This document shows, in pieces, positions 1 through 64,000 of a stretch of DNA of 64,000 nt. The notes below the pieces were generated by a model. That model did not search any database and had not been told where the DNA came from. It saw only the letters and a list, made by a program, of their open reading frames with translations. Source of the DNA: Methylophaga sp. Lineage in GTDB: Bacteria; Pseudomonadota; Gammaproteobacteria; Nitrosococcales; Methylophagaceae. The stretch covers positions 1 to 64,000 of the forward strand of contig DRHW01000001.1 in NCBI GenBank assembly GCA_011053005.1. The letters are read 5' to 3'. The first letter of the stretch is position 1. Each line of letters starts with the position of its first letter. The position numbers and the translations under genes were made by a program.

Positions 1-345
1 AATACTAAAATAAATGGCGTTAACATTAAGCCTTAGTTTGAAGAACAGCATCTAAATATCCATTAGCATTTAGTGAAAAATGAATATTGTTGATTAACTC
101 ATAATTTGTTCAGTCTGTTTAATAGAGGAATGGCCCTGACTTAACTAGAACTTGCTAAATCAACAGAGCAATTTAGGCGTTCCATAGTGGTTCTCTTTAA
201 TTTCAAATAGATTAAAATAGGCCTCGATGAACTTATCACCTAAAGTATAAGGATAATGTCCCGATACTCTCTATACTTAACTATTAATTCGATTCTTATT
301 CTCTAGATTTATACGTGGATATTGAACATACAAACAAGGAAGAAC
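1..345. other. gene-free left edge and chemoreceptor leader
   Basis: I see no coding region, RNA gene or clear repeat here. The stretch is AT-rich and ends in the leader of the chemoreceptor gene. A purine-rich ribosome binding site (AAGGAAG) lies just before position 346. Promoters for the chemoreceptor presumably lie here, but I could not pick one with confidence. Confidence 0.5.
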
Positions 346-2046
346 ATGCAGTTTATTAAAAATTTACCTATCGGAAAGAAAATTTATACCATCGTCATTA
401 CTCTTGCTTTGTCACAGATTTTTATTGCGTCGTTTGCAATATTTAAAATGAATGATATCGGTGCTGAATTTGATGTTATGTATAAGATAGCGATACCTTT
501 AGATAAACTTGTTTCAACCACCAGTAAGTTACAACTACAAAAAGCGGCTGTGCTAGAAAAATTATTTCGTGCAGCAAAGTCTGGAGCTTCTCGTAGTGTA
601 ATTAAAGAGCATATTGCTAGAATCGAAAATATTACTGTGCTAAACAAGCAAGCACTGGAAGATATACTCGCCATTTTGAAAAGAGCTGAAAACGAGCCTC
701 TTAATGCCTCTTTACTAGAAGATATTGCCAAACTTATAGAATATACGGCTAAAGTTGTAGAGAATCAGAATAACTATCAAAAATATGTCGATGGTGCGAT
801 CAAAGTTATCAAAAGAGGCAGTGTCATGTCGGGTGGGGGTTATCTGACGGATGAAGAGCAAAAACAACTCGAAAAAATCGAAGCTAGCTTGTTCGAAGCT
901 TTAGAAACAATGCAAGCAAGTATTGATAACATCACTAACCGTGCAGTGACTAATGTCCAGCAAGTACAAAGTGCCAGCTTATTCAGCCTGATTGCTATTG
1001 CTATAGTGTCACTATTAATTGGCGCCTTCATTTCAAAAATGATTATCAGTAACATTGTTGTGCCAATTAAACAGGTCATGAACACGTTGAATGACATGGC
1101 ACAAAATAACGATCTTACTAAACGGATGAATTTTAGTAGTACTGATGAAGTTGGCGCTATGGGTAAGAGCTTCAATACCTTTGTTGAAAAACTACAAGGG
1201 TTAGTCTCTAGCATTGCCACTGCATCAGAACAACTTTCAACTGCGGCAGAAAAAACCTTAGTCGTAAGCGTGACCACTAATCAAAATATTGCTGAACAAA
1301 AATACGAAACAACAAAAGTGGCTAGCGCGATTACAGAAATGGCTACGAAAATCCAAGATGTGGCAGCTAATGCTGAACAAGCTTCCTCAGCCGCATCTAA
1401 AGGTGATCGTGATTCCAAAACGGGAAGAAAGGCGGTTGAAGAAATTGTCGTGTCAATAAACGATCTAGCAGGAGAAATAAATAACTCAACCGATGTTATC
1501 AGCAAATTAAAATTAGATACGGTCAACATTGGCACTGTACTTGATGTCATCAAAAGCATTGCTGAGCAAACCAATCTACTTGCACTTAACGCTGCTATTG
1601 AAGCGGCTAGAGCGGGCGAACAAGGAAGAGGTTTTGCAGTTGTTGCCGATGAAGTGCGTTCTTTAGCACAAAAAACCCAAGACTCAACGCACCAAATTGA
1701 ACAATTAATTTCAACCTTACAACAAGGTTCTGATAACGCCGTTAAATCGATGGCTCAAAATAAGAATAGTATCGAAGGCTTGGTGTCTAAAGCCATCAAT
1801 GCAACAGACTCACTTAATGCCATTACCCTTTCAGTAAGCTCTATTACAGAAATGAACACCTTGATTGCTAGTGCAGCAGAACAGCAGAGCTATGTTGTGA
1901 TTGAAATCAATAAAAATGTTCATAATATTCAACAAGTTTCTGAAGATACAGCTCATGGTTCAGACCAAGTTTCGCAAGCTAGCCAACAAATAGCAGGATT
2001 AAGCGAAAACTTAAGAGGCATGGTTAAACAATTTAATGTAAGTTAA
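346..2046 (+). CDS. methyl-accepting chemotaxis protein
   Basis: Transmembrane chemoreceptor that senses a periplasmic ligand and controls the CheA kinase. From the chosen ATG (566 aa) there is a first membrane helix at about residues 12-34, a helical periplasmic domain to about 205, a second membrane helix at about 208-230, a HAMP linker and a long cytoplasmic coiled coil. The conserved signalling tip is clear ([20 protein letters not shown] and [13 protein letters not shown]). A longer reading from TTG at 322 is possible, but the ATG at 346 has an AAGGAAG site six to seven bases upstream and places a short basic N-terminus before the first helix. No CheB/CheR-type C-terminal pentapeptide is evident. 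It stands alone, followed by a hairpin terminator. The ligand cannot be inferred. Confidence 0.93.
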
Positions 2047-2386
2047 ATTTTATAGCTTAGCTAATAATCAATAAATCTTGATGAGCCACAACTCTCGTTT
2101 TGGCTCATCTTTGATTAAGATCATCTCAATATTACTACCAAGGTAAAAAAACAAGCTATATAGAATAAAAGCTTAACTACAAAATGGCTGGAACTTTGCA
2201 TACTGCCATAAAATCAGTAGCAGCATAAGGTAGTAAACTCCTCCCACCTCACGATAAAAATGAAACGTTGTGCTGATTAATCGATGTATAAGAACGAGGT
2301 TAAAATCACCATTAATTCTTGCTCACTACCTCCGAATTTATTTGTTCAAGCAAAGCATCTGGAACATCACAGCCTTGTTATATGAA
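2047..2386. other. convergent intergenic region
   Basis: Between the chemoreceptor and the convergent permease gene. Apart from the hairpin at 2080-2112 I see no gene or repeat; the remainder is AT-rich and unstructured. Confidence 0.5.
2080..2112 (+). terminator. Rho-independent terminator of chemoreceptor
   Basis: Inverted repeat GATGAGCCA (2080-2088) with TGGCTCATC (2101-2109), followed by a short T run. It lies 34 bases after the chemoreceptor stop codon. Confidence 0.7.
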
Positions 2387-3370
2387 TTAAAAATGCCCAA
2401 ACGCTGTATATAAATTAAACGCACTGATTAAACTGATTAATGAGCCTACTAATATCAATAAGGTTTTTGTTTTAAGATGACGCGTAATATAAGCAGCAAA
2501 AGGCGCGGCAAATAAACCACCGATGACTAAGCCTGCAACAATAATCCACACACTTTGATCTAAAATTGAAAACAACGCTGTTGCAACCGTCACTGTTAAG
2601 AAAAATTCAGCAAAATTAACCGACCCGATAGTTGTCCTCGGATCATGTCCCGCGCCTACTAATGTGGTTGTTACAATTGGTCCCCAACCACCGCCGCCTG
2701 TTGTATCCATAAGACCACCAAACAAGGCTAATGGCGCGATCTTCTTAGTATTAATATCTGAACGGGCTCGAATGTGTCGAAAAGCTTTGCTTAAAACATA
2801 CAAACCCATCACTAATAAATATAGGCTGATATACGGCTTCAATGCATGGCCATCAATCGTATTCAAAATATAAGTACCGATTAAACCACCAACAATGCCG
2901 GGTAGCAGCAAACTAAAAAATAGTTTTTTATTCACATTGCCCATTTTTAAATGCGATACGCCAGATACGCCTGATGTAAATACTTCCGCTAAATGAGTCG
3001 CACCACTGGCCATCGCTGGCGAAGCACCCACAGCCAGCAAGAAACTACTTGAGGTGATGCCGTATGCCATGCCTAAGGCGCCATCAATAATTTGTGCGAT
3101 GAGTCCAACCAATAACGCACCCCAAAACATAGGGTCATGAAGCGTATCAGTAATAATCTGAGCGCCACTTCGTATATTTCCGCCTAAAAATAAACGATAA
3201 ACCAGATACAATATCAACCCTATTAATATTGCAAAGACCAAATAGCTTGCGATACGAAGTAATGGATGCTGAGACGGATGCGTAATCTGATATTCAACAG
3301 GGGGGATACCAAGCGCCTGATGTTCAGGGTTTATTGACTGATCATCAAGGTCTAAGCGACGAATTTTCAT
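2387..3370 (-). CDS. TSUP (TauE/SafE) family membrane permease
   Basis: Multi-pass inner-membrane protein of the sulfite exporter TauE/SafE family, which move sulfur-containing or organic anions; the actual substrate is not predictable. The 327-residue protein has an unusual hydrophilic N-terminal leader of about 40 residues, one membrane segment near 40-62, then the paired TSUP repeats with glycine-rich motifs (DGALGMAYG near 95, and DTTGGGGWGPIV in the second half). The duplicated DGxxGxxYG and GGGGWGP elements are characteristic of the longer TSUP subtype. It is monocistronic. A small hairpin lies just upstream (arms 3396-3401 and 3407-3412). Confidence 0.85.
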   Translation of the reverse strand: MKIRRLDLDDQSINPEHQALGIPPVEYQITHPSQHPLLRIASYLVFAILIGLILYLVYRLFLGGNIRSGAQIITDTLHDPMFWGALLVGLIAQIIDGALGMAYGITSSSFLLAVGASPAMASGATHLAEVFTSGVSGVSHLKMGNVNKKLFFSLLLPGIVGGLIGTYILNTIDGHALKPYISLYLLVMGLYVLSKAFRHIRARSDINTKKIAPLALFGGLMDTTGGGGWGPIVTTTLVGAGHDPRTTIGSVNFAEFFLTVTVATALFSILDQSVWIIVAGLVIGGLFAAPFAAYITRHLKTKTLLILVGSLISLISAFNLYTAFGHF

Positions 3371-3775
3371 AAAGATGTTCCGATTAAAAAGAAGTAGTAC
3401 GGGGGTCGTACTGATTTTAAAATCGCTATACTATGGCATTTTCTTTATTTAATTAAATACTATGTATTTATATTGCTTATACGATTACAAGATATAGAAG
3501 GAAGTTACACATAGAGCAAAGTTCCTCGCCTCATCACTGTGAAATACCTTAAATATGTTATCTGATTGATAAAAAATCAGATCCGTGTTTCGATTACGTT
3601 GATTATATTTAGTCAATGCTCACATAGAAATACTTCAGCTGACAAAAATTCGATACAAACGGAACTTTTAAATAAGACTATCGTCAGACAGTCCATTAAT
3701 GAATGCTGATGCCAATACATGGCTGAAATGAAGAATAACGACATACACGATCTTATAACTGAAGGAATACCGAGC
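3371..3775. other. divergent intergenic region, permease / Bat operon
   Basis: Separates the minus-strand permease from the plus-strand moxR operon and must carry both promoters. A perfect 6-bp hairpin AGTACG (3396-3401), loop ggggt, CGTACT (3407-3412) lies about 26 bases before the permease start and could be an operator. The last part (3719-3775) is open in the moxR frame but lacks a ribosome binding site. No other gene or repeat seen. Confidence 0.45.
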
Positions 3776-4762
3776 ATGACAGAGGCAAGTTTGACTAATT
3801 CACAGATTGCGGTTCAACAGCTTAAAACCTACATTAGTAAGCAGATTATCGGCCAAGAAATATTAGTAGAACGCATGCTCATCGCCTTGTTAGCGGATGG
3901 TCATATTTTGGTTGAAGGCGCGCCAGGCTTAGCAAAAACCCGAGCCATTAACGTACTGAGTAAAGGCATTGAAGCGGATTTTCATCGCGTGCAATTTACG
4001 CCTGATTTATTACCCGCTGACTTAACCGGCACCGAAATATATCGTCCTCAACAAGGTAATTTTGAATTTCAAAAAGGTCCGTTGTTTCATAATCTCATTC
4101 TTGCTGATGAGATCAATCGCTCGCCCGCTAAAGTGCAAGCGGCTTTATTAGAAGCGATGGCAGAAAGACAAATTACTGTTGGTGCAGCGACTTATCCCTT
4201 ACCTGAATTATTTATGGTGATGGCAACCCAAAACCCGATAGAGCAAGAAGGCACTTATCCCCTGCCCGAAGCGCAATTAGATCGGTTTATGTTGCATGTG
4301 AAAATTGATTATCCACATGCTCAACATGAAAAAGATATTTTACATTTAGCCCGATCTGAAGCCCGCGGCGAACTGACTCATAATCAATCATCCCCCACAA
4401 AAATCAGCCAACAAAGCTTATTAACCGCACGTAAAGAAGTGTTAGATGTGTTTATGAGCGACACCTTAGAAGAATATTTATTGCAACTGATTATCGCGAC
4501 GCGTAACCCGAGTGTATACGGCGAAGATATGGCTTCTTGGGTGCAATATGGCGCAAGTCCGCGTGCCAGTATTGCTTTAGATCGTGGCGCTCGTGCTAAA
4601 GCATGGTTGCAACAGCGTGATTTTGTCACGCCGGAAGATATACAAGATATCGCGTTTGATGTGTTACGCCATCGTTTGATTTTATCTTACGAAGCCGAAG
4701 CAGAAGGTATTACGACTGATCGCGTGATTCAAGAATTAATTGCTCGCGTTGCCGTCCCTTAA
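3776..4762 (+). CDS. MoxR-family AAA+ ATPase
   Basis: Cytoplasmic AAA+ ATPase of the MoxR/RavA group, thought to act as a chaperone that activates or assembles von Willebrand factor A (VWA) proteins encoded next to it. From the chosen start (328 aa) the Walker A GAPGLAKT is at 48-55, the Walker B/DE box LILADE at about 107-112 and sensor 1 ATQNP follows. I prefer the ATG at 3776 because AAGGAA lies eight bases upstream; an in-frame ATG at 3719 would add 19 residues with no visible ribosome binding site. First gene of a six-gene operon with 15 bases to the next gene. Confidence 0.93.
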   Translation: MTEASLTNSQIAVQQLKTYISKQIIGQEILVERMLIALLADGHILVEGAPGLAKTRAINVLSKGIEADFHRVQFTPDLLPADLTGTEIYRPQQGNFEFQKGPLFHNLILADEINRSPAKVQAALLEAMAERQITVGAATYPLPELFMVMATQNPIEQEGTYPLPEAQLDRFMLHVKIDYPHAQHEKDILHLARSEARGELTHNQSSPTKISQQSLLTARKEVLDVFMSDTLEEYLLQLIIATRNPSVYGEDMASWVQYGASPRASIALDRGARAKAWLQQRDFVTPEDIQDIAFDVLRHRLILSYEAEAEGITTDRVIQELIARVAVP

Positions 4763-4777
4763 GCAGGATCAGCAAAA

Positions 4778-5671
4778 GTGAATTCAGCAGTACAAAACAA
4801 TACTGATCTTGTTTCGATACGATTAAAAACACTGATAGATTTAGCTAAATCTATCGCTATGTTGAAACGTCGTCGTCATCAAATTCAAGCAGGTCAAAAT
4901 GGCGAATATGTATCGCGATTTAAGGGCCGCGGCATGGAGTTTGATGAAACACGTATTTATCAACCAGGTGATGATATTCGCAGTATTGATTGGCGAGTCA
5001 CGGCGCGTAGCGACAAGACACATACCAAAGTTTATCGTGAAGAACGTGAACGTCCAGTCTTTATTTCGGTCGACTATCGTCCAAAAATGGCGTTTGCGAC
5101 ACGCGGCGTATTTAAATCAGTACAAGCTGCAAAAATAGCAGCGTTGTTAGCATGGTCGGCTCAAGCTAATGGCGATCGAATTGGTGGTCAAATTTTTAAC
5201 GAACATGGCTGTCAAGAAATCAAACCCAAAGGTGGTAAACACGGTGTTTTATATTTCTTGAACGCCTTAGTAAAACCCGATTGTACTAATGATGCGAACG
5301 TTTCATTAGAGCGTGTATTAACACGGCTTGTTCACCACTCGCGTCCGGGCAGTTTGATTTATGTGATTAGCGATTTTCGAGGTTTAACTGAAACCGCCGA
5401 GTTGCATTTATCGAAATTAGGTCGACATTGCGAAGTGGTATTAATCCATATTTACGACCCCTTAGAAAGCCAACTACCCGCTAAAGGTCGTTTTCGTTTT
5501 ACCGATGCCATCCGCGATATTATTGTCGATAGTCGTGATACAAAACGCTTAGCAGACTATCAACAGCGGTTTCAGCAGCAACAACTTCATTTACAAACCT
5601 TGAGCAAAAAGTGGCAAATGACCTTATTGCAATGCAGTACCAACGATGATCCGCTAGAGGTGATACGCTAA
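4778..5671 (+). CDS. DUF58 domain protein of Bat operon
   Basis: DUF58 protein with a degenerate VWA-like C-terminal half, the usual second gene after moxR. The family hallmark is present: a GRGMEFDETRIYQPGDD stretch near residue 50 followed by SIDWRVTAR. 297 aa, no membrane segment, so probably cytoplasmic. It starts with GTG at 4778 with AGGA about ten bases upstream. The stop TAA overlaps the next ATG by one base, implying translational coupling. The exact biochemical role of DUF58 is unknown; association with aerotolerance/envelope complexes is known for the operon type. Confidence 0.9.
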   Translation: MNSAVQNNTDLVSIRLKTLIDLAKSIAMLKRRRHQIQAGQNGEYVSRFKGRGMEFDETRIYQPGDDIRSIDWRVTARSDKTHTKVYREERERPVFISVDYRPKMAFATRGVFKSVQAAKIAALLAWSAQANGDRIGGQIFNEHGCQEIKPKGGKHGVLYFLNALVKPDCTNDANVSLERVLTRLVHHSRPGSLIYVISDFRGLTETAELHLSKLGRHCEVVLIHIYDPLESQLPAKGRFRFTDAIRDIIVDSRDTKRLADYQQRFQQQQLHLQTLSKKWQMTLLQCSTNDDPLEVIR

Positions 5672-6135
5672 TGGAACAAAGTTTACCTTTACGTGATATC
5701 CATTTACCCGAGGCTGTTTCTTGGTGGCCACCCGCGATCGGCTGGTGGTTATTATTAGTGTTGATTCCTCTCGTTATTTTTGGCATTTGGTGGTTTTATA
5801 AACGCCTCACACGAAATACCGCCCTAAAAAGTGCTAAACGATTATTAATCAGCATTAAAAATAATCCTGATAGCAACGATCTGCAAAAGCTACAACACCT
5901 ATCATCCTGGTTACGCCGTGTCACGATGAGTGTTGCCCCTAAACAACACAATGCAGGTTTAACCGGCAAAGCATGGTTAGCTTATTTAGATAATAGTGTT
6001 AAAGGTTCACCATTTAGTGACGGTATTGGCCAATGCCTAGCCGATGTGCAATTTAGACAATCCGCACCTGCTGATCTTGATATCAATGCCTTAATTGCCC
6101 TTTGTGAATCGTGGTTAAAAGGACAAAAACAATGA
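5671..6135 (+). CDS. DUF4381 membrane protein of Bat operon
   Basis: Short (154 aa) protein with one strong membrane helix near residues 24-45 (GWWLLLVLIPLVIFGIWWF) preceded by a tryptophan-rich segment and followed by a cytoplasmic helical domain of about 110 residues. This architecture and position between DUF58 and the first VWA gene match DUF4381 proteins. It overlaps the upstream gene by one base and the downstream gene by four (ATGA). Function unknown; probably a membrane anchor of the Bat complex. Confidence 0.85.
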   Translation: MEQSLPLRDIHLPEAVSWWPPAIGWWLLLVLIPLVIFGIWWFYKRLTRNTALKSAKRLLISIKNNPDSNDLQKLQHLSSWLRRVTMSVAPKQHNAGLTGKAWLAYLDNSVKGSPFSDGIGQCLADVQFRQSAPADLDINALIALCESWLKGQKQ

Positions 6136-7118
6136 TTCATTTTGAATGGCCTTGGTTATTACTTGCCCTACCACTGCCTTTGTTAGTGCGTTGGCTATTG
6201 CCGGCACAAACACCCGTAGAACAAGCCGCTTTAAAAGTCCCGTTTCTTGATGATTTAGGCACTGCTGAAACCACAAAAGTATCATCAGATAAACAATGGC
6301 CACTCATTCTCGCCAGCATTGCTTGGGTTTTATTAGTTGTGGCAACTAGTCGTCCACAATGGTTAGGCGAACCGATTGAACAAGCGATATCAGGACGAGA
6401 TTTAATGCTTGCCGTGGATGTTTCCGGCAGTATGCAACAAGAAGATTTTGTGATTAATAAACGACAAGTTGACCGTTTAACAGCGACCAAACAAGTCGCT
6501 ACCCAATTTATCGAACGCCGTTCAGGTGACCGTGTCGGTTTGATATTATTTGGCACCACAGCTTATGTGCAAACACCATTAACCTTTGATCACAAAACCG
6601 TTGCCACTTTATTAGATGAAGCCTTTATTGGTATAACTGATGACAAACCAGCAACCTCAATTGGTGATGCAATTGGCCTTGCGGTAAAACGTATGGAGGA
6701 TCAGCAAGCCAATACTCACGTCCTTATTCTATTAACCGATGGTGCAAATACCGCCGGCGAAATTTCACCATTACAAGCGGCTGATCTTGCCGCAAGTCAT
6801 CAACTTAAGATTTATACGATTGGAATCGGTGCAGATGAAATGATCGTTCGTAGTCTTTTTGGCGCTCAAAGAGTTAATCCATCGCTTGATTTAGATGAAA
6901 AAACCTTAACGGCGATTGCTGATAAAACAGGCGGTCAATACTTCCGTGCTAGAAATACCGAAGAGCTTGAGAAAATTTATACCTTGCTGGATCAACTAGA
7001 ACCCGTAGAAAAAGACAAACAATATTTTAGGCCATTGAGCGAGCTTTATCCTTGGCCATTAGGATTAGCCTTGTTCATTGCAGCCATTGTGAGCATAAGA
7101 CGTTTGAGGTGGTCATGA
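6132..7118 (+). CDS. batA: VWA domain membrane protein, BatA-like
   Basis: Inner-membrane von Willebrand factor A protein. From ATG 6132 (328 aa) there are two N-terminal membrane helices (about 6-23 and 57-72), a VWA domain with an intact metal-ion-dependent adhesion site DVSGS at 96-100, and a C-terminal membrane helix near 308-325. The start is chosen because AAAGGA precedes it and because it forms an ATGA overlap with the previous stop; an upstream in-frame ATG at 6111 lies inside the previous gene. Bat proteins are linked to oxygen tolerance and envelope stress in Bacteroides and Leptospira; the role here is inferred from context. Confidence 0.9.
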   Translation: MIHFEWPWLLLALPLPLLVRWLLPAQTPVEQAALKVPFLDDLGTAETTKVSSDKQWPLILASIAWVLLVVATSRPQWLGEPIEQAISGRDLMLAVDVSGSMQQEDFVINKRQVDRLTATKQVATQFIERRSGDRVGLILFGTTAYVQTPLTFDHKTVATLLDEAFIGITDDKPATSIGDAIGLAVKRMEDQQANTHVLILLTDGANTAGEISPLQAADLAASHQLKIYTIGIGADEMIVRSLFGAQRVNPSLDLDEKTLTAIADKTGGQYFRARNTEELEKIYTLLDQLEPVEKDKQYFRPLSELYPWPLGLALFIAAIVSIRRLRWS

Positions 7119-8971
7119 ATTTAGCTGACTTTCATTTTATAAGACCTTATTGGTTTTTAGCCCTATTACCAGCATTCATATTCATCGCCCTATCCGTCAG
7201 AAACAAACTGGCGCGTGGCAATTGGTCTGAAGTATGTGATTCGGCTTTATTACCTTTTATTTTGCAAAACGGCGATAAAAAAGCAAAACGTCGTTGGACA
7301 TCAGCTGCCATGTCGATTGCTAGTGTGTTAGCCATTATTGCCCTAGCAGGTCCAACATGGGAACGCTTGCCCACACCTGCTTTTCGTAATGATGCCGCTT
7401 TAGTGGTTGCACTTGATCTTTCTCGTTCGATGAATGCAACCGATATTAACCCAAGCAGATTAATTCGAGCGAGATACAAAATAGCGGATATTTTGCAACT
7501 GCGTAAAGATGGCTTAACCGCTTTGATTGCTTATGCGGGCGATGCCTTTACCGTGACACCGTTGACGAGCGATAACGCAACCATTAGTAATCAACTCAAT
7601 GCCCTAACTACCGACATTATGCCAAGTGATGGTAGCAATACACTGGCGGCGCTCAAACAAGCCGTAGAATTATTACAACAAGGTGGTCAAACCCAAGGGT
7701 CGATTTTACTGATAGCAGACGGTATTAATGCTAATGCAATGGCTCAAGCTAAATCCATTTTAGGTAACTACAAATTATCAATATTAGGTATTGGTACCGC
7801 TGAAGGTGCGCCGATTAAACTGACTAGTGGCGGCTTTTTAAAAGATGAACAAGGCAATATTGTGGTGCCAAAATTAGATTCATCACAACTCGCTTCTCTT
7901 GCCCAAATTGGTGATGGTATTTATCAAACAATTAGTAGCGATGATGGTGATATTCAAAATCTAATCGCTAATAGTAATGCGGCTGTTACCGAACAAACAA
8001 TGGAAGATTCCAAACATTTGGTCGAACAATGGGCTGAACAAGGGCCGTGGTTATTATTACTATTATTGCCTTTAGCCGCTTTGTATTTTAGAAAAGGTTT
8101 ATTGATTGTTCCCGTTATTGTTTTGATGAATTACCCGCAAGATAGTTATGCTTTTGAATGGCAAGATTTGTGGAAAACGCCCGACCAACAAGGTCAACAA
8201 GCGTTTGATCATCAACAATATGAACAAGCTGCAGCTAAGTTTAAATCGCCTGATTGGCAAGCTGCCGCACAATATAAAGCTGAAAAATACCAACAAGCGG
8301 CTGAAACTTTGCAACCACTTCAACAACCAACTGCTGATGTTTATTACAATCGAGCGACGGCTTTAGCTAAAGCGGGACAATTACAACCCGCTTTAGATGT
8401 TTATAACAAAGCACTGAAACTCAATCCTAAACATGAAGATGCGCTTTATAATAAAAAGCTGGTCGAACAAGCCTTAGAAAAACAAAAACAAGATAAAAAG
8501 CAGGATCAGGATAAGAAAAAATCAGATTCAGACTCATCTGATAAAGACAAAAAAGACGATAAAAGTGATGAATCGCAAGACAAACCTGATGACCAAAAAG
8601 ATCAGCAAGATAAAGACAAACAATCAGACAAGTCTTCTGATAATCAAAAAAATGAAGATAATGATCAAAGTCAGAATGACAAGTCTAATCAATCAGAGCA
8701 ACAAGCTGATAATGACCAACAAAAATCAGATGAGGAAAAACAAAACGAACAAGATAAACAAACTGAATCAAATCAAGCTTCACAACCAGAAAAAGAAGCT
8801 GATGACAAACAGGCTCAGCAACAATCAGCTCAAAATCCTGACAAAAGTGATGAACAAAAACAGGCTCAAGAACAATGGCTCAAGCGTATTCCTGATGATC
8901 CAGCGGGCTTATTAAAACGCAAATTCAAATATCAGTATAGTCAACGCAATAGGGGCTCACAACAGGAATGA
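7115..8971 (+). CDS. batB: VWA-TPR fusion protein, BatB/BatC-like
   Basis: 618-residue membrane protein joining a BatB-type VWA domain to a BatC-type tetratricopeptide region. Two membrane helices precede the VWA domain, whose metal site DLSRS is at 101-105. A third membrane helix lies near 310-330, followed by another hydrophobic stretch and then two to three TPR helices pairs at roughly 390-460 (YNRATALAKAGQLQPALDVY). Residues about 465-590 are an extremely charged, low-complexity tail rich in Lys, Asp, Gln and Ser. The tail lies after the third helix, so on the opposite side from or same side as the TPRs depending on the fourth segment. Start at 7115 gives an ATGA overlap with batA; the in-frame ATG at 7052 is inside batA. 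Confidence 0.88.
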   Translation: MNLADFHFIRPYWFLALLPAFIFIALSVRNKLARGNWSEVCDSALLPFILQNGDKKAKRRWTSAAMSIASVLAIIALAGPTWERLPTPAFRNDAALVVALDLSRSMNATDINPSRLIRARYKIADILQLRKDGLTALIAYAGDAFTVTPLTSDNATISNQLNALTTDIMPSDGSNTLAALKQAVELLQQGGQTQGSILLIADGINANAMAQAKSILGNYKLSILGIGTAEGAPIKLTSGGFLKDEQGNIVVPKLDSSQLASLAQIGDGIYQTISSDDGDIQNLIANSNAAVTEQTMEDSKHLVEQWAEQGPWLLLLLLPLAALYFRKGLLIVPVIVLMNYPQDSYAFEWQDLWKTPDQQGQQAFDHQQYEQAAAKFKSPDWQAAAQYKAEKYQQAAETLQPLQQPTADVYYNRATALAKAGQLQPALDVYNKALKLNPKHEDALYNKKLVEQALEKQKQDKKQDQDKKKSDSDSSDKDKKDDKSDESQDKPDDQKDQQDKDKQSDKSSDNQKNEDNDQSQNDKSNQSEQQADNDQQKSDEEKQNEQDKQTESNQASQPEKEADDKQAQQQSAQNPDKSDEQKQAQEQWLKRIPDDPAGLLKRKFKYQYSQRNRGSQQE

Positions 8972-10740
8972 ACATGGTAAATTCGTTTACATCGACCATT
9001 TTGATCACCTCAAATAAAGGTCTCATTGTCAGATCAATAACATCTTTGATCGCCGCTATGACCTTGATGATGCTATTTTCAGTGTCGGCTTTTGCTGCTC
9101 AAATTAACGTGTCTGTTGATAGAAACCCGATTGCAATGACTGACTCATTTCAATTAACCTTTAGTACCACGACATCGCCTGATGATGACCCTAACTTCGC
9201 ACCTCTTCAAAAAGATTTTGACATTATAAATCAACAAAAAAATAGTCAGTTGTCTTGGGTAAATGGTTCATCCAATAGAAGCATTCAATGGACCTTGAAT
9301 GTGATGGCAAAACGGAGTGGCGAATTACAAATCCCTGCGATTTCGTTTGGCGATGATGCGTCTCAACCGTTGTCGATTACCGTCACTAAAACGACGCCAT
9401 CTAGCGCAGTATCGAATAGTGACGAACTGTTCTTAGAAGTTGAAGCGACACCTACTGACAACTATGTACAGGCTCAAGTTTTATACACTGTACGTTTTTA
9501 TCACCGTATTAACCTTACCCAAGCAACGCTGTCTGATCCTGAACTTGATAATGCCGTGGTTGAAAAAATTGCAGAAGATACGCAATACAATACCCAAATT
9601 AAAGGCATGACTTATAGTGTAACCGAACGTAAATATGCTATTTTTCCACAAAAAAGTGGCGCAATGACTATTGCACCATTGGTATTGACTGCAGAGGTGA
9701 TCATCGATGACCCTCGCTCTCGGTATAATAATTTTTTCACTCAGCATAATAATACCCAAACAAAACGTGTTTTATCTAAAGAAATCAACTTAAATATAAA
9801 AGCAGCTCCTGTTAGTTTAAAAGGCCAACATTGGTTGCCCGCTGAACAAGTTACCTTGAAAGAAGCCTGGTCAAATAAGACCTCGCAAGTCAAGGTTGGT
9901 GAACCCATCACTCGTACTTTAACGATATCTGCTAAAGGAGCGACTTCAAGTCAATTACCTGATTTAAGCACTCAAATACTTAATTCTGAGCTGAAAATCT
10001 ATCCCGATCAGCCGATAATCAACGATCAGCAAAATGGCGAAGGCGTTATGGCTATGCGTGAACAAAAAATAGCTTTCATACCATCAACTGCTGGTAACTT
10101 TACTTTGCCTGCGATCGAGGTGCCTTGGTTTAATACACAAACTCAAGAAATGGAAACAGCCCAACTTCCAGCAGTCACCTTAGTTGCCGAAGCAGCGGCG
10201 TCAACTAGCCCAACAATAAATAACAATAGTTCATCGACTACGCCGGCAAAATCGCTAACAAAAAACACAGAAATAATGCCTGCATCAAAATCGGATAATA
10301 CTTGGATGTGGGCATCTATCGTTTTTGGTCTTGCTTGGTTGCTTACTTTATTAGCATTATTTTGGTCACGTTTTGCCAAACCTCGTACAGAAAAAATCAA
10401 GCTAAAAACAACAGCTAAAAATAAACCGCTCACATTAAAAGAAGTCATCAAAGAACTTAAAACAGCGTGTGTTAATAATGATCCGCAAGCGGCCCAACAT
10501 GCACTCATTAAATGGGCGACACTCAGCTATAACATTACAAGCTTGGCTGAACTGAGCCTGTATTGTGATGCAAATATGCTCGCTGAGTTAACGAAATTAA
10601 ATCATGCATTATATGCCAAGGAAAAATTGGCATGGCCTGGTGAGGATTTATTAAAAGCAGTGATGGAGCAACAAACTAAAAAGTCATCTATTAAAAAAGC
10701 TGATGAACCCTTAGTCCCACTATATCCATCACAACGATAG
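8968..10740 (+). CDS. batD: BatD family protein
   Basis: 590-residue exported protein with a signal peptide ending near residue 43 (cleavage after the AFAA of SVSAFAA), a long beta-rich periplasmic region, a single membrane helix near 446-467 (WMWASIVFGLAWLLTLLALF) and a helical cytoplasmic tail. This is the standard BatD (oxygen tolerance) layout and it closes the operon. The annotated ATG forms an ATGA overlap with the previous stop, but an ATG six bases later (8974) has a better placed AGGA and could be the true start. Its end overlaps the convergent bioA gene by 12 bases. Confidence 0.88.
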   Translation: MNMVNSFTSTILITSNKGLIVRSITSLIAAMTLMMLFSVSAFAAQINVSVDRNPIAMTDSFQLTFSTTTSPDDDPNFAPLQKDFDIINQQKNSQLSWVNGSSNRSIQWTLNVMAKRSGELQIPAISFGDDASQPLSITVTKTTPSSAVSNSDELFLEVEATPTDNYVQAQVLYTVRFYHRINLTQATLSDPELDNAVVEKIAEDTQYNTQIKGMTYSVTERKYAIFPQKSGAMTIAPLVLTAEVIIDDPRSRYNNFFTQHNNTQTKRVLSKEINLNIKAAPVSLKGQHWLPAEQVTLKEAWSNKTSQVKVGEPITRTLTISAKGATSSQLPDLSTQILNSELKIYPDQPIINDQQNGEGVMAMREQKIAFIPSTAGNFTLPAIEVPWFNTQTQEMETAQLPAVTLVAEAAASTSPTINNNSSSTTPAKSLTKNTEIMPASKSDNTWMWASIVFGLAWLLTLLALFWSRFAKPRTEKIKLKTTAKNKPLTLKEVIKELKTACVNNDPQAAQHALIKWATLSYNITSLAELSLYCDANMLAELTKLNHALYAKEKLAWPGEDLLKAVMEQQTKKSSIKKADEPLVPLYPSQR

Positions 10741-12021
10741 CCGATCAATAACCGCGCCGATGGCCTTCGTCAACTTTGCTAAATCGGCTTTGTTAATAAT
10801 ATAGGGTGGCATGATATAAATCAGGTTTCTAAAAGGTCTTATCCATACACCTTGGTCAACAATAAAGTCTGATAACCAATCCATATATTGATCGACAGGC
10901 TGATGTAGTTCAACCACGCCAATCGCGCCTTTTACTCGCACTTCTTTGACGCCTTCTTTAGATTGATAAGGCGATAATTCGTCTAATAGTTGCTGTTCGA
11001 TAGCTTTTACTTGGCCTTGCCAATCAGATTCCATCAATAAATCTAAACTTTCACAAGCGACTCGACAGGCTAATGGGTTGCCCATAAACGTAGGACCGTG
11101 CATTAACGCGCCGCTACCATCACTCGCGATGCCTTTAACCACTTTATCCGTACACATTGTGGCGGCTAAGGTCATATAGCCACCAGTTAATGCTTTGCCC
11201 ACACATAATATATCGGGACAAATATCAGCTTGTTCGTAAGCAAATAAACTGCCTGTTCGGCCAAAGCCTGTGGCAATTTCATCGAGAATTAATAACACGT
11301 CATACTGATCGCATAATGCACGAACTTGACGAAGATATTCAGGACAATAAAAACGCATTCCACCAGCACCTTGCACTAAAGGTTCAATAATGACAGCGGC
11401 TACTTCTCGCTGATTATCGATTAATAACTGACGAAACTCAGAAATATCACTATCTTGCCAATCTTCATCTCTACGACAGGTTGGTGCAGGCGCGAATAGG
11501 TGTTTAGGTAATACTTGTGCAAACATGCTGTGCATGCCATTTTCTGGATCACTGACCGCCATCGCGCCAAAACTATCGCCGTGATAACCATTACGCACCG
11601 TTAACAATTTCTGTTTATGGGTAAAACCTTGAGCAAACCAATATTGAATCGCCATTTTGATCGCGACTTCAACGGAAATGGAGCCCGAGTCAGCTAAAAA
11701 TGCATACTGCAAAGGTGCGGCAGTCATATTGACTAATTTACGCACTAAATCAATAGCAGGCTGATGTGTCAAACCACCAAACATAACATGCGACATCTGA
11801 TCAATTTGAGATTTAGCGGCCTGATTTAACCGTGGATGATTATAGCCATGAATCGTCGACCACCAAGATGACATTCCATCAATAATTTCACGACCATCAG
11901 CTAAAGTTAGTCGAACGCCTTTGGCCGATAATACTTCTTGTATAACGGAAGGTTGAACCAGACTACTGTATGGATGCCATATATGTTGTGAATCAAAATT
12001 TAAATTTTTATTGTTTTTCAT
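10729..12021 (-). CDS. bioA: adenosylmethionine-8-amino-7-oxononanoate aminotransferase
   Basis: PLP enzyme of biotin synthesis that converts 7-keto-8-aminopelargonate to 7,8-diaminopelargonate with S-adenosylmethionine as amino donor. 430 aa, normal length. Visible family marks are WHPYSSL near the N-terminus, GMSSWWSTIHGYNHP at about 49-63, the PLP pocket LILDEIATGFGRTG, and the Schiff-base lysine in CVGKALTGGYM. No other biotin gene is next to it; bioA is isolated here. It is convergent with and overlaps batD by 12 bases, so there is no room for a separate terminator. Confidence 0.95.
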   Translation of the reverse strand: MKNNKNLNFDSQHIWHPYSSLVQPSVIQEVLSAKGVRLTLADGREIIDGMSSWWSTIHGYNHPRLNQAAKSQIDQMSHVMFGGLTHQPAIDLVRKLVNMTAAPLQYAFLADSGSISVEVAIKMAIQYWFAQGFTHKQKLLTVRNGYHGDSFGAMAVSDPENGMHSMFAQVLPKHLFAPAPTCRRDEDWQDSDISEFRQLLIDNQREVAAVIIEPLVQGAGGMRFYCPEYLRQVRALCDQYDVLLILDEIATGFGRTGSLFAYEQADICPDILCVGKALTGGYMTLAATMCTDKVVKGIASDGSGALMHGPTFMGNPLACRVACESLDLLMESDWQGQVKAIEQQLLDELSPYQSKEGVKEVRVKGAIGVVELHQPVDQYMDWLSDFIVDQGVWIRPFRNLIYIMPPYIINKADLAKLTKAIGAVIDRLSL

Positions 12022-12157
12022 ACCGATAATTTTAGCAGTGTTATGTGCTTAAATGAGCTTAATTATTTCAATTGTTGATAATGTGAAGCATTAGGCTTCC
12101 CATACAGCCGAAATACTGCGAGAATGTCCAATTGTGTAACTACTATAGAGTTTAGCG

Positions 12158-13711
12158 ATGAAACGAAATAGACTACTCCCATCATCTAAACAAGCTAATA
12201 TTTTTTCTAAAACACCTCGCTTTAACAAGCGTAGTCACCTATTAGCATTATCATTACTCACGTTTGCCGGCATTTTTCTTACAACAATTGTATTAGCTAC
12301 AAGCCAACCTGCTGACACTGGTTTTCAATCTAAGGTCATAGATTTACCAAATTTACCCGCAGAAATGCAGTTACTTTCATCATCATCTACTTCTTCTGCT
12401 GAAAACCTTAACAATTCAGACACGAAAGAAAACGTAGCGACAATTGAAACCGTTAACTTACCAACTACTGTTCCAGCCATTGAAGAACAAGACGCTGACC
12501 TCGCTGCAGTTGAACAACAAGCAATGGATGAATTGCAATCACCAGTACCAACTCAAGAAACGACAATAGTCCAGCAAGATATACCTTCTGATTCTAGTTT
12601 AAATTGGCAAGAAATCACTGTTCAAGCCGGTGATAATTTATCACTTGTTTTCGAAAGGGTAGGCCTTGGCGCTAGTGATACTTATAACGTATCTCAATTG
12701 GGCGATGACATTAAACCATTACTCAACCTTAAACCTGGACAAGTGCTACGTTTTGCCTTAGCGAATAAAGAAAATACTAAAATATTACAACAAGTTCAAT
12801 TGCAACTTAGTCCTATCAAAACGTTAGATATTAAAAAGACTGATGAGGGTTATAAAACCAACCTGGTCACCCGTGAAGTTGAAAAACGCCAAACTAACAC
12901 GTCAGGCACCATAGAAAGCTCTTTATTTGAAGCAGGTATTGCCGCCCATTTGTCTCATAAAATAGTGATGGAATTAGCTTATGTATTTGGCTGGGATATC
13001 GATTTTGCTTTAGACCTTCGTCAGGGCGATAGCTTCACTGTCGTTTATGAAGAAGATTATTTAGATGGCGATAAAATCGCTGATGGTGATATCTTAGCAG
13101 CAGAATTTACTAATCACGGTAATACATACCGCGCTATTCGTTACACAGATGACAGCGGTACAAGTCATTTTTACACGCCGAATGGCGATAGCATGCGTAA
13201 AACATTTAATCGTACACCTGTACACTTTTCTCGAATTAGCTCCAAGTTTAATCCTAATCGTAAACATCCCATCCTAAAGACCAGTCGTCCGCACCAAGGT
13301 GTTGATTATGCGGCACCTATAGGCACACCTATTCTTGCTACTGGCGATGGTAAAGTTGATTTTGTTGGTAATAAAGGTGGTTATGGACGCACGGTCATCT
13401 TGTCTCATACTGGAAAATACACCACCTTATATGCTCATATGTCTAAGTTCAAGAAAGGCATAAACAAAGGCAGCCGTGTTAAGCAAGGTGATGTAATTGG
13501 TTATCTTGGAATGAGCGGTCTAGCGACTGGGCCCCATTTACATTATGAGTTCCGAATTAATGGTGTTCATCGCAATCCACTGACCGTTGCATTACCAAAA
13601 GCAGAGCCAATACCTAAGAAATATCGTAATGCTTTTGAACAACAATCGCGCCCACTATTAGCTCAACTCGATAACCTCAGTAAAGTACATTTAGCACTTA
13701 ACGATAACTAA
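12158..13711 (+). CDS. M23 family peptidoglycan endopeptidase (MepM-like)
   Basis: Membrane-anchored or exported LytM-type metallopeptidase that cuts peptidoglycan cross-links during growth. 517 aa: basic N-terminus, hydrophobic helix at about 28-48, low-complexity Ser/Gln/Glu linker, an OapA/LysM-like domain starting near 150 (ITVQAGDNLSLVFERVGL), a second domain near 240-330, then the M23 catalytic domain. Zinc ligands are seen as HQGVD (H and D) near 386 and HLHYEF near 466. This matches MepM/YebA family architecture. Followed after seven bases by anmK, giving a small cell-wall turnover operon. Confidence 0.92.
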   Translation: MKRNRLLPSSKQANIFSKTPRFNKRSHLLALSLLTFAGIFLTTIVLATSQPADTGFQSKVIDLPNLPAEMQLLSSSSTSSAENLNNSDTKENVATIETVNLPTTVPAIEEQDADLAAVEQQAMDELQSPVPTQETTIVQQDIPSDSSLNWQEITVQAGDNLSLVFERVGLGASDTYNVSQLGDDIKPLLNLKPGQVLRFALANKENTKILQQVQLQLSPIKTLDIKKTDEGYKTNLVTREVEKRQTNTSGTIESSLFEAGIAAHLSHKIVMELAYVFGWDIDFALDLRQGDSFTVVYEEDYLDGDKIADGDILAAEFTNHGNTYRAIRYTDDSGTSHFYTPNGDSMRKTFNRTPVHFSRISSKFNPNRKHPILKTSRPHQGVDYAAPIGTPILATGDGKVDFVGNKGGYGRTVILSHTGKYTTLYAHMSKFKKGINKGSRVKQGDVIGYLGMSGLATGPHLHYEFRINGVHRNPLTVALPKAEPIPKKYRNAFEQQSRPLLAQLDNLSKVHLALNDN

Positions 13712-13718
13712 ACTAATC

Positions 13719-14831
13719 GTGCGTTATTTTATTGGGGTCATGTCTGGGACTAGCCTTGATGGAATCGATGTTACATTAACATCGTTCTCAGAATCGGACA
13801 CATTCCAGCTGGTAAACGCACGTACGTTTTCATTTCCTAAAGCCCTTTATAATCAACTTCAGGGCTTAATAGTTAATCAAACGTCCACGTTAGAAAATCT
13901 CGGTCAAATTGATATTGCTCTAGGACGCTTAATTGGCTCCTCTATTAATACAATACTTGCCGAACAACAACTAACAGCCAAAGACATCACTGCAATAGGC
14001 AGTCACGGTCAAACTATTTTTCATTCTCCTGTTGGAGAATATCCCTTTAGCTTACAGATTGGCGATGCCAGCGTTATAGCTGAAATAACAGGCATTACAA
14101 CTATTGCCGATTTCCGTCAGCGTGACATAGCTGCTGGCGGGCAAGGCGCGCCACTTGTTCCCGCCTTTCATCAAGCATTATTCAGCTCACCTAATGAAGA
14201 TCGTGTTATCGTCAATATTGGTGGTATTAGCAATATTACGCTACTCCCTTCATCAGCCAATCAGCCTGTTATTGGTTTTGATACCGGCCCAGGTAATGTT
14301 CTGCTCGATTACTGGATCAAAGTCCAACAGAATAAAGCTTATGATCATTCTGGCGAGTGGGCAGCATCAGGACAATGTAATCAGAAGATGCTAAAACAGC
14401 TGCTTGATGAAGCCTATTTTAAACAAGCTATTCCGAAAAGCACGGGCAGAGAATTATTTAATCAATATTGGTGCGAAACAACATTAGCTAGGTTTACACA
14501 GGAAATATCCTCAGCAGATATTCAAGCTACCTTTGCCGAATTAACTGCCCTAACGATTGCTAATGACATTAAAGCTTATGCAGAGTCTAGTAATTCGGTC
14601 TTCATCTGTGGTGGTGGCGCTCACAACATCCATTTGATGAATAGATTAAAAAGCTTATTGGCCGATAAAAAAGTATCTACGACAATGGATTTGGGCGTGA
14701 GCCCCGACTGGGTTGAAGCCTGTGCTTTTTCTTGGTTAGCCTATCGAACGCTTGGCAATAAAACGGGTAATTTACCTTCCGTTACTGGTGCCAAACACCC
14801 CGTCATTCTAGGTGCGATTTATCCCGCGTGA
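13719..14831 (+). CDS. anmK: anhydro-N-acetylmuramic acid kinase
   Basis: Phosphorylates 1,6-anhydro-MurNAc released by peptidoglycan turnover, giving MurNAc-6-phosphate for recycling. The N-terminus GVMSGTSLDGIDV (ATP site of the sugar kinase/Hsp70 fold) is diagnostic, with FDTGPGNVLLD and CGGGAHN further on. 370 aa, typical. Starts with GTG at 13719. Sits directly after the M23 endopeptidase gene, a common pairing in gammaproteobacteria. Convergent with gcvH, with only six bases between the stops. Confidence 0.96.
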   Translation: MRYFIGVMSGTSLDGIDVTLTSFSESDTFQLVNARTFSFPKALYNQLQGLIVNQTSTLENLGQIDIALGRLIGSSINTILAEQQLTAKDITAIGSHGQTIFHSPVGEYPFSLQIGDASVIAEITGITTIADFRQRDIAAGGQGAPLVPAFHQALFSSPNEDRVIVNIGGISNITLLPSSANQPVIGFDTGPGNVLLDYWIKVQQNKAYDHSGEWAASGQCNQKMLKQLLDEAYFKQAIPKSTGRELFNQYWCETTLARFTQEISSADIQATFAELTALTIANDIKAYAESSNSVFICGGGAHNIHLMNRLKSLLADKKVSTTMDLGVSPDWVEACAFSWLAYRTLGNKTGNLPSVTGAKHPVILGAIYPA

Positions 14832-14837
14832 TGTTAA

Positions 14838-15221
14838 TTATGCATCTAAAGATTGTTCGTATGCTTCTGCTGTTAAAAGCCCGTTAACATCATCAATATT
14901 ATCTGGTTGAATTTTAAATAACCAACCTTCGCCAAACGGCGCTTGATTTATAAGTTCCGGCTCATCAACTAATGCAGTATTTACAGCAGATATTTCTCCA
15001 CTTACTGGCATGTAGATATCTGATGCAGCTTTAACCGATTCTAATAACATACATTCTTCTTTAGCAGAAAAACGTTGCCCTGCTTCTGGCAACTCAGCAA
15101 ACACAAGATCACCTAATAAATCTTGGGCATGCTCAGTAATTCCAATTGTTAATTCGCCATTGTCTTCGCGACGAATCCATTCGTGCGTTTCTGCATATTT
15201 TAGAGAACTTGGATTACTCAT
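14838..15221 (-). CDS. gcvH: glycine cleavage system H protein
   Basis: Lipoyl carrier of the glycine cleavage complex. 127 aa with the lipoylation lysine in ESVKAASDIYMPVSGE near residue 64 and the expected N-terminal THEWIR. It is the last gene of the glycogen operon, starting two bases after malQ stops; gcvT and gcvP are absent from the window. Position suggests co-transcription with malQ. It could be the sole GcvH or a second copy serving as a lipoate relay protein; the sequence looks fully functional. Confidence 0.94.
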   Translation of the reverse strand: MSNPSSLKYAETHEWIRREDNGELTIGITEHAQDLLGDLVFAELPEAGQRFSAKEECMLLESVKAASDIYMPVSGEISAVNTALVDEPELINQAPFGEGWLFKIQPDNIDDVNGLLTAEAYEQSLDA

Positions 15222-15223
15222 AT

Positions 15224-16675
15224 TTAACTACGTCCATACAATTTATTTAATTTTTTCAATTTAGGAACACAATATTCATCAACCATGTCCCACTCAAACC
15301 GCCATGTCCAGTTACCTTCAACAGTTCCTGGTACATTCATTCTATGTTCACCATGCAAAGCCAACAAATCTTGCATAGGTAAAACTGCTAATTGTGAAAC
15401 CGATTGCAATACGGCGCGAATGATTAACCAAGGCATTCCTTCTGTCGTTTCACCAAAGTACTCGTACACATGCCTTTTTGCATCATCATCCAACGTATCA
15501 AACCAGCCCAAGGTTGTATCATTATCATGCGTTCCTGTATAAGCAACGCTCTTTTGACAATGTTGGTGAGGTAAATAAGGATTAGTCGCATCACCACCAA
15601 AAGCGAACTGTAAAATTTTCATGCCTGGCATGCCATATTTTTCACGTAGCGCGGTCACTTCATCAGTAATTATACCTAGGTCTTCAGCCACTAGTGGTAA
15701 TTCACCAAAAGTGCTTAATAAGGCACTAAATAAAGCATCACCAGGCGCTTTGACCCATTGCCCATCCATTGCCGTTTCACACGATTCTGGAATCTCCCAA
15801 CACGCTTCAAAGCCTCTGAAATGATCGATGCGAATGAGATCAAATAAATCTAGCTGAGTCTGTAGACGTTGTTGCCACCATAAAAAGCCCGTTTTACTAT
15901 GTTCATCCCAACGATAAAGTGGGTTACCCCAGCGTTGCCCTGTCGCCGAAAAGTAATCAGGTGGTACACCCGCTACTTTCTCAGGTTGACCTTCGCTATC
16001 TAAAGTAAATAATTCTGGATTAGCCCAAACATCAACGCTATCGTGAGCAACAAAAATAGGCATATCACCAAACAGTAAAACGCCCCGTTCATTCGCATAA
16101 TTTTTCAGTGCATGCCATTGTTGAGAAAAAATAAATTGTTCAAACCGCCGAATATTTAAGGCATCTCCACGATCCTCACGTACTTTTTGTAATGTCGTTT
16201 CACTTCGATCACGCAATGCTGAAGGCCATTGAAACCATGCCGTTTGCTGCTGTAATAACCTAATTTCACAAAACAGCACATAATCTTCTAACCAATATTG
16301 TTGAGCATCAACAAACTGATTAAACGCTTTTTTATCTTCATCGCTCGATTGTCGTATAAACTGATAATACGCTTGCGCCATTTTAGCGGAACGCTTTAAC
16401 CCATCTATTTCATCAGCATTAGCCCAAGGCTGCTGCTTAAGCATTTTAATACAAATTAATTTGGTATTAGCTGCATGAGCTGATAAACATTGATAAGGTG
16501 AACCATCGCTATGCGTTGGTCCTAATGGCAACATTTGCCAAACGGAAACCCCCGCTTGTGCTAATAAATCAACAAATCGATAGGCATCTTCACCTAATCT
16601 TCCTGATGGTAAACTCGTAATATGAAGTAATACACCGGTTCGCCTTTTTTGAAATACCTGTGCTTGTTTCATCAC
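15224..16675 (-). CDS. malQ: 4-alpha-glucanotransferase (amylomaltase, GH77)
   Basis: Transfers alpha-1,4-glucan segments between maltodextrins. 483 aa, the length of compact bacterial amylomaltases. GH77 marks include GVLLHITSLPSGRLG at the N-terminus, nucleophile region RIDHFRGFEACWEIP, acid/base segment LVAEDLG and the YTGTHDNDT motif. Second-to-last gene of the minus-strand glycogen operon; overlaps GH57 by one base. Works with the GH57 enzyme, GlgB and GlgC on glycogen turnover. Confidence 0.95.
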   Translation of the reverse strand: MMKQAQVFQKRRTGVLLHITSLPSGRLGEDAYRFVDLLAQAGVSVWQMLPLGPTHSDGSPYQCLSAHAANTKLICIKMLKQQPWANADEIDGLKRSAKMAQAYYQFIRQSSDEDKKAFNQFVDAQQYWLEDYVLFCEIRLLQQQTAWFQWPSALRDRSETTLQKVREDRGDALNIRRFEQFIFSQQWHALKNYANERGVLLFGDMPIFVAHDSVDVWANPELFTLDSEGQPEKVAGVPPDYFSATGQRWGNPLYRWDEHSKTGFLWWQQRLQTQLDLFDLIRIDHFRGFEACWEIPESCETAMDGQWVKAPGDALFSALLSTFGELPLVAEDLGIITDEVTALREKYGMPGMKILQFAFGGDATNPYLPHQHCQKSVAYTGTHDNDTTLGWFDTLDDDAKRHVYEYFGETTEGMPWLIIRAVLQSVSQLAVLPMQDLLALHGEHRMNVPGTVEGNWTWRFEWDMVDEYCVPKLKKLNKLYGRS

Positions 16676-18357
16676 TATCCACCGCGTCGCATTGTGCCGC
16701 CCTGCTCGATACCGCCGCCGCCATGCGACACTGCTTCGGACAACGTATAGGGAACTTCTTCACCTAGCATTTGGTATAGGTTAGATAAATGTAGGCGGAA
16801 TAATCGTTCAAAATCACTAACACTGTCTGCTGAATTATAATCGCCAAACCACCAAAACCAGTCTGAGCCTTCACAAATAGCTAATTGACGCTGCAAGGCA
16901 TATAAGGTTTCTGCTTCGAATGTCTTCTCAGACAATGCTTTGTCATAACATTGCTTGGCTTCGCTTAATAAATCCCAACCTCGGTTTTTATCTTGATCGC
17001 CGATCCATGTTGAATATGAACCGTAAACCCAACTGCCACCGACCATTTTAGGCAACTCTGTCGCTTGTACGCCGTTTACCAAGCACTCAGAAAATGTCGT
17101 TAAATCAATCTCAGGATGTTCAACTAGCCGACGATAAAGCGTTTGTAAGAAATAATAGCCATTGTAAGAATAATATTCCCACGCGTTTTCACCATCCAAT
17201 ATGACAGAAACAACACGGTATTTATCTTCTTCTGAATTAGCTTTAATCGTTAATAAATGCTGAATAAAATCAGCCACAGCATCATCAGCACCCCACTTGG
17301 TATAAGTAAAACCAATTAAATCGGATAAGCCATCATCACGATAAAAACAAGCAGGAGATGCACCGGGCAATTTATATGGCTTGTGAATACTGGCATCCGA
17401 CATGCCGGATAGATTTAAGCTATTTCGCAGCACATTTTCACCGGAAGCAGCCCAATCAAAACCATGTTCAGCAATGATGCTTAATGTTTGTGTTGAAACA
17501 GCGCCTTCTGATGGCCAACAACCTTTAGGTTTAAAGCCAAAATATGATTCGAATACGCGTATTCCCTCTTCCATATGCCAGTGCACTCGTTCTTCGCCAC
17601 CGGGGTAATTCGTTATATTAGGTAATGGCGCATCCGGCATTGCTTCATGAGTAGTATTAATATCGAGTAATAAAGGCACAATAGGATGAGCATAAGGCGT
17701 GACAGATAATTCAACTCGACCTGTTTCAGCAAGACGTCGATAACGTGGAATTAAATCACTGAGTAATTCACCAATAACCGTCATTAATTGACGACGATCA
17801 TGAAAAGTAAAATGTTTACCTTTTTTCATTAGCTCTTGGATTCTTAGATCGGAACGTCTAACTGATTCACCTATCCATGCCAAGTGATACCAAACCACCA
17901 GATCAATCATAAACTGGTCATTTATATAGTGCAGTCTGCTAGGTTGCAGCAAAAACCATCGTGCCATTTTGACCAATTTTGCAAAGCGAGGAAAGGGTTC
18001 GATTAATTTTTCTTCATTTGCACGTAAGCAATCATTAATCAGCTTTTGGCGATCTTCAACATGTGCAGGTTGAACAGGTGAATCTAAGGCAATTAATAAA
18101 GGATCTTTTAATCTCCCCGTACCTTTGAACCTCGATTTTAATTGTTGGTCATAATCCGCAAGTTGTTCAATTAATGTCGGTGCAAAGTTGACCACTGCTT
18201 TGGCGCCCGGCACATTTTCCAAATGCCATGCCATATCCACATAATCTTTAATCGCATGCAGATAAGTCCAAGGTAACTGATACATCCCCCCCATAGGTTC
18301 GCTATATTGTGGTTGGTGCATATGCCAACATAAAACGACTTTTAGCTTATCTGTCAT
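16675..18357 (-). CDS. glycoside hydrolase family 57 protein
   Basis: GH57 enzyme of the alpha-amylase/4-alpha-glucanotransferase/branching-enzyme group, cytoplasmic. 560 aa. The N-terminal conserved segment CWHMHQPQYSEP and the later ILDGENAWEYY segment (conserved region 4) are visible, with GCWPSEGAVS corresponding to the nucleophile-side region. Located between glgC and malQ, so it most likely acts on glycogen-derived glucans. The sequence does not tell amylase from glucanotransferase. The C-terminus ends in an odd Gly/Arg-rich tail. One-base overlap with malQ. Confidence 0.88.
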   Translation of the reverse strand: MTDKLKVVLCWHMHQPQYSEPMGGMYQLPWTYLHAIKDYVDMAWHLENVPGAKAVVNFAPTLIEQLADYDQQLKSRFKGTGRLKDPLLIALDSPVQPAHVEDRQKLINDCLRANEEKLIEPFPRFAKLVKMARWFLLQPSRLHYINDQFMIDLVVWYHLAWIGESVRRSDLRIQELMKKGKHFTFHDRRQLMTVIGELLSDLIPRYRRLAETGRVELSVTPYAHPIVPLLLDINTTHEAMPDAPLPNITNYPGGEERVHWHMEEGIRVFESYFGFKPKGCWPSEGAVSTQTLSIIAEHGFDWAASGENVLRNSLNLSGMSDASIHKPYKLPGASPACFYRDDGLSDLIGFTYTKWGADDAVADFIQHLLTIKANSEEDKYRVVSVILDGENAWEYYSYNGYYFLQTLYRRLVEHPEIDLTTFSECLVNGVQATELPKMVGGSWVYGSYSTWIGDQDKNRGWDLLSEAKQCYDKALSEKTFEAETLYALQRQLAICEGSDWFWWFGDYNSADSVSDFERLFRLHLSNLYQMLGEEVPYTLSEAVSHGGGGIEQGGTMRRGG

Positions 18358-18421
18358 AGTGATTCGGACTCATTATAAAAATATAAAAACGGGCGTAGAT
18401 GTCAAAACAAAATGACCTAAC

Positions 18422-19687
18422 TTATCTGACAAAACGATAATTCTGACCTAACATTTCTGGTGTAACTAATACCACGCCATTCGGCGATACCTCGTACTTT
18501 TTGGCATCTTCTATTGGATCTTGGCCAATAATCGTCCCTTCTGGTACGACACAACCTTTATCTAAGACAACCTTGGTCAAATGACAATTTCGTCCAACGG
18601 TGACATCTGGTAAAACGACGCAGTCAGTCAATGTTGAATAGCTATGAATCGATACTTTAGAAAACAATAAAGAGTGCCTAACGACTGCACCAGAGATAAT
18701 ACAGCCACCTGAAACCATAGAATCAACGGCCATGCCTCGACGATCATCATCGTCAAACACAAATTTTGCAGGAGGTAACTGTGCTTGATGTGTCCAAATT
18801 GGCCAATCGTCATCATATAAGTTCAATTCTGGTGTAATGCCGATTAGCTCTAAATTAGCAGACCAAAATGCATCTATCGTACCTACATCACGCCAGTAAC
18901 CGGGGTCATTTCCTTGCACATCTTTATATGGGAATGCGAGGACTTTATATTTTTTAATGAGTGACGGAATAATGTCATGGCCAAAATCATGTGTTGAATT
19001 AGGCATATCAGCATCTTTAATTAATTGCTCATACAGAAACGCCGCGTTAAACACATAAATGCCCATTGAAGCCAGCGCAGAATCACTTCTTCCCGGCATC
19101 GGCTTTGGATCTTCCGGCTTTTCATCAAATGCAACGATACGACGGTTAACGTCAATCGACATAACGCCAAATGCTTTTGCTTCTTCTAAAGGTACCTCCA
19201 AACAACCAATCGTCATGTCAGCACCTTGCGCCACATGTTCGGCAATCATATCGCCGTAATCCATTTTGTAGATATGGTCACCGGCCAAAATAAGTACATA
19301 TTCAGGGCCATGATTTCTTAAAATATCGACGTTTTGATAAACTGCATCTGCGGTACCGGTATACCAGCCTTGTTCCGTGCGTTGTGATGCGGGCAATAAC
19401 TCAACAAATTCACCCAACTCACCCCGCATAAAGCCCCAGCCTTGTTGAATATGACGCATTAGAGAATGCGCCTTATATTGCGTTAAAACGCCGATTCGAC
19501 GAATACCTGAGTTCACACAATTTGATAAAGGAAAATCAATAATTCTAAACTTACCACCAAACGGTACACCGGGTTTAGCTCGCCAATCGGTCAGTTGCTT
19601 AAGTCGGGAACCTCGCCCTCCAGCAAGAACAAGTGCTAAAGTATCGCGAGTAAGACGACTTACAAATCGCGTGCTATTATCTGCCAT
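18422..19687 (-). CDS. glgC: glucose-1-phosphate adenylyltransferase
   Basis: Makes ADP-glucose, the committed step of glycogen synthesis. From ATG 19687 the protein is 421 aa and begins MADNSTRFV, followed by the nucleotide-binding [17 protein letters not shown] and [18 protein letters not shown], typical of GlgC. An open frame extends 49 codons further upstream to 19834, but that extension overlaps glgB, looks non-homologous and is not preceded by a good ribosome site, while GGAGAAC sits before 19687. First gene of the operon glgC-GH57-malQ-gcvH, divergent from glgB over about 100 bases. Confidence 0.96.
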
Positions 19688-19790
19688 ATAAGTTCTCCGT
19701 TGGCTGAGTAACCAAATCATTACTAATTGGCTATTAGCCTGCCACAAGCATTCACATACGGCAACCAAAATATAACATTTAGGATAAATA

Positions 19791-21965
19791 ATGACTGTAG
19801 CTAAAACACTATCCGATGACTTACTAAAAATCATAGCCGCGAGTCACCATGATCCTTTTAGTATTCTAGGTCCACATACTGATAACGATACAACAACCGT
19901 TACTCTATTTCTGCCGGATACAAGCAAAGCATGGCTGAATAATGACCTTATATTAAATCGAATTGATGGTACTGATATCTTCCAATGGACTGGCGATACC
20001 AGCAAGCTGATTTCCCCGTATAAAGTCAATCGTCTTACCGGCAATGGTACGCCAGTCAGTCAGGTCGATCCTTATTGTTTTCCCCCTCAACTTTCTGAGT
20101 TTGATCTTCATTTATTCTCCGAAGGTAATCATTGGCATGCTTACCGTATTTTAGGTGCTCACCAACAAAAGGTGGATGGCGTAGAAGGCGTATTATTTGC
20201 AACATGGGCACCAAGTGCTGAACGTGTTAGCGTAGTGGGTGACTTCAATAATTGGGATGGGCGATGTCATCCTATGCGAGCTCGTGGCGGCAGTGGAGTA
20301 TGGGAGTTATTTATTCCTGGGTTAACGGCTGGCGATTTGTATAAATTTGAAATAAAAAACCAGCACGATGGCTCTCTTCATTCCAAAATGGATCCTTACG
20401 CCCAACAAGCTGAACTACGGCCGGGCACAGCCTCCGTTATCGTTAAACAAAGTGTTCATCAATGGCAAGATACTGATTGGATGACCAAACGTCAGGGTTC
20501 TGATTGGCTGCACCAACCTCATTCCGTTTATGAAGTACATTTAGGCTCATGGCAACGAAATGAATCAGGCAATTTCCTCAGCTACCGCGAACTTGCCGAT
20601 CAATTAGTACCTTATGTCAAAAAAATGGGTTTTACCCATATTGAACTATTACCCATTACTGAACACCCCCTTGATATTTCTTGGGGATATCAAACAACCG
20701 GTTATTTTTCACCCACTAGTCGCTTTGGTTCGCCTGATGAGTTTCGTTATTTTATCGATCAATGTCATCAAAATAACATCGGTATTATTCTTGACTGGGT
20801 GCCAGGTCATTTCCCTAAAGATGCACATGGTTTAGCAAAATTTGATGGCAGTGCCTTGTACGAACATGCCGATCCACGCCAAGGCGAACATCAAGACTGG
20901 GGCACATTAATCTTCAACTATGGCCGAAGCGAAGTAACCAACTTCCTGCTCTCAAGTGCTTTTTATTGGTTAGAAGAATTTCACATTGATGGCTTGCGCG
21001 TTGATGCCGTGGCATCCATGTTATATCTCGATTATTCTCGTGAAGATGGTCAATGGATCCCCAATAAAAATGGCGGTCGTGAAAACTTAGAAGTCATTGA
21101 GTTTTTAAAAAATATGAACACCGTATTACACAAAGAACATCCAGGTTGCTTGATTGCAGCAGAAGAATCTACTTCCTATCCTATGGTTTCACGTCCAGCG
21201 CATATGGGTGGTCTTGGTTTCTCAATGAAATGGAATATGGGTTGGATGCATGACATTCTTGAATATATGAAAGAAGATGCCATTCATCGACGTTATCATC
21301 ATGATTCGCTTACCTTTGGCTTGCTGTACGCATTTACTGAAAACTTTGTATTACCGTTTTCACATGACGAAGTCGTACATGGTAAAAAATCAATGCTCAA
21401 CAAAATGCCGGGCGATGATTGGCAGCGCTTTGCGAATTTGAGATTACTTTATACCTTTATGTTCACCTATCCAGGCAAAAAACTCTTATTTATGGGTTCT
21501 GAATTTGCTCAAGGTACAGAATGGAACTGTGAAAGAGCATTAGATTGGTATGTGCTTGATTATCCATTGCATCAAGGCATGCAAACGCTTGTTGCTGACT
21601 TAAATAAAACCTATGTTGAAACACCGGCTTTAAACGCGCATGATTTCGATCCACATGGTTTTGAGTGGATAGACTGTAACGATCGTGAACATTCGATACT
21701 GAGCTATCTGCGTAAAAGTGGCAGTGAATTTGTCATTACTATCTTCAATTTCACGCCGGTGCCACGAGCAAATTACCGGATTGGCGTTCCAGAAGCTGGA
21801 CGTTATGAAATCATCTTAAATTCAGATTCTGAGTATTATGGTGGTAGTAATTTTGCAAATAAACTTGAATTAGTCACTGAGCAACAACCATGGTCAGATA
21901 GACCTTATTCTATTCAGCTCAATCTTCCCCCTCTTGCTGGCTTGGTGTTACGGAAAATAGCTTAA
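19791..21965 (+). CDS. glgB: 1,4-alpha-glucan branching enzyme
   Basis: GH13 enzyme adding alpha-1,6 branches to glycogen. 724 aa with an N-terminal carbohydrate-binding module repeat, the CBM48 region ([11 protein letters not shown] near 160), and the TIM barrel motifs: [12 protein letters not shown] with the nucleophile Asp, AAEEST with the general acid, and [16 protein letters not shown] before ATG 19791. Divergent from glgC, so both arms probably share a control region at 19688-19790. Neither glycogen synthase (glgA) nor phosphorylase is in the window. Confidence 0.96.
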
Positions 21966-21978
21966 TTTAAATAACCCG

Positions 21979-22021
21979 CAGGTAGATGGCCTAATGCACC
22001 TGACACTGAGCCATCTACCTG
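21979..22021. terminator. bidirectional terminator glgB/phr
   Basis: Inverted repeat CAGGTAGATGGC (21979-21990) with GCCATCTACCTG (22010-22021), 19-base loop, followed by TTATTTTC. It lies between the convergent glgB and phr stops and can serve both strands. Confidence 0.7.
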
Positions 22022-22037
22022 TTATTTTCTAGTTGGG

Positions 22038-23456
22038 TTAGATTGTTGAATCCGTTGCCAATAATTTAAATGCTGCTAATGCACGTTGACGACCATCACT
22101 TAAATCAACCATAGGTTTAGGATAATTTTGAGGCCGATTGGCATCGCTTGGCATATGAATTTCTTTATCTGATAAATGAGCAAGTTCAGGCACATAATGA
22201 CGAATAAATGTACCTTGTGGATCAAAGCGCTTGGATTGCGTCACGGGATTGAAAATCCTGAAATAAGGCACAGAATCTGTACCCGTTGATGCAGACCATT
22301 GCCATCCACCATTATTCGCCGCCAGATCACCATCAATCAGTTGCTGCATAAACCAGCACTCGCCTAAGCGCCAATCTATTAATAGATGTTTGCTTAAAAA
22401 CATTGCAACCACCATTCGTAAACGATTATGCATCCAACCGCGAGCTAATAATTGTCTCATTGCCGCATCAATCAACGGGAAGCCTGTTTGACCTTGTTGC
22501 CACGCTTGTAATTGCTGTTCATCATAACGCCAGTCAATATTATCAGTCAGCGGCTTCCATGGTTTATGTCGCGAAACTTCTGGATAATCAATTAAGATAT
22601 GTTTATAAAACTCACGCCATAACAGTTCATTTTGCCAAGTCTGTACGCTATCATTAGGCTCGCAATACTGCCACGACGCATTCCAAACCTGCCTTACTGA
22701 AATAATCCCACTTGCCAGATAAGGCGATAAACGACTTGTTCCACCCAATGATGGAATATCACGACTTTGTTTGTAATCACGAATCGGTTGACGACAAAAC
22801 TTAGCAACACGTGCAAAGGCATGTTGTTCACCTTCCGGCCAAAAAGCTTTGATATCATCAGACACTATTGGCCAAGTTAACTCTGTAAGCTGCGATGCTT
22901 GTGTCAACGTCGTTACATTAATAGCCGTTTGTTTAATGGGTGCAGGATATAAATATAAAGATTGTTCTAACTGTTGTTTGGCCTGTTTTGAAAAAGGTGT
23001 AAACACTTTAAAAGGTGTATCCGATTTTGTTCTGACCGAACCCGGAGGCAGTAGTAATTGATCATTATAATGCTGATATTCAACACTGATCTGTCCGCAA
23101 ACAGCCATCACTTGCTGGTCTCGAAAACGTTCATTAACCGGATATTCATCATTAAAGTGAAGTCGCTCGATATCCCACTGTTGGCAAATAGTGCTTATTA
23201 AATTAGGGACCTGTTGATAATTATTTACTTGGAAAAAATGCAGTTCAATATTCAATTCAGCTAGTGAATTTTTTAAACATGCTAAGTTACGATGCCAAAA
23301 ATCAATTTTAACGTCAGCATCGTCATGATCCCGCCATTGTTCTGGCGTAGCAATATAGATAGCGCTAACAGGGTTTTGTTGTTGGCAAGCATGATAAAGG
23401 GCGGGATTATCACTCACTCTTAAATCATTGCGAAACCAAACTAGTTGATGGCCCAT
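22038..23456 (-). CDS. phr: deoxyribodipyrimidine photolyase
   Basis: Light-driven repair of cyclobutane pyrimidine dimers using FAD and an antenna chromophore. 472 aa, class I photolyase length. N-terminal LVWFRNDLRVSDNPAL antenna domain; C-terminal FAD domain with NELLWREFYKHIL, DAAMRQLLARGWMHNRLRM and the NGGWQWSASTGTD segment. It is the last gene of the minus-strand trio with a MerR regulator and a DUF523/DUF1722 protein, and overlaps the MerR gene by one base. The trio is a recurrent light-response cluster in gammaproteobacteria. Confidence 0.96.
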   Translation of the reverse strand: MGHQLVWFRNDLRVSDNPALYHACQQQNPVSAIYIATPEQWRDHDDADVKIDFWHRNLACLKNSLAELNIELHFFQVNNYQQVPNLISTICQQWDIERLHFNDEYPVNERFRDQQVMAVCGQISVEYQHYNDQLLLPPGSVRTKSDTPFKVFTPFSKQAKQQLEQSLYLYPAPIKQTAINVTTLTQASQLTELTWPIVSDDIKAFWPEGEQHAFARVAKFCRQPIRDYKQSRDIPSLGGTSRLSPYLASGIISVRQVWNASWQYCEPNDSVQTWQNELLWREFYKHILIDYPEVSRHKPWKPLTDNIDWRYDEQQLQAWQQGQTGFPLIDAAMRQLLARGWMHNRLRMVVAMFLSKHLLIDWRLGECWFMQQLIDGDLAANNGGWQWSASTGTDSVPYFRIFNPVTQSKRFDPQGTFIRHYVPELAHLSDKEIHMPSDANRPQNYPKPMVDLSDGRQRALAAFKLLATDSTI

Positions 23457-24361
23457 TATTGCTGACCTAAATTAGTGAGCCAAGCCTGAAATTTAGCCGA
23501 TTTCCAGCACTGGCTTGCACTTCCACCCTTAAACTTAATCGCTAGTTCTGTTAATTGTTCACTATGAATCGTTGCCATTTGACCCACACAAAATAAACCA
23601 TCCAACCATGATCTTATAAGCTGAGCCAATTTATTAATGTCATTTTTTTCTAAACGATAATCCGAAAATAAAATAATTGGTATTAGGGCTGTTTTATTAA
23701 GCCTAGTTAAACAGGCGATATCCTTAATATTATTAATTGAATCAATTTTAATACCATTTTGTATTAGCAAGGTTTGAAATAACCAATAATCTAATGATGG
23801 TAGTGCTGAACCTAAATTAACCAAACTACAATGAGTATAGGATTTTTGCTTATCTGCCCGTAACGTCATCAAGGTAATTTGCCGTTGCCAACATTGCTGC
23901 CATAATTGAATTTCGAGTTCGTATCCATGATCTTTTTTCTGCCAATGATCATATAATAACAGCTGTAAAGGTTGATAAACGTTTTCACATAAACTTAAAA
24001 ATGGTGTGGATTTATTAATATTATCAATCAGTTGATTTAAACTACGCGGATTTAATTTAATAAGCGCTGCAAGTATATTTTGCTGCGTGGTTAACCAATT
24101 ATTTTCAGACACCGATATAGGTGAAAGAAGCTCATTGTTAGCAAGTAAGGTGGCGACTTTACTAATGGCCACGCCTCGATTGAGCCAAGCTATAATTTGG
24201 TTAATTTCATCAATATTTGCCTGCGTATACAGCCGATGTCCTTTGGGCGTTCTGTTCGGTTTAATTAAACCATAACGGCGCTCCCAAGCACGTAGAGTAA
24301 CCGCTGCGACACCGGTTTGTTGACTAACATCTCCAATGTTATAGCTTATTTCAGATTGCAT
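23456..24361 (-). CDS. MerR-family regulator, LitR/CarH-like
   Basis: Transcription regulator with an N-terminal MerR winged helix: YNIGDVSQQTGVAAVTLRAW then ERRYGLIKPNRTPKGHRLY, the signature of the LitR/CarH/MlrA branch. The remaining 200 residues resemble the B12-binding region of light-sensing LitR/CarH in length and helical content, but I do not see the canonical ExxH-type and DxHxxG cobalamin motifs, so cobalamin binding is doubtful. 301 aa. Overlaps the upstream gene by 11 bases and phr by one. Likely acts on the inverted repeat at 25343-25366, which lies between its operon and the divergent epimerase gene. Confidence 0.85.
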   Translation of the reverse strand: MQSEISYNIGDVSQQTGVAAVTLRAWERRYGLIKPNRTPKGHRLYTQANIDEINQIIAWLNRGVAISKVATLLANNELLSPISVSENNWLTTQQNILAALIKLNPRSLNQLIDNINKSTPFLSLCENVYQPLQLLLYDHWQKKDHGYELEIQLWQQCWQRQITLMTLRADKQKSYTHCSLVNLGSALPSLDYWLFQTLLIQNGIKIDSINNIKDIACLTRLNKTALIPIILFSDYRLEKNDINKLAQLIRSWLDGLFCVGQMATIHSEQLTELAIKFKGGSASQCWKSAKFQAWLTNLGQQ

Positions 24362-25295
24362 TTCGTAAGCTCAAGTCATCAGGATAGGGTTGTAAATAAG
24401 CCTGTTTAGCAATGTAAGGATCAGGATGATTATTAAAGTGATGCTTCAGCATAGTAATCGGCACAATCAATGGTAGCTGTCCGATACGATATTGATCGAT
24501 AATTTTAGATAGCTCTTGTTTTTCTTGAGCTGATAACACTTTTTTCAAATAGCCTTGTAAATGCATCAGTACATTAGTATGTGTTTTTCGTGATGCGACG
24601 TTACTTAACTCAGTCATCAATAATGTGAAATAACGCTGAGCTAACTCGTTTACATCATGCTTGCCTGCATCCGCTAACATCCGGCCTAGTTCGACATATC
24701 GTGCGGGGGCTTGTGCCATCAAACAATATTTATAACTAGCGTGAAACTCAATAATATTTTGATAGGTGAAGCCCTGTTGTTTAAGTTGTTGCCAGTTATG
24801 GTAAGCAAATACGCGAGTAATAAAATTTTCACGTAAGGGAGCATCAGCCAATCGTCCAGACTCTTCAACAGGTAGTAAGGGATTGGCCTCGATGACTGCT
24901 TTAGCATAAATCCCACGACCAGCATCTGCTGCAGGATAACCGTTTTCTTGGTAAACCTTGACCCGATAAACCCCACAACTGGGTGAATTTTTCATAAAGA
25001 TATAACCACACAAGTCATCTAGCTGTTGTGCTTTTTGTTGGCTAAAAGCCATCATCTTATCAGTGAAATTAATCGTATTATCATGAACAGCCACTACTTG
25101 CGGCGATTCAACATCACCAATTAAACGTATAGGTTTACGTGGAATCGTCATGCCAATGCCCACTTCGGGACATTCAGCAACAAAGTCAAAATAGCGTGAC
25201 AATGTTTCACTACAAAGCCGTGAATGTTTATGTCCGCCATCAAACCGAACTTCATTGCCAAGCAAACAACTGCTGATCCCTACTTTTATTTTCAT
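24351..25295 (-). CDS. DUF523 and DUF1722 fusion protein (YbgA-like)
   Basis: 314 aa. The N-terminal half is a DUF523 domain with ISSCLLGNEVRFDGGHK and the paired-cysteine motif around FMKNSPSCGVYRV; the C-terminal half is DUF1722 (YbgA). DUF523 proteins carry conserved cysteines (here SSCLLG, CPEVGIG and SPSCG) suggesting a metal or Fe-S site. Recent work on related proteins implicates them in desulfidase-type or tRNA-related chemistry, which I cannot confirm here. First gene of the photolyase operon, as in many relatives. Confidence 0.88.
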   Translation of the reverse strand: MKIKVGISSCLLGNEVRFDGGHKHSRLCSETLSRYFDFVAECPEVGIGMTIPRKPIRLIGDVESPQVVAVHDNTINFTDKMMAFSQQKAQQLDDLCGYIFMKNSPSCGVYRVKVYQENGYPAADAGRGIYAKAVIEANPLLPVEESGRLADAPLRENFITRVFAYHNWQQLKQQGFTYQNIIEFHASYKYCLMAQAPARYVELGRMLADAGKHDVNELAQRYFTLLMTELSNVASRKTHTNVLMHLQGYLKKVLSAQEKQELSKIIDQYRIGQLPLIVPITMLKHHFNNHPDPYIAKQAYLQPYPDDLSLRNAI

Positions 25296-25342
25296 GAGTG
25301 ATATCCTTTTAATTTAGATTAGATTAACAACCCCCAAAAACT

Positions 25343-25366
25343 TATACAATATTTTTATTTTGTATA
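25343..25366. promoter_or_regulatory. inverted repeat operator in light-response intergenic region
   Basis: Perfect 7-bp arms TATACAA (25343-25349) and TTGTATA (25360-25366) separated by ten AT-only bases. It sits in the 116-base gap between the divergent DUF523/MerR/phr operon and the TIGR01777/hemH pair. Form, size and location fit a MerR-family (LitR-like) operator controlling both directions; the regulator is inferred. Confidence 0.6.
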
Positions 25367-25411
25367 GATATATGTCATGATATTGTTTATTAATGTCTTA
25401 AGGTCATCGCG

Positions 25412-26320
25412 ATGAAACATATTTTAATTACAGGTGGCACTGGGTTGATAGGTTCGGCGTTGTGTCAACAATTGATCAAAAAACACTATAAAGTCACGGT
25501 ACTCAGTCGGCATTTAAATACAGTTTCTAAAAAATGTAATCCACAGGTTCGAGGTATAACATCACTATCTGAAATAATGGACGATGATACTGTTGATGTC
25601 ATGATCAACTTAGCAGGAGAACCGATCGCTGACAAACGATGGTCAACAAATCGCAAAAAACAGCTAGAAGCAAGTAGGATAGATTTAACTCGTGAGCTCA
25701 TTCAATGGATGGCCAATAAACAAATCAAACCAAACTGTTTAATAAGTGGTTCAGCGATAGGTTGGTATGGGGATGGTGGTGATAAGATTTTAACGGAACA
25801 AAGCCAACACCATGATGAGTATACTCACCACCTTTGCGATGAATGGGAAAAACAAGCGTTACGTGCCCAACATTTTGGTATCCGAGTCTGTATCATAAGA
25901 ACAGGTTTGGTCTTAGCGAGGCAAGGTGGCTTTATCCCTAAAATGCTCTTACCATTTAAGTTGGGGCTGGGTGGACAATTAGGTGACGGTGAGCAATTTA
26001 TGCCTTGGATCCATCTCATTGACATCGTTAATTTAATTATTTTTCTAGTAGAGAATAGCCAAGCAAATGGCGTGTTTAATGCTTGCTCTCCTCGTCCTAT
26101 TAGCAATAAAACATTTACTGCTGCATTCGCTCGTCAACTACACCGCGTTGCTTTTATTCCACTACCAGCATGGTTGCTTAAAAGCCTATTAGGTGAAATG
26201 TCACGATTATTGTTAACGGGACAAAATGCTATTCCAGAAAAAGCTCGGGCGATAGGCTTTCGGTTTGTTTATACTAATATCTCATTAGCCTTAGCTGATA
26301 TTTTATCCACTAAAAAATAA
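25412..26320 (+). CDS. TIGR01777-family epimerase (SDR)
   Basis: Extended short-chain dehydrogenase-like protein of the TIGR01777 (SulA/YfcH) family. N-terminal dinucleotide-binding loop ITGGTGLIGSALCQQL at residues 5-20, NLAGEPI near 68, SGSAIGWYG and the C-terminal DUF1731 region (LLTGQNAIPEKA). 302 aa. Its substrate is not known. It precedes hemH by six bases and is divergent from the photolyase operon, so it is probably light- or tetrapyrrole-linked in expression. Confidence 0.9.
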   Translation: MKHILITGGTGLIGSALCQQLIKKHYKVTVLSRHLNTVSKKCNPQVRGITSLSEIMDDDTVDVMINLAGEPIADKRWSTNRKKQLEASRIDLTRELIQWMANKQIKPNCLISGSAIGWYGDGGDKILTEQSQHHDEYTHHLCDEWEKQALRAQHFGIRVCIIRTGLVLARQGGFIPKMLLPFKLGLGGQLGDGEQFMPWIHLIDIVNLIIFLVENSQANGVFNACSPRPISNKTFTAAFARQLHRVAFIPLPAWLLKSLLGEMSRLLLTGQNAIPEKARAIGFRFVYTNISLALADILSTKK

Positions 26321-26326
26321 AGAAAT

Positions 26327-27340
26327 ATGACTAATAAAGCTGTTTTACTTGTTAATTTAGGTTCTCCCGATAATGCAGATACTCCCTCAGTAAGGCGTTA
26401 TCTTAATCAATTTTTAATGGATCGCTATGTCATTCAATTGCCCTGGTTGTTCCGCAGGATGATTGTTAGTTTATTTGTGTTACCAACACGACCCAAAGCA
26501 TCTGCAGCAGCTTATAAAAGTGTGTGGATGAAAGAAGGTTCACCGCTAGTTGTATTATCTAATCGTTTAAAAAAAGCAGTGCAAGCGACTTTAGATATGC
26601 CTGTTTCAATGGCAATGCGTTATGGTCAGCCCAGTATTGAAAATGAGTTAATCGCCTTAAGTCAGCAGCCAGGAATTGATGAGATCCTTTATTTACCTCT
26701 ATATCCGCACTACGCTGAAAGCACAGTAACTACATCAATAGAAGAAGCCAAAAGAGTCATCGCCAAATATAATCTCAAAGTACGTCTAACGGTAATGGCA
26801 CCATTTTATGATAATCCGGATTACATTGATGCTTTGGCATTAAGTGCTGAGCCTTATCTAAAACAAGATTACGATCATATTGTATTTAGTTATCATGGTT
26901 TGCCTGAGTCACACATTACTAAACTCGACACATCAGGTCAGCACTGTTTAAAGCAAGAGGGTTGCTGTGAAAAAGCTAATGATGCTCATAAAACTTGCTA
27001 TCGCCATCACGTAATGCGAACCACGCAATTGGTTGTTGATAAGTTAGGATTAGACAACGATAAATATTCCATCGCCTTTCAATCTCGTTTAGGCAGAGCC
27101 AAATGGCTGTCACCTAATACTGAAGATCGTTTACGCGAGCTTGCTCAAGCTAATGCAAAAAATGTACTCGTCATTTGCCCTGCGTTCGTAACAGATTGTT
27201 TAGAAACATTAGAAGAAATTGCAATAAGGGGACAGGAAGTATTTACTGAAGCAGGCGGTACTAAATTAACCTTAATACCCTGTTTGAATAATCATCCGGC
27301 TTGGGTCAATGCCTTAGCCTCGTGGTGTAAATCATCGTAA
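26327..27340 (+). CDS. hemH: ferrochelatase
   Basis: Inserts Fe2+ into protoporphyrin IX in the last step of heme synthesis. 337 aa. N-terminal VLLVNLGSPDNADTPSVRRY, catalytic histidine in FSYHGLPE near 190, and a cysteine cluster further on (CLKQEGCCEKA, then KTCYRH). The QSRLGRAKWLSPNTED segment is typical. Cotranscribed with the epimerase. Linking heme synthesis to a photolyase/LitR cluster makes sense because porphyrins are photosensitisers; that link is inference. Confidence 0.96.
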   Translation: MTNKAVLLVNLGSPDNADTPSVRRYLNQFLMDRYVIQLPWLFRRMIVSLFVLPTRPKASAAAYKSVWMKEGSPLVVLSNRLKKAVQATLDMPVSMAMRYGQPSIENELIALSQQPGIDEILYLPLYPHYAESTVTTSIEEAKRVIAKYNLKVRLTVMAPFYDNPDYIDALALSAEPYLKQDYDHIVFSYHGLPESHITKLDTSGQHCLKQEGCCEKANDAHKTCYRHHVMRTTQLVVDKLGLDNDKYSIAFQSRLGRAKWLSPNTEDRLRELAQANAKNVLVICPAFVTDCLETLEEIAIRGQEVFTEAGGTKLTLIPCLNNHPAWVNALASWCKSS

Positions 27341-27373
27341 TTATTAAAGGAATAAGTTAACTAATTTATTAGT

Positions 27374-27404
27374 GGTGATGAGTGAATACTATTCACTCAT
27401 CACC
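27374..27404. terminator. bidirectional terminator hemH/pgi
   Basis: Near-perfect palindrome: GGTGATGAGTGAATA (27374-27388), one central base, TATTCACTCATCACC (27390-27404). It lies between the convergent hemH and pgi stops. The T run is weak on both strands. Confidence 0.65.
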
Positions 27405-27415
27405 ATCTAAAAAAT

Positions 27416-29053
27416 TTATTTTCGAAGTGTTCTAATTAAGTTAATCAAGTTGGTCGTTGAGCTATCATGAGGTGAAATCTCAGCGCCATCTTTTAACTCA
27501 GGTACGATTGCTTTTGCTAACTGTTTACCTAACTCAACGCCCCATTGGTCAAAGGAATTAATATTCCATATAACACCTTGCACAAACACTTTATGTTCAT
27601 ATAAAGCGACCAATTGACCTAGCATTTCAGGCGTTAACTGTGGAAACAATAACGTATTACTTGGACGATTACCTGGGAATACTTTATGCGGTAATAATGC
27701 TTCTAATGCTTTGCCTTCATAACCTTCCGCCATTAATTCAGCACGCACTTCTTCAGCATTCTTACCTTTCATTAAAGCTTCAGATTGTGCTAAACCATTT
27801 GCTAATAAAATCGATTGATGATCACATTCAGGGTAATGGCTATTCACAGGCAATACAAAATCAACAGGTACTAACTGCGTACCTTGATGAATCAATTGAA
27901 AGTAAGCATGTTGACCATTTGTGCCAGGTGTTCCCCAAATGATAGGACCCGTCTTGTAACTAATACGCTGTCCTTCACGGTTGGTCACTTTACCATTACT
28001 TTCCATATCTAATTGTTGCATATGATTAGGGAAACGAGCTAATGAGTGATCATACGGCACGATTGCTTGCGTTTGTGCACCATGAAAATTGATGTACCAA
28101 ACGCCTAATAACCCCATAATCACAGGCATATTTTCTGCTAGAGGTTGGTTTCTGAAATGAAGGTCCATTTCATGACCACCAGCCAACATACGTTCGAAAT
28201 TATCCATACCAATATAGAGTGCAATAGGTAAACCAATAGCACTCCACAAAGAATACCGTCCGCCTACCCAGTCCCAAATTTCAAACATATTTTCGGTATC
28301 AATACCAAATTCAGCAACCGCTTTAGCATTAGTTGATACTGCGACAAAATGCTTCGCAACATCCGCTTGCTTAGCCGTTTTCAAAAACCATGCTCTTGCA
28401 GATTGAGCATTCGTGAGCGTTTCTTGAGTGGTAAATGTTTTAGAGGCAACGACAAACAAAGTGGTTTCTTGGTTTAATTTTTCCAAGGTCGTACTTAGAT
28501 CTGCACCATCAACATTAGAAACAAAATGCACACTAATGCCTTCAACACCATAAGCTTCTAATCCATCACAGATCATTGCAGGGCCAAGATCAGAGCCTCC
28601 GATGCCAATATTAACGATATTGGTAATTCGTTTGCCCGTGTAACCCAGCCATTCGCCATTGTGGACTTGCTGACAGAAATTTTTCATCTGCGTTAACACT
28701 GCATTCACAGCAGGCATAACATCTTTACCATCTACCATGACGGGTGTATTACTACGATTTCGTAAGGCCGTATGTAAAACGGCACGGCCTTCAGTATTAT
28801 TAATGGCTTCACCAGAAAACATACGCTCAACCCAGTCATTCATATTGACTGATTGTGCCAAGGCAACTAATTTTTCCATCGTTTCTTTCGTTATCCGATT
28901 TTTCGAATAATCTAAAAGCAAATCACCGCTTTTTACTAAAAAATTTTGAGCGCGATCGGAGTCTAATGCGAACTGTTCACGCATCGATACATATTTCAGG
29001 TCAGAATAGTGACGAACTAAAGACTGCCATTCAGGTATATTTAAGGGGGTCAT
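27416..29053 (-). CDS. pgi: glucose-6-phosphate isomerase
   Basis: Interconverts glucose-6-phosphate and fructose-6-phosphate. 545 aa, the long bacterial form. [14 protein letters not shown] near 150, the catalytic region [19 protein letters not shown] near 380 and the lysine segment in the C-terminus ([11 protein letters not shown]) are present. Starts 15 bases after hisS stops, so it is the last gene of the ndk operon or closely follows it; connects to the glycogen genes upstream in metabolism rather than position. Confidence 0.97.
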
Positions 29054-29068
29054 AGTATTCTTCTATTT

Positions 29069-30325
29069 TTATTGTTGTAAATAATCAGCTAGTGCAGTCC
29101 ACGCAATAGTTTCTTGCTCGCCTGTTTTCATTGTTTTCACGCCAACCACTTTTTGCTCAATTTCATCGTCACCTAGAATAAAAGTCCAGCGGGCACCACT
29201 TCTATCTGCTCGTTTAAATTGGTTTTTAAAACTACCACCACCACAATGAGTAATCAATTTTAAATCAGGAAGTTGATCTCTTAATTGTTCTGCAAGTAAT
29301 AATGATTGACTGGCAGCAGCATCTCCAACAGCAACTAGATATACATCAATTGCTTCAATCTCAGGTAATGAATCCGTTGCTTCTAATAATGAAATCAAAC
29401 GTTCTATGCCGATGGCAAAACCAATCGCAGTGGCGCCTTTGCCACCCAGTTGAGCAACTAAACCATCATATCGTCCACCAGCACAAATAGTGCCTTGCGA
29501 ACCCAATTGATCAGTAACCCATTCAAACACGGTTTTGCCGTAATAATCCAAGCCACGCACTAACCGCGGGTTGATCTCATAAGCTAAACCCGCATTATCA
29601 AGCGTTTGGCATAAGATAGTAAATTCTTGCCTCGATTCATCATCAAGGTGATCAATTAATTTAGGAGCGGCGTCATTTAATGGCTGCATTGCTGGATTTT
29701 TACTATCCAAAATACGTAATGGATTAGTGTGTAATCGTCGTTGACTATCTTCATCCAACGCAGTTTGATGCTGTTCAAAATAAGCGACTAAAACATCACG
29801 ATAAGCTAAACGCGCTTCAGTAGAACCTAATGAGTTTATTTGTAAACTAGCACCTTTTAAACCAAGTACTTTCCACAAACGTGCTGTCATCAAAATCATT
29901 TCAGCATCGATATCTGGGCCATTAAAGCCATAGGCTTCAACACCCACTTGATGAAATTGTCGATAACGACCTTTCTGCGGGCGCTCGTGACGAAACATGG
30001 GTCCCATATACCAAAGGCGTTGCGTTTGATTCAACATGCCGTTTTGCATTGCAGCGCGAACACAACCTGCAGTACCTTCTGGACGTAAGGTTAAATTATC
30101 GCCATTACGATCTGCAAAGGTATACATTTCTTTTTCGACGATATCTGTCACTTCGCCGATAGAGCGGCAAAATAACTCGGTTTTTTCAACAATAGGAAAA
30201 CGAATTTCCTGATAACCATAACTTGTTAACACCTTTTTTAATGCAGACTCAACAGCCTGCCAATACGGTGTAACCTCTGGGAGAATGTCATTCATTCCCC
30301 GAATAGAACGGATAATTTCAGCCAC
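29069..30325 (-). CDS. hisS: histidyl-tRNA synthetase
   Basis: Class II synthetase charging tRNA-His. 418 aa. Motif 2 region [20 protein letters not shown], histidine-specific [12 protein letters not shown] and [10 protein letters not shown] are clear, with an anticodon-binding C-terminal domain. Two bases after ispG. In most gammaproteobacteria hisS is followed by yfgM-bamB-der; here pgi follows instead. A tRNA-His gene is present elsewhere in the window (54034-54110). Confidence 0.97.
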
Positions 30326-30327
30326 GC

Positions 30328-31452
30328 TTAACTTAGTACCTTTATTGGAATAATTTTTTCTGGATGTGATACTTGTTGCTGACGGGCAATTCGTTGGCGT
30401 ATTTCTCGTTCCAACTCATCAACAATCGATTTATTATCGACTTTATGGCTAGGCTTGCCATCAACATAAAGTAAGTTCGGCTCACCACCGGTTAGGCCAA
30501 ATGTCGCTTCTTTTGCTTCACCAGGACCATTAACCACACAACCTATCACTGCCACATCCATTGGCTCTAAAATATCTTCTAGCCGACGCTCTAATTCATT
30601 AACCGTTGAAATAACATCAAATTGTTGACGTGAACAAGATGGACAGGCAATTAAGTTAATGCCTTTATTTCTAATTCTAAGGCTTTTCAATATATCAAAA
30701 CCGACACGAATTTCTTCAATAGGATCAGCAGCAAGCGATACTCTAATCGTGTCTCCGATACCATCTGCCAGTAACATACCTAAACCAATAGCAGATTTCA
30801 CAGAGCCTGAACGTAAACCTCCTGCTTCTGTAATACCAAGATGTAAGGGCTGTTCAATTTGTGATGCTAATTTCCGATATGCCTGCACTGTCATAAAGAC
30901 ATCCGATGCTTTTAGGCTGACCTTAAACTCGGGATAATTAAGTCTATCTAAAATATCAATATGTCGTAATGCAGATTCAACTAAAGCATCAGGGGTAGGT
31001 TCACCATATTTTTTCTGTAACTCTTTTTCTAAAGACCCTGCATTAACGCCAATTCTAATAGGAATACCATGATCACGAGCACTATCTATTACCGAGCGAA
31101 CACGATCTTCACGACCGATATTACCTGGATTAATGCGTAAACAATCGACACCTAATTCTGCAACACGTAGTGCAATTTTATAGTCAAAGTGAATGTCAGC
31201 GACGAGCGGTATATTCACTCTCTTCTTTATTTCACCAAAGGCTTCGGCGGCATCCATACTCGGTACAGAAACACGGACTATATCAGCGCCAACATCTTGT
31301 AATGCCATGATTTGTGCAACGGTTGCATTCACATCACAAGTTTCTGTGTTTGTCATACTTTGTACGGCAATTGGCGCATCGCCGCCCACGGGCACATTAC
31401 CGACCATAATTTGTCTAGATTTTCTACGAATGATATTAGTCGGTGCGGACAT
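30328..31452 (-). CDS. ispG: 4-hydroxy-3-methylbut-2-enyl diphosphate synthase
   Basis: Fe-S enzyme of the MEP isoprenoid pathway (GcpE). 374 aa. The cluster ligands are visible as [11 protein letters not shown] and [13 protein letters not shown]; the TIM-barrel part starts QSMTNTET near 30. Overlaps rodZ by one base, part of the conserved pilW-rodZ-ispG-hisS block. Confidence 0.97.
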
Positions 31453-32411
31453 TAAGATTCTGCTCCTAAAGTAAATCTTGCTACATCTTTTTGTGTAAAA
31501 GCTGAAGGGTCAAATAATTTATCATTAAATCTAACTTGTGAAACAGATGCTCGACCCAACATAACGTTAAACGGCGCAGTCCCCGTCAATACAATTGAAT
31601 CATTTTTTGTCATTAATTTTTTAAGTAACACTTTGTCGTCTGCATCTTTCACTTGCACCCAGCAATCATCAGTAAAACGTAAATCAAGCGAAGCTTGTCC
31701 TGATGCAGATGCCGCCACATTATCATCCATTGTTTGTTCTGTATCTTGTGATGCAACTGAATCTGATGCTTGCTCCGTCATCCCTTCAGTATTTTGTTTA
31801 GCTTGTTCGGTATCAACCAATGCTTCAGGCTCGGTACTAACAAGTTGTTCAACTTCATTTATGTCTTGTTGTGTTTCAGGCATAACAGTGACATTTTGCA
31901 AGCTAGCGGGCTCATCGGTAATATTGCTACTAACCTCAGTAATAGGAAATAAAGATGAAGGTTCATCAATTGTTGCCACTTCCGCCGCCTCACTAGCCTG
32001 TTCGTTTTGTTGCATCTGCTGATAAGTAAACCAACCAATAACGGCAATGGTAATAATCAAAAAACTTGGGAACCAGACAATTTTCTTATGAGTAATTTCA
32101 ACCTGATGCTTCCTACTCATCAGGCTAGGCTCATCAACAATATACTCAGTATTAAACGCTGCTAAAAATTCATCTTCTGGCAAACCAAGAAATTTTACAT
32201 AATTAGAAAAATATCCACGAGCATATGCACGGCCATGAAGATCAGCCCACTGTTCATTTTCAATAAGCTCGATGGTTTGTTTTGTAAGCCGTAACTCAGT
32301 GGCAACGTGAGCTATCGTTAGATTTTTTGCTTGCCTAGCATGACTAAGACGTTCGCCAAGAGTTGGCTTCTTTTCAATTGCTACGTGATGATCATTTACA
32401 TCTGGAATCAT
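31452..32411 (-). CDS. rodZ: RodZ-like cytoskeletal membrane protein
   Basis: Links MreB filaments to the membrane and elongasome. 319 aa: cytoplasmic helix-turn-helix domain at about 17-80 ([20 protein letters not shown]), a membrane helix near 112-130 ([17 protein letters not shown]), an acidic Glu/Ser/Thr/Gln-rich periplasmic linker, and a C-terminal DUF4115 domain ([16 protein letters not shown]). Located where rodZ normally lies, between pilW and ispG. The linker is longer and more acidic than in E. coli. Confidence 0.92.
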
Positions 32412-33185
32412 TTAATACTGTCCTTTGGTAACCTGTAGCGTCTCATCTGAATCGGGGAAGCGTGCACGTAAGATTAAGGTATAACTAGCAATAGCATCTC
32501 GGTCACCCATTTTTTTTGCTAATTTTGTCGCTAATAGTAATGCTTGTGGTGTCCAAGGTGAAACAGCCCGATGACGATCCAGATAAGACTTCGCTTTGTC
32601 ATATTCAATATTCAAATAACTGAGCTCTGCCATTTGTAATAATGACTTACTCAATTTTGGATTAATTTGTAGCGCTTTACGGAAATACTCCTCCGCTAAG
32701 GTCGCATCAGGAATTAAACCAACACAAATTCCTGCATTTTCAAGTGCTTGGTCAGCACTGGTATAAAGCGGATTTTTTATCGCTTCTAAAAATCGTTGTT
32801 CAGCTTCTTTATAACGTTTTTGTTGGCATAAAAACACACCATAATTATTTTGTGCTTCAGAGTAATCAGGGGCGCGTGAAACAGCTTCTTTGAAATGCTT
32901 TTCAGCCTTATCCATTTCCCCCAAACGCTGATATAAAACACCTATAGTATTATGTGTGCTTGGTAAGTTTGGGTTTTGCTCTAACGAACGCTGCAGCTTG
33001 TCTAATGCCACTTTATAATCGCCTCGCTGCATATAGTTGAGGCCTAATTCCATGTTGATTGCTGCAGCTTTAGCATCTGCCGAAGTATTATCATTCGGTG
33101 TGCGCGCAACACCTGATGATGCACAGCCGGCCAAAACAACAAGTAACGATAGCACGATAGACTTTATTGTAAGTCGCATCATCAT
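32412..33185 (-). CDS. pilW: type IV pilus biogenesis lipoprotein PilW/PilF
   Basis: Outer-membrane pilotin that stabilises the type IV pilus secretin. 257 aa with a lipoprotein signal ending [11 protein letters not shown] (lipidated Cys at about 21) and at least five tetratricopeptide repeats ([20 protein letters not shown] and following). ATGA overlap with the rlmN stop. No pilus structural gene is in the window, but the presence of this protein implies type IV pili elsewhere in the genome. Confidence 0.92.
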
Positions 33186-34282
33186 AAAGCAGCAATCGCT
33201 TTTTCTGCTGCAAGACGACGTTCTTTTCTACGGGTTTTATCTTGTACTTCACCCGCTAATTGCCCGCAAGCAGCCACGATATCATCACCGCGCGTTTTTC
33301 TCACTGTCGCGACTAATCCTGCATCCGTTAATTGTTGTTGAAACCGTGTAATAACTGTTCTAGATGAGCACACATAATCCGTTCCCGGAAATGGATTAAA
33401 CGGGATTAAATTTATTTTAGTCGGTAGATCTTTCAAAATACGAATCAAATCTTTGGCATCTTGGGCCGAATCATTAATGTCTTTCAACATCACATATTCA
33501 ATCGTAATGTGACGTCGCTGCTCAACATCCACATATCGTTTACACGCGGCTAATAACTCAGCAATAGGATATTTATCATTCAGCGGGATAATTTCACTAC
33601 GCAATTTATCATTCGCAGCATGCAGTGATATTGCCAAGCTGACATGACAATCTTCACGCAAGCGATCAATCATTGGCACCATACCAGATGTACTCAATGT
33701 GACGCGACGCCATGAAATGCCATAGGCTAAATCATCGCGCATCAAGTTCATCGCAGAAATGACATTATTGTAATTAGCTAATGGTTCGCCCATACCCATC
33801 ATCACGACATTTGTTACCACGCGATTACCTTTAGGATCTTTACCTAAAGCCTCATTGGCCAACCAAACTTGGCCAATAATTTCACTAGCGGTCAAATTAC
33901 GATTAAAGCCTTGTTGAGCAGTAGAGCAAAACGTACATGCCAGCGCGCACCCTACTTGTGACGATACACACAAAGTACCACGGCCTTTTTCAGGAATGTA
34001 CACCGTTTCAATTGAATTACCGCATGATAGTCTGACAATCCACTTTCGTGTGCCATCTTTTGATATATGCTCATGAAGCACTTCAGGAGGTTTAATTTCT
34101 GCAACTTCTAATAATTTTTCACGTAACACTTTGCTCAAATTCGTCATTTCAGCAAAATCTACGACTCGATATTGATGGATCCATTGTAATAACTGGCGCG
34201 CACGGAAAGGCTTTTCATCAATTTGATTAAAAAACGTTTCTAGACCTTTAAGATCTAAACCAAGTAGATTCGTACGCAACAT
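33182..34282 (-). CDS. rlmN: 23S rRNA/tRNA adenosine C2 methyltransferase
   Basis: Radical SAM enzyme methylating A2503 of 23S rRNA and A37 of some tRNAs. 366 aa. The CxxxCxxC cluster motif is CALACTFCS near 112-120, preceded by [20 protein letters not shown]; the resolving cysteine lies near the C-terminus in VAACGQL. 16 bases after ndk. Confidence 0.97.
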
Positions 34283-34298
34283 ATATTATTTCGCTCGC

Positions 34299-34730
34299 TT
34301 ATCGAGTGCGTGCACAAAGTTGATCTTCAGTGAAGAAGTATGCAATTTCACGCGCTGCACTTTCAGCTGAATCAGAACCGTGTGCTGCATTTTCGTCGAT
34401 GCTTTCTGCGAAATCTGCACGGATAGTGCCCGCTTCAGCATCCGCTGGGTTAGTTGCGCCCATCAAATCACGGTTTTTCAATATAGCGCCTTCGCCTTCT
34501 AAGACTTGAACCATAACAGGACCAGAAGTCATGAAGCTAACAAGGTCTTTAAAGAAACCGCGTTCGCTATGCTCAGCATAAAAACCTTCTGCTTGCGCTT
34601 GTGTTAGATGAATCATTCTTGCTGCTACGATGCTTAGACCTGCTTTTTCAAAGCGTGAATAAATATCACCAATAACATTTTTTGCCACTGCGTCTGGTTT
34701 GATAATAGAAATTGTGCGTTCAATCGCCAT
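34299..34730 (-). CDS. ndk: nucleoside diphosphate kinase
   Basis: Transfers the gamma phosphate between nucleoside triphosphates. 143 aa, canonical. Starts [17 protein letters not shown] and carries the phospho-histidine motif in [13 protein letters not shown] near 113-125. First gene of the long minus-strand operon; promoter expected in 34731-34904, shared with divergent nadK. Confidence 0.98.
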
Positions 34731-34904
34731 CTGGAATCTCCGATATGGATAGTTAAGTAAAAATCAAACTATTTTAGCATTTTATGGCTAATGTGTTAGG
34801 TCTATTTGAAATAGAATTTGCTATCAATATTTTAGTTTTGGATTTCTATCCCAAAACAATTACTATCTTGTCTATATAATATTTTTTAGAGTGTCGCAAT
34901 TTGT

Positions 34905-35777
34905 ATGAACTCAGTTTTTGAACGCATAGGCCTTTTTATTCGCAAAGACGATCCCGTCTTGGAAAAAGCAGTGATTCAAGTTACTGAGTTTTTACTATCA
35001 CAATCGCGAACTATTTTTGTCAATGAAGCGCTTAGCTTTTTACCTGACTTAGATGTCATTTCGATTAAAAGTTTCCCAGAACATGGCGATCTAACTATCG
35101 CGATTGGTGGCGATGGTACTTTATTATCAGCATCAAGAGCGCTCGCTGGTAGCGGAATGCCTCTCGTTGGTATAAATGTTGGTCGCTTAGGATTTTTAGC
35201 CGATCTCACTTTAGCGAAATTAGCTCCACAATTATCAGAAATTTTAGCGGGTCATTATCGTGAAGACACACGATTTTTAATGCAGGCTAGCATTATTAAT
35301 AAAACTGAACAATTTGTAGGCAAAGCAATGAATGATGTTGTAGTGCACTCTCATCAAAGCTTACATATGATCGAATTTGAAACCTATATCAATGGTCGAT
35401 TTTTAAACAGTCAGCGTGCTGATGGCTTAGTCATTGCATCACCAACTGGCTCCACCGCCTATGCAATGTCAGCTGGGGGTCCGATTTTAGATGTTAATCT
35501 TGACGCTTTAGTATTAGCGACCGTTTGTCCTCATACGCTGAGTAACCGGCCTTTGGTCGTTGCGGCTGACAGTATTATCGACATTGTATTAAGCGACAAT
35601 AATGATACTTCAGCCATGGTCACCTGCGATGGACGTCCAGGCCAAGTCTTACAAGCGGGCGATATCATTCGTATTAAACGCCATCCCAATACCGTTAAAT
35701 TATTACATTTGGAAGATCATGACCATTATTCAATCCTACGAGCCAAACTTGAATGGGGACGTAAACTAACATGCTAA
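34905..35777 (+). CDS. nadK: NAD kinase
   Basis: Phosphorylates NAD to NADP. 290 aa. GGDG motif in IAIGGDGTLLSASR near 66-79, GINVGRLGFLADL and the DGLVIASPTGSTAYA segment are all intact. Overlaps recN by seven bases, a widely conserved pair. Confidence 0.97.
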   Translation: MNSVFERIGLFIRKDDPVLEKAVIQVTEFLLSQSRTIFVNEALSFLPDLDVISIKSFPEHGDLTIAIGGDGTLLSASRALAGSGMPLVGINVGRLGFLADLTLAKLAPQLSEILAGHYREDTRFLMQASIINKTEQFVGKAMNDVVVHSHQSLHMIEFETYINGRFLNSQRADGLVIASPTGSTAYAMSAGGPILDVNLDALVLATVCPHTLSNRPLVVAADSIIDIVLSDNNDTSAMVTCDGRPGQVLQAGDIIRIKRHPNTVKLLHLEDHDHYSILRAKLEWGRKLTC

Positions 35778-37444
35778 CTAATTTAAGTGTTCGTGATCTT
35801 GCGGTCGTCGATGACCTAGAATTAAGCTTCGCCAATGGTATGACATCACTAACTGGCGAAACCGGTGCTGGCAAATCCATTTTAGTCGACGCAATGAGCC
35901 TTGTGCTGGGTGATCGTGCAGATTCAAATATGATCCGTTTTGGCGAAGAACGTGCTGAAATTGCAGCGAGTTTTGATACATCGAAAAACCCTGTCTTACA
36001 AAAATGGCTAGTAGAGCAAGAACTTGATGATGACGAGCAATGCCATCTTCGTAGAACCATAAATAAAGATGGTCGTTCGCGTGCTTATATTAATGGCAGA
36101 ACCGTACCGCTTAGCCAGTTACGCGGTGTTAGTGAACGGACAATTGATATCCACGGTCAACATGCGCATCAATCTTTAGTTCGCAGCGAAACACAACGAC
36201 TATTACTCGATACGGTAGCCCAAACAAAACCCTTATTAAGTGATTTAGCCATTGCCTACAAACAATGGCAAACAACTAAGCAACAACTTGCTGAAATGAA
36301 ACAACAATCACAAGATCACGCTGCTCGCTTAGAATTATTGCAATATCAGGTTAAAGAGCTTGATCCATTAGAACTTACTGATGAATTTGTTGAGCAACTA
36401 TTGCTCGATCAACGACTAATTGCTCATGCATCACAATTAATGGCCGCCGCTGAGTCAGGCTTGCATCAAATATTCGATCAAGAAGAAGGTGCTGCTTACG
36501 ACATTATCGCCAAAGTATTAGCTGATTTAGAAAAACTTCAGGCTATCGAGCCACAATTTGCTAATTTAGTAGAAACACTAAATTCAACCGTTATCCAGCT
36601 GGATGAGTGTAGTACTGAATTACGCCATTATTTAGATAATACCGAGCTTGATCCTAGCCGTTTGGATGATATCGAATCGCAATTAACCGTCTTACACAAT
36701 CTTGCCCGTAAACATCACATAGAAATTGAAGCGCTGCCTAAACACTATCAGCAATTGTGCGACGAATTAACAAGCTTAGAAAACTTGAGTAATCAAAATG
36801 AACAGCTTCAACAAGTATTGCTTGAACAAGAGAAAGCATGTCGTGGTTTATGTCAAAAACTCAGCCAACAAAGATTAAAAGCGGCTAAACCTTTAGCTGA
36901 AGATATCACCCAAACCATACAACAACTTGCTATACCCGGCGGTAGAATTGAGTTTGTAGTAACACCGATGGCAAATGAAAAATTTACGGAAACGGGCGCA
37001 GATAATATTCAGCTATTAGTCAGTACGAATCCCGGTCAAGCAGCAGGTGAATTAGGCAAGGTTGCCTCTGGTGGCGAACTAGCGCGGATCAGCCTTGCTA
37101 TTCAGGTTGTAACGGCGGGTACACGCAGTGTGCCTACATTAGTATTTGATGAAGTCGATGTCGGCATCGGTGGAGGAATTGCGGAAATTGTTGGCAGTCA
37201 TTTAAGAAAGCTAGCAAAAACCCAACAGGTTATTTGTATTACTCATCTTCCGCAGGTTGCTGCGCAAGCACATCAGCAATTACAAGTGAATAAAAAACAA
37301 GGTCGAGATAGTACGCATATTGAAATTAACCAACTTGATCAACATCAACGAATTGAAGAAATCGCGCGCATGTTAGGCGGTGTTAATTTAACGGAAACAA
37401 CCCGCCTACATGCAAAAGAAATGCTAGAAAACACGCACGATTAA
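35771..37444 (+). CDS. recN: DNA repair protein RecN
   Basis: SMC-like ATPase acting in double-strand break repair. 557 aa. N-terminal Walker A GETGAGKSILVDAM near 28-41, central coiled coils between roughly 150 and 370, and the C-terminal signature LGKVASGGELARISLA plus Walker B VFDEVDVGIGGG. I see no canonical LexA box upstream, as the gene overlaps nadK. Confidence 0.97.
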   Translation: MLTNLSVRDLAVVDDLELSFANGMTSLTGETGAGKSILVDAMSLVLGDRADSNMIRFGEERAEIAASFDTSKNPVLQKWLVEQELDDDEQCHLRRTINKDGRSRAYINGRTVPLSQLRGVSERTIDIHGQHAHQSLVRSETQRLLLDTVAQTKPLLSDLAIAYKQWQTTKQQLAEMKQQSQDHAARLELLQYQVKELDPLELTDEFVEQLLLDQRLIAHASQLMAAAESGLHQIFDQEEGAAYDIIAKVLADLEKLQAIEPQFANLVETLNSTVIQLDECSTELRHYLDNTELDPSRLDDIESQLTVLHNLARKHHIEIEALPKHYQQLCDELTSLENLSNQNEQLQQVLLEQEKACRGLCQKLSQQRLKAAKPLAEDITQTIQQLAIPGGRIEFVVTPMANEKFTETGADNIQLLVSTNPGQAAGELGKVASGGELARISLAIQVVTAGTRSVPTLVFDEVDVGIGGGIAEIVGSHLRKLAKTQQVICITHLPQVAAQAHQQLQVNKKQGRDSTHIEINQLDQHQRIEEIARMLGGVNLTETTRLHAKEMLENTHD

Positions 37445-37460
37445 AGTTCGTCTTATTGGA

Positions 37461-37877
37461 TTATGTCGCTTCTTGGCAAAGGCGACAAACACCATAAATA
37501 TAAAGACTATGATCAGTCATTTGAAAACCTTTTTCCGCGGCGATAGCCTTCTGGCGCTGCTCAATAACCTCATCGAGAAATTCTTCAATACGATTACAGC
37601 GCACGCATAATAAATGATCATGATGCGTACCATTCTCTAATTCAAAGACCGCGTGACCACCATCGATACTCAAGCGCGAGACTAAACCTGCACCTTCAAA
37701 CTGCGTTAATACTCGGTAAACGGTCGCTAGACCTATTTCCTCCCCCATTTCCAGCAATGCTTTATATACATCTTCCGCACTCATATGGCGTTGCTCAGAT
37801 GATTCTAAAATCTCTAATACCTTTAGCCGTGGAAGGGTGACCTTCAATCCTGCTTTTCTTAAATCCTGACTTTCCAT
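37461..37877 (-). CDS. fur: ferric uptake regulator
   Basis: Fe2+-responsive repressor of iron uptake. 138 aa with winged helix (LKVTLPRLKVLEILESS), HHDHLLCVRCNRIEEF metal-site segment and a second pair of cysteines near the C-terminus (GVCRLC). Convergent with recN and divergent from bamE, as in most gammaproteobacteria. In the gap a short inverted repeat ATGAT (37904-37908) and ATCAT (37915-37919) could be an autoregulatory site, but it is only five bases per arm. Confidence 0.97.
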   Translation of the reverse strand: MESQDLRKAGLKVTLPRLKVLEILESSEQRHMSAEDVYKALLEMGEEIGLATVYRVLTQFEGAGLVSRLSIDGGHAVFELENGTHHDHLLCVRCNRIEEFLDEVIEQRQKAIAAEKGFQMTDHSLYIYGVCRLCQEAT

Positions 37878-37954
37878 TGTATTTGATGCCTCGTCGAAAC
37901 TGTATGATTAGCGTATCATCGCAACTTGGTTAATTAATATAGTACTTAATATAA

Positions 37955-38497
37955 ATGAAAAAGCATCTCATTTACACCTTTTCCATCTTAATCTTATCTC
38001 TTAGCGGTTGTAGCACCGATAAAATTCCTGGCGTTTATCGTATCGATATCCAACAAGGAAACGATGTTACTCAAGATATGATCAATCAACTTAAACCTGA
38101 TATGACCAAAAAACAGGTCGCATATGTAATGGGTACGCCGTTACTGATTGATACCTTCCATCCTGACCGTTGGGATTATATTTATAGCTTTCACCCGGGT
38201 AACGGCGATCGCGAACAACGACGCTTAACGCTTTATTTTGCCGATGACCAACTTGAACATATCGAAGGTGATACGCGTACTGTTGCTCGTGAAGATCTAC
38301 CAAAAACTGAGCATGTAGATGCGAATGTTGAAGTGCCATTGACTGAAAGAAAAACGGGAATATTCCAAAGCTTGCTTAATCTAATTGGGTTGGGTGATGA
38401 AGATGAGCAAGAGATTATGGAAGCAAAAACTAAGAAAGTAGAGCCTTCATCTTTAACCCCTACCGATACTAGCGAAACAGAAAATTCGCTGCCTTAA
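37955..38497 (+). CDS. bamE: outer membrane assembly lipoprotein BamE
   Basis: Small lipoprotein subunit of the Bam complex. Signal peptide with lipobox LSLSGC (lipidated Cys at about 19), then the conserved [20 protein letters not shown] and [11 protein letters not shown] motifs. At 180 aa it is longer than E. coli BamE; the extra is a charged C-terminal tail after residue 115. Divergent from fur. Confidence 0.94.
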
Positions 38498-38506
38498 TAA
38501 CTGCTT

Positions 38507-38541
38507 GGCATCGCTGGAGAATCTTGTTCACCAGCGATGCC
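38507..38541. terminator. bidirectional terminator bamE/can
   Basis: Inverted repeat GGCATCGCTGG (38507-38517) with CCAGCGATGCC (38531-38541), 13-base loop, between the convergent bamE and carbonic anhydrase stops. Little T run. Confidence 0.6.
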
Positions 38542-38551
38542 GATGCATTTA

Positions 38552-39190
38552 TTAGTGGGTTACAACTTCAAACTCGCCTGTTTGCGGGTTAAAGCATAAT
38601 AAATCACCCTCAGGAATATCAAAATACCAACCATGTAGACTCAATACACCTTGCTCTACTCGTTCACGAATACATGAAAAAGTCATCAGGTTAGTCAGTG
38701 ATTCCAATATTGCACGTTGTTCACATGCTTTAATTTGGGCATCAGATGATGCTTTAGGTAAAGCGTTTCGTACCCAAATTTTTGCAGGGTTTGCTATAGA
38801 AACCCATGGGTGAATAAATTTTGATTTTGCGCTAGCTTTGTCATCACTTTCCCACAATGCTTTGATACCGCCGCAACCTGCATGGCCCATAATAATGATG
38901 TTCTCAACTTCCAAATTATTGACTGCAAATTCTAATGCGGCACTTGTACCGTGATAATCCCCTCCTTGTTCGCAAGGGGGAACAAGGTTAGCAACATTAC
39001 GAACGATAAATAAATCGCCCGGATTACAATCCGTTAAAATCGCAGGGTCAACGCGAGAATCACAGCATGCGACCATTAAGGTCTTTGCTGGTTGTCCATC
39101 TTTCATACTGGCATATAATTGACTATCGTCACCAAAATATTGGGTCTGGAAACGCTTAAACCCATCTAATAACTCTTCTGTACTCGCCAT
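38552..39190 (-). CDS. beta-class carbonic anhydrase
   Basis: Interconverts CO2 and bicarbonate. 212 aa. Zinc ligands are visible: Cys and Asp-Arg pair in ACCDSRVDPAIL, then GHAGCGGIKA with His and Cys. LFIVRNVANLVPP is typical. Monocistronic. It is similar in size to the CynT/Can group. Confidence 0.94.
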   Translation of the reverse strand: MASTEELLDGFKRFQTQYFGDDSQLYASMKDGQPAKTLMVACCDSRVDPAILTDCNPGDLFIVRNVANLVPPCEQGGDYHGTSAALEFAVNNLEVENIIIMGHAGCGGIKALWESDDKASAKSKFIHPWVSIANPAKIWVRNALPKASSDAQIKACEQRAILESLTNLMTFSCIRERVEQGVLSLHGWYFDIPEGDLLCFNPQTGEFEVVTH

Positions 39191-39826
39191 ATAATTCTTT
39201 ACCTCAAAAACTTGAAAAATGAATTTATTGTTCGTTTTAGCCTTAGTAGCCTATATTTCCAATTGATAAATCAACTTCACAGGATGCTACTGTATTCACT
39301 GCACCCTCTTGAAAAGAGTCATCATTATAATGACAAACCTTTTAATGTTGAAATTAAAGTGTAATAAGCAGGCCAAAACGAGGATTATTTTTAGGGCGTA
39401 CTTGTAAGTGAAAGTTTCCGCAGGTAAATTTCACACTATTTGAAATGACGGTTAGGTAGTAAATTGAAGCATTTAAACATGGGCGAATTGATATTGTATT
39501 TTCATCAATTGGTTGTCATTGTTAATTAAAGCTACGTATCTGTTAGTCAATAACCCATGATTTAGAAAAGTTAAAATTATTTTAACTCAAGATAAGCTCT
39601 CGGACTTTTTGAACACACTGTGAAAGTACCCGTTTTTTTGACCAACATAATGACAAGCATAACGTTTGCAAAGATTAGTAACAGAAATTACAGCCGGATT
39701 AGCTGTTAGGCTTTAAGATGAGAAAGAACGGAACTTAGCATACTAATCTTAACTATCGAATGGTTTCTTTATATTTATTAAACGTGTCGACTAACTAAGA
39801 GAGTCACTTTCTGAAGATAAATAAAA

Positions 39827-39862
39827 AAATCTGACTGCTTCTAAGTACAAGCAGTCAGATTT
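39827..39862 (-). terminator. second stacked terminator of repeat-protein gene
   Basis: Perfect 14-bp inverted repeat AAATCTGACTGCTT (39827-39840) and AAGCAGTCAGATTT (39849-39862), 8-base loop. Reading on the minus strand it is followed by a run of seven T, an ideal Rho-independent terminator. Confidence 0.85.
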
Positions 39863-39888
39863 CCTATATTTCATTGACTCAAAACACC

Positions 39889-39924
39889 AGAGAAGATGAA
39901 TAAATATCTCTATTCATCTTCTCT
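39889..39924 (-). terminator. first stacked terminator of repeat-protein gene
   Basis: Perfect 14-bp inverted repeat AGAGAAGATGAATA (39889-39902) and TATTCATCTTCTCT (39911-39924), 8-base loop. It starts 28 bases after the repeat-gene stop; T run moderate (GGTGTTTT). Confidence 0.75.
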
Positions 39925-39952
39925 GAAAAGCAATACCCGATATGGCTAAGCT

Positions 39953-41155
39953 TTAGTCATTAGCCTTGTACCATTTTTTACGACTAGCACGTGCAGCTTC
40001 TAAATTGGCTTGATACCACTTTTTCTTAATATCAGCATGAGGATCAGCATGCATGTTAGCTTCATACCAAGGAGTATCACTCTGAACCGTCGCTAACTGA
40101 TTAGCTTCATACCATTTAGCCTGATTAATACGAGCAGCCTCCAAATTGGCTTCGTACCATTTTTTCTTAGTATCGAAATGACTTTTCATTTCTGCGTTGT
40201 ACCAATGCTTACTATTCTGACTCGCTCGTGCCGCTTCTAAGTTAGCTTCATACCATTTCTTTTTTGTGTCTGCATGAGGATCAAGATGTAAGTTAGCCTC
40301 ATACCAAGGTGCAGCGGTACTTTTAAGCGATTGTAAATTAGCTTCGTACCACTTGGTACGACTTTCACGAGCAGCCACTAAGTTAGCTTCATACCATTTC
40401 CGCTTGGTTTCAAAATGACTTTTCATTTCAGCGTCATACCAAGGTTTACCTATCGCTGTTTCCCTAGTTTCATACCACTTATTCTGTGTCGCTCTTGCTG
40501 CTATCGTGTTTGCTTCATACCACTTATTTTTGATATTTTTAGTTCTAATTAGCGCAATATTCGCTTCATACCATTTATGTTTGGTATCGGCATGAGGATC
40601 AAATGCTAAAGTAGGATTCGCGTTATACCAATGCCTATTTTGACGGCTAACACGCGCTGCTTCTAGATTGGCTTGATACCATTTCTTTTTAGTCGCCATA
40701 TGTGGATCAGCATTAATATTCGCCTCATACCATGGAACTGCAGTACTTTTAACTGATTGCTGGTTGGCTTCATACCATTTAGCTTGACTTGCTCTCGCCG
40801 CTGCTAAATTAGCCCGATACCATTCGTTTTTAACATCAGACTGTGTATTAGCTTCATACCAAGGTGTTTGCGGTAAGTTAGCTTTATACCACTTAGTTCG
40901 GTTTTCTCTAACCGTTTTAACCGCTGCGCTTAAGTTAGCTTCATACCATTTTCTTTTGGCATCTAAATGTTCAGCTAAATCAGCCTCATACCAGTGTTTC
41001 CCACTAGCAACTGCAGGCTGTTTATTGGCTTCATACCAATGCTTATCAGTCGTTTTAGCTGCTTTATTATTGGCTGTGTACCATTTAACTCGACTGTCTC
41101 GTGCTGTTTGTAAATTAGCTTCGTACCATTTAGCTTTAATATCGATTGTAGTCAT
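39953..41155 (-). CDS. WYEAN tandem-repeat protein, function unknown
   Basis: I do not recognise this family. From the chosen ATG the protein has 400 residues and consists almost entirely of 26 copies of a W-Y motif, consensus KWYEANLEAARAS, spaced 10-20 residues apart (mostly 15-17). Variants begin PWYEAN, HWYNA or KWYQAN. There is no cysteine, almost no glycine, no signal peptide and no membrane segment, so it should be cytoplasmic. It is Lys/Ala/Glu/Asn-rich and probably helical, with a Trp-Tyr pair on each turn unit. DPHADTKK and MKSHF elements recur in a larger period. The ATG at 41155 has GAGGTG seven bases upstream; an upstream ATG at 41182 would add nine residues. It lies 97 bases after the small secreted gene and has its own promoter candidate and double terminator, suggesting strong, separate expression. 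Confidence 0.88.
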   Translation of the reverse strand: MTTIDIKAKWYEANLQTARDSRVKWYTANNKAAKTTDKHWYEANKQPAVASGKHWYEADLAEHLDAKRKWYEANLSAAVKTVRENRTKWYKANLPQTPWYEANTQSDVKNEWYRANLAAARASQAKWYEANQQSVKSTAVPWYEANINADPHMATKKKWYQANLEAARVSRQNRHWYNANPTLAFDPHADTKHKWYEANIALIRTKNIKNKWYEANTIAARATQNKWYETRETAIGKPWYDAEMKSHFETKRKWYEANLVAARESRTKWYEANLQSLKSTAAPWYEANLHLDPHADTKKKWYEANLEAARASQNSKHWYNAEMKSHFDTKKKWYEANLEAARINQAKWYEANQLATVQSDTPWYEANMHADPHADIKKKWYQANLEAARASRKKWYKAND

Positions 41156-41188
41156 TTTTAACACCTCATCTGGGTCCGTCACTATCCG

Positions 41189-41218
41189 ATATTACATGAG
41201 TTCAAGATAAGTCCACAA
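41189..41218 (-). promoter_or_regulatory. candidate sigma-70 promoter of repeat-protein gene
   Basis: On the minus strand TTGTGG (41213-41218) and TAATAT (41189-41194) are separated by 18 bases, about 30 bases before the ribosome binding site of the repeat gene. Confidence 0.4.
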
Positions 41219-41252
41219 GCAATTTATACGACTTTTTTACTAATTTGTTACA

Positions 41253-41672
41253 TTATTCAAAACAATGCTTTTCGGCTTTTACTTGCTGTAATACAGCAAT
41301 TTTTTGATCGACCTCTAACATACGACGTTCCTCTTTTTCTTCAACTAAACCCGAATAACCAAGATAAGCTAAAGCAAACAAACCATGTACTACAGGCACG
41401 CTATCTAAAACAATTAATGATGCCGCTATCTGATTCGCACCATCGTCATGAAACGATGGCTTATAAGTATAGCGATAAGGTTGAAGGTACCGAATGGCAT
41501 TATCCAGTTGCACACAGCTTTGTTGATAAAGTTGATCTGTCGCTTTTTCTACCGGCGGCTCAAAATAGATAGGCTCTAAAGGTACAGGCGGCATGGGTAT
41601 AGCCTGAGCAATAGTTATCATAAAGATAAAACTTGATACAACAGATAACTTAAAAAAGGGCATGATGTTCAT
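41253..41672 (-). CDS. small secreted protein of unknown function
   Basis: 139 aa with a clear signal peptide (hydrophobic stretch at about 8-24, cleavage likely after AQA). The mature part starts with a proline-rich segment (PMPPVPLEPIYFEPP), has two cysteines (near 53 and at the C-terminus) able to form one disulfide, and a mildly hydrophobic patch near 90-108 (VVHGLFALAYLGYSGLV). No family is recognised. It starts 17 bases after the kinase gene stops and is most likely in the same operon as the kinase and response regulator. Confidence 0.75.
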   Translation of the reverse strand: MNIMPFFKLSVVSSFIFMITIAQAIPMPPVPLEPIYFEPPVEKATDQLYQQSCVQLDNAIRYLQPYRYTYKPSFHDDGANQIAASLIVLDSVPVVHGLFALAYLGYSGLVEEKEERRMLEVDQKIAVLQQVKAEKHCFE

Positions 41673-41689
41673 GCAAATAAAACTCCGTG

Positions 41690-43825
41690 TTAGTTGTTAT
41701 ATGTTGTTAGCGGCAGCCTGATACAAAACTCCACACCTTGTTGCCAATTTCGCGCAATTACTTTTCCGCGATGTTTATCGACAATCAATTTAACGATATA
41801 TAACCCTAATCCTAAATGAGGTTCTGCTGTTAGAGTTACTGATGAACGAATAGACACCATCGGTTGAAATAATTGCTGCTGCACTTCTTCTGGCAAATTA
41901 GCACCATGATTTCTGATTATAATTTCTACAAATGGCATCTTTTTTTCATCGACTGAGTGTTCCAATACAATCAAAATTGAGGTGTTAGCGAGATGAAAGT
42001 CAACGGCATTGCTAATTAATTTATCCAGCATTTGCACGATCAAGTCCTGAGATCCTTTAATCATTATCTTTTCATCAGGAATATCAGCGCCGAACTTAAC
42101 ATCCTGATAAATATCACGATAAACCGGAATAATATCGATCAGTAATTGCTGTAAATTAAAGTCTTGCAAGGTTTCTTTCGTCACAGATTGTTCCAATCGA
42201 CTAGCCTCACTCATACGCGCAACGATACTATTTAATCGCTCGCTTCCGGAGCGTGCTCGATCAATATAAATTTGTTGCTTATCAGGTGTTTGTTCCAGAT
42301 GCTCTAATGAGGTTCTGATGACAGCTATTGGCGTACGTAATTCATGGGCTAAACGTGATGCCAATGCCTCAAGATAATCAGTATAAAGTGTCAACCTTCC
42401 AAATAATTGAGCAAAACTTCGGCGCAATTCACCTAATTCATCTTGCTCGATACGATGTATAAAATGACCATCAACTCGTCCTTCACCGTTTACCATCTTT
42501 GTGACATCTTGATTTAAACGCTTAATACGAAAAGACAAACGACTCGCAAAACCAATCAGCGTGATAAGCATAATCGCAAAGACCAGCAACATTGTATTTA
42601 ATAAGGCTTTAACCGCTTGATTTTGTAGACCCAGTATCGCATTGGTATTTTGCTCGACAACAACCGCGCCAATGATCTTATTATCCAGTATAACGGGGTG
42701 TGCAGCGACGATCGTCGTTTGACCGTCATCATTGATTATCATATGTCCTGTTTCCGCTTGACCTTGTAGAGCAATCTTTACGGTATTGCTGACTAATACA
42801 GCTTGCTCATGACTAATAGATTCATCATCAGACACCGCTTCTGTTAAAAATAATTGATAAAACAAATCACTTAATGAGTTTAATTCAGTATCAGCAATCA
42901 TCACGTCACCTTGGCCAACGGAAGCCAAGGTATTCGCTTGATTATCAACTAGCCATATCCGGACACCGTCTGTTGCCATTGGCGCTAAAACAGTGGCGAG
43001 TTGTTTCGAAGGCAATAAAACATCGGCAAATAAATCACGGTCGCGAACATCACCTAAGCCTAAAACCTGAGGTGTAATTTCCTCGCTATCCACATCGACG
43101 ACCGCTAAAGCCAAAGATTGTTTTAACATTGACAGTGGCAAACTTAATTCAAATCGATAACCGTAAGCAGATCGCTGCCACGCCCCTTTAATAGCAGGTT
43201 GCTGTTGAATAATGACAGGATCCAAATAACTACCAAAAAACTCATAAGCATTAATTTGACCAAATGTACTCGCACTTAATATGTAACGATGAACTCGCTG
43301 CTGCGCGTCAACTGTTGCCAAAACAACAGCATCACCACCATGCCGCTGACGTTTACGTGGGTCACGAAAAACAACCGAATCATCCACCACATCCAATAGC
43401 ATGTTCAAGCTATTTTGATGTTGAGCGAAGATATAGCGTACAGTCAGATCTTGAGGATCAATTTTATTTTTGGGTGATAATTGATTGACCACAGAAAAGG
43501 TGTGGCGTAACGATGTGTAAGCCTGCCATTCATCCTGGTAACCATCAATCTCCGTCAACGTGTTAAAACTAGCAACAGCTACTTTATTGGATGTATGGGA
43601 CTCTTTTAATGCCGTTAAACGTTCAGCAAATAGTCCAGGATATTGAGCCACCAGCACTGTACTTGCTTTAGCAATCGTTGCCATTGACTTAGCTTGTTGT
43701 TGCTGCAACAAACCTTCTACCGCTTGAATGTAATGCACGCCCAGCCAAGGTATTAATAGTAATACAAGCGAGACTAGCAATAACTTACTGCGTAATTTTA
43801 ATCCGAAAGATGGCCAAAATTTCAT
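41690..43825 (-). CDS. pdsS: sortase-system sensor histidine kinase (PdsS-like)
   Basis: 711-residue membrane kinase: helix at about 13-33, a large periplasmic domain, second helix near 405-425, HAMP, HisKA with His at about 494 (LAHELRTPIAV), and HATPase with ISNAVDF and HLGLGLYIV. The layout, length and neighbourhood (OmpR-type regulator directly upstream, OmpA-like protein divergent) match the kinase of the proteobacterial dedicated sortase system. The periplasmic part has a DEWQ start, a DDSVVFRDP strand and a GAWQ/YGYRFELSLPLSML end that look like a CBM9-type sandwich. It abuts the regulator gene with no gap. The sortase assignment is from recalled family features, not a search. Confidence 0.75.
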   Translation of the reverse strand: MKFWPSFGLKLRSKLLLVSLVLLLIPWLGVHYIQAVEGLLQQQQAKSMATIAKASTVLVAQYPGLFAERLTALKESHTSNKVAVASFNTLTEIDGYQDEWQAYTSLRHTFSVVNQLSPKNKIDPQDLTVRYIFAQHQNSLNMLLDVVDDSVVFRDPRKRQRHGGDAVVLATVDAQQRVHRYILSASTFGQINAYEFFGSYLDPVIIQQQPAIKGAWQRSAYGYRFELSLPLSMLKQSLALAVVDVDSEEITPQVLGLGDVRDRDLFADVLLPSKQLATVLAPMATDGVRIWLVDNQANTLASVGQGDVMIADTELNSLSDLFYQLFLTEAVSDDESISHEQAVLVSNTVKIALQGQAETGHMIINDDGQTTIVAAHPVILDNKIIGAVVVEQNTNAILGLQNQAVKALLNTMLLVFAIMLITLIGFASRLSFRIKRLNQDVTKMVNGEGRVDGHFIHRIEQDELGELRRSFAQLFGRLTLYTDYLEALASRLAHELRTPIAVIRTSLEHLEQTPDKQQIYIDRARSGSERLNSIVARMSEASRLEQSVTKETLQDFNLQQLLIDIIPVYRDIYQDVKFGADIPDEKIMIKGSQDLIVQMLDKLISNAVDFHLANTSILIVLEHSVDEKKMPFVEIIIRNHGANLPEEVQQQLFQPMVSIRSSVTLTAEPHLGLGLYIVKLIVDKHRGKVIARNWQQGVEFCIRLPLTTYNN

Positions 43826-44527
43826 TTATGCTTTTTGAGGTGTAACCCAGCGATAACCGAGTCCATATACTGTTTCAATCGATGAAAAATTTGCATTCAC
43901 CATTTGAAATTTTTTTCGAATACGTTTGATATGTGAACTAATCGTATCTTCATCGACATAAATATTGGCTGCTTGCATTAATTGTTCACGGGTTTTGACA
44001 TGGCCGACATATTTCACCAAAGCATGTACTAGCCAAAATTCAGTCACGGTCAGCGGCACAGGTTTATTTGCCAAATTAATTAACATGCGTGCACTATCTA
44101 AAACTAAGTCGCCTTGCGTAATTAAGTCGTCTGCTGTCACGGGTGTTTTCATCAATTCTAGGCGACGAAATAAGGCAGCAATTCGCGCTTGCAAATGGGC
44201 TAAGCCAATATCTTTGGTCAAATAATCATCAGCGCCTAAACGAAATCCCGACACCGTATCCAATTCACTATCACGCGCCGTTAAGAAAATAATCGGTAAT
44301 GTATCTGACATCGCACGTAAATCACGACATAAATCAAAACCACCTTCTGGTTCATCATTCAAACCAATGTCGATAATCGCTAACTCGGGTAAGCGTATTT
44401 TAAAGGCAGCATGCGCAGTCAATCGATTGGCATACGTGTCAACATCGTAACCTTGTCGACGTAATGCTTCTGCATAATTCTCACGAATAGCGGGTTCGTC
44501 TTCAACAATTGCAATTCTACGTCCCAT
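43826..44527 (-). CDS. pdsR: sortase-system response regulator (PdsR-like)
   Basis: OmpR/PhoB-type regulator, partner of the adjacent kinase. Receiver domain begins RRIAIVEDEPAIRENYAEAL; phospho-acceptor Asp in LAIIDIGLNDEPEGG; Thr/Lys switch in FLTARD and LTKDIG; C-terminal winged helix with VTEFWLVHALVKY. I choose ATG 44527 (233 aa) because AGGAG lies about 12 bases upstream and homologous receivers start here; a GTG at 44563 would add 12 residues. First gene of the regulator-kinase-secreted-protein operon, divergent from pdsO. Confidence 0.85.
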   Translation of the reverse strand: MGRRIAIVEDEPAIRENYAEALRRQGYDVDTYANRLTAHAAFKIRLPELAIIDIGLNDEPEGGFDLCRDLRAMSDTLPIIFLTARDSELDTVSGFRLGADDYLTKDIGLAHLQARIAALFRRLELMKTPVTADDLITQGDLVLDSARMLINLANKPVPLTVTEFWLVHALVKYVGHVKTREQLMQAANIYVDEDTISSHIKRIRKKFQMVNANFSSIETVYGLGYRWVTPQKA

Positions 44528-44711
44528 CAGCTTGATATTCTCCTGTTGCCATTTTTCTGCCACATTTTATCGTCACATTGTCCAAACTGCGACCTTATCT
44601 CGCCATCCCGTCATAGTTTAATAAGACTCACTCGGCGCAGAAAGGGTTTTCAATACATGTTGTATTTCATGTCATGGATGACACGCTGAATCATTAACTA
44701 CGGAGAATACC

Positions 44712-45470
44712 ATGTATAAAAAAGCACTCAGCTTAAGTTTACTTATTGTTAGCAGCCCTGCGATTATGGCGGATAATTTTTACTCACAATCCCCTGCTCA
44801 ATTAAATGCGAGTCAAACCAATAAAAGTCAGCACGAAGCCACATCAGGCGGAGTAGGTTTAGTTGTAGGCGCACTTGCAGCTGGTCCCTTAGGCGCAATA
44901 ATTGGCGGTTCAATGGGTGTATTAGTGGGCAATCAACAAAGCAAAGCAGAAACAATCACAATGCAAAGCCATGCTATTTCTGAATTAGAACAAGAACTCA
45001 GTCAAATTACAATCGAATTAGATAAGTCTGAAAAAACGCTACAAACAGCACATGCCAACATTGAAAAGTTAGAATTATCACAACAACAGTTTAGTAAAAA
45101 ACATCGTGAAGACTTAATTCAATTTAGTAATAGTTATCAGTTTGATATCTACTTTTTGACCAATGGTGCGATGATTAACGCCCATGCTCAACAAGGCTTA
45201 AATAAGCTTGCTGAATTACTACGCAATAATCCCAATATCCATGCGGATATTGAAGCACATAGTGATTGGCGCGGCACTAACGACGCTAATAATCAATTAG
45301 CAAGTCAGCGTTTATCTGCAGTGAGTAATCAATTAGCACAAGCAGGAACGCAATCCAATCAATTACTCACTACAAACTATGGCGAACAGTCTAATGAGCA
45401 TCGCGGTTCATGGGATGAAGCATTATTTTACGACCGTCGTGTCACCATTACCTTACGTTATTTTGAATAG
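44712..45470 (+). CDS. pdsO: OmpA-family protein of sortase system (PdsO-like)
   Basis: 252 aa. Signal peptide ending near residue 20 (PAIMA), a glycine-zipper hydrophobic segment at about 45-75 (VGALAAGPLGAIIGGSMGVL), a coiled coil at about 90-130 and a C-terminal OmpA peptidoglycan-binding domain (AHSDWRGTNDANNQLASQRL). This combination next to PdsR/PdsS-type genes matches PdsO. It is expressed divergently from pdsR and ends in a strong terminator. No sortase is nearby. Confidence 0.8.
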   Translation: MYKKALSLSLLIVSSPAIMADNFYSQSPAQLNASQTNKSQHEATSGGVGLVVGALAAGPLGAIIGGSMGVLVGNQQSKAETITMQSHAISELEQELSQITIELDKSEKTLQTAHANIEKLELSQQQFSKKHREDLIQFSNSYQFDIYFLTNGAMINAHAQQGLNKLAELLRNNPNIHADIEAHSDWRGTNDANNQLASQRLSAVSNQLAQAGTQSNQLLTTNYGEQSNEHRGSWDEALFYDRRVTITLRYFE

Positions 45471-45489
45471 CACATTCTGTACGTTTAAT

Positions 45490-45518
45490 GAGTCAGTCTT
45501 CTTCGGCTGACTCTTTTT
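45490..45518 (+). terminator. Rho-independent terminator of pdsO
   Basis: GAGTCAG (45490-45496), loop, CTGACTC (45507-45513), then TTTTT. It overlaps the last codons of the convergent protease gene. Confidence 0.8.
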
Positions 45519-47895
45519 CATGTTTATGAACATCAATCCAGCGTTGTAATCGTTTGGCAACGGCTGCGTTAAATGACCCTTCAGGATATTGACCTTGCTC
45601 GTTCAGTTGGCCCACTTCAATGCCAGATAATAACGCCAATGCTTGATCAATCGAATCAATCGCATGGATCTGAAATTTATTTTCAGCTACGGCATCAATC
45701 ACATCTTGTCTCAACATCAAATGCTGAACATTGCTCAGCGGCATAATAACGCCCTGCTCACCGGTCAAGCCGAGTTTGATGCAGACATCAAAAAAGCCTT
45801 CAATTTTTTCATTAATACCGCCAATGGCTTGTACTTCGCCATGCTGATTCATTGAGCCGGTGATCGCTAATGATTGTTTTAAAGGCACTTCAGCAATCGC
45901 AGATAACAGCGCGCATAATTCAGCAGCGGTGGCACTATCGCCATCAACTTCGCCATAACTTTGTTCAAATACAAGACTCGCTGACATTGATAAAGGCTGA
46001 TCTTTGGCATAAGTAGAACCAAGATAACCACTCATAATTAAAACACCTTTAGAGTGAATATCGCCGCCTAACTCAACTTCGCGTTCAATATCGATAATAT
46101 CGCCATCACCAAAACGACAATTAGCCGTTAAACGAGACGGTTGACCAAAACTGTATTCACCAATACCCAGTACGCTTAAGGCATTAACTTCACCGACATA
46201 GGCGCCCGTTACTCTGATGCGTGTGATGTTACGACCAATATGATCAATCAACTGACCACGTATTCTGTCAACCCGCTGTTCACGACTTTTTAACGCTTGC
46301 GTGACATGCTCCCGGCCAATAATAGAAACCTGCTGCTTACGCGCCCAATAAGTTGATTCTCTTAATAAATCGGTCATTGAACCGAGATGTAATGACATCT
46401 TACTATTTTCTTCTATCGTTCTTGCTGCGTGCTCAATGACTTTTGCAACGGCATCTTTATCTAAATGTAATAAGCCTTCTTTTTGTACTGTGCTCGCAAT
46501 AAGACGTGCGTATAAAAGGTGATTTTCATCTGTCCGCTCCATCTGATCTTCAAAATCAGCAACAACTTTAAATAGTTCTGCAAACTCAGGATCATGTTCA
46601 TAAAGCTCGTAATATAAATGTCTGTTGCCGAGTAAAATCACTTTTAAATCGAGTGGTATAGGTTCAGGTTCAAGTGATACCGTTGTGACTAAGCTATACA
46701 TTTGTTCTACGCTATCAAATCGCACTTCTTTTGAATGAAGCGCTCGTTTTAAACCTTCCCATGAATACGGCTGCATCAATAGTTGTTCAGCATCTAAGAT
46801 CAGATAACCACCGTTCGCCCGATGAATGGCGCCGGCTTTAATTAAACTAAAATCGGTAATTAAGGCGCCCATCATCGCCATATTTTCAACGCTGCCTAAT
46901 AAACTTTGGTGACTAGGAAAATTGTCATAAACCATTGGCGCACCAAGTGCATCTGCATTATTAACAATAAGGTTAACTTGATATCGCTTTAATAATGGAT
47001 TATCAATTGTATGCGTGGTGGTCTCATCGCTTTCATCTTCAGGTTTTACAAATGCATCAATATTATTCAGTAAATCTTTTTGCATCGCCTCAAAATAACG
47101 CTGTAAACGCTCATTTTTAGGATAAGCACTTTTTAACTTATTGATCTGACGGCTAATTACTTCTGTGGCCACTTCGTCATTCAACGCCGTTACTTTTGTT
47201 TGATTATCACGCTCCCATTCACGTAATTCCAACAAAGTATGTTGTAAATCTTCGTGTAAGGTCGCGATGGCATCTTCTGTTTGTTCTTGCTGATCAACCG
47301 GCAACTGATCAAACTCATCAGCGGTCATCGCTTCACCATCACGTTTAGCAGCAAAGGCATAAGTGCCATCTTGCATACGCAATAAGACAATGCCTTTTCG
47401 ATCGGCTTCTGACTGCAAAATACCAAATAACCGTACACGATGTTTACGTGAGGCTTCATCAATTGAGCGCATTCGTCCACGATAATATTCATCATCAAAT
47501 GAATGTGGCAATTCTTCTAATAAGTGAGCAATAACCTTTTCTATATCATGTACTAGCTGCGATCCTTGTCCGGTTGGTAATGCTAAATACCACGGCTTTT
47601 GAGGATCTGTAAAGTTATGTAAATAGCCCCAGTCTTGTCCATGAGGACGAAGCTGAACATGCTCATCAAGAAAACGTTTTACGAGTGTATATTTGCCCGA
47701 TCCCGTATCGCCCATCACAAATAAGTTATAACCGTTACCCTCAATATTGACGCCAAAATCGACAGAATCTAAGGCTCTAGATTGACCAATAATGGTTGAT
47801 AAACTTTGTAAATCTGCCGTTGATTTAAAATTGAGCTGTTCGTTACTACAATGTTGATACAAACTATCAGGGTACAATTGAGTGTTGGAATTCAT
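45493..47895 (-). CDS. LonB-type ATP-dependent protease
   Basis: 800-residue Lon-family protease of the AAA_32 type found in many proteobacteria (substrate-binding N-terminus, ATPase, proteolytic C-terminal domain). Walker A MGDTGSGKYTLVKRF near 56-71. The proteolytic Ser is in GDSATAAELCALLSA and the catalytic Lys in IGGINEKIEGF. No membrane helices. Convergent with pdsO, whose terminator overlaps its 3' end. Monocistronic. Confidence 0.92.
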   Translation of the reverse strand: MNSNTQLYPDSLYQHCSNEQLNFKSTADLQSLSTIIGQSRALDSVDFGVNIEGNGYNLFVMGDTGSGKYTLVKRFLDEHVQLRPHGQDWGYLHNFTDPQKPWYLALPTGQGSQLVHDIEKVIAHLLEELPHSFDDEYYRGRMRSIDEASRKHRVRLFGILQSEADRKGIVLLRMQDGTYAFAAKRDGEAMTADEFDQLPVDQQEQTEDAIATLHEDLQHTLLELREWERDNQTKVTALNDEVATEVISRQINKLKSAYPKNERLQRYFEAMQKDLLNNIDAFVKPEDESDETTTHTIDNPLLKRYQVNLIVNNADALGAPMVYDNFPSHQSLLGSVENMAMMGALITDFSLIKAGAIHRANGGYLILDAEQLLMQPYSWEGLKRALHSKEVRFDSVEQMYSLVTTVSLEPEPIPLDLKVILLGNRHLYYELYEHDPEFAELFKVVADFEDQMERTDENHLLYARLIASTVQKEGLLHLDKDAVAKVIEHAARTIEENSKMSLHLGSMTDLLRESTYWARKQQVSIIGREHVTQALKSREQRVDRIRGQLIDHIGRNITRIRVTGAYVGEVNALSVLGIGEYSFGQPSRLTANCRFGDGDIIDIEREVELGGDIHSKGVLIMSGYLGSTYAKDQPLSMSASLVFEQSYGEVDGDSATAAELCALLSAIAEVPLKQSLAITGSMNQHGEVQAIGGINEKIEGFFDVCIKLGLTGEQGVIMPLSNVQHLMLRQDVIDAVAENKFQIHAIDSIDQALALLSGIEVGQLNEQGQYPEGSFNAAVAKRLQRWIDVHKHEKESAEED

Positions 47896-47982
47896 TATTT
47901 TACTCTAGCCTTATAAGGTACTTTTAGCTTAGGATACCCTAGAATTATGGAACTTAATATTTATCGCACGAGGAGTACTGGT

Positions 47983-48291
47983 ATGAATAATCATGACTAT
48001 GATGAACAGCGTCATTTCACCCGAATGGCTATTAAGACGCAAGTGACTTACACCATTAAAAATACTGATGGTATTTCACACCAAGGCATCAGCGGTGATC
48101 TAAGTGCTTCGGGACTTTACATGATTACTGATATTGCACTCAATAAAGGGGATGAAATTAGTTTGGTGATGAATCCCAGCGACGATCGATTCCCGCCATT
48201 TGTTGCTGAAGGCATCGTATTACGTACGACAGTCTCTGAACATAATCCAGATAAATTTCATGTCTCAATGGAACTGACAAAAACATCATAA
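47983..48291 (+). CDS. PilZ domain protein
   Basis: 102 aa single-domain PilZ protein, a likely c-di-GMP receptor. The RxxxR motif is at the N-terminus (QRHFTRMAI reads R-H-F-T-R) and the D/NxSxxG motif appears as DLSASGLY. Start chosen at 47983 because AGGAG lies seven to eight bases upstream; an ATG at 47947 in frame has no such site. Located near a diguanylate cyclase gene (48992-50056). Confidence 0.9.
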   Translation: MNNHDYDEQRHFTRMAIKTQVTYTIKNTDGISHQGISGDLSASGLYMITDIALNKGDEISLVMNPSDDRFPPFVAEGIVLRTTVSEHNPDKFHVSMELTKTS

Positions 48292-48336
48292 CTGCTAGTT
48301 CTGATAGATAATGATGGCAAAGCGAGCTTGAAATGC

Positions 48337-48981
48337 TTAAATCCAATAACTTGTTTTAGTCATTACTTTAGACATTAACCCCATTACTAGTTTAATAGGT
48401 TTTGGTAAAATAGCTCCGCCAGCATCAAGTGCCACTGTGCCATGATGCAACTCGTCAATCCTCATTTGTTCTAAGATGGCACGACTTTTTTCATCTTGCA
48501 TACTCATTTCAACTAAATGCTCATCTAAATGTTGAACAACTTGGTTTTCTGTTTCGGCAACAAATCCAAGACTCCACTTATCCCCTATTTTCCCTGCTAA
48601 AGCACCCAATACAAAAGATCCTGCATACCAAACGGGATTAAGTACACTGGCATGTCCACCCAGATAATTGAGACGCTGCTGGCACCAGACAAGATGATCA
48701 TTTTCTTCCAATGCCGCTTGTTCCATTGCGACACGTACATTTGGTAATGTCGCTGTTAACGCTTGGCCTTGATATAACGCTTGCGCTGACACTTCACCTG
48801 CATGATTCACTCGCATTAAACGTACCGACTGACGTCGTTGTTGGATCGTTAGCTCATGTTCGGTTAACTTAGATCCTGGGATCAAACGATCAGTCGTTTC
48901 TGGCTTCCCCATCACGGTAGTTAATGCCTTATCAGTCTCAATTATCAAGTTATCTATCAGGCTATATTTTCGTGTATTCAC
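48337..48981 (-). CDS. coq7: demethoxyubiquinone hydroxylase Coq7
   Basis: Di-iron hydroxylase of ubiquinone synthesis. The iron-binding motifs are EENDHLVWC and, later, RIDELHHG, with MRVNHAGEVSAQALY between. 214 aa from GTG 48981, which has GAGA upstream and begins NTRKYSLIDNL, like other Coq7 N-termini. In-frame ATGs at 49008 and 49011 would also work but lie inside the upstream GGDEF gene and lack a ribosome site. Confidence 0.93.
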   Translation of the reverse strand: MNTRKYSLIDNLIIETDKALTTVMGKPETTDRLIPGSKLTEHELTIQQRRQSVRLMRVNHAGEVSAQALYQGQALTATLPNVRVAMEQAALEENDHLVWCQQRLNYLGGHASVLNPVWYAGSFVLGALAGKIGDKWSLGFVAETENQVVQHLDEHLVEMSMQDEKSRAILEQMRIDELHHGTVALDAGGAILPKPIKLVMGLMSKVMTKTSYWI

Positions 48982-48991
48982 TATATATTTC

Positions 48992-50056
48992 TCAAAAGAA
49001 AGAGACATCATTATTGCTGACGTGTTCAGCAATCTTAAGTTTACCTTCATGGACTAATGCTGGATAAGAACTGATCTGGTTCCGGCCATTTTCTTTTGCA
49101 TAGTACAAAGCATCATCTGCCATTCCAATCACATCCGTTGCCGATCGCTGGCCCAGCACTTCAACAAAACCTATACTAAGAGTCACATTACCGATTTGTG
49201 GAAATATGTGATTATCAATATTTTGTCGTAATCGATCAAAAGCATTGGCTGCGTGTTGTTCAGTCTTTGCTTTCAACATAACAACAAATTCTTCTCCACC
49301 ATAACGAAATACTAAGTCATCATCTCGCACACAACTATTCATCATTAAACGCGCCACAAGAATAATCACTTCATCGCCATATAAATGGCCATAGTTATCA
49401 TTAATCGTTTTAAAATGATCAATATCTACTACGCCTAGCCAAGTATGTAAATCATCTGAATGTCGTTTTTCATTATCAATATTTGAAACGGAGCTATCGC
49501 CTGTTCCTCGCATTAATACTTTGGTAATTTCAGTATCAAGGGTTTCACGGTTAAATAACCCTGTTAACTTATCGCGTTGCGTTTTATTGATCAAACTTAA
49601 AGAGTTTGAATAGACATGGAGTATACCGCTGATGATTCGTTGCTCATGAACTGATGGATTATTTTTAGAATGACAAACTAATAATGAACAGACCACATTA
49701 TTCACATTTAGTATGGGGTAAACGATATCCCATGCCGTCTTGTCTTTATTAGGTAAAGTTTCTACTTGTTTACTTCCAACCGAAGAAGACAACACACCCT
49801 CTAATTTATCTAAGAGATTATTCTGAAAATATCCATTATCCGATGAAATGATGTTATTTTTCTCATCAATCCGAATAAGCCCAACGAACTTATCATTAAC
49901 GGCCTCTTGTGCCAAAACCATGCACATGGTTTCTATGGAAAACATATCATTAATTGTTTTCAGTACACTCACTTCCAGTAATGCTCGATCGTGATGGCCT
50001 GTAATTTTAATAAGAGCGTTAATTAGTGAGACGCAATGATTATTTTGTTGTTTCAT
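48992..50056 (-). CDS. diguanylate cyclase (GGDEF)
   Basis: 354 aa. N-terminal 170 residues form a GAF-like sensor with no membrane segment; C-terminal GGDEF domain has the active-site sequence GGEEF (FRYGGEEFVVML) and the inhibitory I-site RDDD five residues before it. So it should be active and feedback-inhibited. A Coq7 gene follows within 11 bases or overlaps it. A PilZ protein encoded close by is a possible effector. Confidence 0.93.
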   Translation of the reverse strand: MKQQNNHCVSLINALIKITGHHDRALLEVSVLKTINDMFSIETMCMVLAQEAVNDKFVGLIRIDEKNNIISSDNGYFQNNLLDKLEGVLSSSVGSKQVETLPNKDKTAWDIVYPILNVNNVVCSLLVCHSKNNPSVHEQRIISGILHVYSNSLSLINKTQRDKLTGLFNRETLDTEITKVLMRGTGDSSVSNIDNEKRHSDDLHTWLGVVDIDHFKTINDNYGHLYGDEVIILVARLMMNSCVRDDDLVFRYGGEEFVVMLKAKTEQHAANAFDRLRQNIDNHIFPQIGNVTLSIGFVEVLGQRSATDVIGMADDALYYAKENGRNQISSYPALVHEGKLKIAEHVSNNDVSFF

Positions 50057-50165
50057 AAATTTAAAAGATTTGTAGCTCTTTATATAACAAATTTTTGTTT
50101 TTCCATACCTTATAGAATCACTGTAATTAAGCCAGCCATAGTATTTAATAAATACAAGCTAAAAA

Positions 50166-51116
50166 TTATAATGCTGCAAAAAAGCGTTCTAATGTAGCAG
50201 CTAGTTGTCTCGGATCGAATTTCGGAACGTAAGCATCAGCACCCACACCTTTCCCCATGTCCATATTAGCAGCCGCAGTAAGTGATGAATGCATAATCAC
50301 TGGCAAATGTTTAAATCGTGGATCTGATTTTATTTTTTGCGTTAAAACATAACCATCCATCTCTGGCATTTCAACATCCGTCAATACCAGCTGAATCTCA
50401 GTAATAATATCGCGATTCTCTTTTTCACATTTATCTGCCAATCGATTAAGCAAAATCCATGCTTCGGCACCATTAACTGCACCAACATGCTTTACACCCA
50501 TATGGTCTAGCGCTTTAGTGATTTGCTTGCGAGCAATATTTGAATCATCTGCAAACAAGATGGTGTGTTCCCTGTCGCTATCTAATTTTTCGATACCATC
50601 GAATAGATTATCATCGTAAAAACCACCGGCGTCAGCCAATACTTTCTCAACATCCATAATCATCACTAGGCGCTTATCCGCTAATTCTGATACTGCAGTT
50701 ACCAAACCACCTAGGCGCTTTGAAAGTAAAGGAGGTGGCGCTTTGACTTGTTCCCAGTTTAACCGTTGAATAGTATCAACCGAGTTCACTAAAAATCCTT
50801 GAACATGCGTATTGTATTCGGTAATCATTAGTATTTTGGGTTCATCGGTCGATATTAAATTACAGAATTTCTGTAAATTAATAATAGGCACCATATCACC
50901 ACGTAAGCTCACAAAGCCCTCCACACCTTCCGGCATTTCTGGGGCGCTGGTAATTTCAGGGATATTCATTACTTCACGAACTTTAAATACATTGATACCG
51001 AACACTTCATTTCTGCCGGTTTGATCATTCGTACCGAGGCTAAATAATAAGACCTCAAGGTGATTGGTTCCTGCTAATTTTGTGCGTTCATCAATAGAAT
51101 CAATAAGTGTAGCCAT
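50166..51116 (-). CDS. cheV: chemotaxis protein CheV
   Basis: CheW-like coupling domain (about 20-165, FSLGTNDQTGRNEVFGINVF and SLRGDMVPIINLQKF) joined to a receiver domain with phospho-acceptor in VLTDVEMPEMDGYVL and C-terminal Lys in VPKFDPR. 316 aa, standard CheV. Adapts or couples chemoreceptors to CheA. Monocistronic. The Leu tRNA-like sequence lies upstream on the same strand. Confidence 0.95.
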   Translation of the reverse strand: MATLIDSIDERTKLAGTNHLEVLLFSLGTNDQTGRNEVFGINVFKVREVMNIPEITSAPEMPEGVEGFVSLRGDMVPIINLQKFCNLISTDEPKILMITEYNTHVQGFLVNSVDTIQRLNWEQVKAPPPLLSKRLGGLVTAVSELADKRLVMIMDVEKVLADAGGFYDDNLFDGIEKLDSDREHTILFADDSNIARKQITKALDHMGVKHVGAVNGAEAWILLNRLADKCEKENRDIITEIQLVLTDVEMPEMDGYVLTQKIKSDPRFKHLPVIMHSSLTAAANMDMGKGVGADAYVPKFDPRQLAATLERFFAAL

Positions 51117-51546
51117 AGTGACCTTCTCTAGTTTCTGTTCGAGTAAATGTTAGTTCGACCATTAATCATTTATTGTTTTTGCCGCAAGAATTCGCGCCAA
51201 ACCTACTTAATTTAAAAATTCTGTTCAATAATACCTGTTTATGCTTCATGCAACGAAAACTAATTATTATAATTTCCTCAATAATTGCCGTAAAAGCGGC
51301 AATATTATCCATATGATCAATATTTATAAACTTAAAACTAGCCTATTTGGCTAGCGATAAACGATAAATACATAAACATCATTCAAACTAAGCAACTATC
51401 GCGCCGGATCACATCGCCGAATAATATTTTGATATTTAAGCATTCTTATTTTTAATTTTAGACAAGATTTACAGGAAAATAGTAGCTAATTGTGCTAAAG
51501 ACTATAGAATAGACGTACTTGTAGACTATCAGATAGCCATAAAAGC
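51117..51546. other. AT-rich intergenic region upstream of cheV
   Basis: No gene or repeat seen. It carries the cheV promoter (not identifiable with confidence) and the 3' flank of the tRNA-Leu-like gene. No U-rich terminator follows that tRNA. Confidence 0.4.
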
Positions 51547-51549
51547 GGG

Positions 51550-51633
51550 TACCGAGAGCGAGATTTAAATCTCACACGAATTCAATCCACTAGCACCTGA
51601 AGCTACCCCGTCTACTAATTCTGCCACCTAGGC
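51550..51633 (-). pseudogene. degenerate tRNA-Leu (anticodon CAG)
   Basis: Minus-strand sequence folds into a tRNA-Leu with the correct anticodon loop (CAG at 51597-51599), long variable arm and G-C-rich acceptor, but many normally strict features are broken: acceptor pair 4-69 is U-C, D-stem pairs 10-25 and 12-23 and anticodon pair 27-43 are mismatched, G18 is A, C56 is U, and the T loop reads as eight bases. The 3' end is followed by CCC rather than the encoded CCA seen in the other two tRNA genes here. It has a good promoter (51647-51675). Confidence 0.7.
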
Positions 51634-51646
51634 ATAACAAAAAATT

Positions 51647-51675
51647 ACAATACCGATTGAGAAATACACTGTCAA
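51647..51675 (-). promoter_or_regulatory. sigma-70 promoter of the tRNA-Leu-like gene
   Basis: On the minus strand TTGACA (51670-51675) and TATTGT (51647-51652) are spaced 17 bases, with a start expected about 6-8 bases before the tRNA 5' end (51633). The -35 element overlaps the first base of the rnr start codon. Confidence 0.65.
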
Positions 51676-53843
51676 TGACAAAAGAAAACACACAAGATCC
51701 ACACTCACAACGCGAAGCAGAAAACTACGAAAACCCCATTCCTAGTCGCGAATTTATTCTAGAAATTTTAAAACAAAATGATCGTCCTTTATCACGTCGT
51801 GCCATTTCTAAAGTGCTTGATATCAAAGGCGAAGAACAAACTGAAGCCTTACGCCGCCGCCTACGTGCAATGGAACGAGATGGTCAAATATTGCGCAATC
51901 GTAAAAATGCTTATGACGTTGTTTCAACAAAGAGCCTGATTACCGGTCGTGTTATGGGACATCCAGATGGCTTTGGCTTTCTAATACCTGATGAAGGTGG
52001 TGAAGATCTCTTCCTAAATGATCGTGAAATGCATGTTGTCTTGCACGGTGATTGTGCCATTGCACGAATTAGTGGCGAAGATCGCCGTGGTCGTAAAGAA
52101 GGTCAAATTGTCGAAGTATTGGAACGTGGCAACCCACTCGTTGTTGGCCGCTTAATTACTGATGCAGGATTTTATTATTTAATCCCCAATAATCGTCGTA
52201 TTAGTCAAGATATTTTGATTCCACCAGAAAGTTTAATGGATGCACAAGTCGGGCAAATTGTTGAAATTGAAATTACCGAACATCCTAATAAACATCGCTC
52301 GCCATTAGGTAAAATTGTCAATGTTCTCGGTGACCATATGGCACCAGGTATGGAAATTGAAATCGCATTACGCGCTTTTGATTTGCCGCATGTTTGGTCC
52401 GTTAAGGCACTTGAACAAGCTGAAGCTTTTGGTTCAGAAATACCTAAAGCAGAAATTGAAGGCCGCCTTGATCTACGTGATCTTCCCCTGATAACAATTG
52501 ATGGTGAAGATGCACGTGATTTTGATGATGCGGTGCATGCTGAAAAATTGAAATCTGGCTCGTGGCGTTTATGGGTAGCTATTGCTGACGTATCATCTTA
52601 TGTTCAACCTAAAACCCCGCTTGATAAAGATGCACAAGAACGTGCCACTTCGGTTTATTTTCCAAGCCAAGTTATTCCCATGCTTCCCGAAGCATTATCA
52701 AATGGTTTGTGCTCATTAAACCCTGATGTTGATCGTTTATGCATGGTTTGCGAAATGGTGGTTAATCCAGAAGGTAAATTGGAATCACACAAATTTCATC
52801 AAGCAGTGATGAATTCAAAAGCGCGTCTAACCTATAATAAAGTTGCTGCTATTTTAGTTGATGGCGATAAAGCATTACGCGAACAATATGCCGCCGTTTT
52901 ACCTGGTTTAGAAACAATGTATGACTTATTTAAAGCCATGCTAAAAGCCAGAGAAGAACGTGGCGCTATCGATTTTGAAATGACTGAAACACAATTCATT
53001 TTTGATGAGAACCGCAAACTTAAAACCATTGAACCTCGTGAGCGAAATGATGCACATCGTCTTATTGAAGAATTCATGGTGGCCGCCAATGTTTCTGCTG
53101 CTCAATTCATTTTAAAGCACGAGTTACCCGCCTTATTCCGAGTTCATGAAACACCTGCCGAAGAAAAACTAGCAAGCCTTCGCGAGTTTTTAGGTGAATT
53201 AGGGTTAACATTAGGTGGCGGTGACGAACCACAACCTGAACATTACGCCTCATTACTCAGAAATGCCCATAAACGTCCTGATGCCCATTTGATTCAAACC
53301 GTTATGCTACGCAGTCTTAAACAAGCGGTATATAGTCCAGATAATGTCGGTCATTTTGGTTTGTCACTTGAAGCTTACGCTCACTTTACATCACCTATTC
53401 GCCGTTACCCTGATTTACAAGTTCATCGCGCTATCCGTCATATTATTTCACGTAAGAAAAAGTCCACTTGGCCTGCTACGCATGATGAAATGGTTAAACT
53501 TGGCGAACATTGTTCAATGGCATCACGTCGTGCTGATGAAGCGACGCGTGATGTGAGTGATTGGTTGAAATGTGAGTTTATGCAAGAACGCGTCGGCGAA
53601 GTTCACGAAGGTGTGATCAGTGGCGTAACGAGTTTTGGGATCTTTGTCGAATTAAGCGATATGTACATTGAAGGTTTAGTTCATGTCACCTCATTAAAAA
53701 ATGATTATTATCAATTTGATGCGGCGGGACACCGTCTAATGGGGGAACGCACACGAAAAGTGTACCGTCTAGGTGACAAAGTGGATGTTAAAGTGATGCG
53801 AGTCGATCTCGACGAAAAGAAAATAGATTTAGAACTGGCCTAA
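51675..53843 (+). CDS. rnr: ribonuclease R
   Basis: 3'-5' exoribonuclease of the RNB family that degrades structured RNA. 722 aa from ATG 51675: helix-turn-helix-like N-terminal region (SRRAISKVLDIKG), cold-shock domain, RNB domain with TIDGEDARDFDDAV holding the catalytic aspartates, and a C-terminal S1 domain (GVISGVTSFGIFVELSD). It lacks the extended Lys-rich C-terminus seen in E. coli. GAGAAA lies upstream; the frame opens at 51657 with TTG. Not followed by rlmB; a terminator and tRNA-His come next. Confidence 0.96.
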   Translation: MTKENTQDPHSQREAENYENPIPSREFILEILKQNDRPLSRRAISKVLDIKGEEQTEALRRRLRAMERDGQILRNRKNAYDVVSTKSLITGRVMGHPDGFGFLIPDEGGEDLFLNDREMHVVLHGDCAIARISGEDRRGRKEGQIVEVLERGNPLVVGRLITDAGFYYLIPNNRRISQDILIPPESLMDAQVGQIVEIEITEHPNKHRSPLGKIVNVLGDHMAPGMEIEIALRAFDLPHVWSVKALEQAEAFGSEIPKAEIEGRLDLRDLPLITIDGEDARDFDDAVHAEKLKSGSWRLWVAIADVSSYVQPKTPLDKDAQERATSVYFPSQVIPMLPEALSNGLCSLNPDVDRLCMVCEMVVNPEGKLESHKFHQAVMNSKARLTYNKVAAILVDGDKALREQYAAVLPGLETMYDLFKAMLKAREERGAIDFEMTETQFIFDENRKLKTIEPRERNDAHRLIEEFMVAANVSAAQFILKHELPALFRVHETPAEEKLASLREFLGELGLTLGGGDEPQPEHYASLLRNAHKRPDAHLIQTVMLRSLKQAVYSPDNVGHFGLSLEAYAHFTSPIRRYPDLQVHRAIRHIISRKKKSTWPATHDEMVKLGEHCSMASRRADEATRDVSDWLKCEFMQERVGEVHEGVISGVTSFGIFVELSDMYIEGLVHVTSLKNDYYQFDAAGHRLMGERTRKVYRLGDKVDVKVMRVDLDEKKIDLELA

Positions 53844-53853
53844 GCTCAAATTT

Positions 53854-53892
53854 AATCTGCTACCTTAATCATCTTAAGGTAGCAGATTTTTT
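53854..53892 (+). terminator. Rho-independent terminator of rnr
   Basis: 15-bp stem AATCTGCTACCTTAA (53854-53868) with TTAAGGTAGCAGATT (53874-53888), five-base loop, and a T run. Ten bases after the rnr stop. Confidence 0.9.
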
Positions 53893-53942
53893 GCCAGAAT
53901 ACCGTGTTTAGCCACCTTTGAACTATTTAACAATTATTTTCC

Positions 53943-53970
53943 TTGACCAAATAAATAAAGACGGTAGAAT
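53943..53970 (+). promoter_or_regulatory. sigma-70 promoter of tRNA-His
   Basis: TTGACC (53943-53948), 16-base spacer, TAGAAT (53965-53970), then a GC-rich discriminator GCACGGC as in stringently controlled stable-RNA promoters. About 63 bases before the tRNA. Confidence 0.7.
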
Positions 53971-54033
53971 GCACGGCTTAACTTCATGTTCATTGAAACA
54001 TTCGATTTCAAACATGTTGTAACCATTTAAAAT

Positions 54034-54110
54034 GGTGAGTGTAGCTCAGTTGGTAGAGTCCCGGATTGTGATTCCGGTTGTCGTGGGTTCGAGCCCCATC
54101 ATTCACCCCA
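54034..54110 (+). tRNA. tRNA-His (GTG)
   Basis: Intact cloverleaf with the His-specific extra G at -1 (54034) opposite C73, acceptor GTGAGTG/CATTCAC, anticodon GTG at 54068-54070, T loop TTCGAGC and encoded CCA at 54108-54110. Confidence 0.97.
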
Positions 54111-54710
54111 CTTAAACTTTATCCAAAGTATAATTTAAAATAAAATGCATTAAAAAAAGCGTACTTTCAATCCTTGATATACTCTAGCTTAATGCTCACC
54201 GTACTCTTCCATCATACGATATCACCCCTCTCAGAATCCATACGCCCCCTTAAAACATAACTATAGCCTGCTGCACATAGCTGATTGTATATAGGTATAC
54301 TCAAAAACTAGAATCCCCCTCTCTTACGATATCATACTCAAGGCTTATGCTTTAGCTCATGACAATGATTGCAGTGTTGCGGACTTTGCTAATCTCATCA
54401 AGCCTGCGTCCCGTATTCCTAGTCACATTATTAAAGCTTTATTTGGTAACCACGTTCATATCAGCAGTGTTTATCAGTCGAAACGATGATATATAGTTTA
54501 TGGAACACTTGGAGTTTGGCTTGAAGCCTCTGTTTAAATTATCCGTGCAACTGAGCTGAAGTGTTTATTTTTAACAGTTAGTAAGCTTCGTCAGTCAATT
54601 CTTACACCAGCATCAGCTGATTGCTTATCGTTTTATCATGACTCATTTTATAAGCTATACCCAGAGTCAAAAAGAGCTCTAGATTTATATTTTAATTATC
54701 GGAGAAACTC
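54111..54710. other. gene-free region between tRNA-His and BON gene
   Basis: 600 bases with no convincing gene. One frame is open at 54295-54489 (65 codons, ending in TGA, no start with a ribosome site) and reads like a fragment of a protein (VADFANLIKPASRIPSHIIK); it may be a decayed gene. A ribosome binding site GGAGA precedes the BON gene at its right end. Confidence 0.4.
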
Positions 54711-55022
54711 ATGAAATCTATTATTAAAAGCTTATTATTAGCAACTGCATTATCAGCACCATTAATCACGATGGCAGCTGAAGGCGATAGTTTGGAAACT
54801 AAAGTTAGCGATTCAGTCATCACAACTAAAGTGAAAGCAGCATTCGCAACAGATGATATGGTTGAAGCTACAGATATTAAAGTTGAAACAGACAGTGATG
54901 GAATGGTTGAGCTCTCTGGTACTGCTGCCACTAAAGCTGAAGCAGATAAAGCCGTAACATTAACAAAATCAGTAGAAGGCGTTACTGGTATTAAAGATAG
55001 TATTACGATTACAGACGAATAG
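54711..55022 (+). CDS. BON-domain periplasmic protein (OsmY-like)
   Basis: 103 aa: signal peptide ending after about residue 22 (LITMAA), then one BON domain (DSVITTKVKAAFATDDMVEA, VELSGTAATKAEADKAV). BON proteins bind phospholipids and help outer-membrane stability under osmotic stress; that role is known for the family and inferred here. GGAGA upstream. Monocistronic. Confidence 0.9.
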   Translation: MKSIIKSLLLATALSAPLITMAAEGDSLETKVSDSVITTKVKAAFATDDMVEATDIKVETDSDGMVELSGTAATKAEADKAVTLTKSVEGVTGIKDSITITDE

Positions 55023-55066
55023 TTAGTAGTATTGTTCTATTTAAAGATATTAGATTGAATAGTACA

Positions 55067-55133
55067 AGGTTAGTGTAGTCATTTTATGAAGCTCGACTTC
55101 TTTTGTTGACCTCAAGTGTGATTACACTAACCT
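55067..55133. repeat. intergenic inverted repeat between BON gene and lexA
   Basis: Arms AGGTTAGTGTA (55067-55077) and TACACTAACCT (55123-55133) flank 45 bases that include a smaller hairpin GAAG-CTCGA-CTTC. It lies between convergent genes and may be a terminator or a structured repeat. Confidence 0.5.
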
Positions 55134-55191
55134 ATTTATTATTTATGACTCCAATTTTAGCTATTGAACAAAATCAAATAGTGCCAAATAG

Positions 55192-55800
55192 TTAAGAGTA
55201 CGTACGTAATTGACCAACAACGACCCCTTGAATCATAACTCGCTCGCTCGGCAGCGTTACTGGTTCATAATCAGCATTAGCAGGCTGTAAAGTAACAGTG
55301 CCGTTATCATTAATAAGCAATGTTTTTAAAGTCGCATCATGAAAGTCTACAAGCGCTAATACAATATCACCATGATTTGCTGTGCGCTGCTCTTGTAACA
55401 CAACATAATCACCGGACATGATAGCTTTATCAATCATTGAATCACCGTTTACTTTCAATACAAATCTGCCGCTCCCACTAAACATATCACCCAAATCTAT
55501 TTCAGATTCATCATGCACGGCTTCAATTAAACGACCTGCTGCAACTCTGCCTAATAAAGGTAAAATGACTGAAATCTTTTCGGATTCATTATGCCGTTGA
55601 ACTAAACGTAAACCACGTGATTTACCGACTACCCGCTCAATTAAACCTTCGTTGACCAGTGCTTGAATATAATTATGGACTGATCCTTGTGAAGATAAGC
55701 CAATCCCGTGAGCAACTTCTGATAATAAAGGTGCGCGGTCATGCTCATCAAAATAATGAACAATAAAGTCGTATGTATCTTGCTGGCGATCCGTTAGCAT
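55192..55800 (-). CDS. lexA: LexA repressor
   Basis: SOS repressor with self-cleavage. From ATG 55800 (202 aa): winged helix with APLLSEVAHGIGLSSQGSV; cleavage site Ala-Gly in LGRVAAGRLIEA near 84-95; catalytic Ser in GDSMIDKAI and Lys in LKTLL. GAGG seven bases upstream; GTG at 55812 would add four residues. The recognition helix differs from that of E. coli LexA, and I find no CTG-N10-CAG box upstream, so its operator may be different. Alone, convergent with the BON gene. Confidence 0.92.
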   Translation of the reverse strand: MLTDRQQDTYDFIVHYFDEHDRAPLLSEVAHGIGLSSQGSVHNYIQALVNEGLIERVVGKSRGLRLVQRHNESEKISVILPLLGRVAAGRLIEAVHDESEIDLGDMFSGSGRFVLKVNGDSMIDKAIMSGDYVVLQEQRTANHGDIVLALVDFHDATLKTLLINDNGTVTLQPANADYEPVTLPSERVMIQGVVVGQLRTYS

Positions 55801-56046
55801 TTTCTGCCTCACACATAATAAGAATATATTAAGAAGAAAATATAGAGAATATTTATGGTTTGGTCAATACGTTTCTTTCATCGTTTGAAATATTATTATT
55901 TTTCCAGATAAATTAAATAATATTCACTTTACCGATAGCTAGATAATAAAACGATGTATACATATACTCGTATCATCTCACAAGAGTTCATTCAGCCTCT
56001 CATACGAACTTGCGTAATATTTTTATCAGATAAGGATCTACTTACT

Positions 56047-56700
56047 ATGAGTTTAATAGTCTATGGCTTTCCGCTTTCTCCATTCGTACGTAAACTGTTT
56101 TTTTGCTTAGCAGAAAAAGGCATCGATTATCAGCTGGAAACTGTACCTCCCTTTAACCAACCTTCATGGTTTCGTGAAATTAGTCCTCTAGGGCGTATTC
56201 CCGCGATTAAGGATGGTGATTTAACCCTCGCCGACTCAAGCGTTATCTGCCAATATTTTGAAGACAAATATCCCGACCTAACAAAGTTACTAGGAAAAAA
56301 TGCCGAACAGCATGCCAAAGTGCGTTGGTTAGAAAAATATGCGGATTATGAATTGGCGCCACTAACGACCTTCACCGTCTTTCTACATCGAGTAGTAAAC
56401 CCGAGCATGAATAAACCTTGTGATGAAAAAACAGTACAGGCCGCTTTAGCTGACAAATTGCCAGCTCATTTTGACTATCTTGAACAAAGTCTGGGACATG
56501 CTGAATTTTTTGTTGATGATAACTTGAGTCTAGCCGACTTGGCATTTACGTGCCAGATGATCAATATGGAACACGCTGGCGAACAATTAGATAATGAACG
56601 CTGGCCAAATCTCGCAGCTCTTTTTGCTCGTATCAAAGCACGTCCTTACATGCAGGCTTTGTTACAAAAAGAGTATCAACTGCTCTCTTCAATGAAGTAA
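56047..56700 (+). CDS. glutathione S-transferase family protein
   Basis: 217 aa. N-terminal thioredoxin-fold domain with YGFPLSPFVRKLFFCLAEKG and the glutathione-site segment GRIPAIKDGDLTLADSSVIC; helical C-terminal domain. ATG at 56047 preceded by AAGGAT; the longer open frame from 55954 is unlikely. Substrate unknown. Divergent from lexA by about 250 bases. Confidence 0.93.
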   Translation: MSLIVYGFPLSPFVRKLFFCLAEKGIDYQLETVPPFNQPSWFREISPLGRIPAIKDGDLTLADSSVICQYFEDKYPDLTKLLGKNAEQHAKVRWLEKYADYELAPLTTFTVFLHRVVNPSMNKPCDEKTVQAALADKLPAHFDYLEQSLGHAEFFVDDNLSLADLAFTCQMINMEHAGEQLDNERWPNLAALFARIKARPYMQALLQKEYQLLSSMK

Positions 56701-56744
56701 TGCTGACGTTTGTTTATCGATATTAAAATAAGCTTTTGTAAAAC

Positions 56745-56788
56745 AAGGGCAAAATCTATGCTAACAACTCACCAGATTTTGCCCTTTT
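56745..56788. terminator. bidirectional terminator GST/antiporter
   Basis: AAGGGCAAAATCT (56745-56757) with AGATTTTGCCCTT (56774-56786) and a T run on the plus strand. It lies between convergent genes. Confidence 0.75.
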
Positions 56789-56799
56789 ATTATCAATAT

Positions 56800-58077
56800 T
56801 TAGATACGATTTGTCTTCGCGGCTTGGATGCTTTTTTCAATCATTGGGCCAATTGTCGAACCTTGAACAACGATAGAGAAGATCACTACCACATACGTCA
56901 TAATCAATAATAAAGTATGACAATCAACCCCATTAACCATGAGGCGGCCTTCAGGAATAGAAGCAGCCATCGCTAATGCTAAACCACCGCGTAATCCACC
57001 CCATGTCAGAATTTTAATGGAATGCGCATCATATTTACGATATCTACGGAAGCCAATATAAGGCAAAGCTACACTAATAAACCTTGCTAACAATACCAAT
57101 GGAATCATAAGCATGCCAAGTCCAACTTGTGCCCATGTTACGGGCATAATGACCAGCATTAAACCAATTAATAAAAATAATAAGGCATTCAAAAAAGCAT
57201 CAACGGTATGCCAGAAATGCGACAACGTTTGTTGGCTGTGTTCTGAAAATCCAACTGTACGAGTCACATTACCAATCACAATACCACTTACTACCATGGC
57301 TAGCGGGCCTGAGATCTCAAGCACGTTAGCAAGTGCATACCCAGCAGTCGGAATACAAAGTGTGATTAATAATTCGATACTCGAATCAGAAGTGCGGCAA
57401 ATCAACCAATGAGCTATCCCCGCTAATACTATACCAAAGACAATACCCCCTACCGCATCGACTAGGAAGATTTCGACTACACCAGAAAAAGTAGGCTCTT
57501 TTCCTAAAAATGCTAATGCAAAAATAGTGGTAAACACAACCAAACCGACACCGTCATTAAACAACGACTCCCCTTCTACTTGGACAGAAATATTCTCTGG
57601 CGCACGCATTTTCTTAATAATAGCCAACACAGCAATGGGATCGGTCGGGCTAATTAACGCGCCAAACAGCATGCAATAAAGTAACGGTAAGTGCCAGCCA
57701 AACAAGCCTAATGTCCAATAGCTTAAATAGCCAATTAACACCGTCGAGATCAGTGTTGAGGCGAGCGCCATGATGGTAATTTCCCATCGCTGTTTTCTAA
57801 GCAGGTGCAAATCAATCTCTAATGCTCCAGCAAACAACAAAAAGCCCAACATACCTTTTAATAACAATAAATTGAAGTTAAGTCCTTCAAAGGATTGCCT
57901 AATTGATTCAGCCACTTCATTACCAGAAAACTTGATCAAAACCATTAGCAATAACGACATCACCACTGAGCCAGATGTAATGGCGATGGTAGTTTGTAAT
58001 CTCAGTAAATACTCATTAGCAAAGGCAAGAAATATCGACACAGCCGATAAGAAACAAAGAAAATACCAAGCGTTCAA
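56800..58077 (-). CDS. cation/proton antiporter, CPA1 type
   Basis: 425-residue inner-membrane protein with about 12 helices. The CPA1 core motif is visible as ISPTDPIAVLAI and the GESLFNDGVGLVVF segment with the conserved Asp. Likely Na+/H+ exchange, in line with a saline habitat; K+ specificity cannot be excluded. No C-terminal regulatory domain. Monocistronic. Confidence 0.92.
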   Translation of the reverse strand: MNAWYFLCFLSAVSIFLAFANEYLLRLQTTIAITSGSVVMSLLLMVLIKFSGNEVAESIRQSFEGLNFNLLLLKGMLGFLLFAGALEIDLHLLRKQRWEITIMALASTLISTVLIGYLSYWTLGLFGWHLPLLYCMLFGALISPTDPIAVLAIIKKMRAPENISVQVEGESLFNDGVGLVVFTTIFALAFLGKEPTFSGVVEIFLVDAVGGIVFGIVLAGIAHWLICRTSDSSIELLITLCIPTAGYALANVLEISGPLAMVVSGIVIGNVTRTVGFSEHSQQTLSHFWHTVDAFLNALLFLLIGLMLVIMPVTWAQVGLGMLMIPLVLLARFISVALPYIGFRRYRKYDAHSIKILTWGGLRGGLALAMAASIPEGRLMVNGVDCHTLLLIMTYVVVIFSIVVQGSTIGPMIEKSIQAAKTNRI

Positions 58078-58557
58078 GTTTGTACTCCAAAATAATAAAT
58101 ATCACGATGGTTTTCACATCGGTTTGTTTCTGCCATCTTTTCATTTAAAAGTGATAACAACAGATTTATCTGCGGGATAGCCGTTATCAGACACCAGCAG
58201 ATGGATAGATAGTTCCGAATTTAAATGCTATGCCTTTAATTACAATAAAGCAGTCAAATGAATCGCATAAAAGCAGTGGCAGCCTAATATAACAAGCATG
58301 TGTGTCGATGAGAAAAGGCCAGAATTCTATCACTGTTCAAACAAAAATAATTATCTAATTCAGACTACTTCATTGTGTTTTGCTTTACTCAACAAAAACT
58401 AATTTAAAGGTAATAAATTGATTAATAAGCTGTTTGACGGTGATGTTGATATTCATTATTCATCGCAGCAAGCAATAACGTGCTGGATTCTAACAATTGA
58501 TTAAAAATTGGGACTTGATTTATCCGCCAAGGCTATATAAAATGCCGCTTTCTCTTG
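58078..58557. other. intergenic region upstream of tRNA-Val
   Basis: 480 bases without a gene; holds the antiporter promoter and the tRNA-Val promoter. No repeat noticed. Confidence 0.45.
58515..58541 (+). promoter_or_regulatory. candidate promoter of tRNA-Val
   Basis: TTGATT (58515-58520) and TATAAA (58536-58541), 15-base spacer, GC-rich discriminator, 16 bases before the tRNA. Confidence 0.45.
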
Positions 58558-58633
58558 GGGTGGTTAGCTCAGCTGGGAGAGCATCGCCCTTACAAGGCGA
58601 GGGTCACAGGTTCGAACCCTGTACCACCCACCA
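58558..58633 (+). tRNA. tRNA-Val (TAC)
   Basis: Complete cloverleaf: acceptor GGGTGGT/ACCACCC, anticodon TAC at 58591-58593, T loop TTCGAAC, encoded CCA at 58631-58633. Confidence 0.97.
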
Positions 58634-58722
58634 AGACGACTTCTCACACAGTCTCAAAACATCCTAAATACCTTTCAAAGTCAAGCACTCGTCGATATAC
58701 TCATTTGTAACGTATAGATAAC

Positions 58723-58760
58723 AAAAAAGCCGTAATGATTAAGTTCATTACGGCTTTTTT
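58723..58760. terminator. strong bidirectional terminator
   Basis: 16-bp perfect stem AAAAAAGCCGTAATGA (58723-58738), six-base loop, TCATTACGGCTTTTTT (58745-58760). Serves the tRNA-Val transcript on the plus strand and the chemoreceptor on the minus strand. Confidence 0.92.
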
Positions 58761-58816
58761 AAAATGAATAAAAAATAGTTTATGCCTTGATTTAAGCAAT
58801 CATTTGATGAATATAA

Positions 58817-60433
58817 TTAAACTTTAAAACGGCCCATTAAACTGGCTAACCCCTCTGATGACACACTCACTTGCTGCGATAACTCATCACCTTTTAAAAC
58901 TAGATTATTAGCATTTTCTGTTTGTTCACTTAATCCATGAATATTTCTACTAATTTCTTCTGCAACAAATGATTGCTCCTCTGTTGCAGCGGCTGTTTGG
59001 ATCGCCATATCATTAACTCTATCTGACGACGTTTGAATCTCTACAAAGACATTACCAGCCTCTTCAAATGTTACCGCTGTTTCATCAACATTTTTCTTAC
59101 CTTGATTTATAGCCTTGGCTGATTGAATGACAGAAGCCTGTAGCGCACCGATTATTTTATTAATGTCATTCGTACTCTGCTGTGTGCGATTAGCAAGCGT
59201 TCTTACTTCATCGGCTACTACAGCAAAACCACGGCCATGTTCGCCTGCTCTGGCTGCTTCAATCGCCGCATTTAATGCAAGTAAATTTGTTTGCTCAGCA
59301 ACACTACTAATCACCGATAACACCGAAACGATACTATCCGCATTCGCTTTAAGCTCATCAGAGCAATTCAATACGCTATTCATATCTTTGATAAGCAAAG
59401 CGATTTTTTCATTGGAATGACTCACCACCGTCATGCCTTTTTTGGAGAGCTCAGATGTTTTTTCTGCTTCTGCTGCGGAATTTGTGGCGACATTAGCCAT
59501 TTCTAAGTTGGCAGATGCCATTTCCGAGATGGCGACGACAATCGACTCTGTCGCTTCACGAAGTTGGTGGTTGATTGTTTTTGATTTAACCGATGATTCG
59601 GCTAATTGAACAGTTGATAGATTTAATCCCTGTACCTGAGTTAATGATTGCTTGATAATTTGCTGTAGTTTTTCAACAAAACCATTAAAAGCGATAGCAA
59701 GTAGTCCAAATTCATCCTTTGAATTAACCGCAACTCGCGCTGTTAAATCACCATCGCCAGAACTTATTTCATTAATCCGGTTGATTAAGCCATTAATATC
59801 ATCGGTTAGTTTTTTAGGAATCTGATAACTAAAATATAATGCAATTAAAAATACGACGAGAACAATACTTATCGTGATTATAAGTCTTTGTTTAATGTCA
59901 GCCTTTGATTGATTATTTATTTCTTCGAACTTCTGAAGTAACACCTCCCCTCCCAGATTCAAAATCTCCCTCACATTATTAAATGCTTCATTTTCAGCAT
60001 TTTCAATTTGAGGAAAATCATTATCATTAATATCTGTTTTAAGAAGTACAGCTGAAGTCTCTTGCCAGGCTGAAAAAGCTTCATCAAAGTTTGGTAACTG
60101 GCTTTTTATATCGTCATAATCTGAAATATAGCCAAGGAACTTAGCATAACCTTGCGAGACTTGTTGTGTATTTTTCTCGCGGTCAATCTCAAGCTCTGCC
60201 GTATTTCCACGATTAGCTATAATCATGTTAATAGCTTGTCTAGCTTGATATAAATCTCTATCGGCATTCAATATACTTGAATCTGCAGGAACAAAGACAT
60301 CAGCTTGAATGTTAATCAGGTCGCTCTGTTTTTTTAGCATTAAAGAAAACATCACAAGGGTCACTAATAATGCTCCAATCATCAAGGCCATTGGAGCAGA
60401 ACTTTTTAAACGTATGCTGTTGCTTATGTTCAT
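58817..60433 (-). CDS. methyl-accepting chemotaxis protein
   Basis: 538 aa. First membrane helix about 15-34, four-helix-bundle periplasmic domain, second membrane helix about 182-202 ([17 protein letters not shown]-like), HAMP, and signalling domain with [20 protein letters not shown] and [13 protein letters not shown]. Different from the receptor at 346-2046 in the sensor part. Monocistronic, followed by a strong terminator. Ligand unknown. Confidence 0.94.
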
Positions 60434-60673
60434 GACATTTTTTCCTAAAATTAACTTAATTAATACTTACTTAGTTAACGACAAAAGTGTCACAAACTTG
60501 TATAAAAACAGTCTAAAATTTATAAATTAAAAAGATTACTCACAATATAAAGCCAATTATTGCCTTACTAAACGGAATTTTTTTCCGCTTTTTACAAATA
60601 AGAACTGAATTAACCCTATAATTCACTCAATATCATCTATTTCTTAATATTTATAGTCTTGGATGTTTTTAAA

Positions 60674-61237
60674 TTAACGTCTAATGCACAATGCCTCTAC
60701 AATCACTTTGAGCCCTTCAATGGCACGATCAGGATCTTGATCGATTTGTGAACAAATAATAGCGCCATCAATAGCTAAAGCTAAAGCATTCGCCGTGCCA
60801 ACTTTGTTTGCGAATCCATCTAACAGACTCTCAATATGTTTTGTCATGTCCAATTTATGTTGCTGTGAAATCTTGATGATTTCAGGTATCACTTCACCAA
60901 GCTCACCAACACTATTGATAAAGACACATCCACGATATTGTTCAGAGCTAAACCATTCCAGTAAAGTTGGAATTAAGGCATCAACACGATGCCCGTGACG
61001 TTGAATTGATTCAGTGAACCAGTTCATCCAACGTTCATGTCGATAGTTTAAAAAAGCAATAATCAAATCATTTTTGCTAGGAAAGTGACGATAGAATGTC
61101 GCTTTAGTCACTTTAGCTTGCTTGATTATTCGATCAATGCCCGTCGCCCTAACTCCATCAGCATAAAATAAATCATGTGCAGTAAGTAAAATCCGTTCGC
61201 GGGCAGAAAGGTCATTGTCGTGTGTATTTTTTATCAT
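60674..61237 (-). CDS. TetR-family transcriptional repressor
   Basis: 187 aa. N-terminal [23 protein letters not shown], then [20 protein letters not shown] and FPSKNDLI, typical of TetR. C-terminal ligand domain resembles TetR_C_33-like regulators of the AcrR branch. Divergent from the DUF1348 gene; the gap of 85 bases has two near-identical operators at 61249-61264 and 61283-61298, so it likely represses both genes. Confidence 0.93.
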
Positions 61238-61248
61238 GCCGATAATTA

Positions 61249-61264
61249 TAGACAGGTCTGTCTA
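61249..61264. promoter_or_regulatory. TetR operator 1
   Basis: Dyad TAGACAGGTCTGTCTA: TAGACAG/CTGTCTA arms around a two-base centre. Nearly the mirror image of the second site 34 bases away. Confidence 0.75.
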
Positions 61265-61282
61265 CCTTAGCTACAATTCAGG

Positions 61283-61298
61283 TAGACAGACCTGTCTA
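61283..61298. promoter_or_regulatory. TetR operator 2
   Basis: TAGACAGACCTGTCTA, the reverse complement of the first operator. Sits just before the DUF1348 start region. Confidence 0.75.
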
Positions 61299-61322
61299 CT
61301 AATTTTGTTTTTGGAGAGTATT

Positions 61323-61790
61323 ATGGAATCAAAACCACCCTTGCCACCTTTCACTCTTGAAACAGCTATTAAAAAAATTCGTATGGCTGAGGATGCCTGG
61401 AATAGCCGTGACGCCGAACGCGTATCACTTGTTTATACCGAAGATACTTATTGGCGTAATCGTGCAGAATTTATCAGTGGCCGCCAACAAGTGAAAGAAT
61501 TTCTAACCAAAAAATGGCAAAAAGAGCATGATTATCGGCTAATAAAAGAATTGTGGGCATATGACGACAATCATATTGCCGTGAGATTCGCGTATGAATG
61601 GCATGATGATTTAGGCCAATGGTATCGCTCATACGGTAATGAAAATTGGGAGTTTACACCGCAAGGTTTGATGCAACGACGTTTTGCGAGTATTAATGAT
61701 CTGGCTATAGATGAAGCGGAACGAAAATTATTTTGGCCTTTTGGTACACGCCCTGAAGATAGTCCAAGCTTAAGTGATTTAGGTCTATAA
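61323..61790 (+). CDS. DUF1348 (NTF2-like) protein
   Basis: 155 aa from ATG 61323 (GGAGAG upstream). NTF2-fold protein of the DUF1348 family: conserved [32 protein letters not shown] and GNENWEF segments. No function known. Under control of the divergent TetR regulator by context; these pairs are often linked to electrophile or solvent stress. The open frame begins earlier (61215) but crosses the operators and is not the gene. Confidence 0.85.
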
Positions 61791-61850
61791 CAATATATCA
61801 AACTTAAACAACAGATGACTTAATTGGTACATAAGTTTGAGTGCTCAAAT

Positions 61851-61887
61851 AAAATTAGGGCTGCATCCATTTACGAATAACAGCCCT
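61851..61887 (-). terminator. terminator of Spy-like gene
   Basis: AGGGCTG (61857-61863) with CAGCCCT (61881-61887); on the minus strand followed by AATTTTATTT. Located between convergent genes. Confidence 0.5.
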
Positions 61888-61919
61888 CGATTAAGTGCTA
61901 AGTTAACTATTAAGAGCGA

Positions 61920-62258
61920 CTACTTATGAGCACCATCCTTATGATTGCGATCAGAGCAGTGGCTTTTTTTGGCGTTCTTTTGTTGCTCCAATTGTTTTTT
62001 TTGCTCATCAGTTAGATAACTTTCTATTTTCTTTTTGTTTTCTTCACGCAGTGCTGAGATTTTTTCAAACTCATCTTTTTTAACCGCGGTAATGTTCGTT
62101 TTTTGTTCTTCCGTCAAATTAAGGTTTTTTGCCATACGCTCAACCATTTGTTCTGGGTTGTGGCGTGGTTGTTTCGGAACATTATCACCTGCACGTAGAG
62201 CATTTGATGAAAGAAGTAATGTTGATGCAATCAATGCTGCTGTAAGTATGCGTTTCAT
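61920..62258 (-). CDS. Spy/CpxP-like periplasmic protein
   Basis: 112 aa. Signal peptide ending near residue 23 (LRAGDN), then an LTxxQ-like helical segment (NLTEEQKTNITAV and YLTDEQKKQLEQ) found in Spy/CpxP chaperones, and a Lys/His/Cys-rich C-terminus (HCSDRNHKDGAH) that may bind metal. Placed just after a BaeR-like regulator gene, and spy is a known BaeR target in E. coli. Probably a stress-induced envelope chaperone or metal sensor. Confidence 0.8.
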   Translation of the reverse strand: MKRILTAALIASTLLLSSNALRAGDNVPKQPRHNPEQMVERMAKNLNLTEEQKTNITAVKKDEFEKISALREENKKKIESYLTDEQKKQLEQQKNAKKSHCSDRNHKDGAHK

Positions 62259-62362
62259 TTTGAAGCCTCTTAGTTATTGATAGTCCAGTGATTGTTTTCA
62301 CTGTTGGGTTCACTATACGAGTGCAATGTGCAAACAATATGCAAGGAGCTAGCAACAATATG

Positions 62363-63085
62363 TCATTCGTTATTTTTTTCAACAATGTCATAACGATAAC
62401 CAGCACCATAGACTGAATGTATAAATTCATAGCTAGGAAAATAGTCACTTAAACGTTTTCTCAATTTTTTAATATGACTATCAATCGTACGATCGCTGAC
62501 AATACGATTATCTTTATACATGTTGTCCATAAGATGGTCGCGCGAGTAGATTCTGCCCGGCTCTTTTGCCATCGTCGTTAATAATTGAAATTCAACCGAG
62601 GTCAGTTCACACACTTTATCGCCCACTTTTATTTGCTGGCGATGTGGATCTAGCTCGATTAGTTGCGTTTTATTTGATTGTTCAGAATTGAGATGAATAA
62701 GATTTGGTTCAGTAGCCGTATTTAGCCGGCGAAATATCGCTTTAACTCTAGCGACTACTTCTCTGGGACTAAACGGTTTGCAAATATAATCATCCGCGCC
62801 CAATTCAAGACCAAGCAACCGATCAATTTCATCGACACGTGCTGTCACCATTATGATCGGCACATTAGAAAATTGGCGGATCTCTTTACACAATGTCAGG
62901 CCATCTTTTCCTGGCAACATGACATCTAAAATAACCAGTGACGGTGGATTATTGCTGATCCAATCAATCACTTCATCGCCATGATGAATAAGATGACAGT
63001 CAAAACCTGACTGCTGCAAATAGTCATTCATTAAACTGGCGAGTTTTAGTTCATCTTCAACAATCAGTATCGGTGTTTGAGTCAT
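62363..63085 (-). CDS. baeR: BaeR-like response regulator
   Basis: OmpR-family regulator, 240 aa. Receiver: PILIVEDELKLASLMNDYL, Asp in LVILDVMLPGKDGLTL, MVTAR and ADDYICKPFSPREVVARV, all closely matching the BaeR type; C-terminal winged helix with LTSVEFQLL. Encoded with its kinase on the same strand; the Spy-like gene follows by about 100 bases. Function as envelope-stress regulator is inferred. Confidence 0.88.
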   Translation of the reverse strand: MTQTPILIVEDELKLASLMNDYLQQSGFDCHLIHHGDEVIDWISNNPPSLVILDVMLPGKDGLTLCKEIRQFSNVPIIMVTARVDEIDRLLGLELGADDYICKPFSPREVVARVKAIFRRLNTATEPNLIHLNSEQSNKTQLIELDPHRQQIKVGDKVCELTSVEFQLLTTMAKEPGRIYSRDHLMDNMYKDNRIVSDRTIDSHIKKLRKRLSDYFPSYEFIHSVYGAGYRYDIVEKNNE

Positions 63086-63098
63086 ATTCTGTTACACC

Positions 63099-64000
63099 TT
63101 AAACGGGAAATTGCACATGAATGGCTACGCCGCCCAATGATGAATGTGACGCTGACACCGTGCCGCCATGTCCTTCAACAATGCGTTTGCAAATAGCTAA
63201 ACCAAGACCTGAACCGCCGGTTTCACGGTTTCGTGATTGTTCTGTTCGATACAGATGATCAAATAATTGTTTTAAAGCATCATCGGGCACACCTGGTGCC
63301 GAATCTTCCACCAGCAATCTAATTGCATGTTCATCTTGATGAAGTGACACATGGATCTTTCCACCATGATCGGTATAACGCTCAGCATTAGTGAATAAGT
63401 TATCTAATAATTGATTAATCCGCGTGCTATCAGCCCAAAATATAACGGGTGCAATAGAGTCAAAACTCACATTCAGATCATGTTCATTAAAAATTGATTG
63501 ATAGGCCTGTAATTTATTTTGAATCAAACCCGTTAAATCAATATTGCTTTTACGATAACTTAAACCACCGATATCGGCTTTGCTTAACTCATAAAGATCA
63601 TTGACCAATTTCGTGAGATGGTCGACTTCTTCTTTCATTGATTGAATGCCATCTTGCGATATAGTTCTAACACCATCCAACATCGCTTCAATTTCGCCGC
63701 TTAATATTGCCAAAGGTGTGCGTAATTCATGTGATGTATCGGCCAGCCATCGTTTGCGTGAACTTTCATTTTGTTCCAATGTACGTGCCAGCTCATTAAA
63801 ATCTCGGGCCAATTGACCTAGTTCATCATTACGTTTGCTCGGAAGTTTTAAGGTATATTTGCCTTGCGTTAATTGATTAGTGCCTGCCGTTAATTTTTCA
63901 ATGGGTCTAACAAAATGACGCGCTAACGGAAAAGCAATAATGCCAGCAAGCGCTATAACAATAAGGCTCATCAACCAAAATGCATGACGTTGCTGTTCTA
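63099..64000 (-). CDS. baeS: BaeS-like sensor histidine kinase (partial)
   Basis: Continues past the right edge; the visible part covers the second membrane helix (LIVIALAGIIAFPLARHF), HAMP, HisKA with His in ADTSHELRTPLAILSGEIEA, and HATPase (FTNAERYTDHGGK, GGSGLGLAICKRIVEG). The reading frame stays open to the edge, so the first visible ATG is not the start. 13 bases before baeR. C-terminal end at 63099. Confidence 0.9.
   Translation of the reverse strand, partial: EQQRHAFWLMSLIVIALAGIIAFPLARHFVRPIEKLTAGTNQLTQGKYTLKLPSKRNDELGQLARDFNELARTLEQNESSRKRWLADTSHELRTPLAILSGEIEAMLDGVRTISQDGIQSMKEEVDHLTKLVNDLYELSKADIGGLSYRKSNIDLTGLIQNKLQAYQSIFNEHDLNVSFDSIAPVIFWADSTRINQLLDNLFTNAERYTDHGGKIHVSLHQDEHAIRLLVEDSAPGVPDDALKQLFDHLYRTEQSRNRETGGSGLGLAICKRIVEGHGGTVSASHSSLGGVAIHVQFPV

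Follow-up and report, generated by a model that had tools for sequence, protein, structure and literature searches.

What kind of protein consists of Trp-Tyr repeats from end to end, and what might a methylotroph use it for? The question was raised by the locus at 39953-41155 of the window, by which we mean the whole stretch of 64,000 nucleotides that was analysed (contig DRHW01000001.1 of the Methylophaga sp. assembly GCA_011053005.1). A preliminary description, made from the letters of this stretch, had placed a gene for a protein of 26 W-Y repeats there. The coordinates were right; the gene, however, is located on the minus strand, as the plus strand is interrupted by 16 stops upon translation of the same stretch. 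The gene and the signals that follow it are:

41155 to 39953, minus strand: repeat protein gene, with the ATG at 41155 and the stop codon at 39955-39953; 400 aa with 26 WY units
39887-39926, minus strand: first terminator-like hairpin, 18 pairs, directly past the stop codon of the repeat gene
39824-39865, minus strand: second terminator-like hairpin, 17 pairs, with a T run after it

The two hairpins are strong ones and agree with the strong terminator that had been reported. The translation is built of repeats from end to end, and the composition is as it had been described: all 26 Trp residues of the 400-residue protein precede a Tyr, and there are 0 Cys and 2 Gly. In 2000 shuffles of the same composition the number of WY pairs averaged 1.6 and never exceeded 7. 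Successive Trp residues mostly lie 15, 17 or 19 positions apart, and a few are closer together. The protein is basic (pI 9.6, charge +21 at pH 7), with a median pI of 9.5 for its homologues. Neither a signal-peptide-like start, the absence of which had been noted before, nor a sorting signal was seen in the protein sequence. On the level of the DNA, the exact pattern for W-Y-E-A-N was found in 15 copies in the 2.9-Mb genome, every one of them inside the repeat gene, and the reversed pattern that served as a control gave 0 matches. By this exact pattern no other protein of the genome carries WYEAN.

A comparison of the repeat protein with Pfam, NCBIfam, PHROGs, PADLOC, Rfam and the sequences of the PDB yielded nothing convincing. 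The pentapeptide-repeat protein HetL (NF047416) was rejected as a candidate, at 25 bits versus a curated cut-off of 260. No HNH or other domain was matched in Pfam or NCBIfam and, there being no Cys, a CxxC zinc ribbon is absent; by its domain content the protein is not an HNH endonuclease. The searched literature contained no mention of KWYEAN or EANKEK.

The architecture of the arrays was studied among the homologues. The WYEAN motif is nearly invariant, while the spacers and the copy number differ, the size of the array ranging from about 12 to 29 units. Helix-like units (WYEANLEAARASRK) alternate with Pro/Asp-rich units (WYEANMHVDPHADIKKK). In some of the long homologues a 12-unit period of about 183 residues was apparent, with 19 of the 25 units in L042 and 21 of the 25 in L034 finding their best match at +/-12. 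In the homologues with this period, units also match at offsets of 3, 6 and 9, and the repeat patterns thus suggest that the arrays may be built on three nested levels, namely the unit, the triplet and the 12-unit block. The short homologues (about 230-260 aa) correspond to roughly one such block and the long ones (about 400-440 aa) to roughly two. The 12-unit order of the window protein is more reshuffled than that of L042 and L034.

AlphaFold2, given 14 sequences, produced long helices with a packing that was not confident, both for a 240-aa homologue (pLDDT 62.8, pTM 0.19) and for the window protein (pLDDT 54.3, pTM 0.17). From these models we infer that the repeat protein is mostly helical, and nothing further; a fold search with the model of the 240-aa homologue gave no match, the model being too poor for that result to count. 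Right-handed coiled coils with 15-residue repeats are known, the tetramerisation domain of VASP being an example. The repeat protein shares with this type the 15-residue period in a presumed helix, but its Trp-Tyr pairs and Pro/Asp turn units would be unusual for such a coil. Helices at the surface of membranes typically contain Trp, Tyr and Lys; together with the repeated helices in the models, these residues could point to a protein that coats a membrane or a storage granule by way of amphipathic helices and interfacial Trp and Tyr residues, in the manner of a phasin or an apolipoprotein. We consider a role at a lipid surface very unlikely, since the helical hydrophobic moment of the window protein equals that of its own shuffles (z 0.2, with 1.4 and 2.2 for homologues) and few 18-residue windows rise above the lipid-binding score. 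The earlier suggestion that stacked Trp-Tyr pairs bind a glycan or a cofactor found no support.

A homologue is present in 28 of the 29 genomes of the genus and in 53 of the 57 genomes of the Methylophagaceae, the window's own genome included, and the named records that carry it belong to Methylophaga and to metagenome-assembled genomes of other Methylophagaceae. Outside the family it was found in none of the six other genomes of the order, and a sample of 370 genomes of the gammaproteobacterial class gave only 4 matches, all of them to Methylophagaceae. A tblastn search of phage and plasmid records with the repeat protein itself gave no match. Four genomes of the family lack the homologue, and in two of them the absence can be interpreted. 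In a genome of 1.1 Mb (G031) a Coq7-like gene adjoins the carbonic anhydrase with no repeat gene in between, in a second genome (G056) the locus contains neither the repeat gene nor its partner (described below) nor the carbonic anhydrase, and in the remaining two the contigs end there.

The repeat gene is under strong purifying selection, with dN/dS values of 0.01-0.16 in thirteen unsaturated pairwise comparisons. Within the gene, moreover, the copies of the motif have diverged in their synonymous codons, the Ala codon differing in 62% of the unit pairs. The drift among the units together with the low dN/dS implies that the motif is kept by selection on the protein and not by recent copying. 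The downgrading to a local repeat expansion that the preliminary description had foreseen for a protein without homologues consequently does not apply.

The genes that neighbour the repeat gene in the window are:

41253-41672, minus strand: constant partner gene; 139 aa, signal-like N-terminus, two invariant Cys (alignment)
38552-39190, minus strand: beta-type carbonic anhydrase (Pro_CA), downstream; adjoins the repeat gene in most relatives
41690-43825, minus strand: PdsS-like histidine kinase (TIGR03785, 565 bits, below the curated cut-off of 612); outside the conserved unit
43826-44563, minus strand: PdsR response regulator (TIGR03787, above the cut-off); outside the conserved unit

The preliminary description had placed the repeat gene beside a sortase-type operon, and PdsS-, PdsR- and PdsO-like genes of such a system indeed adjoin it in the window (41690-45470). 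The likeness to the Pds sortase-associated proteins (TIGR03785, TIGR03787, TIGR03789, TIGR03784) consists of this adjacency in the window's genome, but the link is not conserved: the locus lacks the Pds genes in many relatives, the other large genus among them, whereas it has the repeat gene and the secreted partner. In a sister lineage (L021, L063) all that is left of PdsS is a short stretch, located between LonB and the partner gene. The sortase of the window's genome (TIGR03784) is encoded on another contig (C19:86813-87334). The low-complexity look of the protein and the adjoining Pds genes might suggest that the array is a neutral local expansion or a target of the sortase-type system, which we regard as extremely improbable. 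The former is contradicted by the presence in 53 of 57 genomes and by the dN/dS values, and the latter by the relatives without Pds genes at the locus and by a protein that has neither a signal peptide nor a sorting signal.

The conserved order, wherever the contig reaches far enough, is partner, repeat gene, carbonic anhydrase, BamE-like gene, Fur and RecN, with the carbonic anhydrase as the least constant member. In G031 the BamE-like lipoprotein (L093:5608-5991, minus strand) contains a Ser-Asp-Lys run (KSDKSDKSDK...), which may be a repeat that expanded in a reduced genome. The partner gene precedes the repeat gene on the minus strand, with 97 bp between the two; its product has a conserved end (KAEKHCFE) and matches no family in Pfam or NCBIfam. 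Of the 53 genomes that have the repeat gene, 51 also have the partner, and the 4 that lack the repeat gene lack the partner too. The pair, kept in order and on one strand, could be taken to mean that the repeat protein is a folded helical rod, a structural element either cytoplasmic or exported unconventionally, that acts at the cell envelope together with the secreted partner; the 12-unit block would suit a defined structure of this kind. Several observations make such a rod unlikely: the near-complete genome G023 has the repeat gene but not the partner, two of the four absences of the repeat gene are merely contig ends, and the repeat protein has no signal peptide. In addition, the partner family is distantly represented in several other gammaproteobacterial families, and beside these relatives neither the repeat gene nor a distant equivalent was found.

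The most informative likeness came from phages. Among 2.9 million viral contigs, scanned for a pair of WYEAN motifs spaced by about 15 residues, 12 proved to carry tandem repeats such as KAWYEANKEKRKVSQ. In most of these the repeats are followed by an HNH-like stretch, and the corresponding PHROGs are those of endonuclease VII or HNH endonuclease. With two of the WYEAN viral proteins as queries, tblastn retrieved 121 and 288 phage records, respectively, many of them annotated as HNH endonuclease or endonuclease VII. An additional viral scan, with Leu at position +5, found nothing. From phage and plasmid records of this kind we assembled a comparison set of 14 phage and plasmid proteins that were not picked by motif. 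Their repeats have a period of 15 residues, with Tyr (62%) or Trp (35%) at position 0, Arg or Tyr at position 1, Glu at position 2 and Asn (96%) at position 4. Many phage HNH and endonuclease VII proteins contain this [WY][YR]xxN repeat (L109:155-769, L112:2223-2978, L117:4012-4662, L118-L132), which matched none of the Pfam and NCBIfam repeat models scanned. Some of the phage genes that carry it have been given unlikely annotations, such as ring-infected erythrocyte surface antigen, glycolate dehydrogenase and coil containing protein.

To compare the two kinds of repeat, an alignment profile of the Methylophagaceae family was matched by hhalign to nine unselected phage and plasmid HNH proteins, the one with WYEAN being left out. 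The match had a probability of 94.6% (E 7e-8, score 60.6), whereas the best of 200 column shuffles reached a probability of 0.5% and a score of 18.8 at most, and the profile of the unrelated partner protein reached 0.1%. Similarly, 15-column profiles of the family and the HNH repeats scored 12.0 in register and at most 2.2 at any other cyclic shift, and 0 of 20,000 column shuffles scored as high. The in-register agreement persisted when the two anchor columns (P 0.0012) or three (P 0.007) were omitted. A profile of unselected HNH repeats with a W or Y core detected 25 of the 37 family proteins, with a best E of 8e-10 versus 1.2 for the best shuffle. In the opposite direction, a search with the family profile was weak, the best unselected HNH protein (3e-4) itself having a WYEAN. 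A cross-search with the phage repeats picked by WYEAN gave E values down to 8e-33 and was discounted on account of its circular selection. As this set is circular, and as a profile of Tyr-only HNH repeats detected no family member, we rely on the unselected set and the shuffle controls.

On the sequence level the Methylophagaceae and phage HNH repeats are certainly alike in pattern, and we think it probable that they are related. The earlier statement that the repeat belongs to no described family therefore holds for curated families, but the repeat does have an in-register relative in the phage HNH endonucleases. The phage and plasmid proteins (PHROG 1035, 7091 and 2340; repeats of the form [WY][YR]xxN[KP][ED]K), exemplified by UAW59186.1 of Roseobacter phage CRP-603 and YP_009611468.1 of Streptomyces phage Samisti12, resemble the window protein in being basic tandem arrays with a 15-residue period, an aromatic residue at position 0, Glu at 2, Asn at 4 and Lys at -1/-2. 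They differ in their HNH domain and in the CxxC zinc ribbon that many of them have at the N-terminus; the Methylophagaceae protein, with no Cys, has neither. Moreover, they contain 2-10 repeats, mostly with Tyr at position 0, whereas the Methylophagaceae have 12-29 units in which Trp is nearly fixed, and the Asn is followed by Lys-Glu-Lys in the phage repeats and by Leu-Glu-Ala-Ala in the Methylophagaceae. Finally, the phage and plasmid genes are on mobile elements, whereas the Methylophagaceae gene is chromosomal and vertically kept. What appears to be new is the occurrence of a repeat, otherwise seen in phage nucleases, as a chromosomal array that has no nuclease and is kept across the family.

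Considering its sequence, we tentatively favour the reading that the repeat protein is a nuclease-free chromosomal array of the phage-type repeat that most likely binds nucleic acid, which was among the options named in the preliminary description. We keep to this cautious wording because DNA binding by the phage repeat is putative as well and no solved structure covering that repeat was found. The repeat, which otherwise sits before the nuclease domain in phage and plasmid HNH proteins, would here be free-standing and vertically inherited, with Trp-Tyr and Ala-Asn nearly fixed and with the zinc ribbon and the nuclease absent. The array may descend from a mobile endonuclease. Given that it has no signal peptide, the protein is most likely cytoplasmic. 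In a basic, mostly helical array, with Pro/Asp-rich turn units between the helical units, the Lys/Arg-rich helical segments that present Trp-Tyr(-Asn) at regular steps probably lie along the nucleic acid, which is more likely to be DNA than RNA. The array might coat or bridge it, like a lineage-specific nucleoid protein. The secreted constant partner fits poorly with a function on DNA. The more specific scenario, in which a core protein of the family took over the repeat array of a mobile endonuclease, dropped the nuclease and became an organiser of nucleic acid with an undescribed Trp-Tyr helical binding mode, is rather unlikely.

The main rival to binding of nucleic acid is a multivalent scaffold, in which the aromatic WYEAN motifs act as stickers on basic spacers and cluster or condense an abundant cytoplasmic protein or each other. 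It would work like PYCO1 (PMC10288592), where a KWSPR motif present in several copies relies on its Trp for binding and where condensation is driven by Trp and Tyr repeats. The likeness to PYCO1 and EPYC1, the linkers of pyrenoid Rubisco, concerns the mechanism only, namely a short Trp motif repeated on a basic chain with a varying number of stickers (PMC10288592); these proteins have 5-6 units with another motif as compared to 26 in the window protein, and no kinship is claimed. The near-invariance of the motif against variable spacers and copy number, the low confidence of the AlphaFold2 models, which have no compact fold, and the high pI, as in PYCO1, are all in line with such a scaffold. 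As to disorder between the motifs, a property of linkers of this type, the models combine a pLDDT of 54-63 with long helices. Nevertheless, the order of the unit types and their spacing are conserved up to a 12-unit block, which is more than a free chain of stickers and spacers needs, there is no candidate partner, and WYEAN, by its exact DNA pattern, is confined to the repeat protein within this genome. We regard a sticker scaffold as possible but doubtful.

With the binding of nucleic acid as the favoured reading, a family-wide and strongly constrained protein of methylotrophs gains a first testable lead, and attention is drawn to a common repeat of phage HNH endonucleases that lies outside the scanned Pfam and NCBIfam models. 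A repeat that binds nucleic acid would constitute a modular binder of helical type that advances in regular steps of 15 residues; otherwise the protein would be an unusual bacterial scaffold of aromatic stickers. Either answer bears on the role of the repeat in many phage nucleases. The expression of the repeat gene that the preliminary description considered likely is presumptive: its rank of 7 out of 63 in codon adaptation, for which EF-G plus respiratory genes served as a weak reference, carries no information on it. Both proteome and transcriptome data have been published for Methylophaga thiooxydans (PMC6548844).
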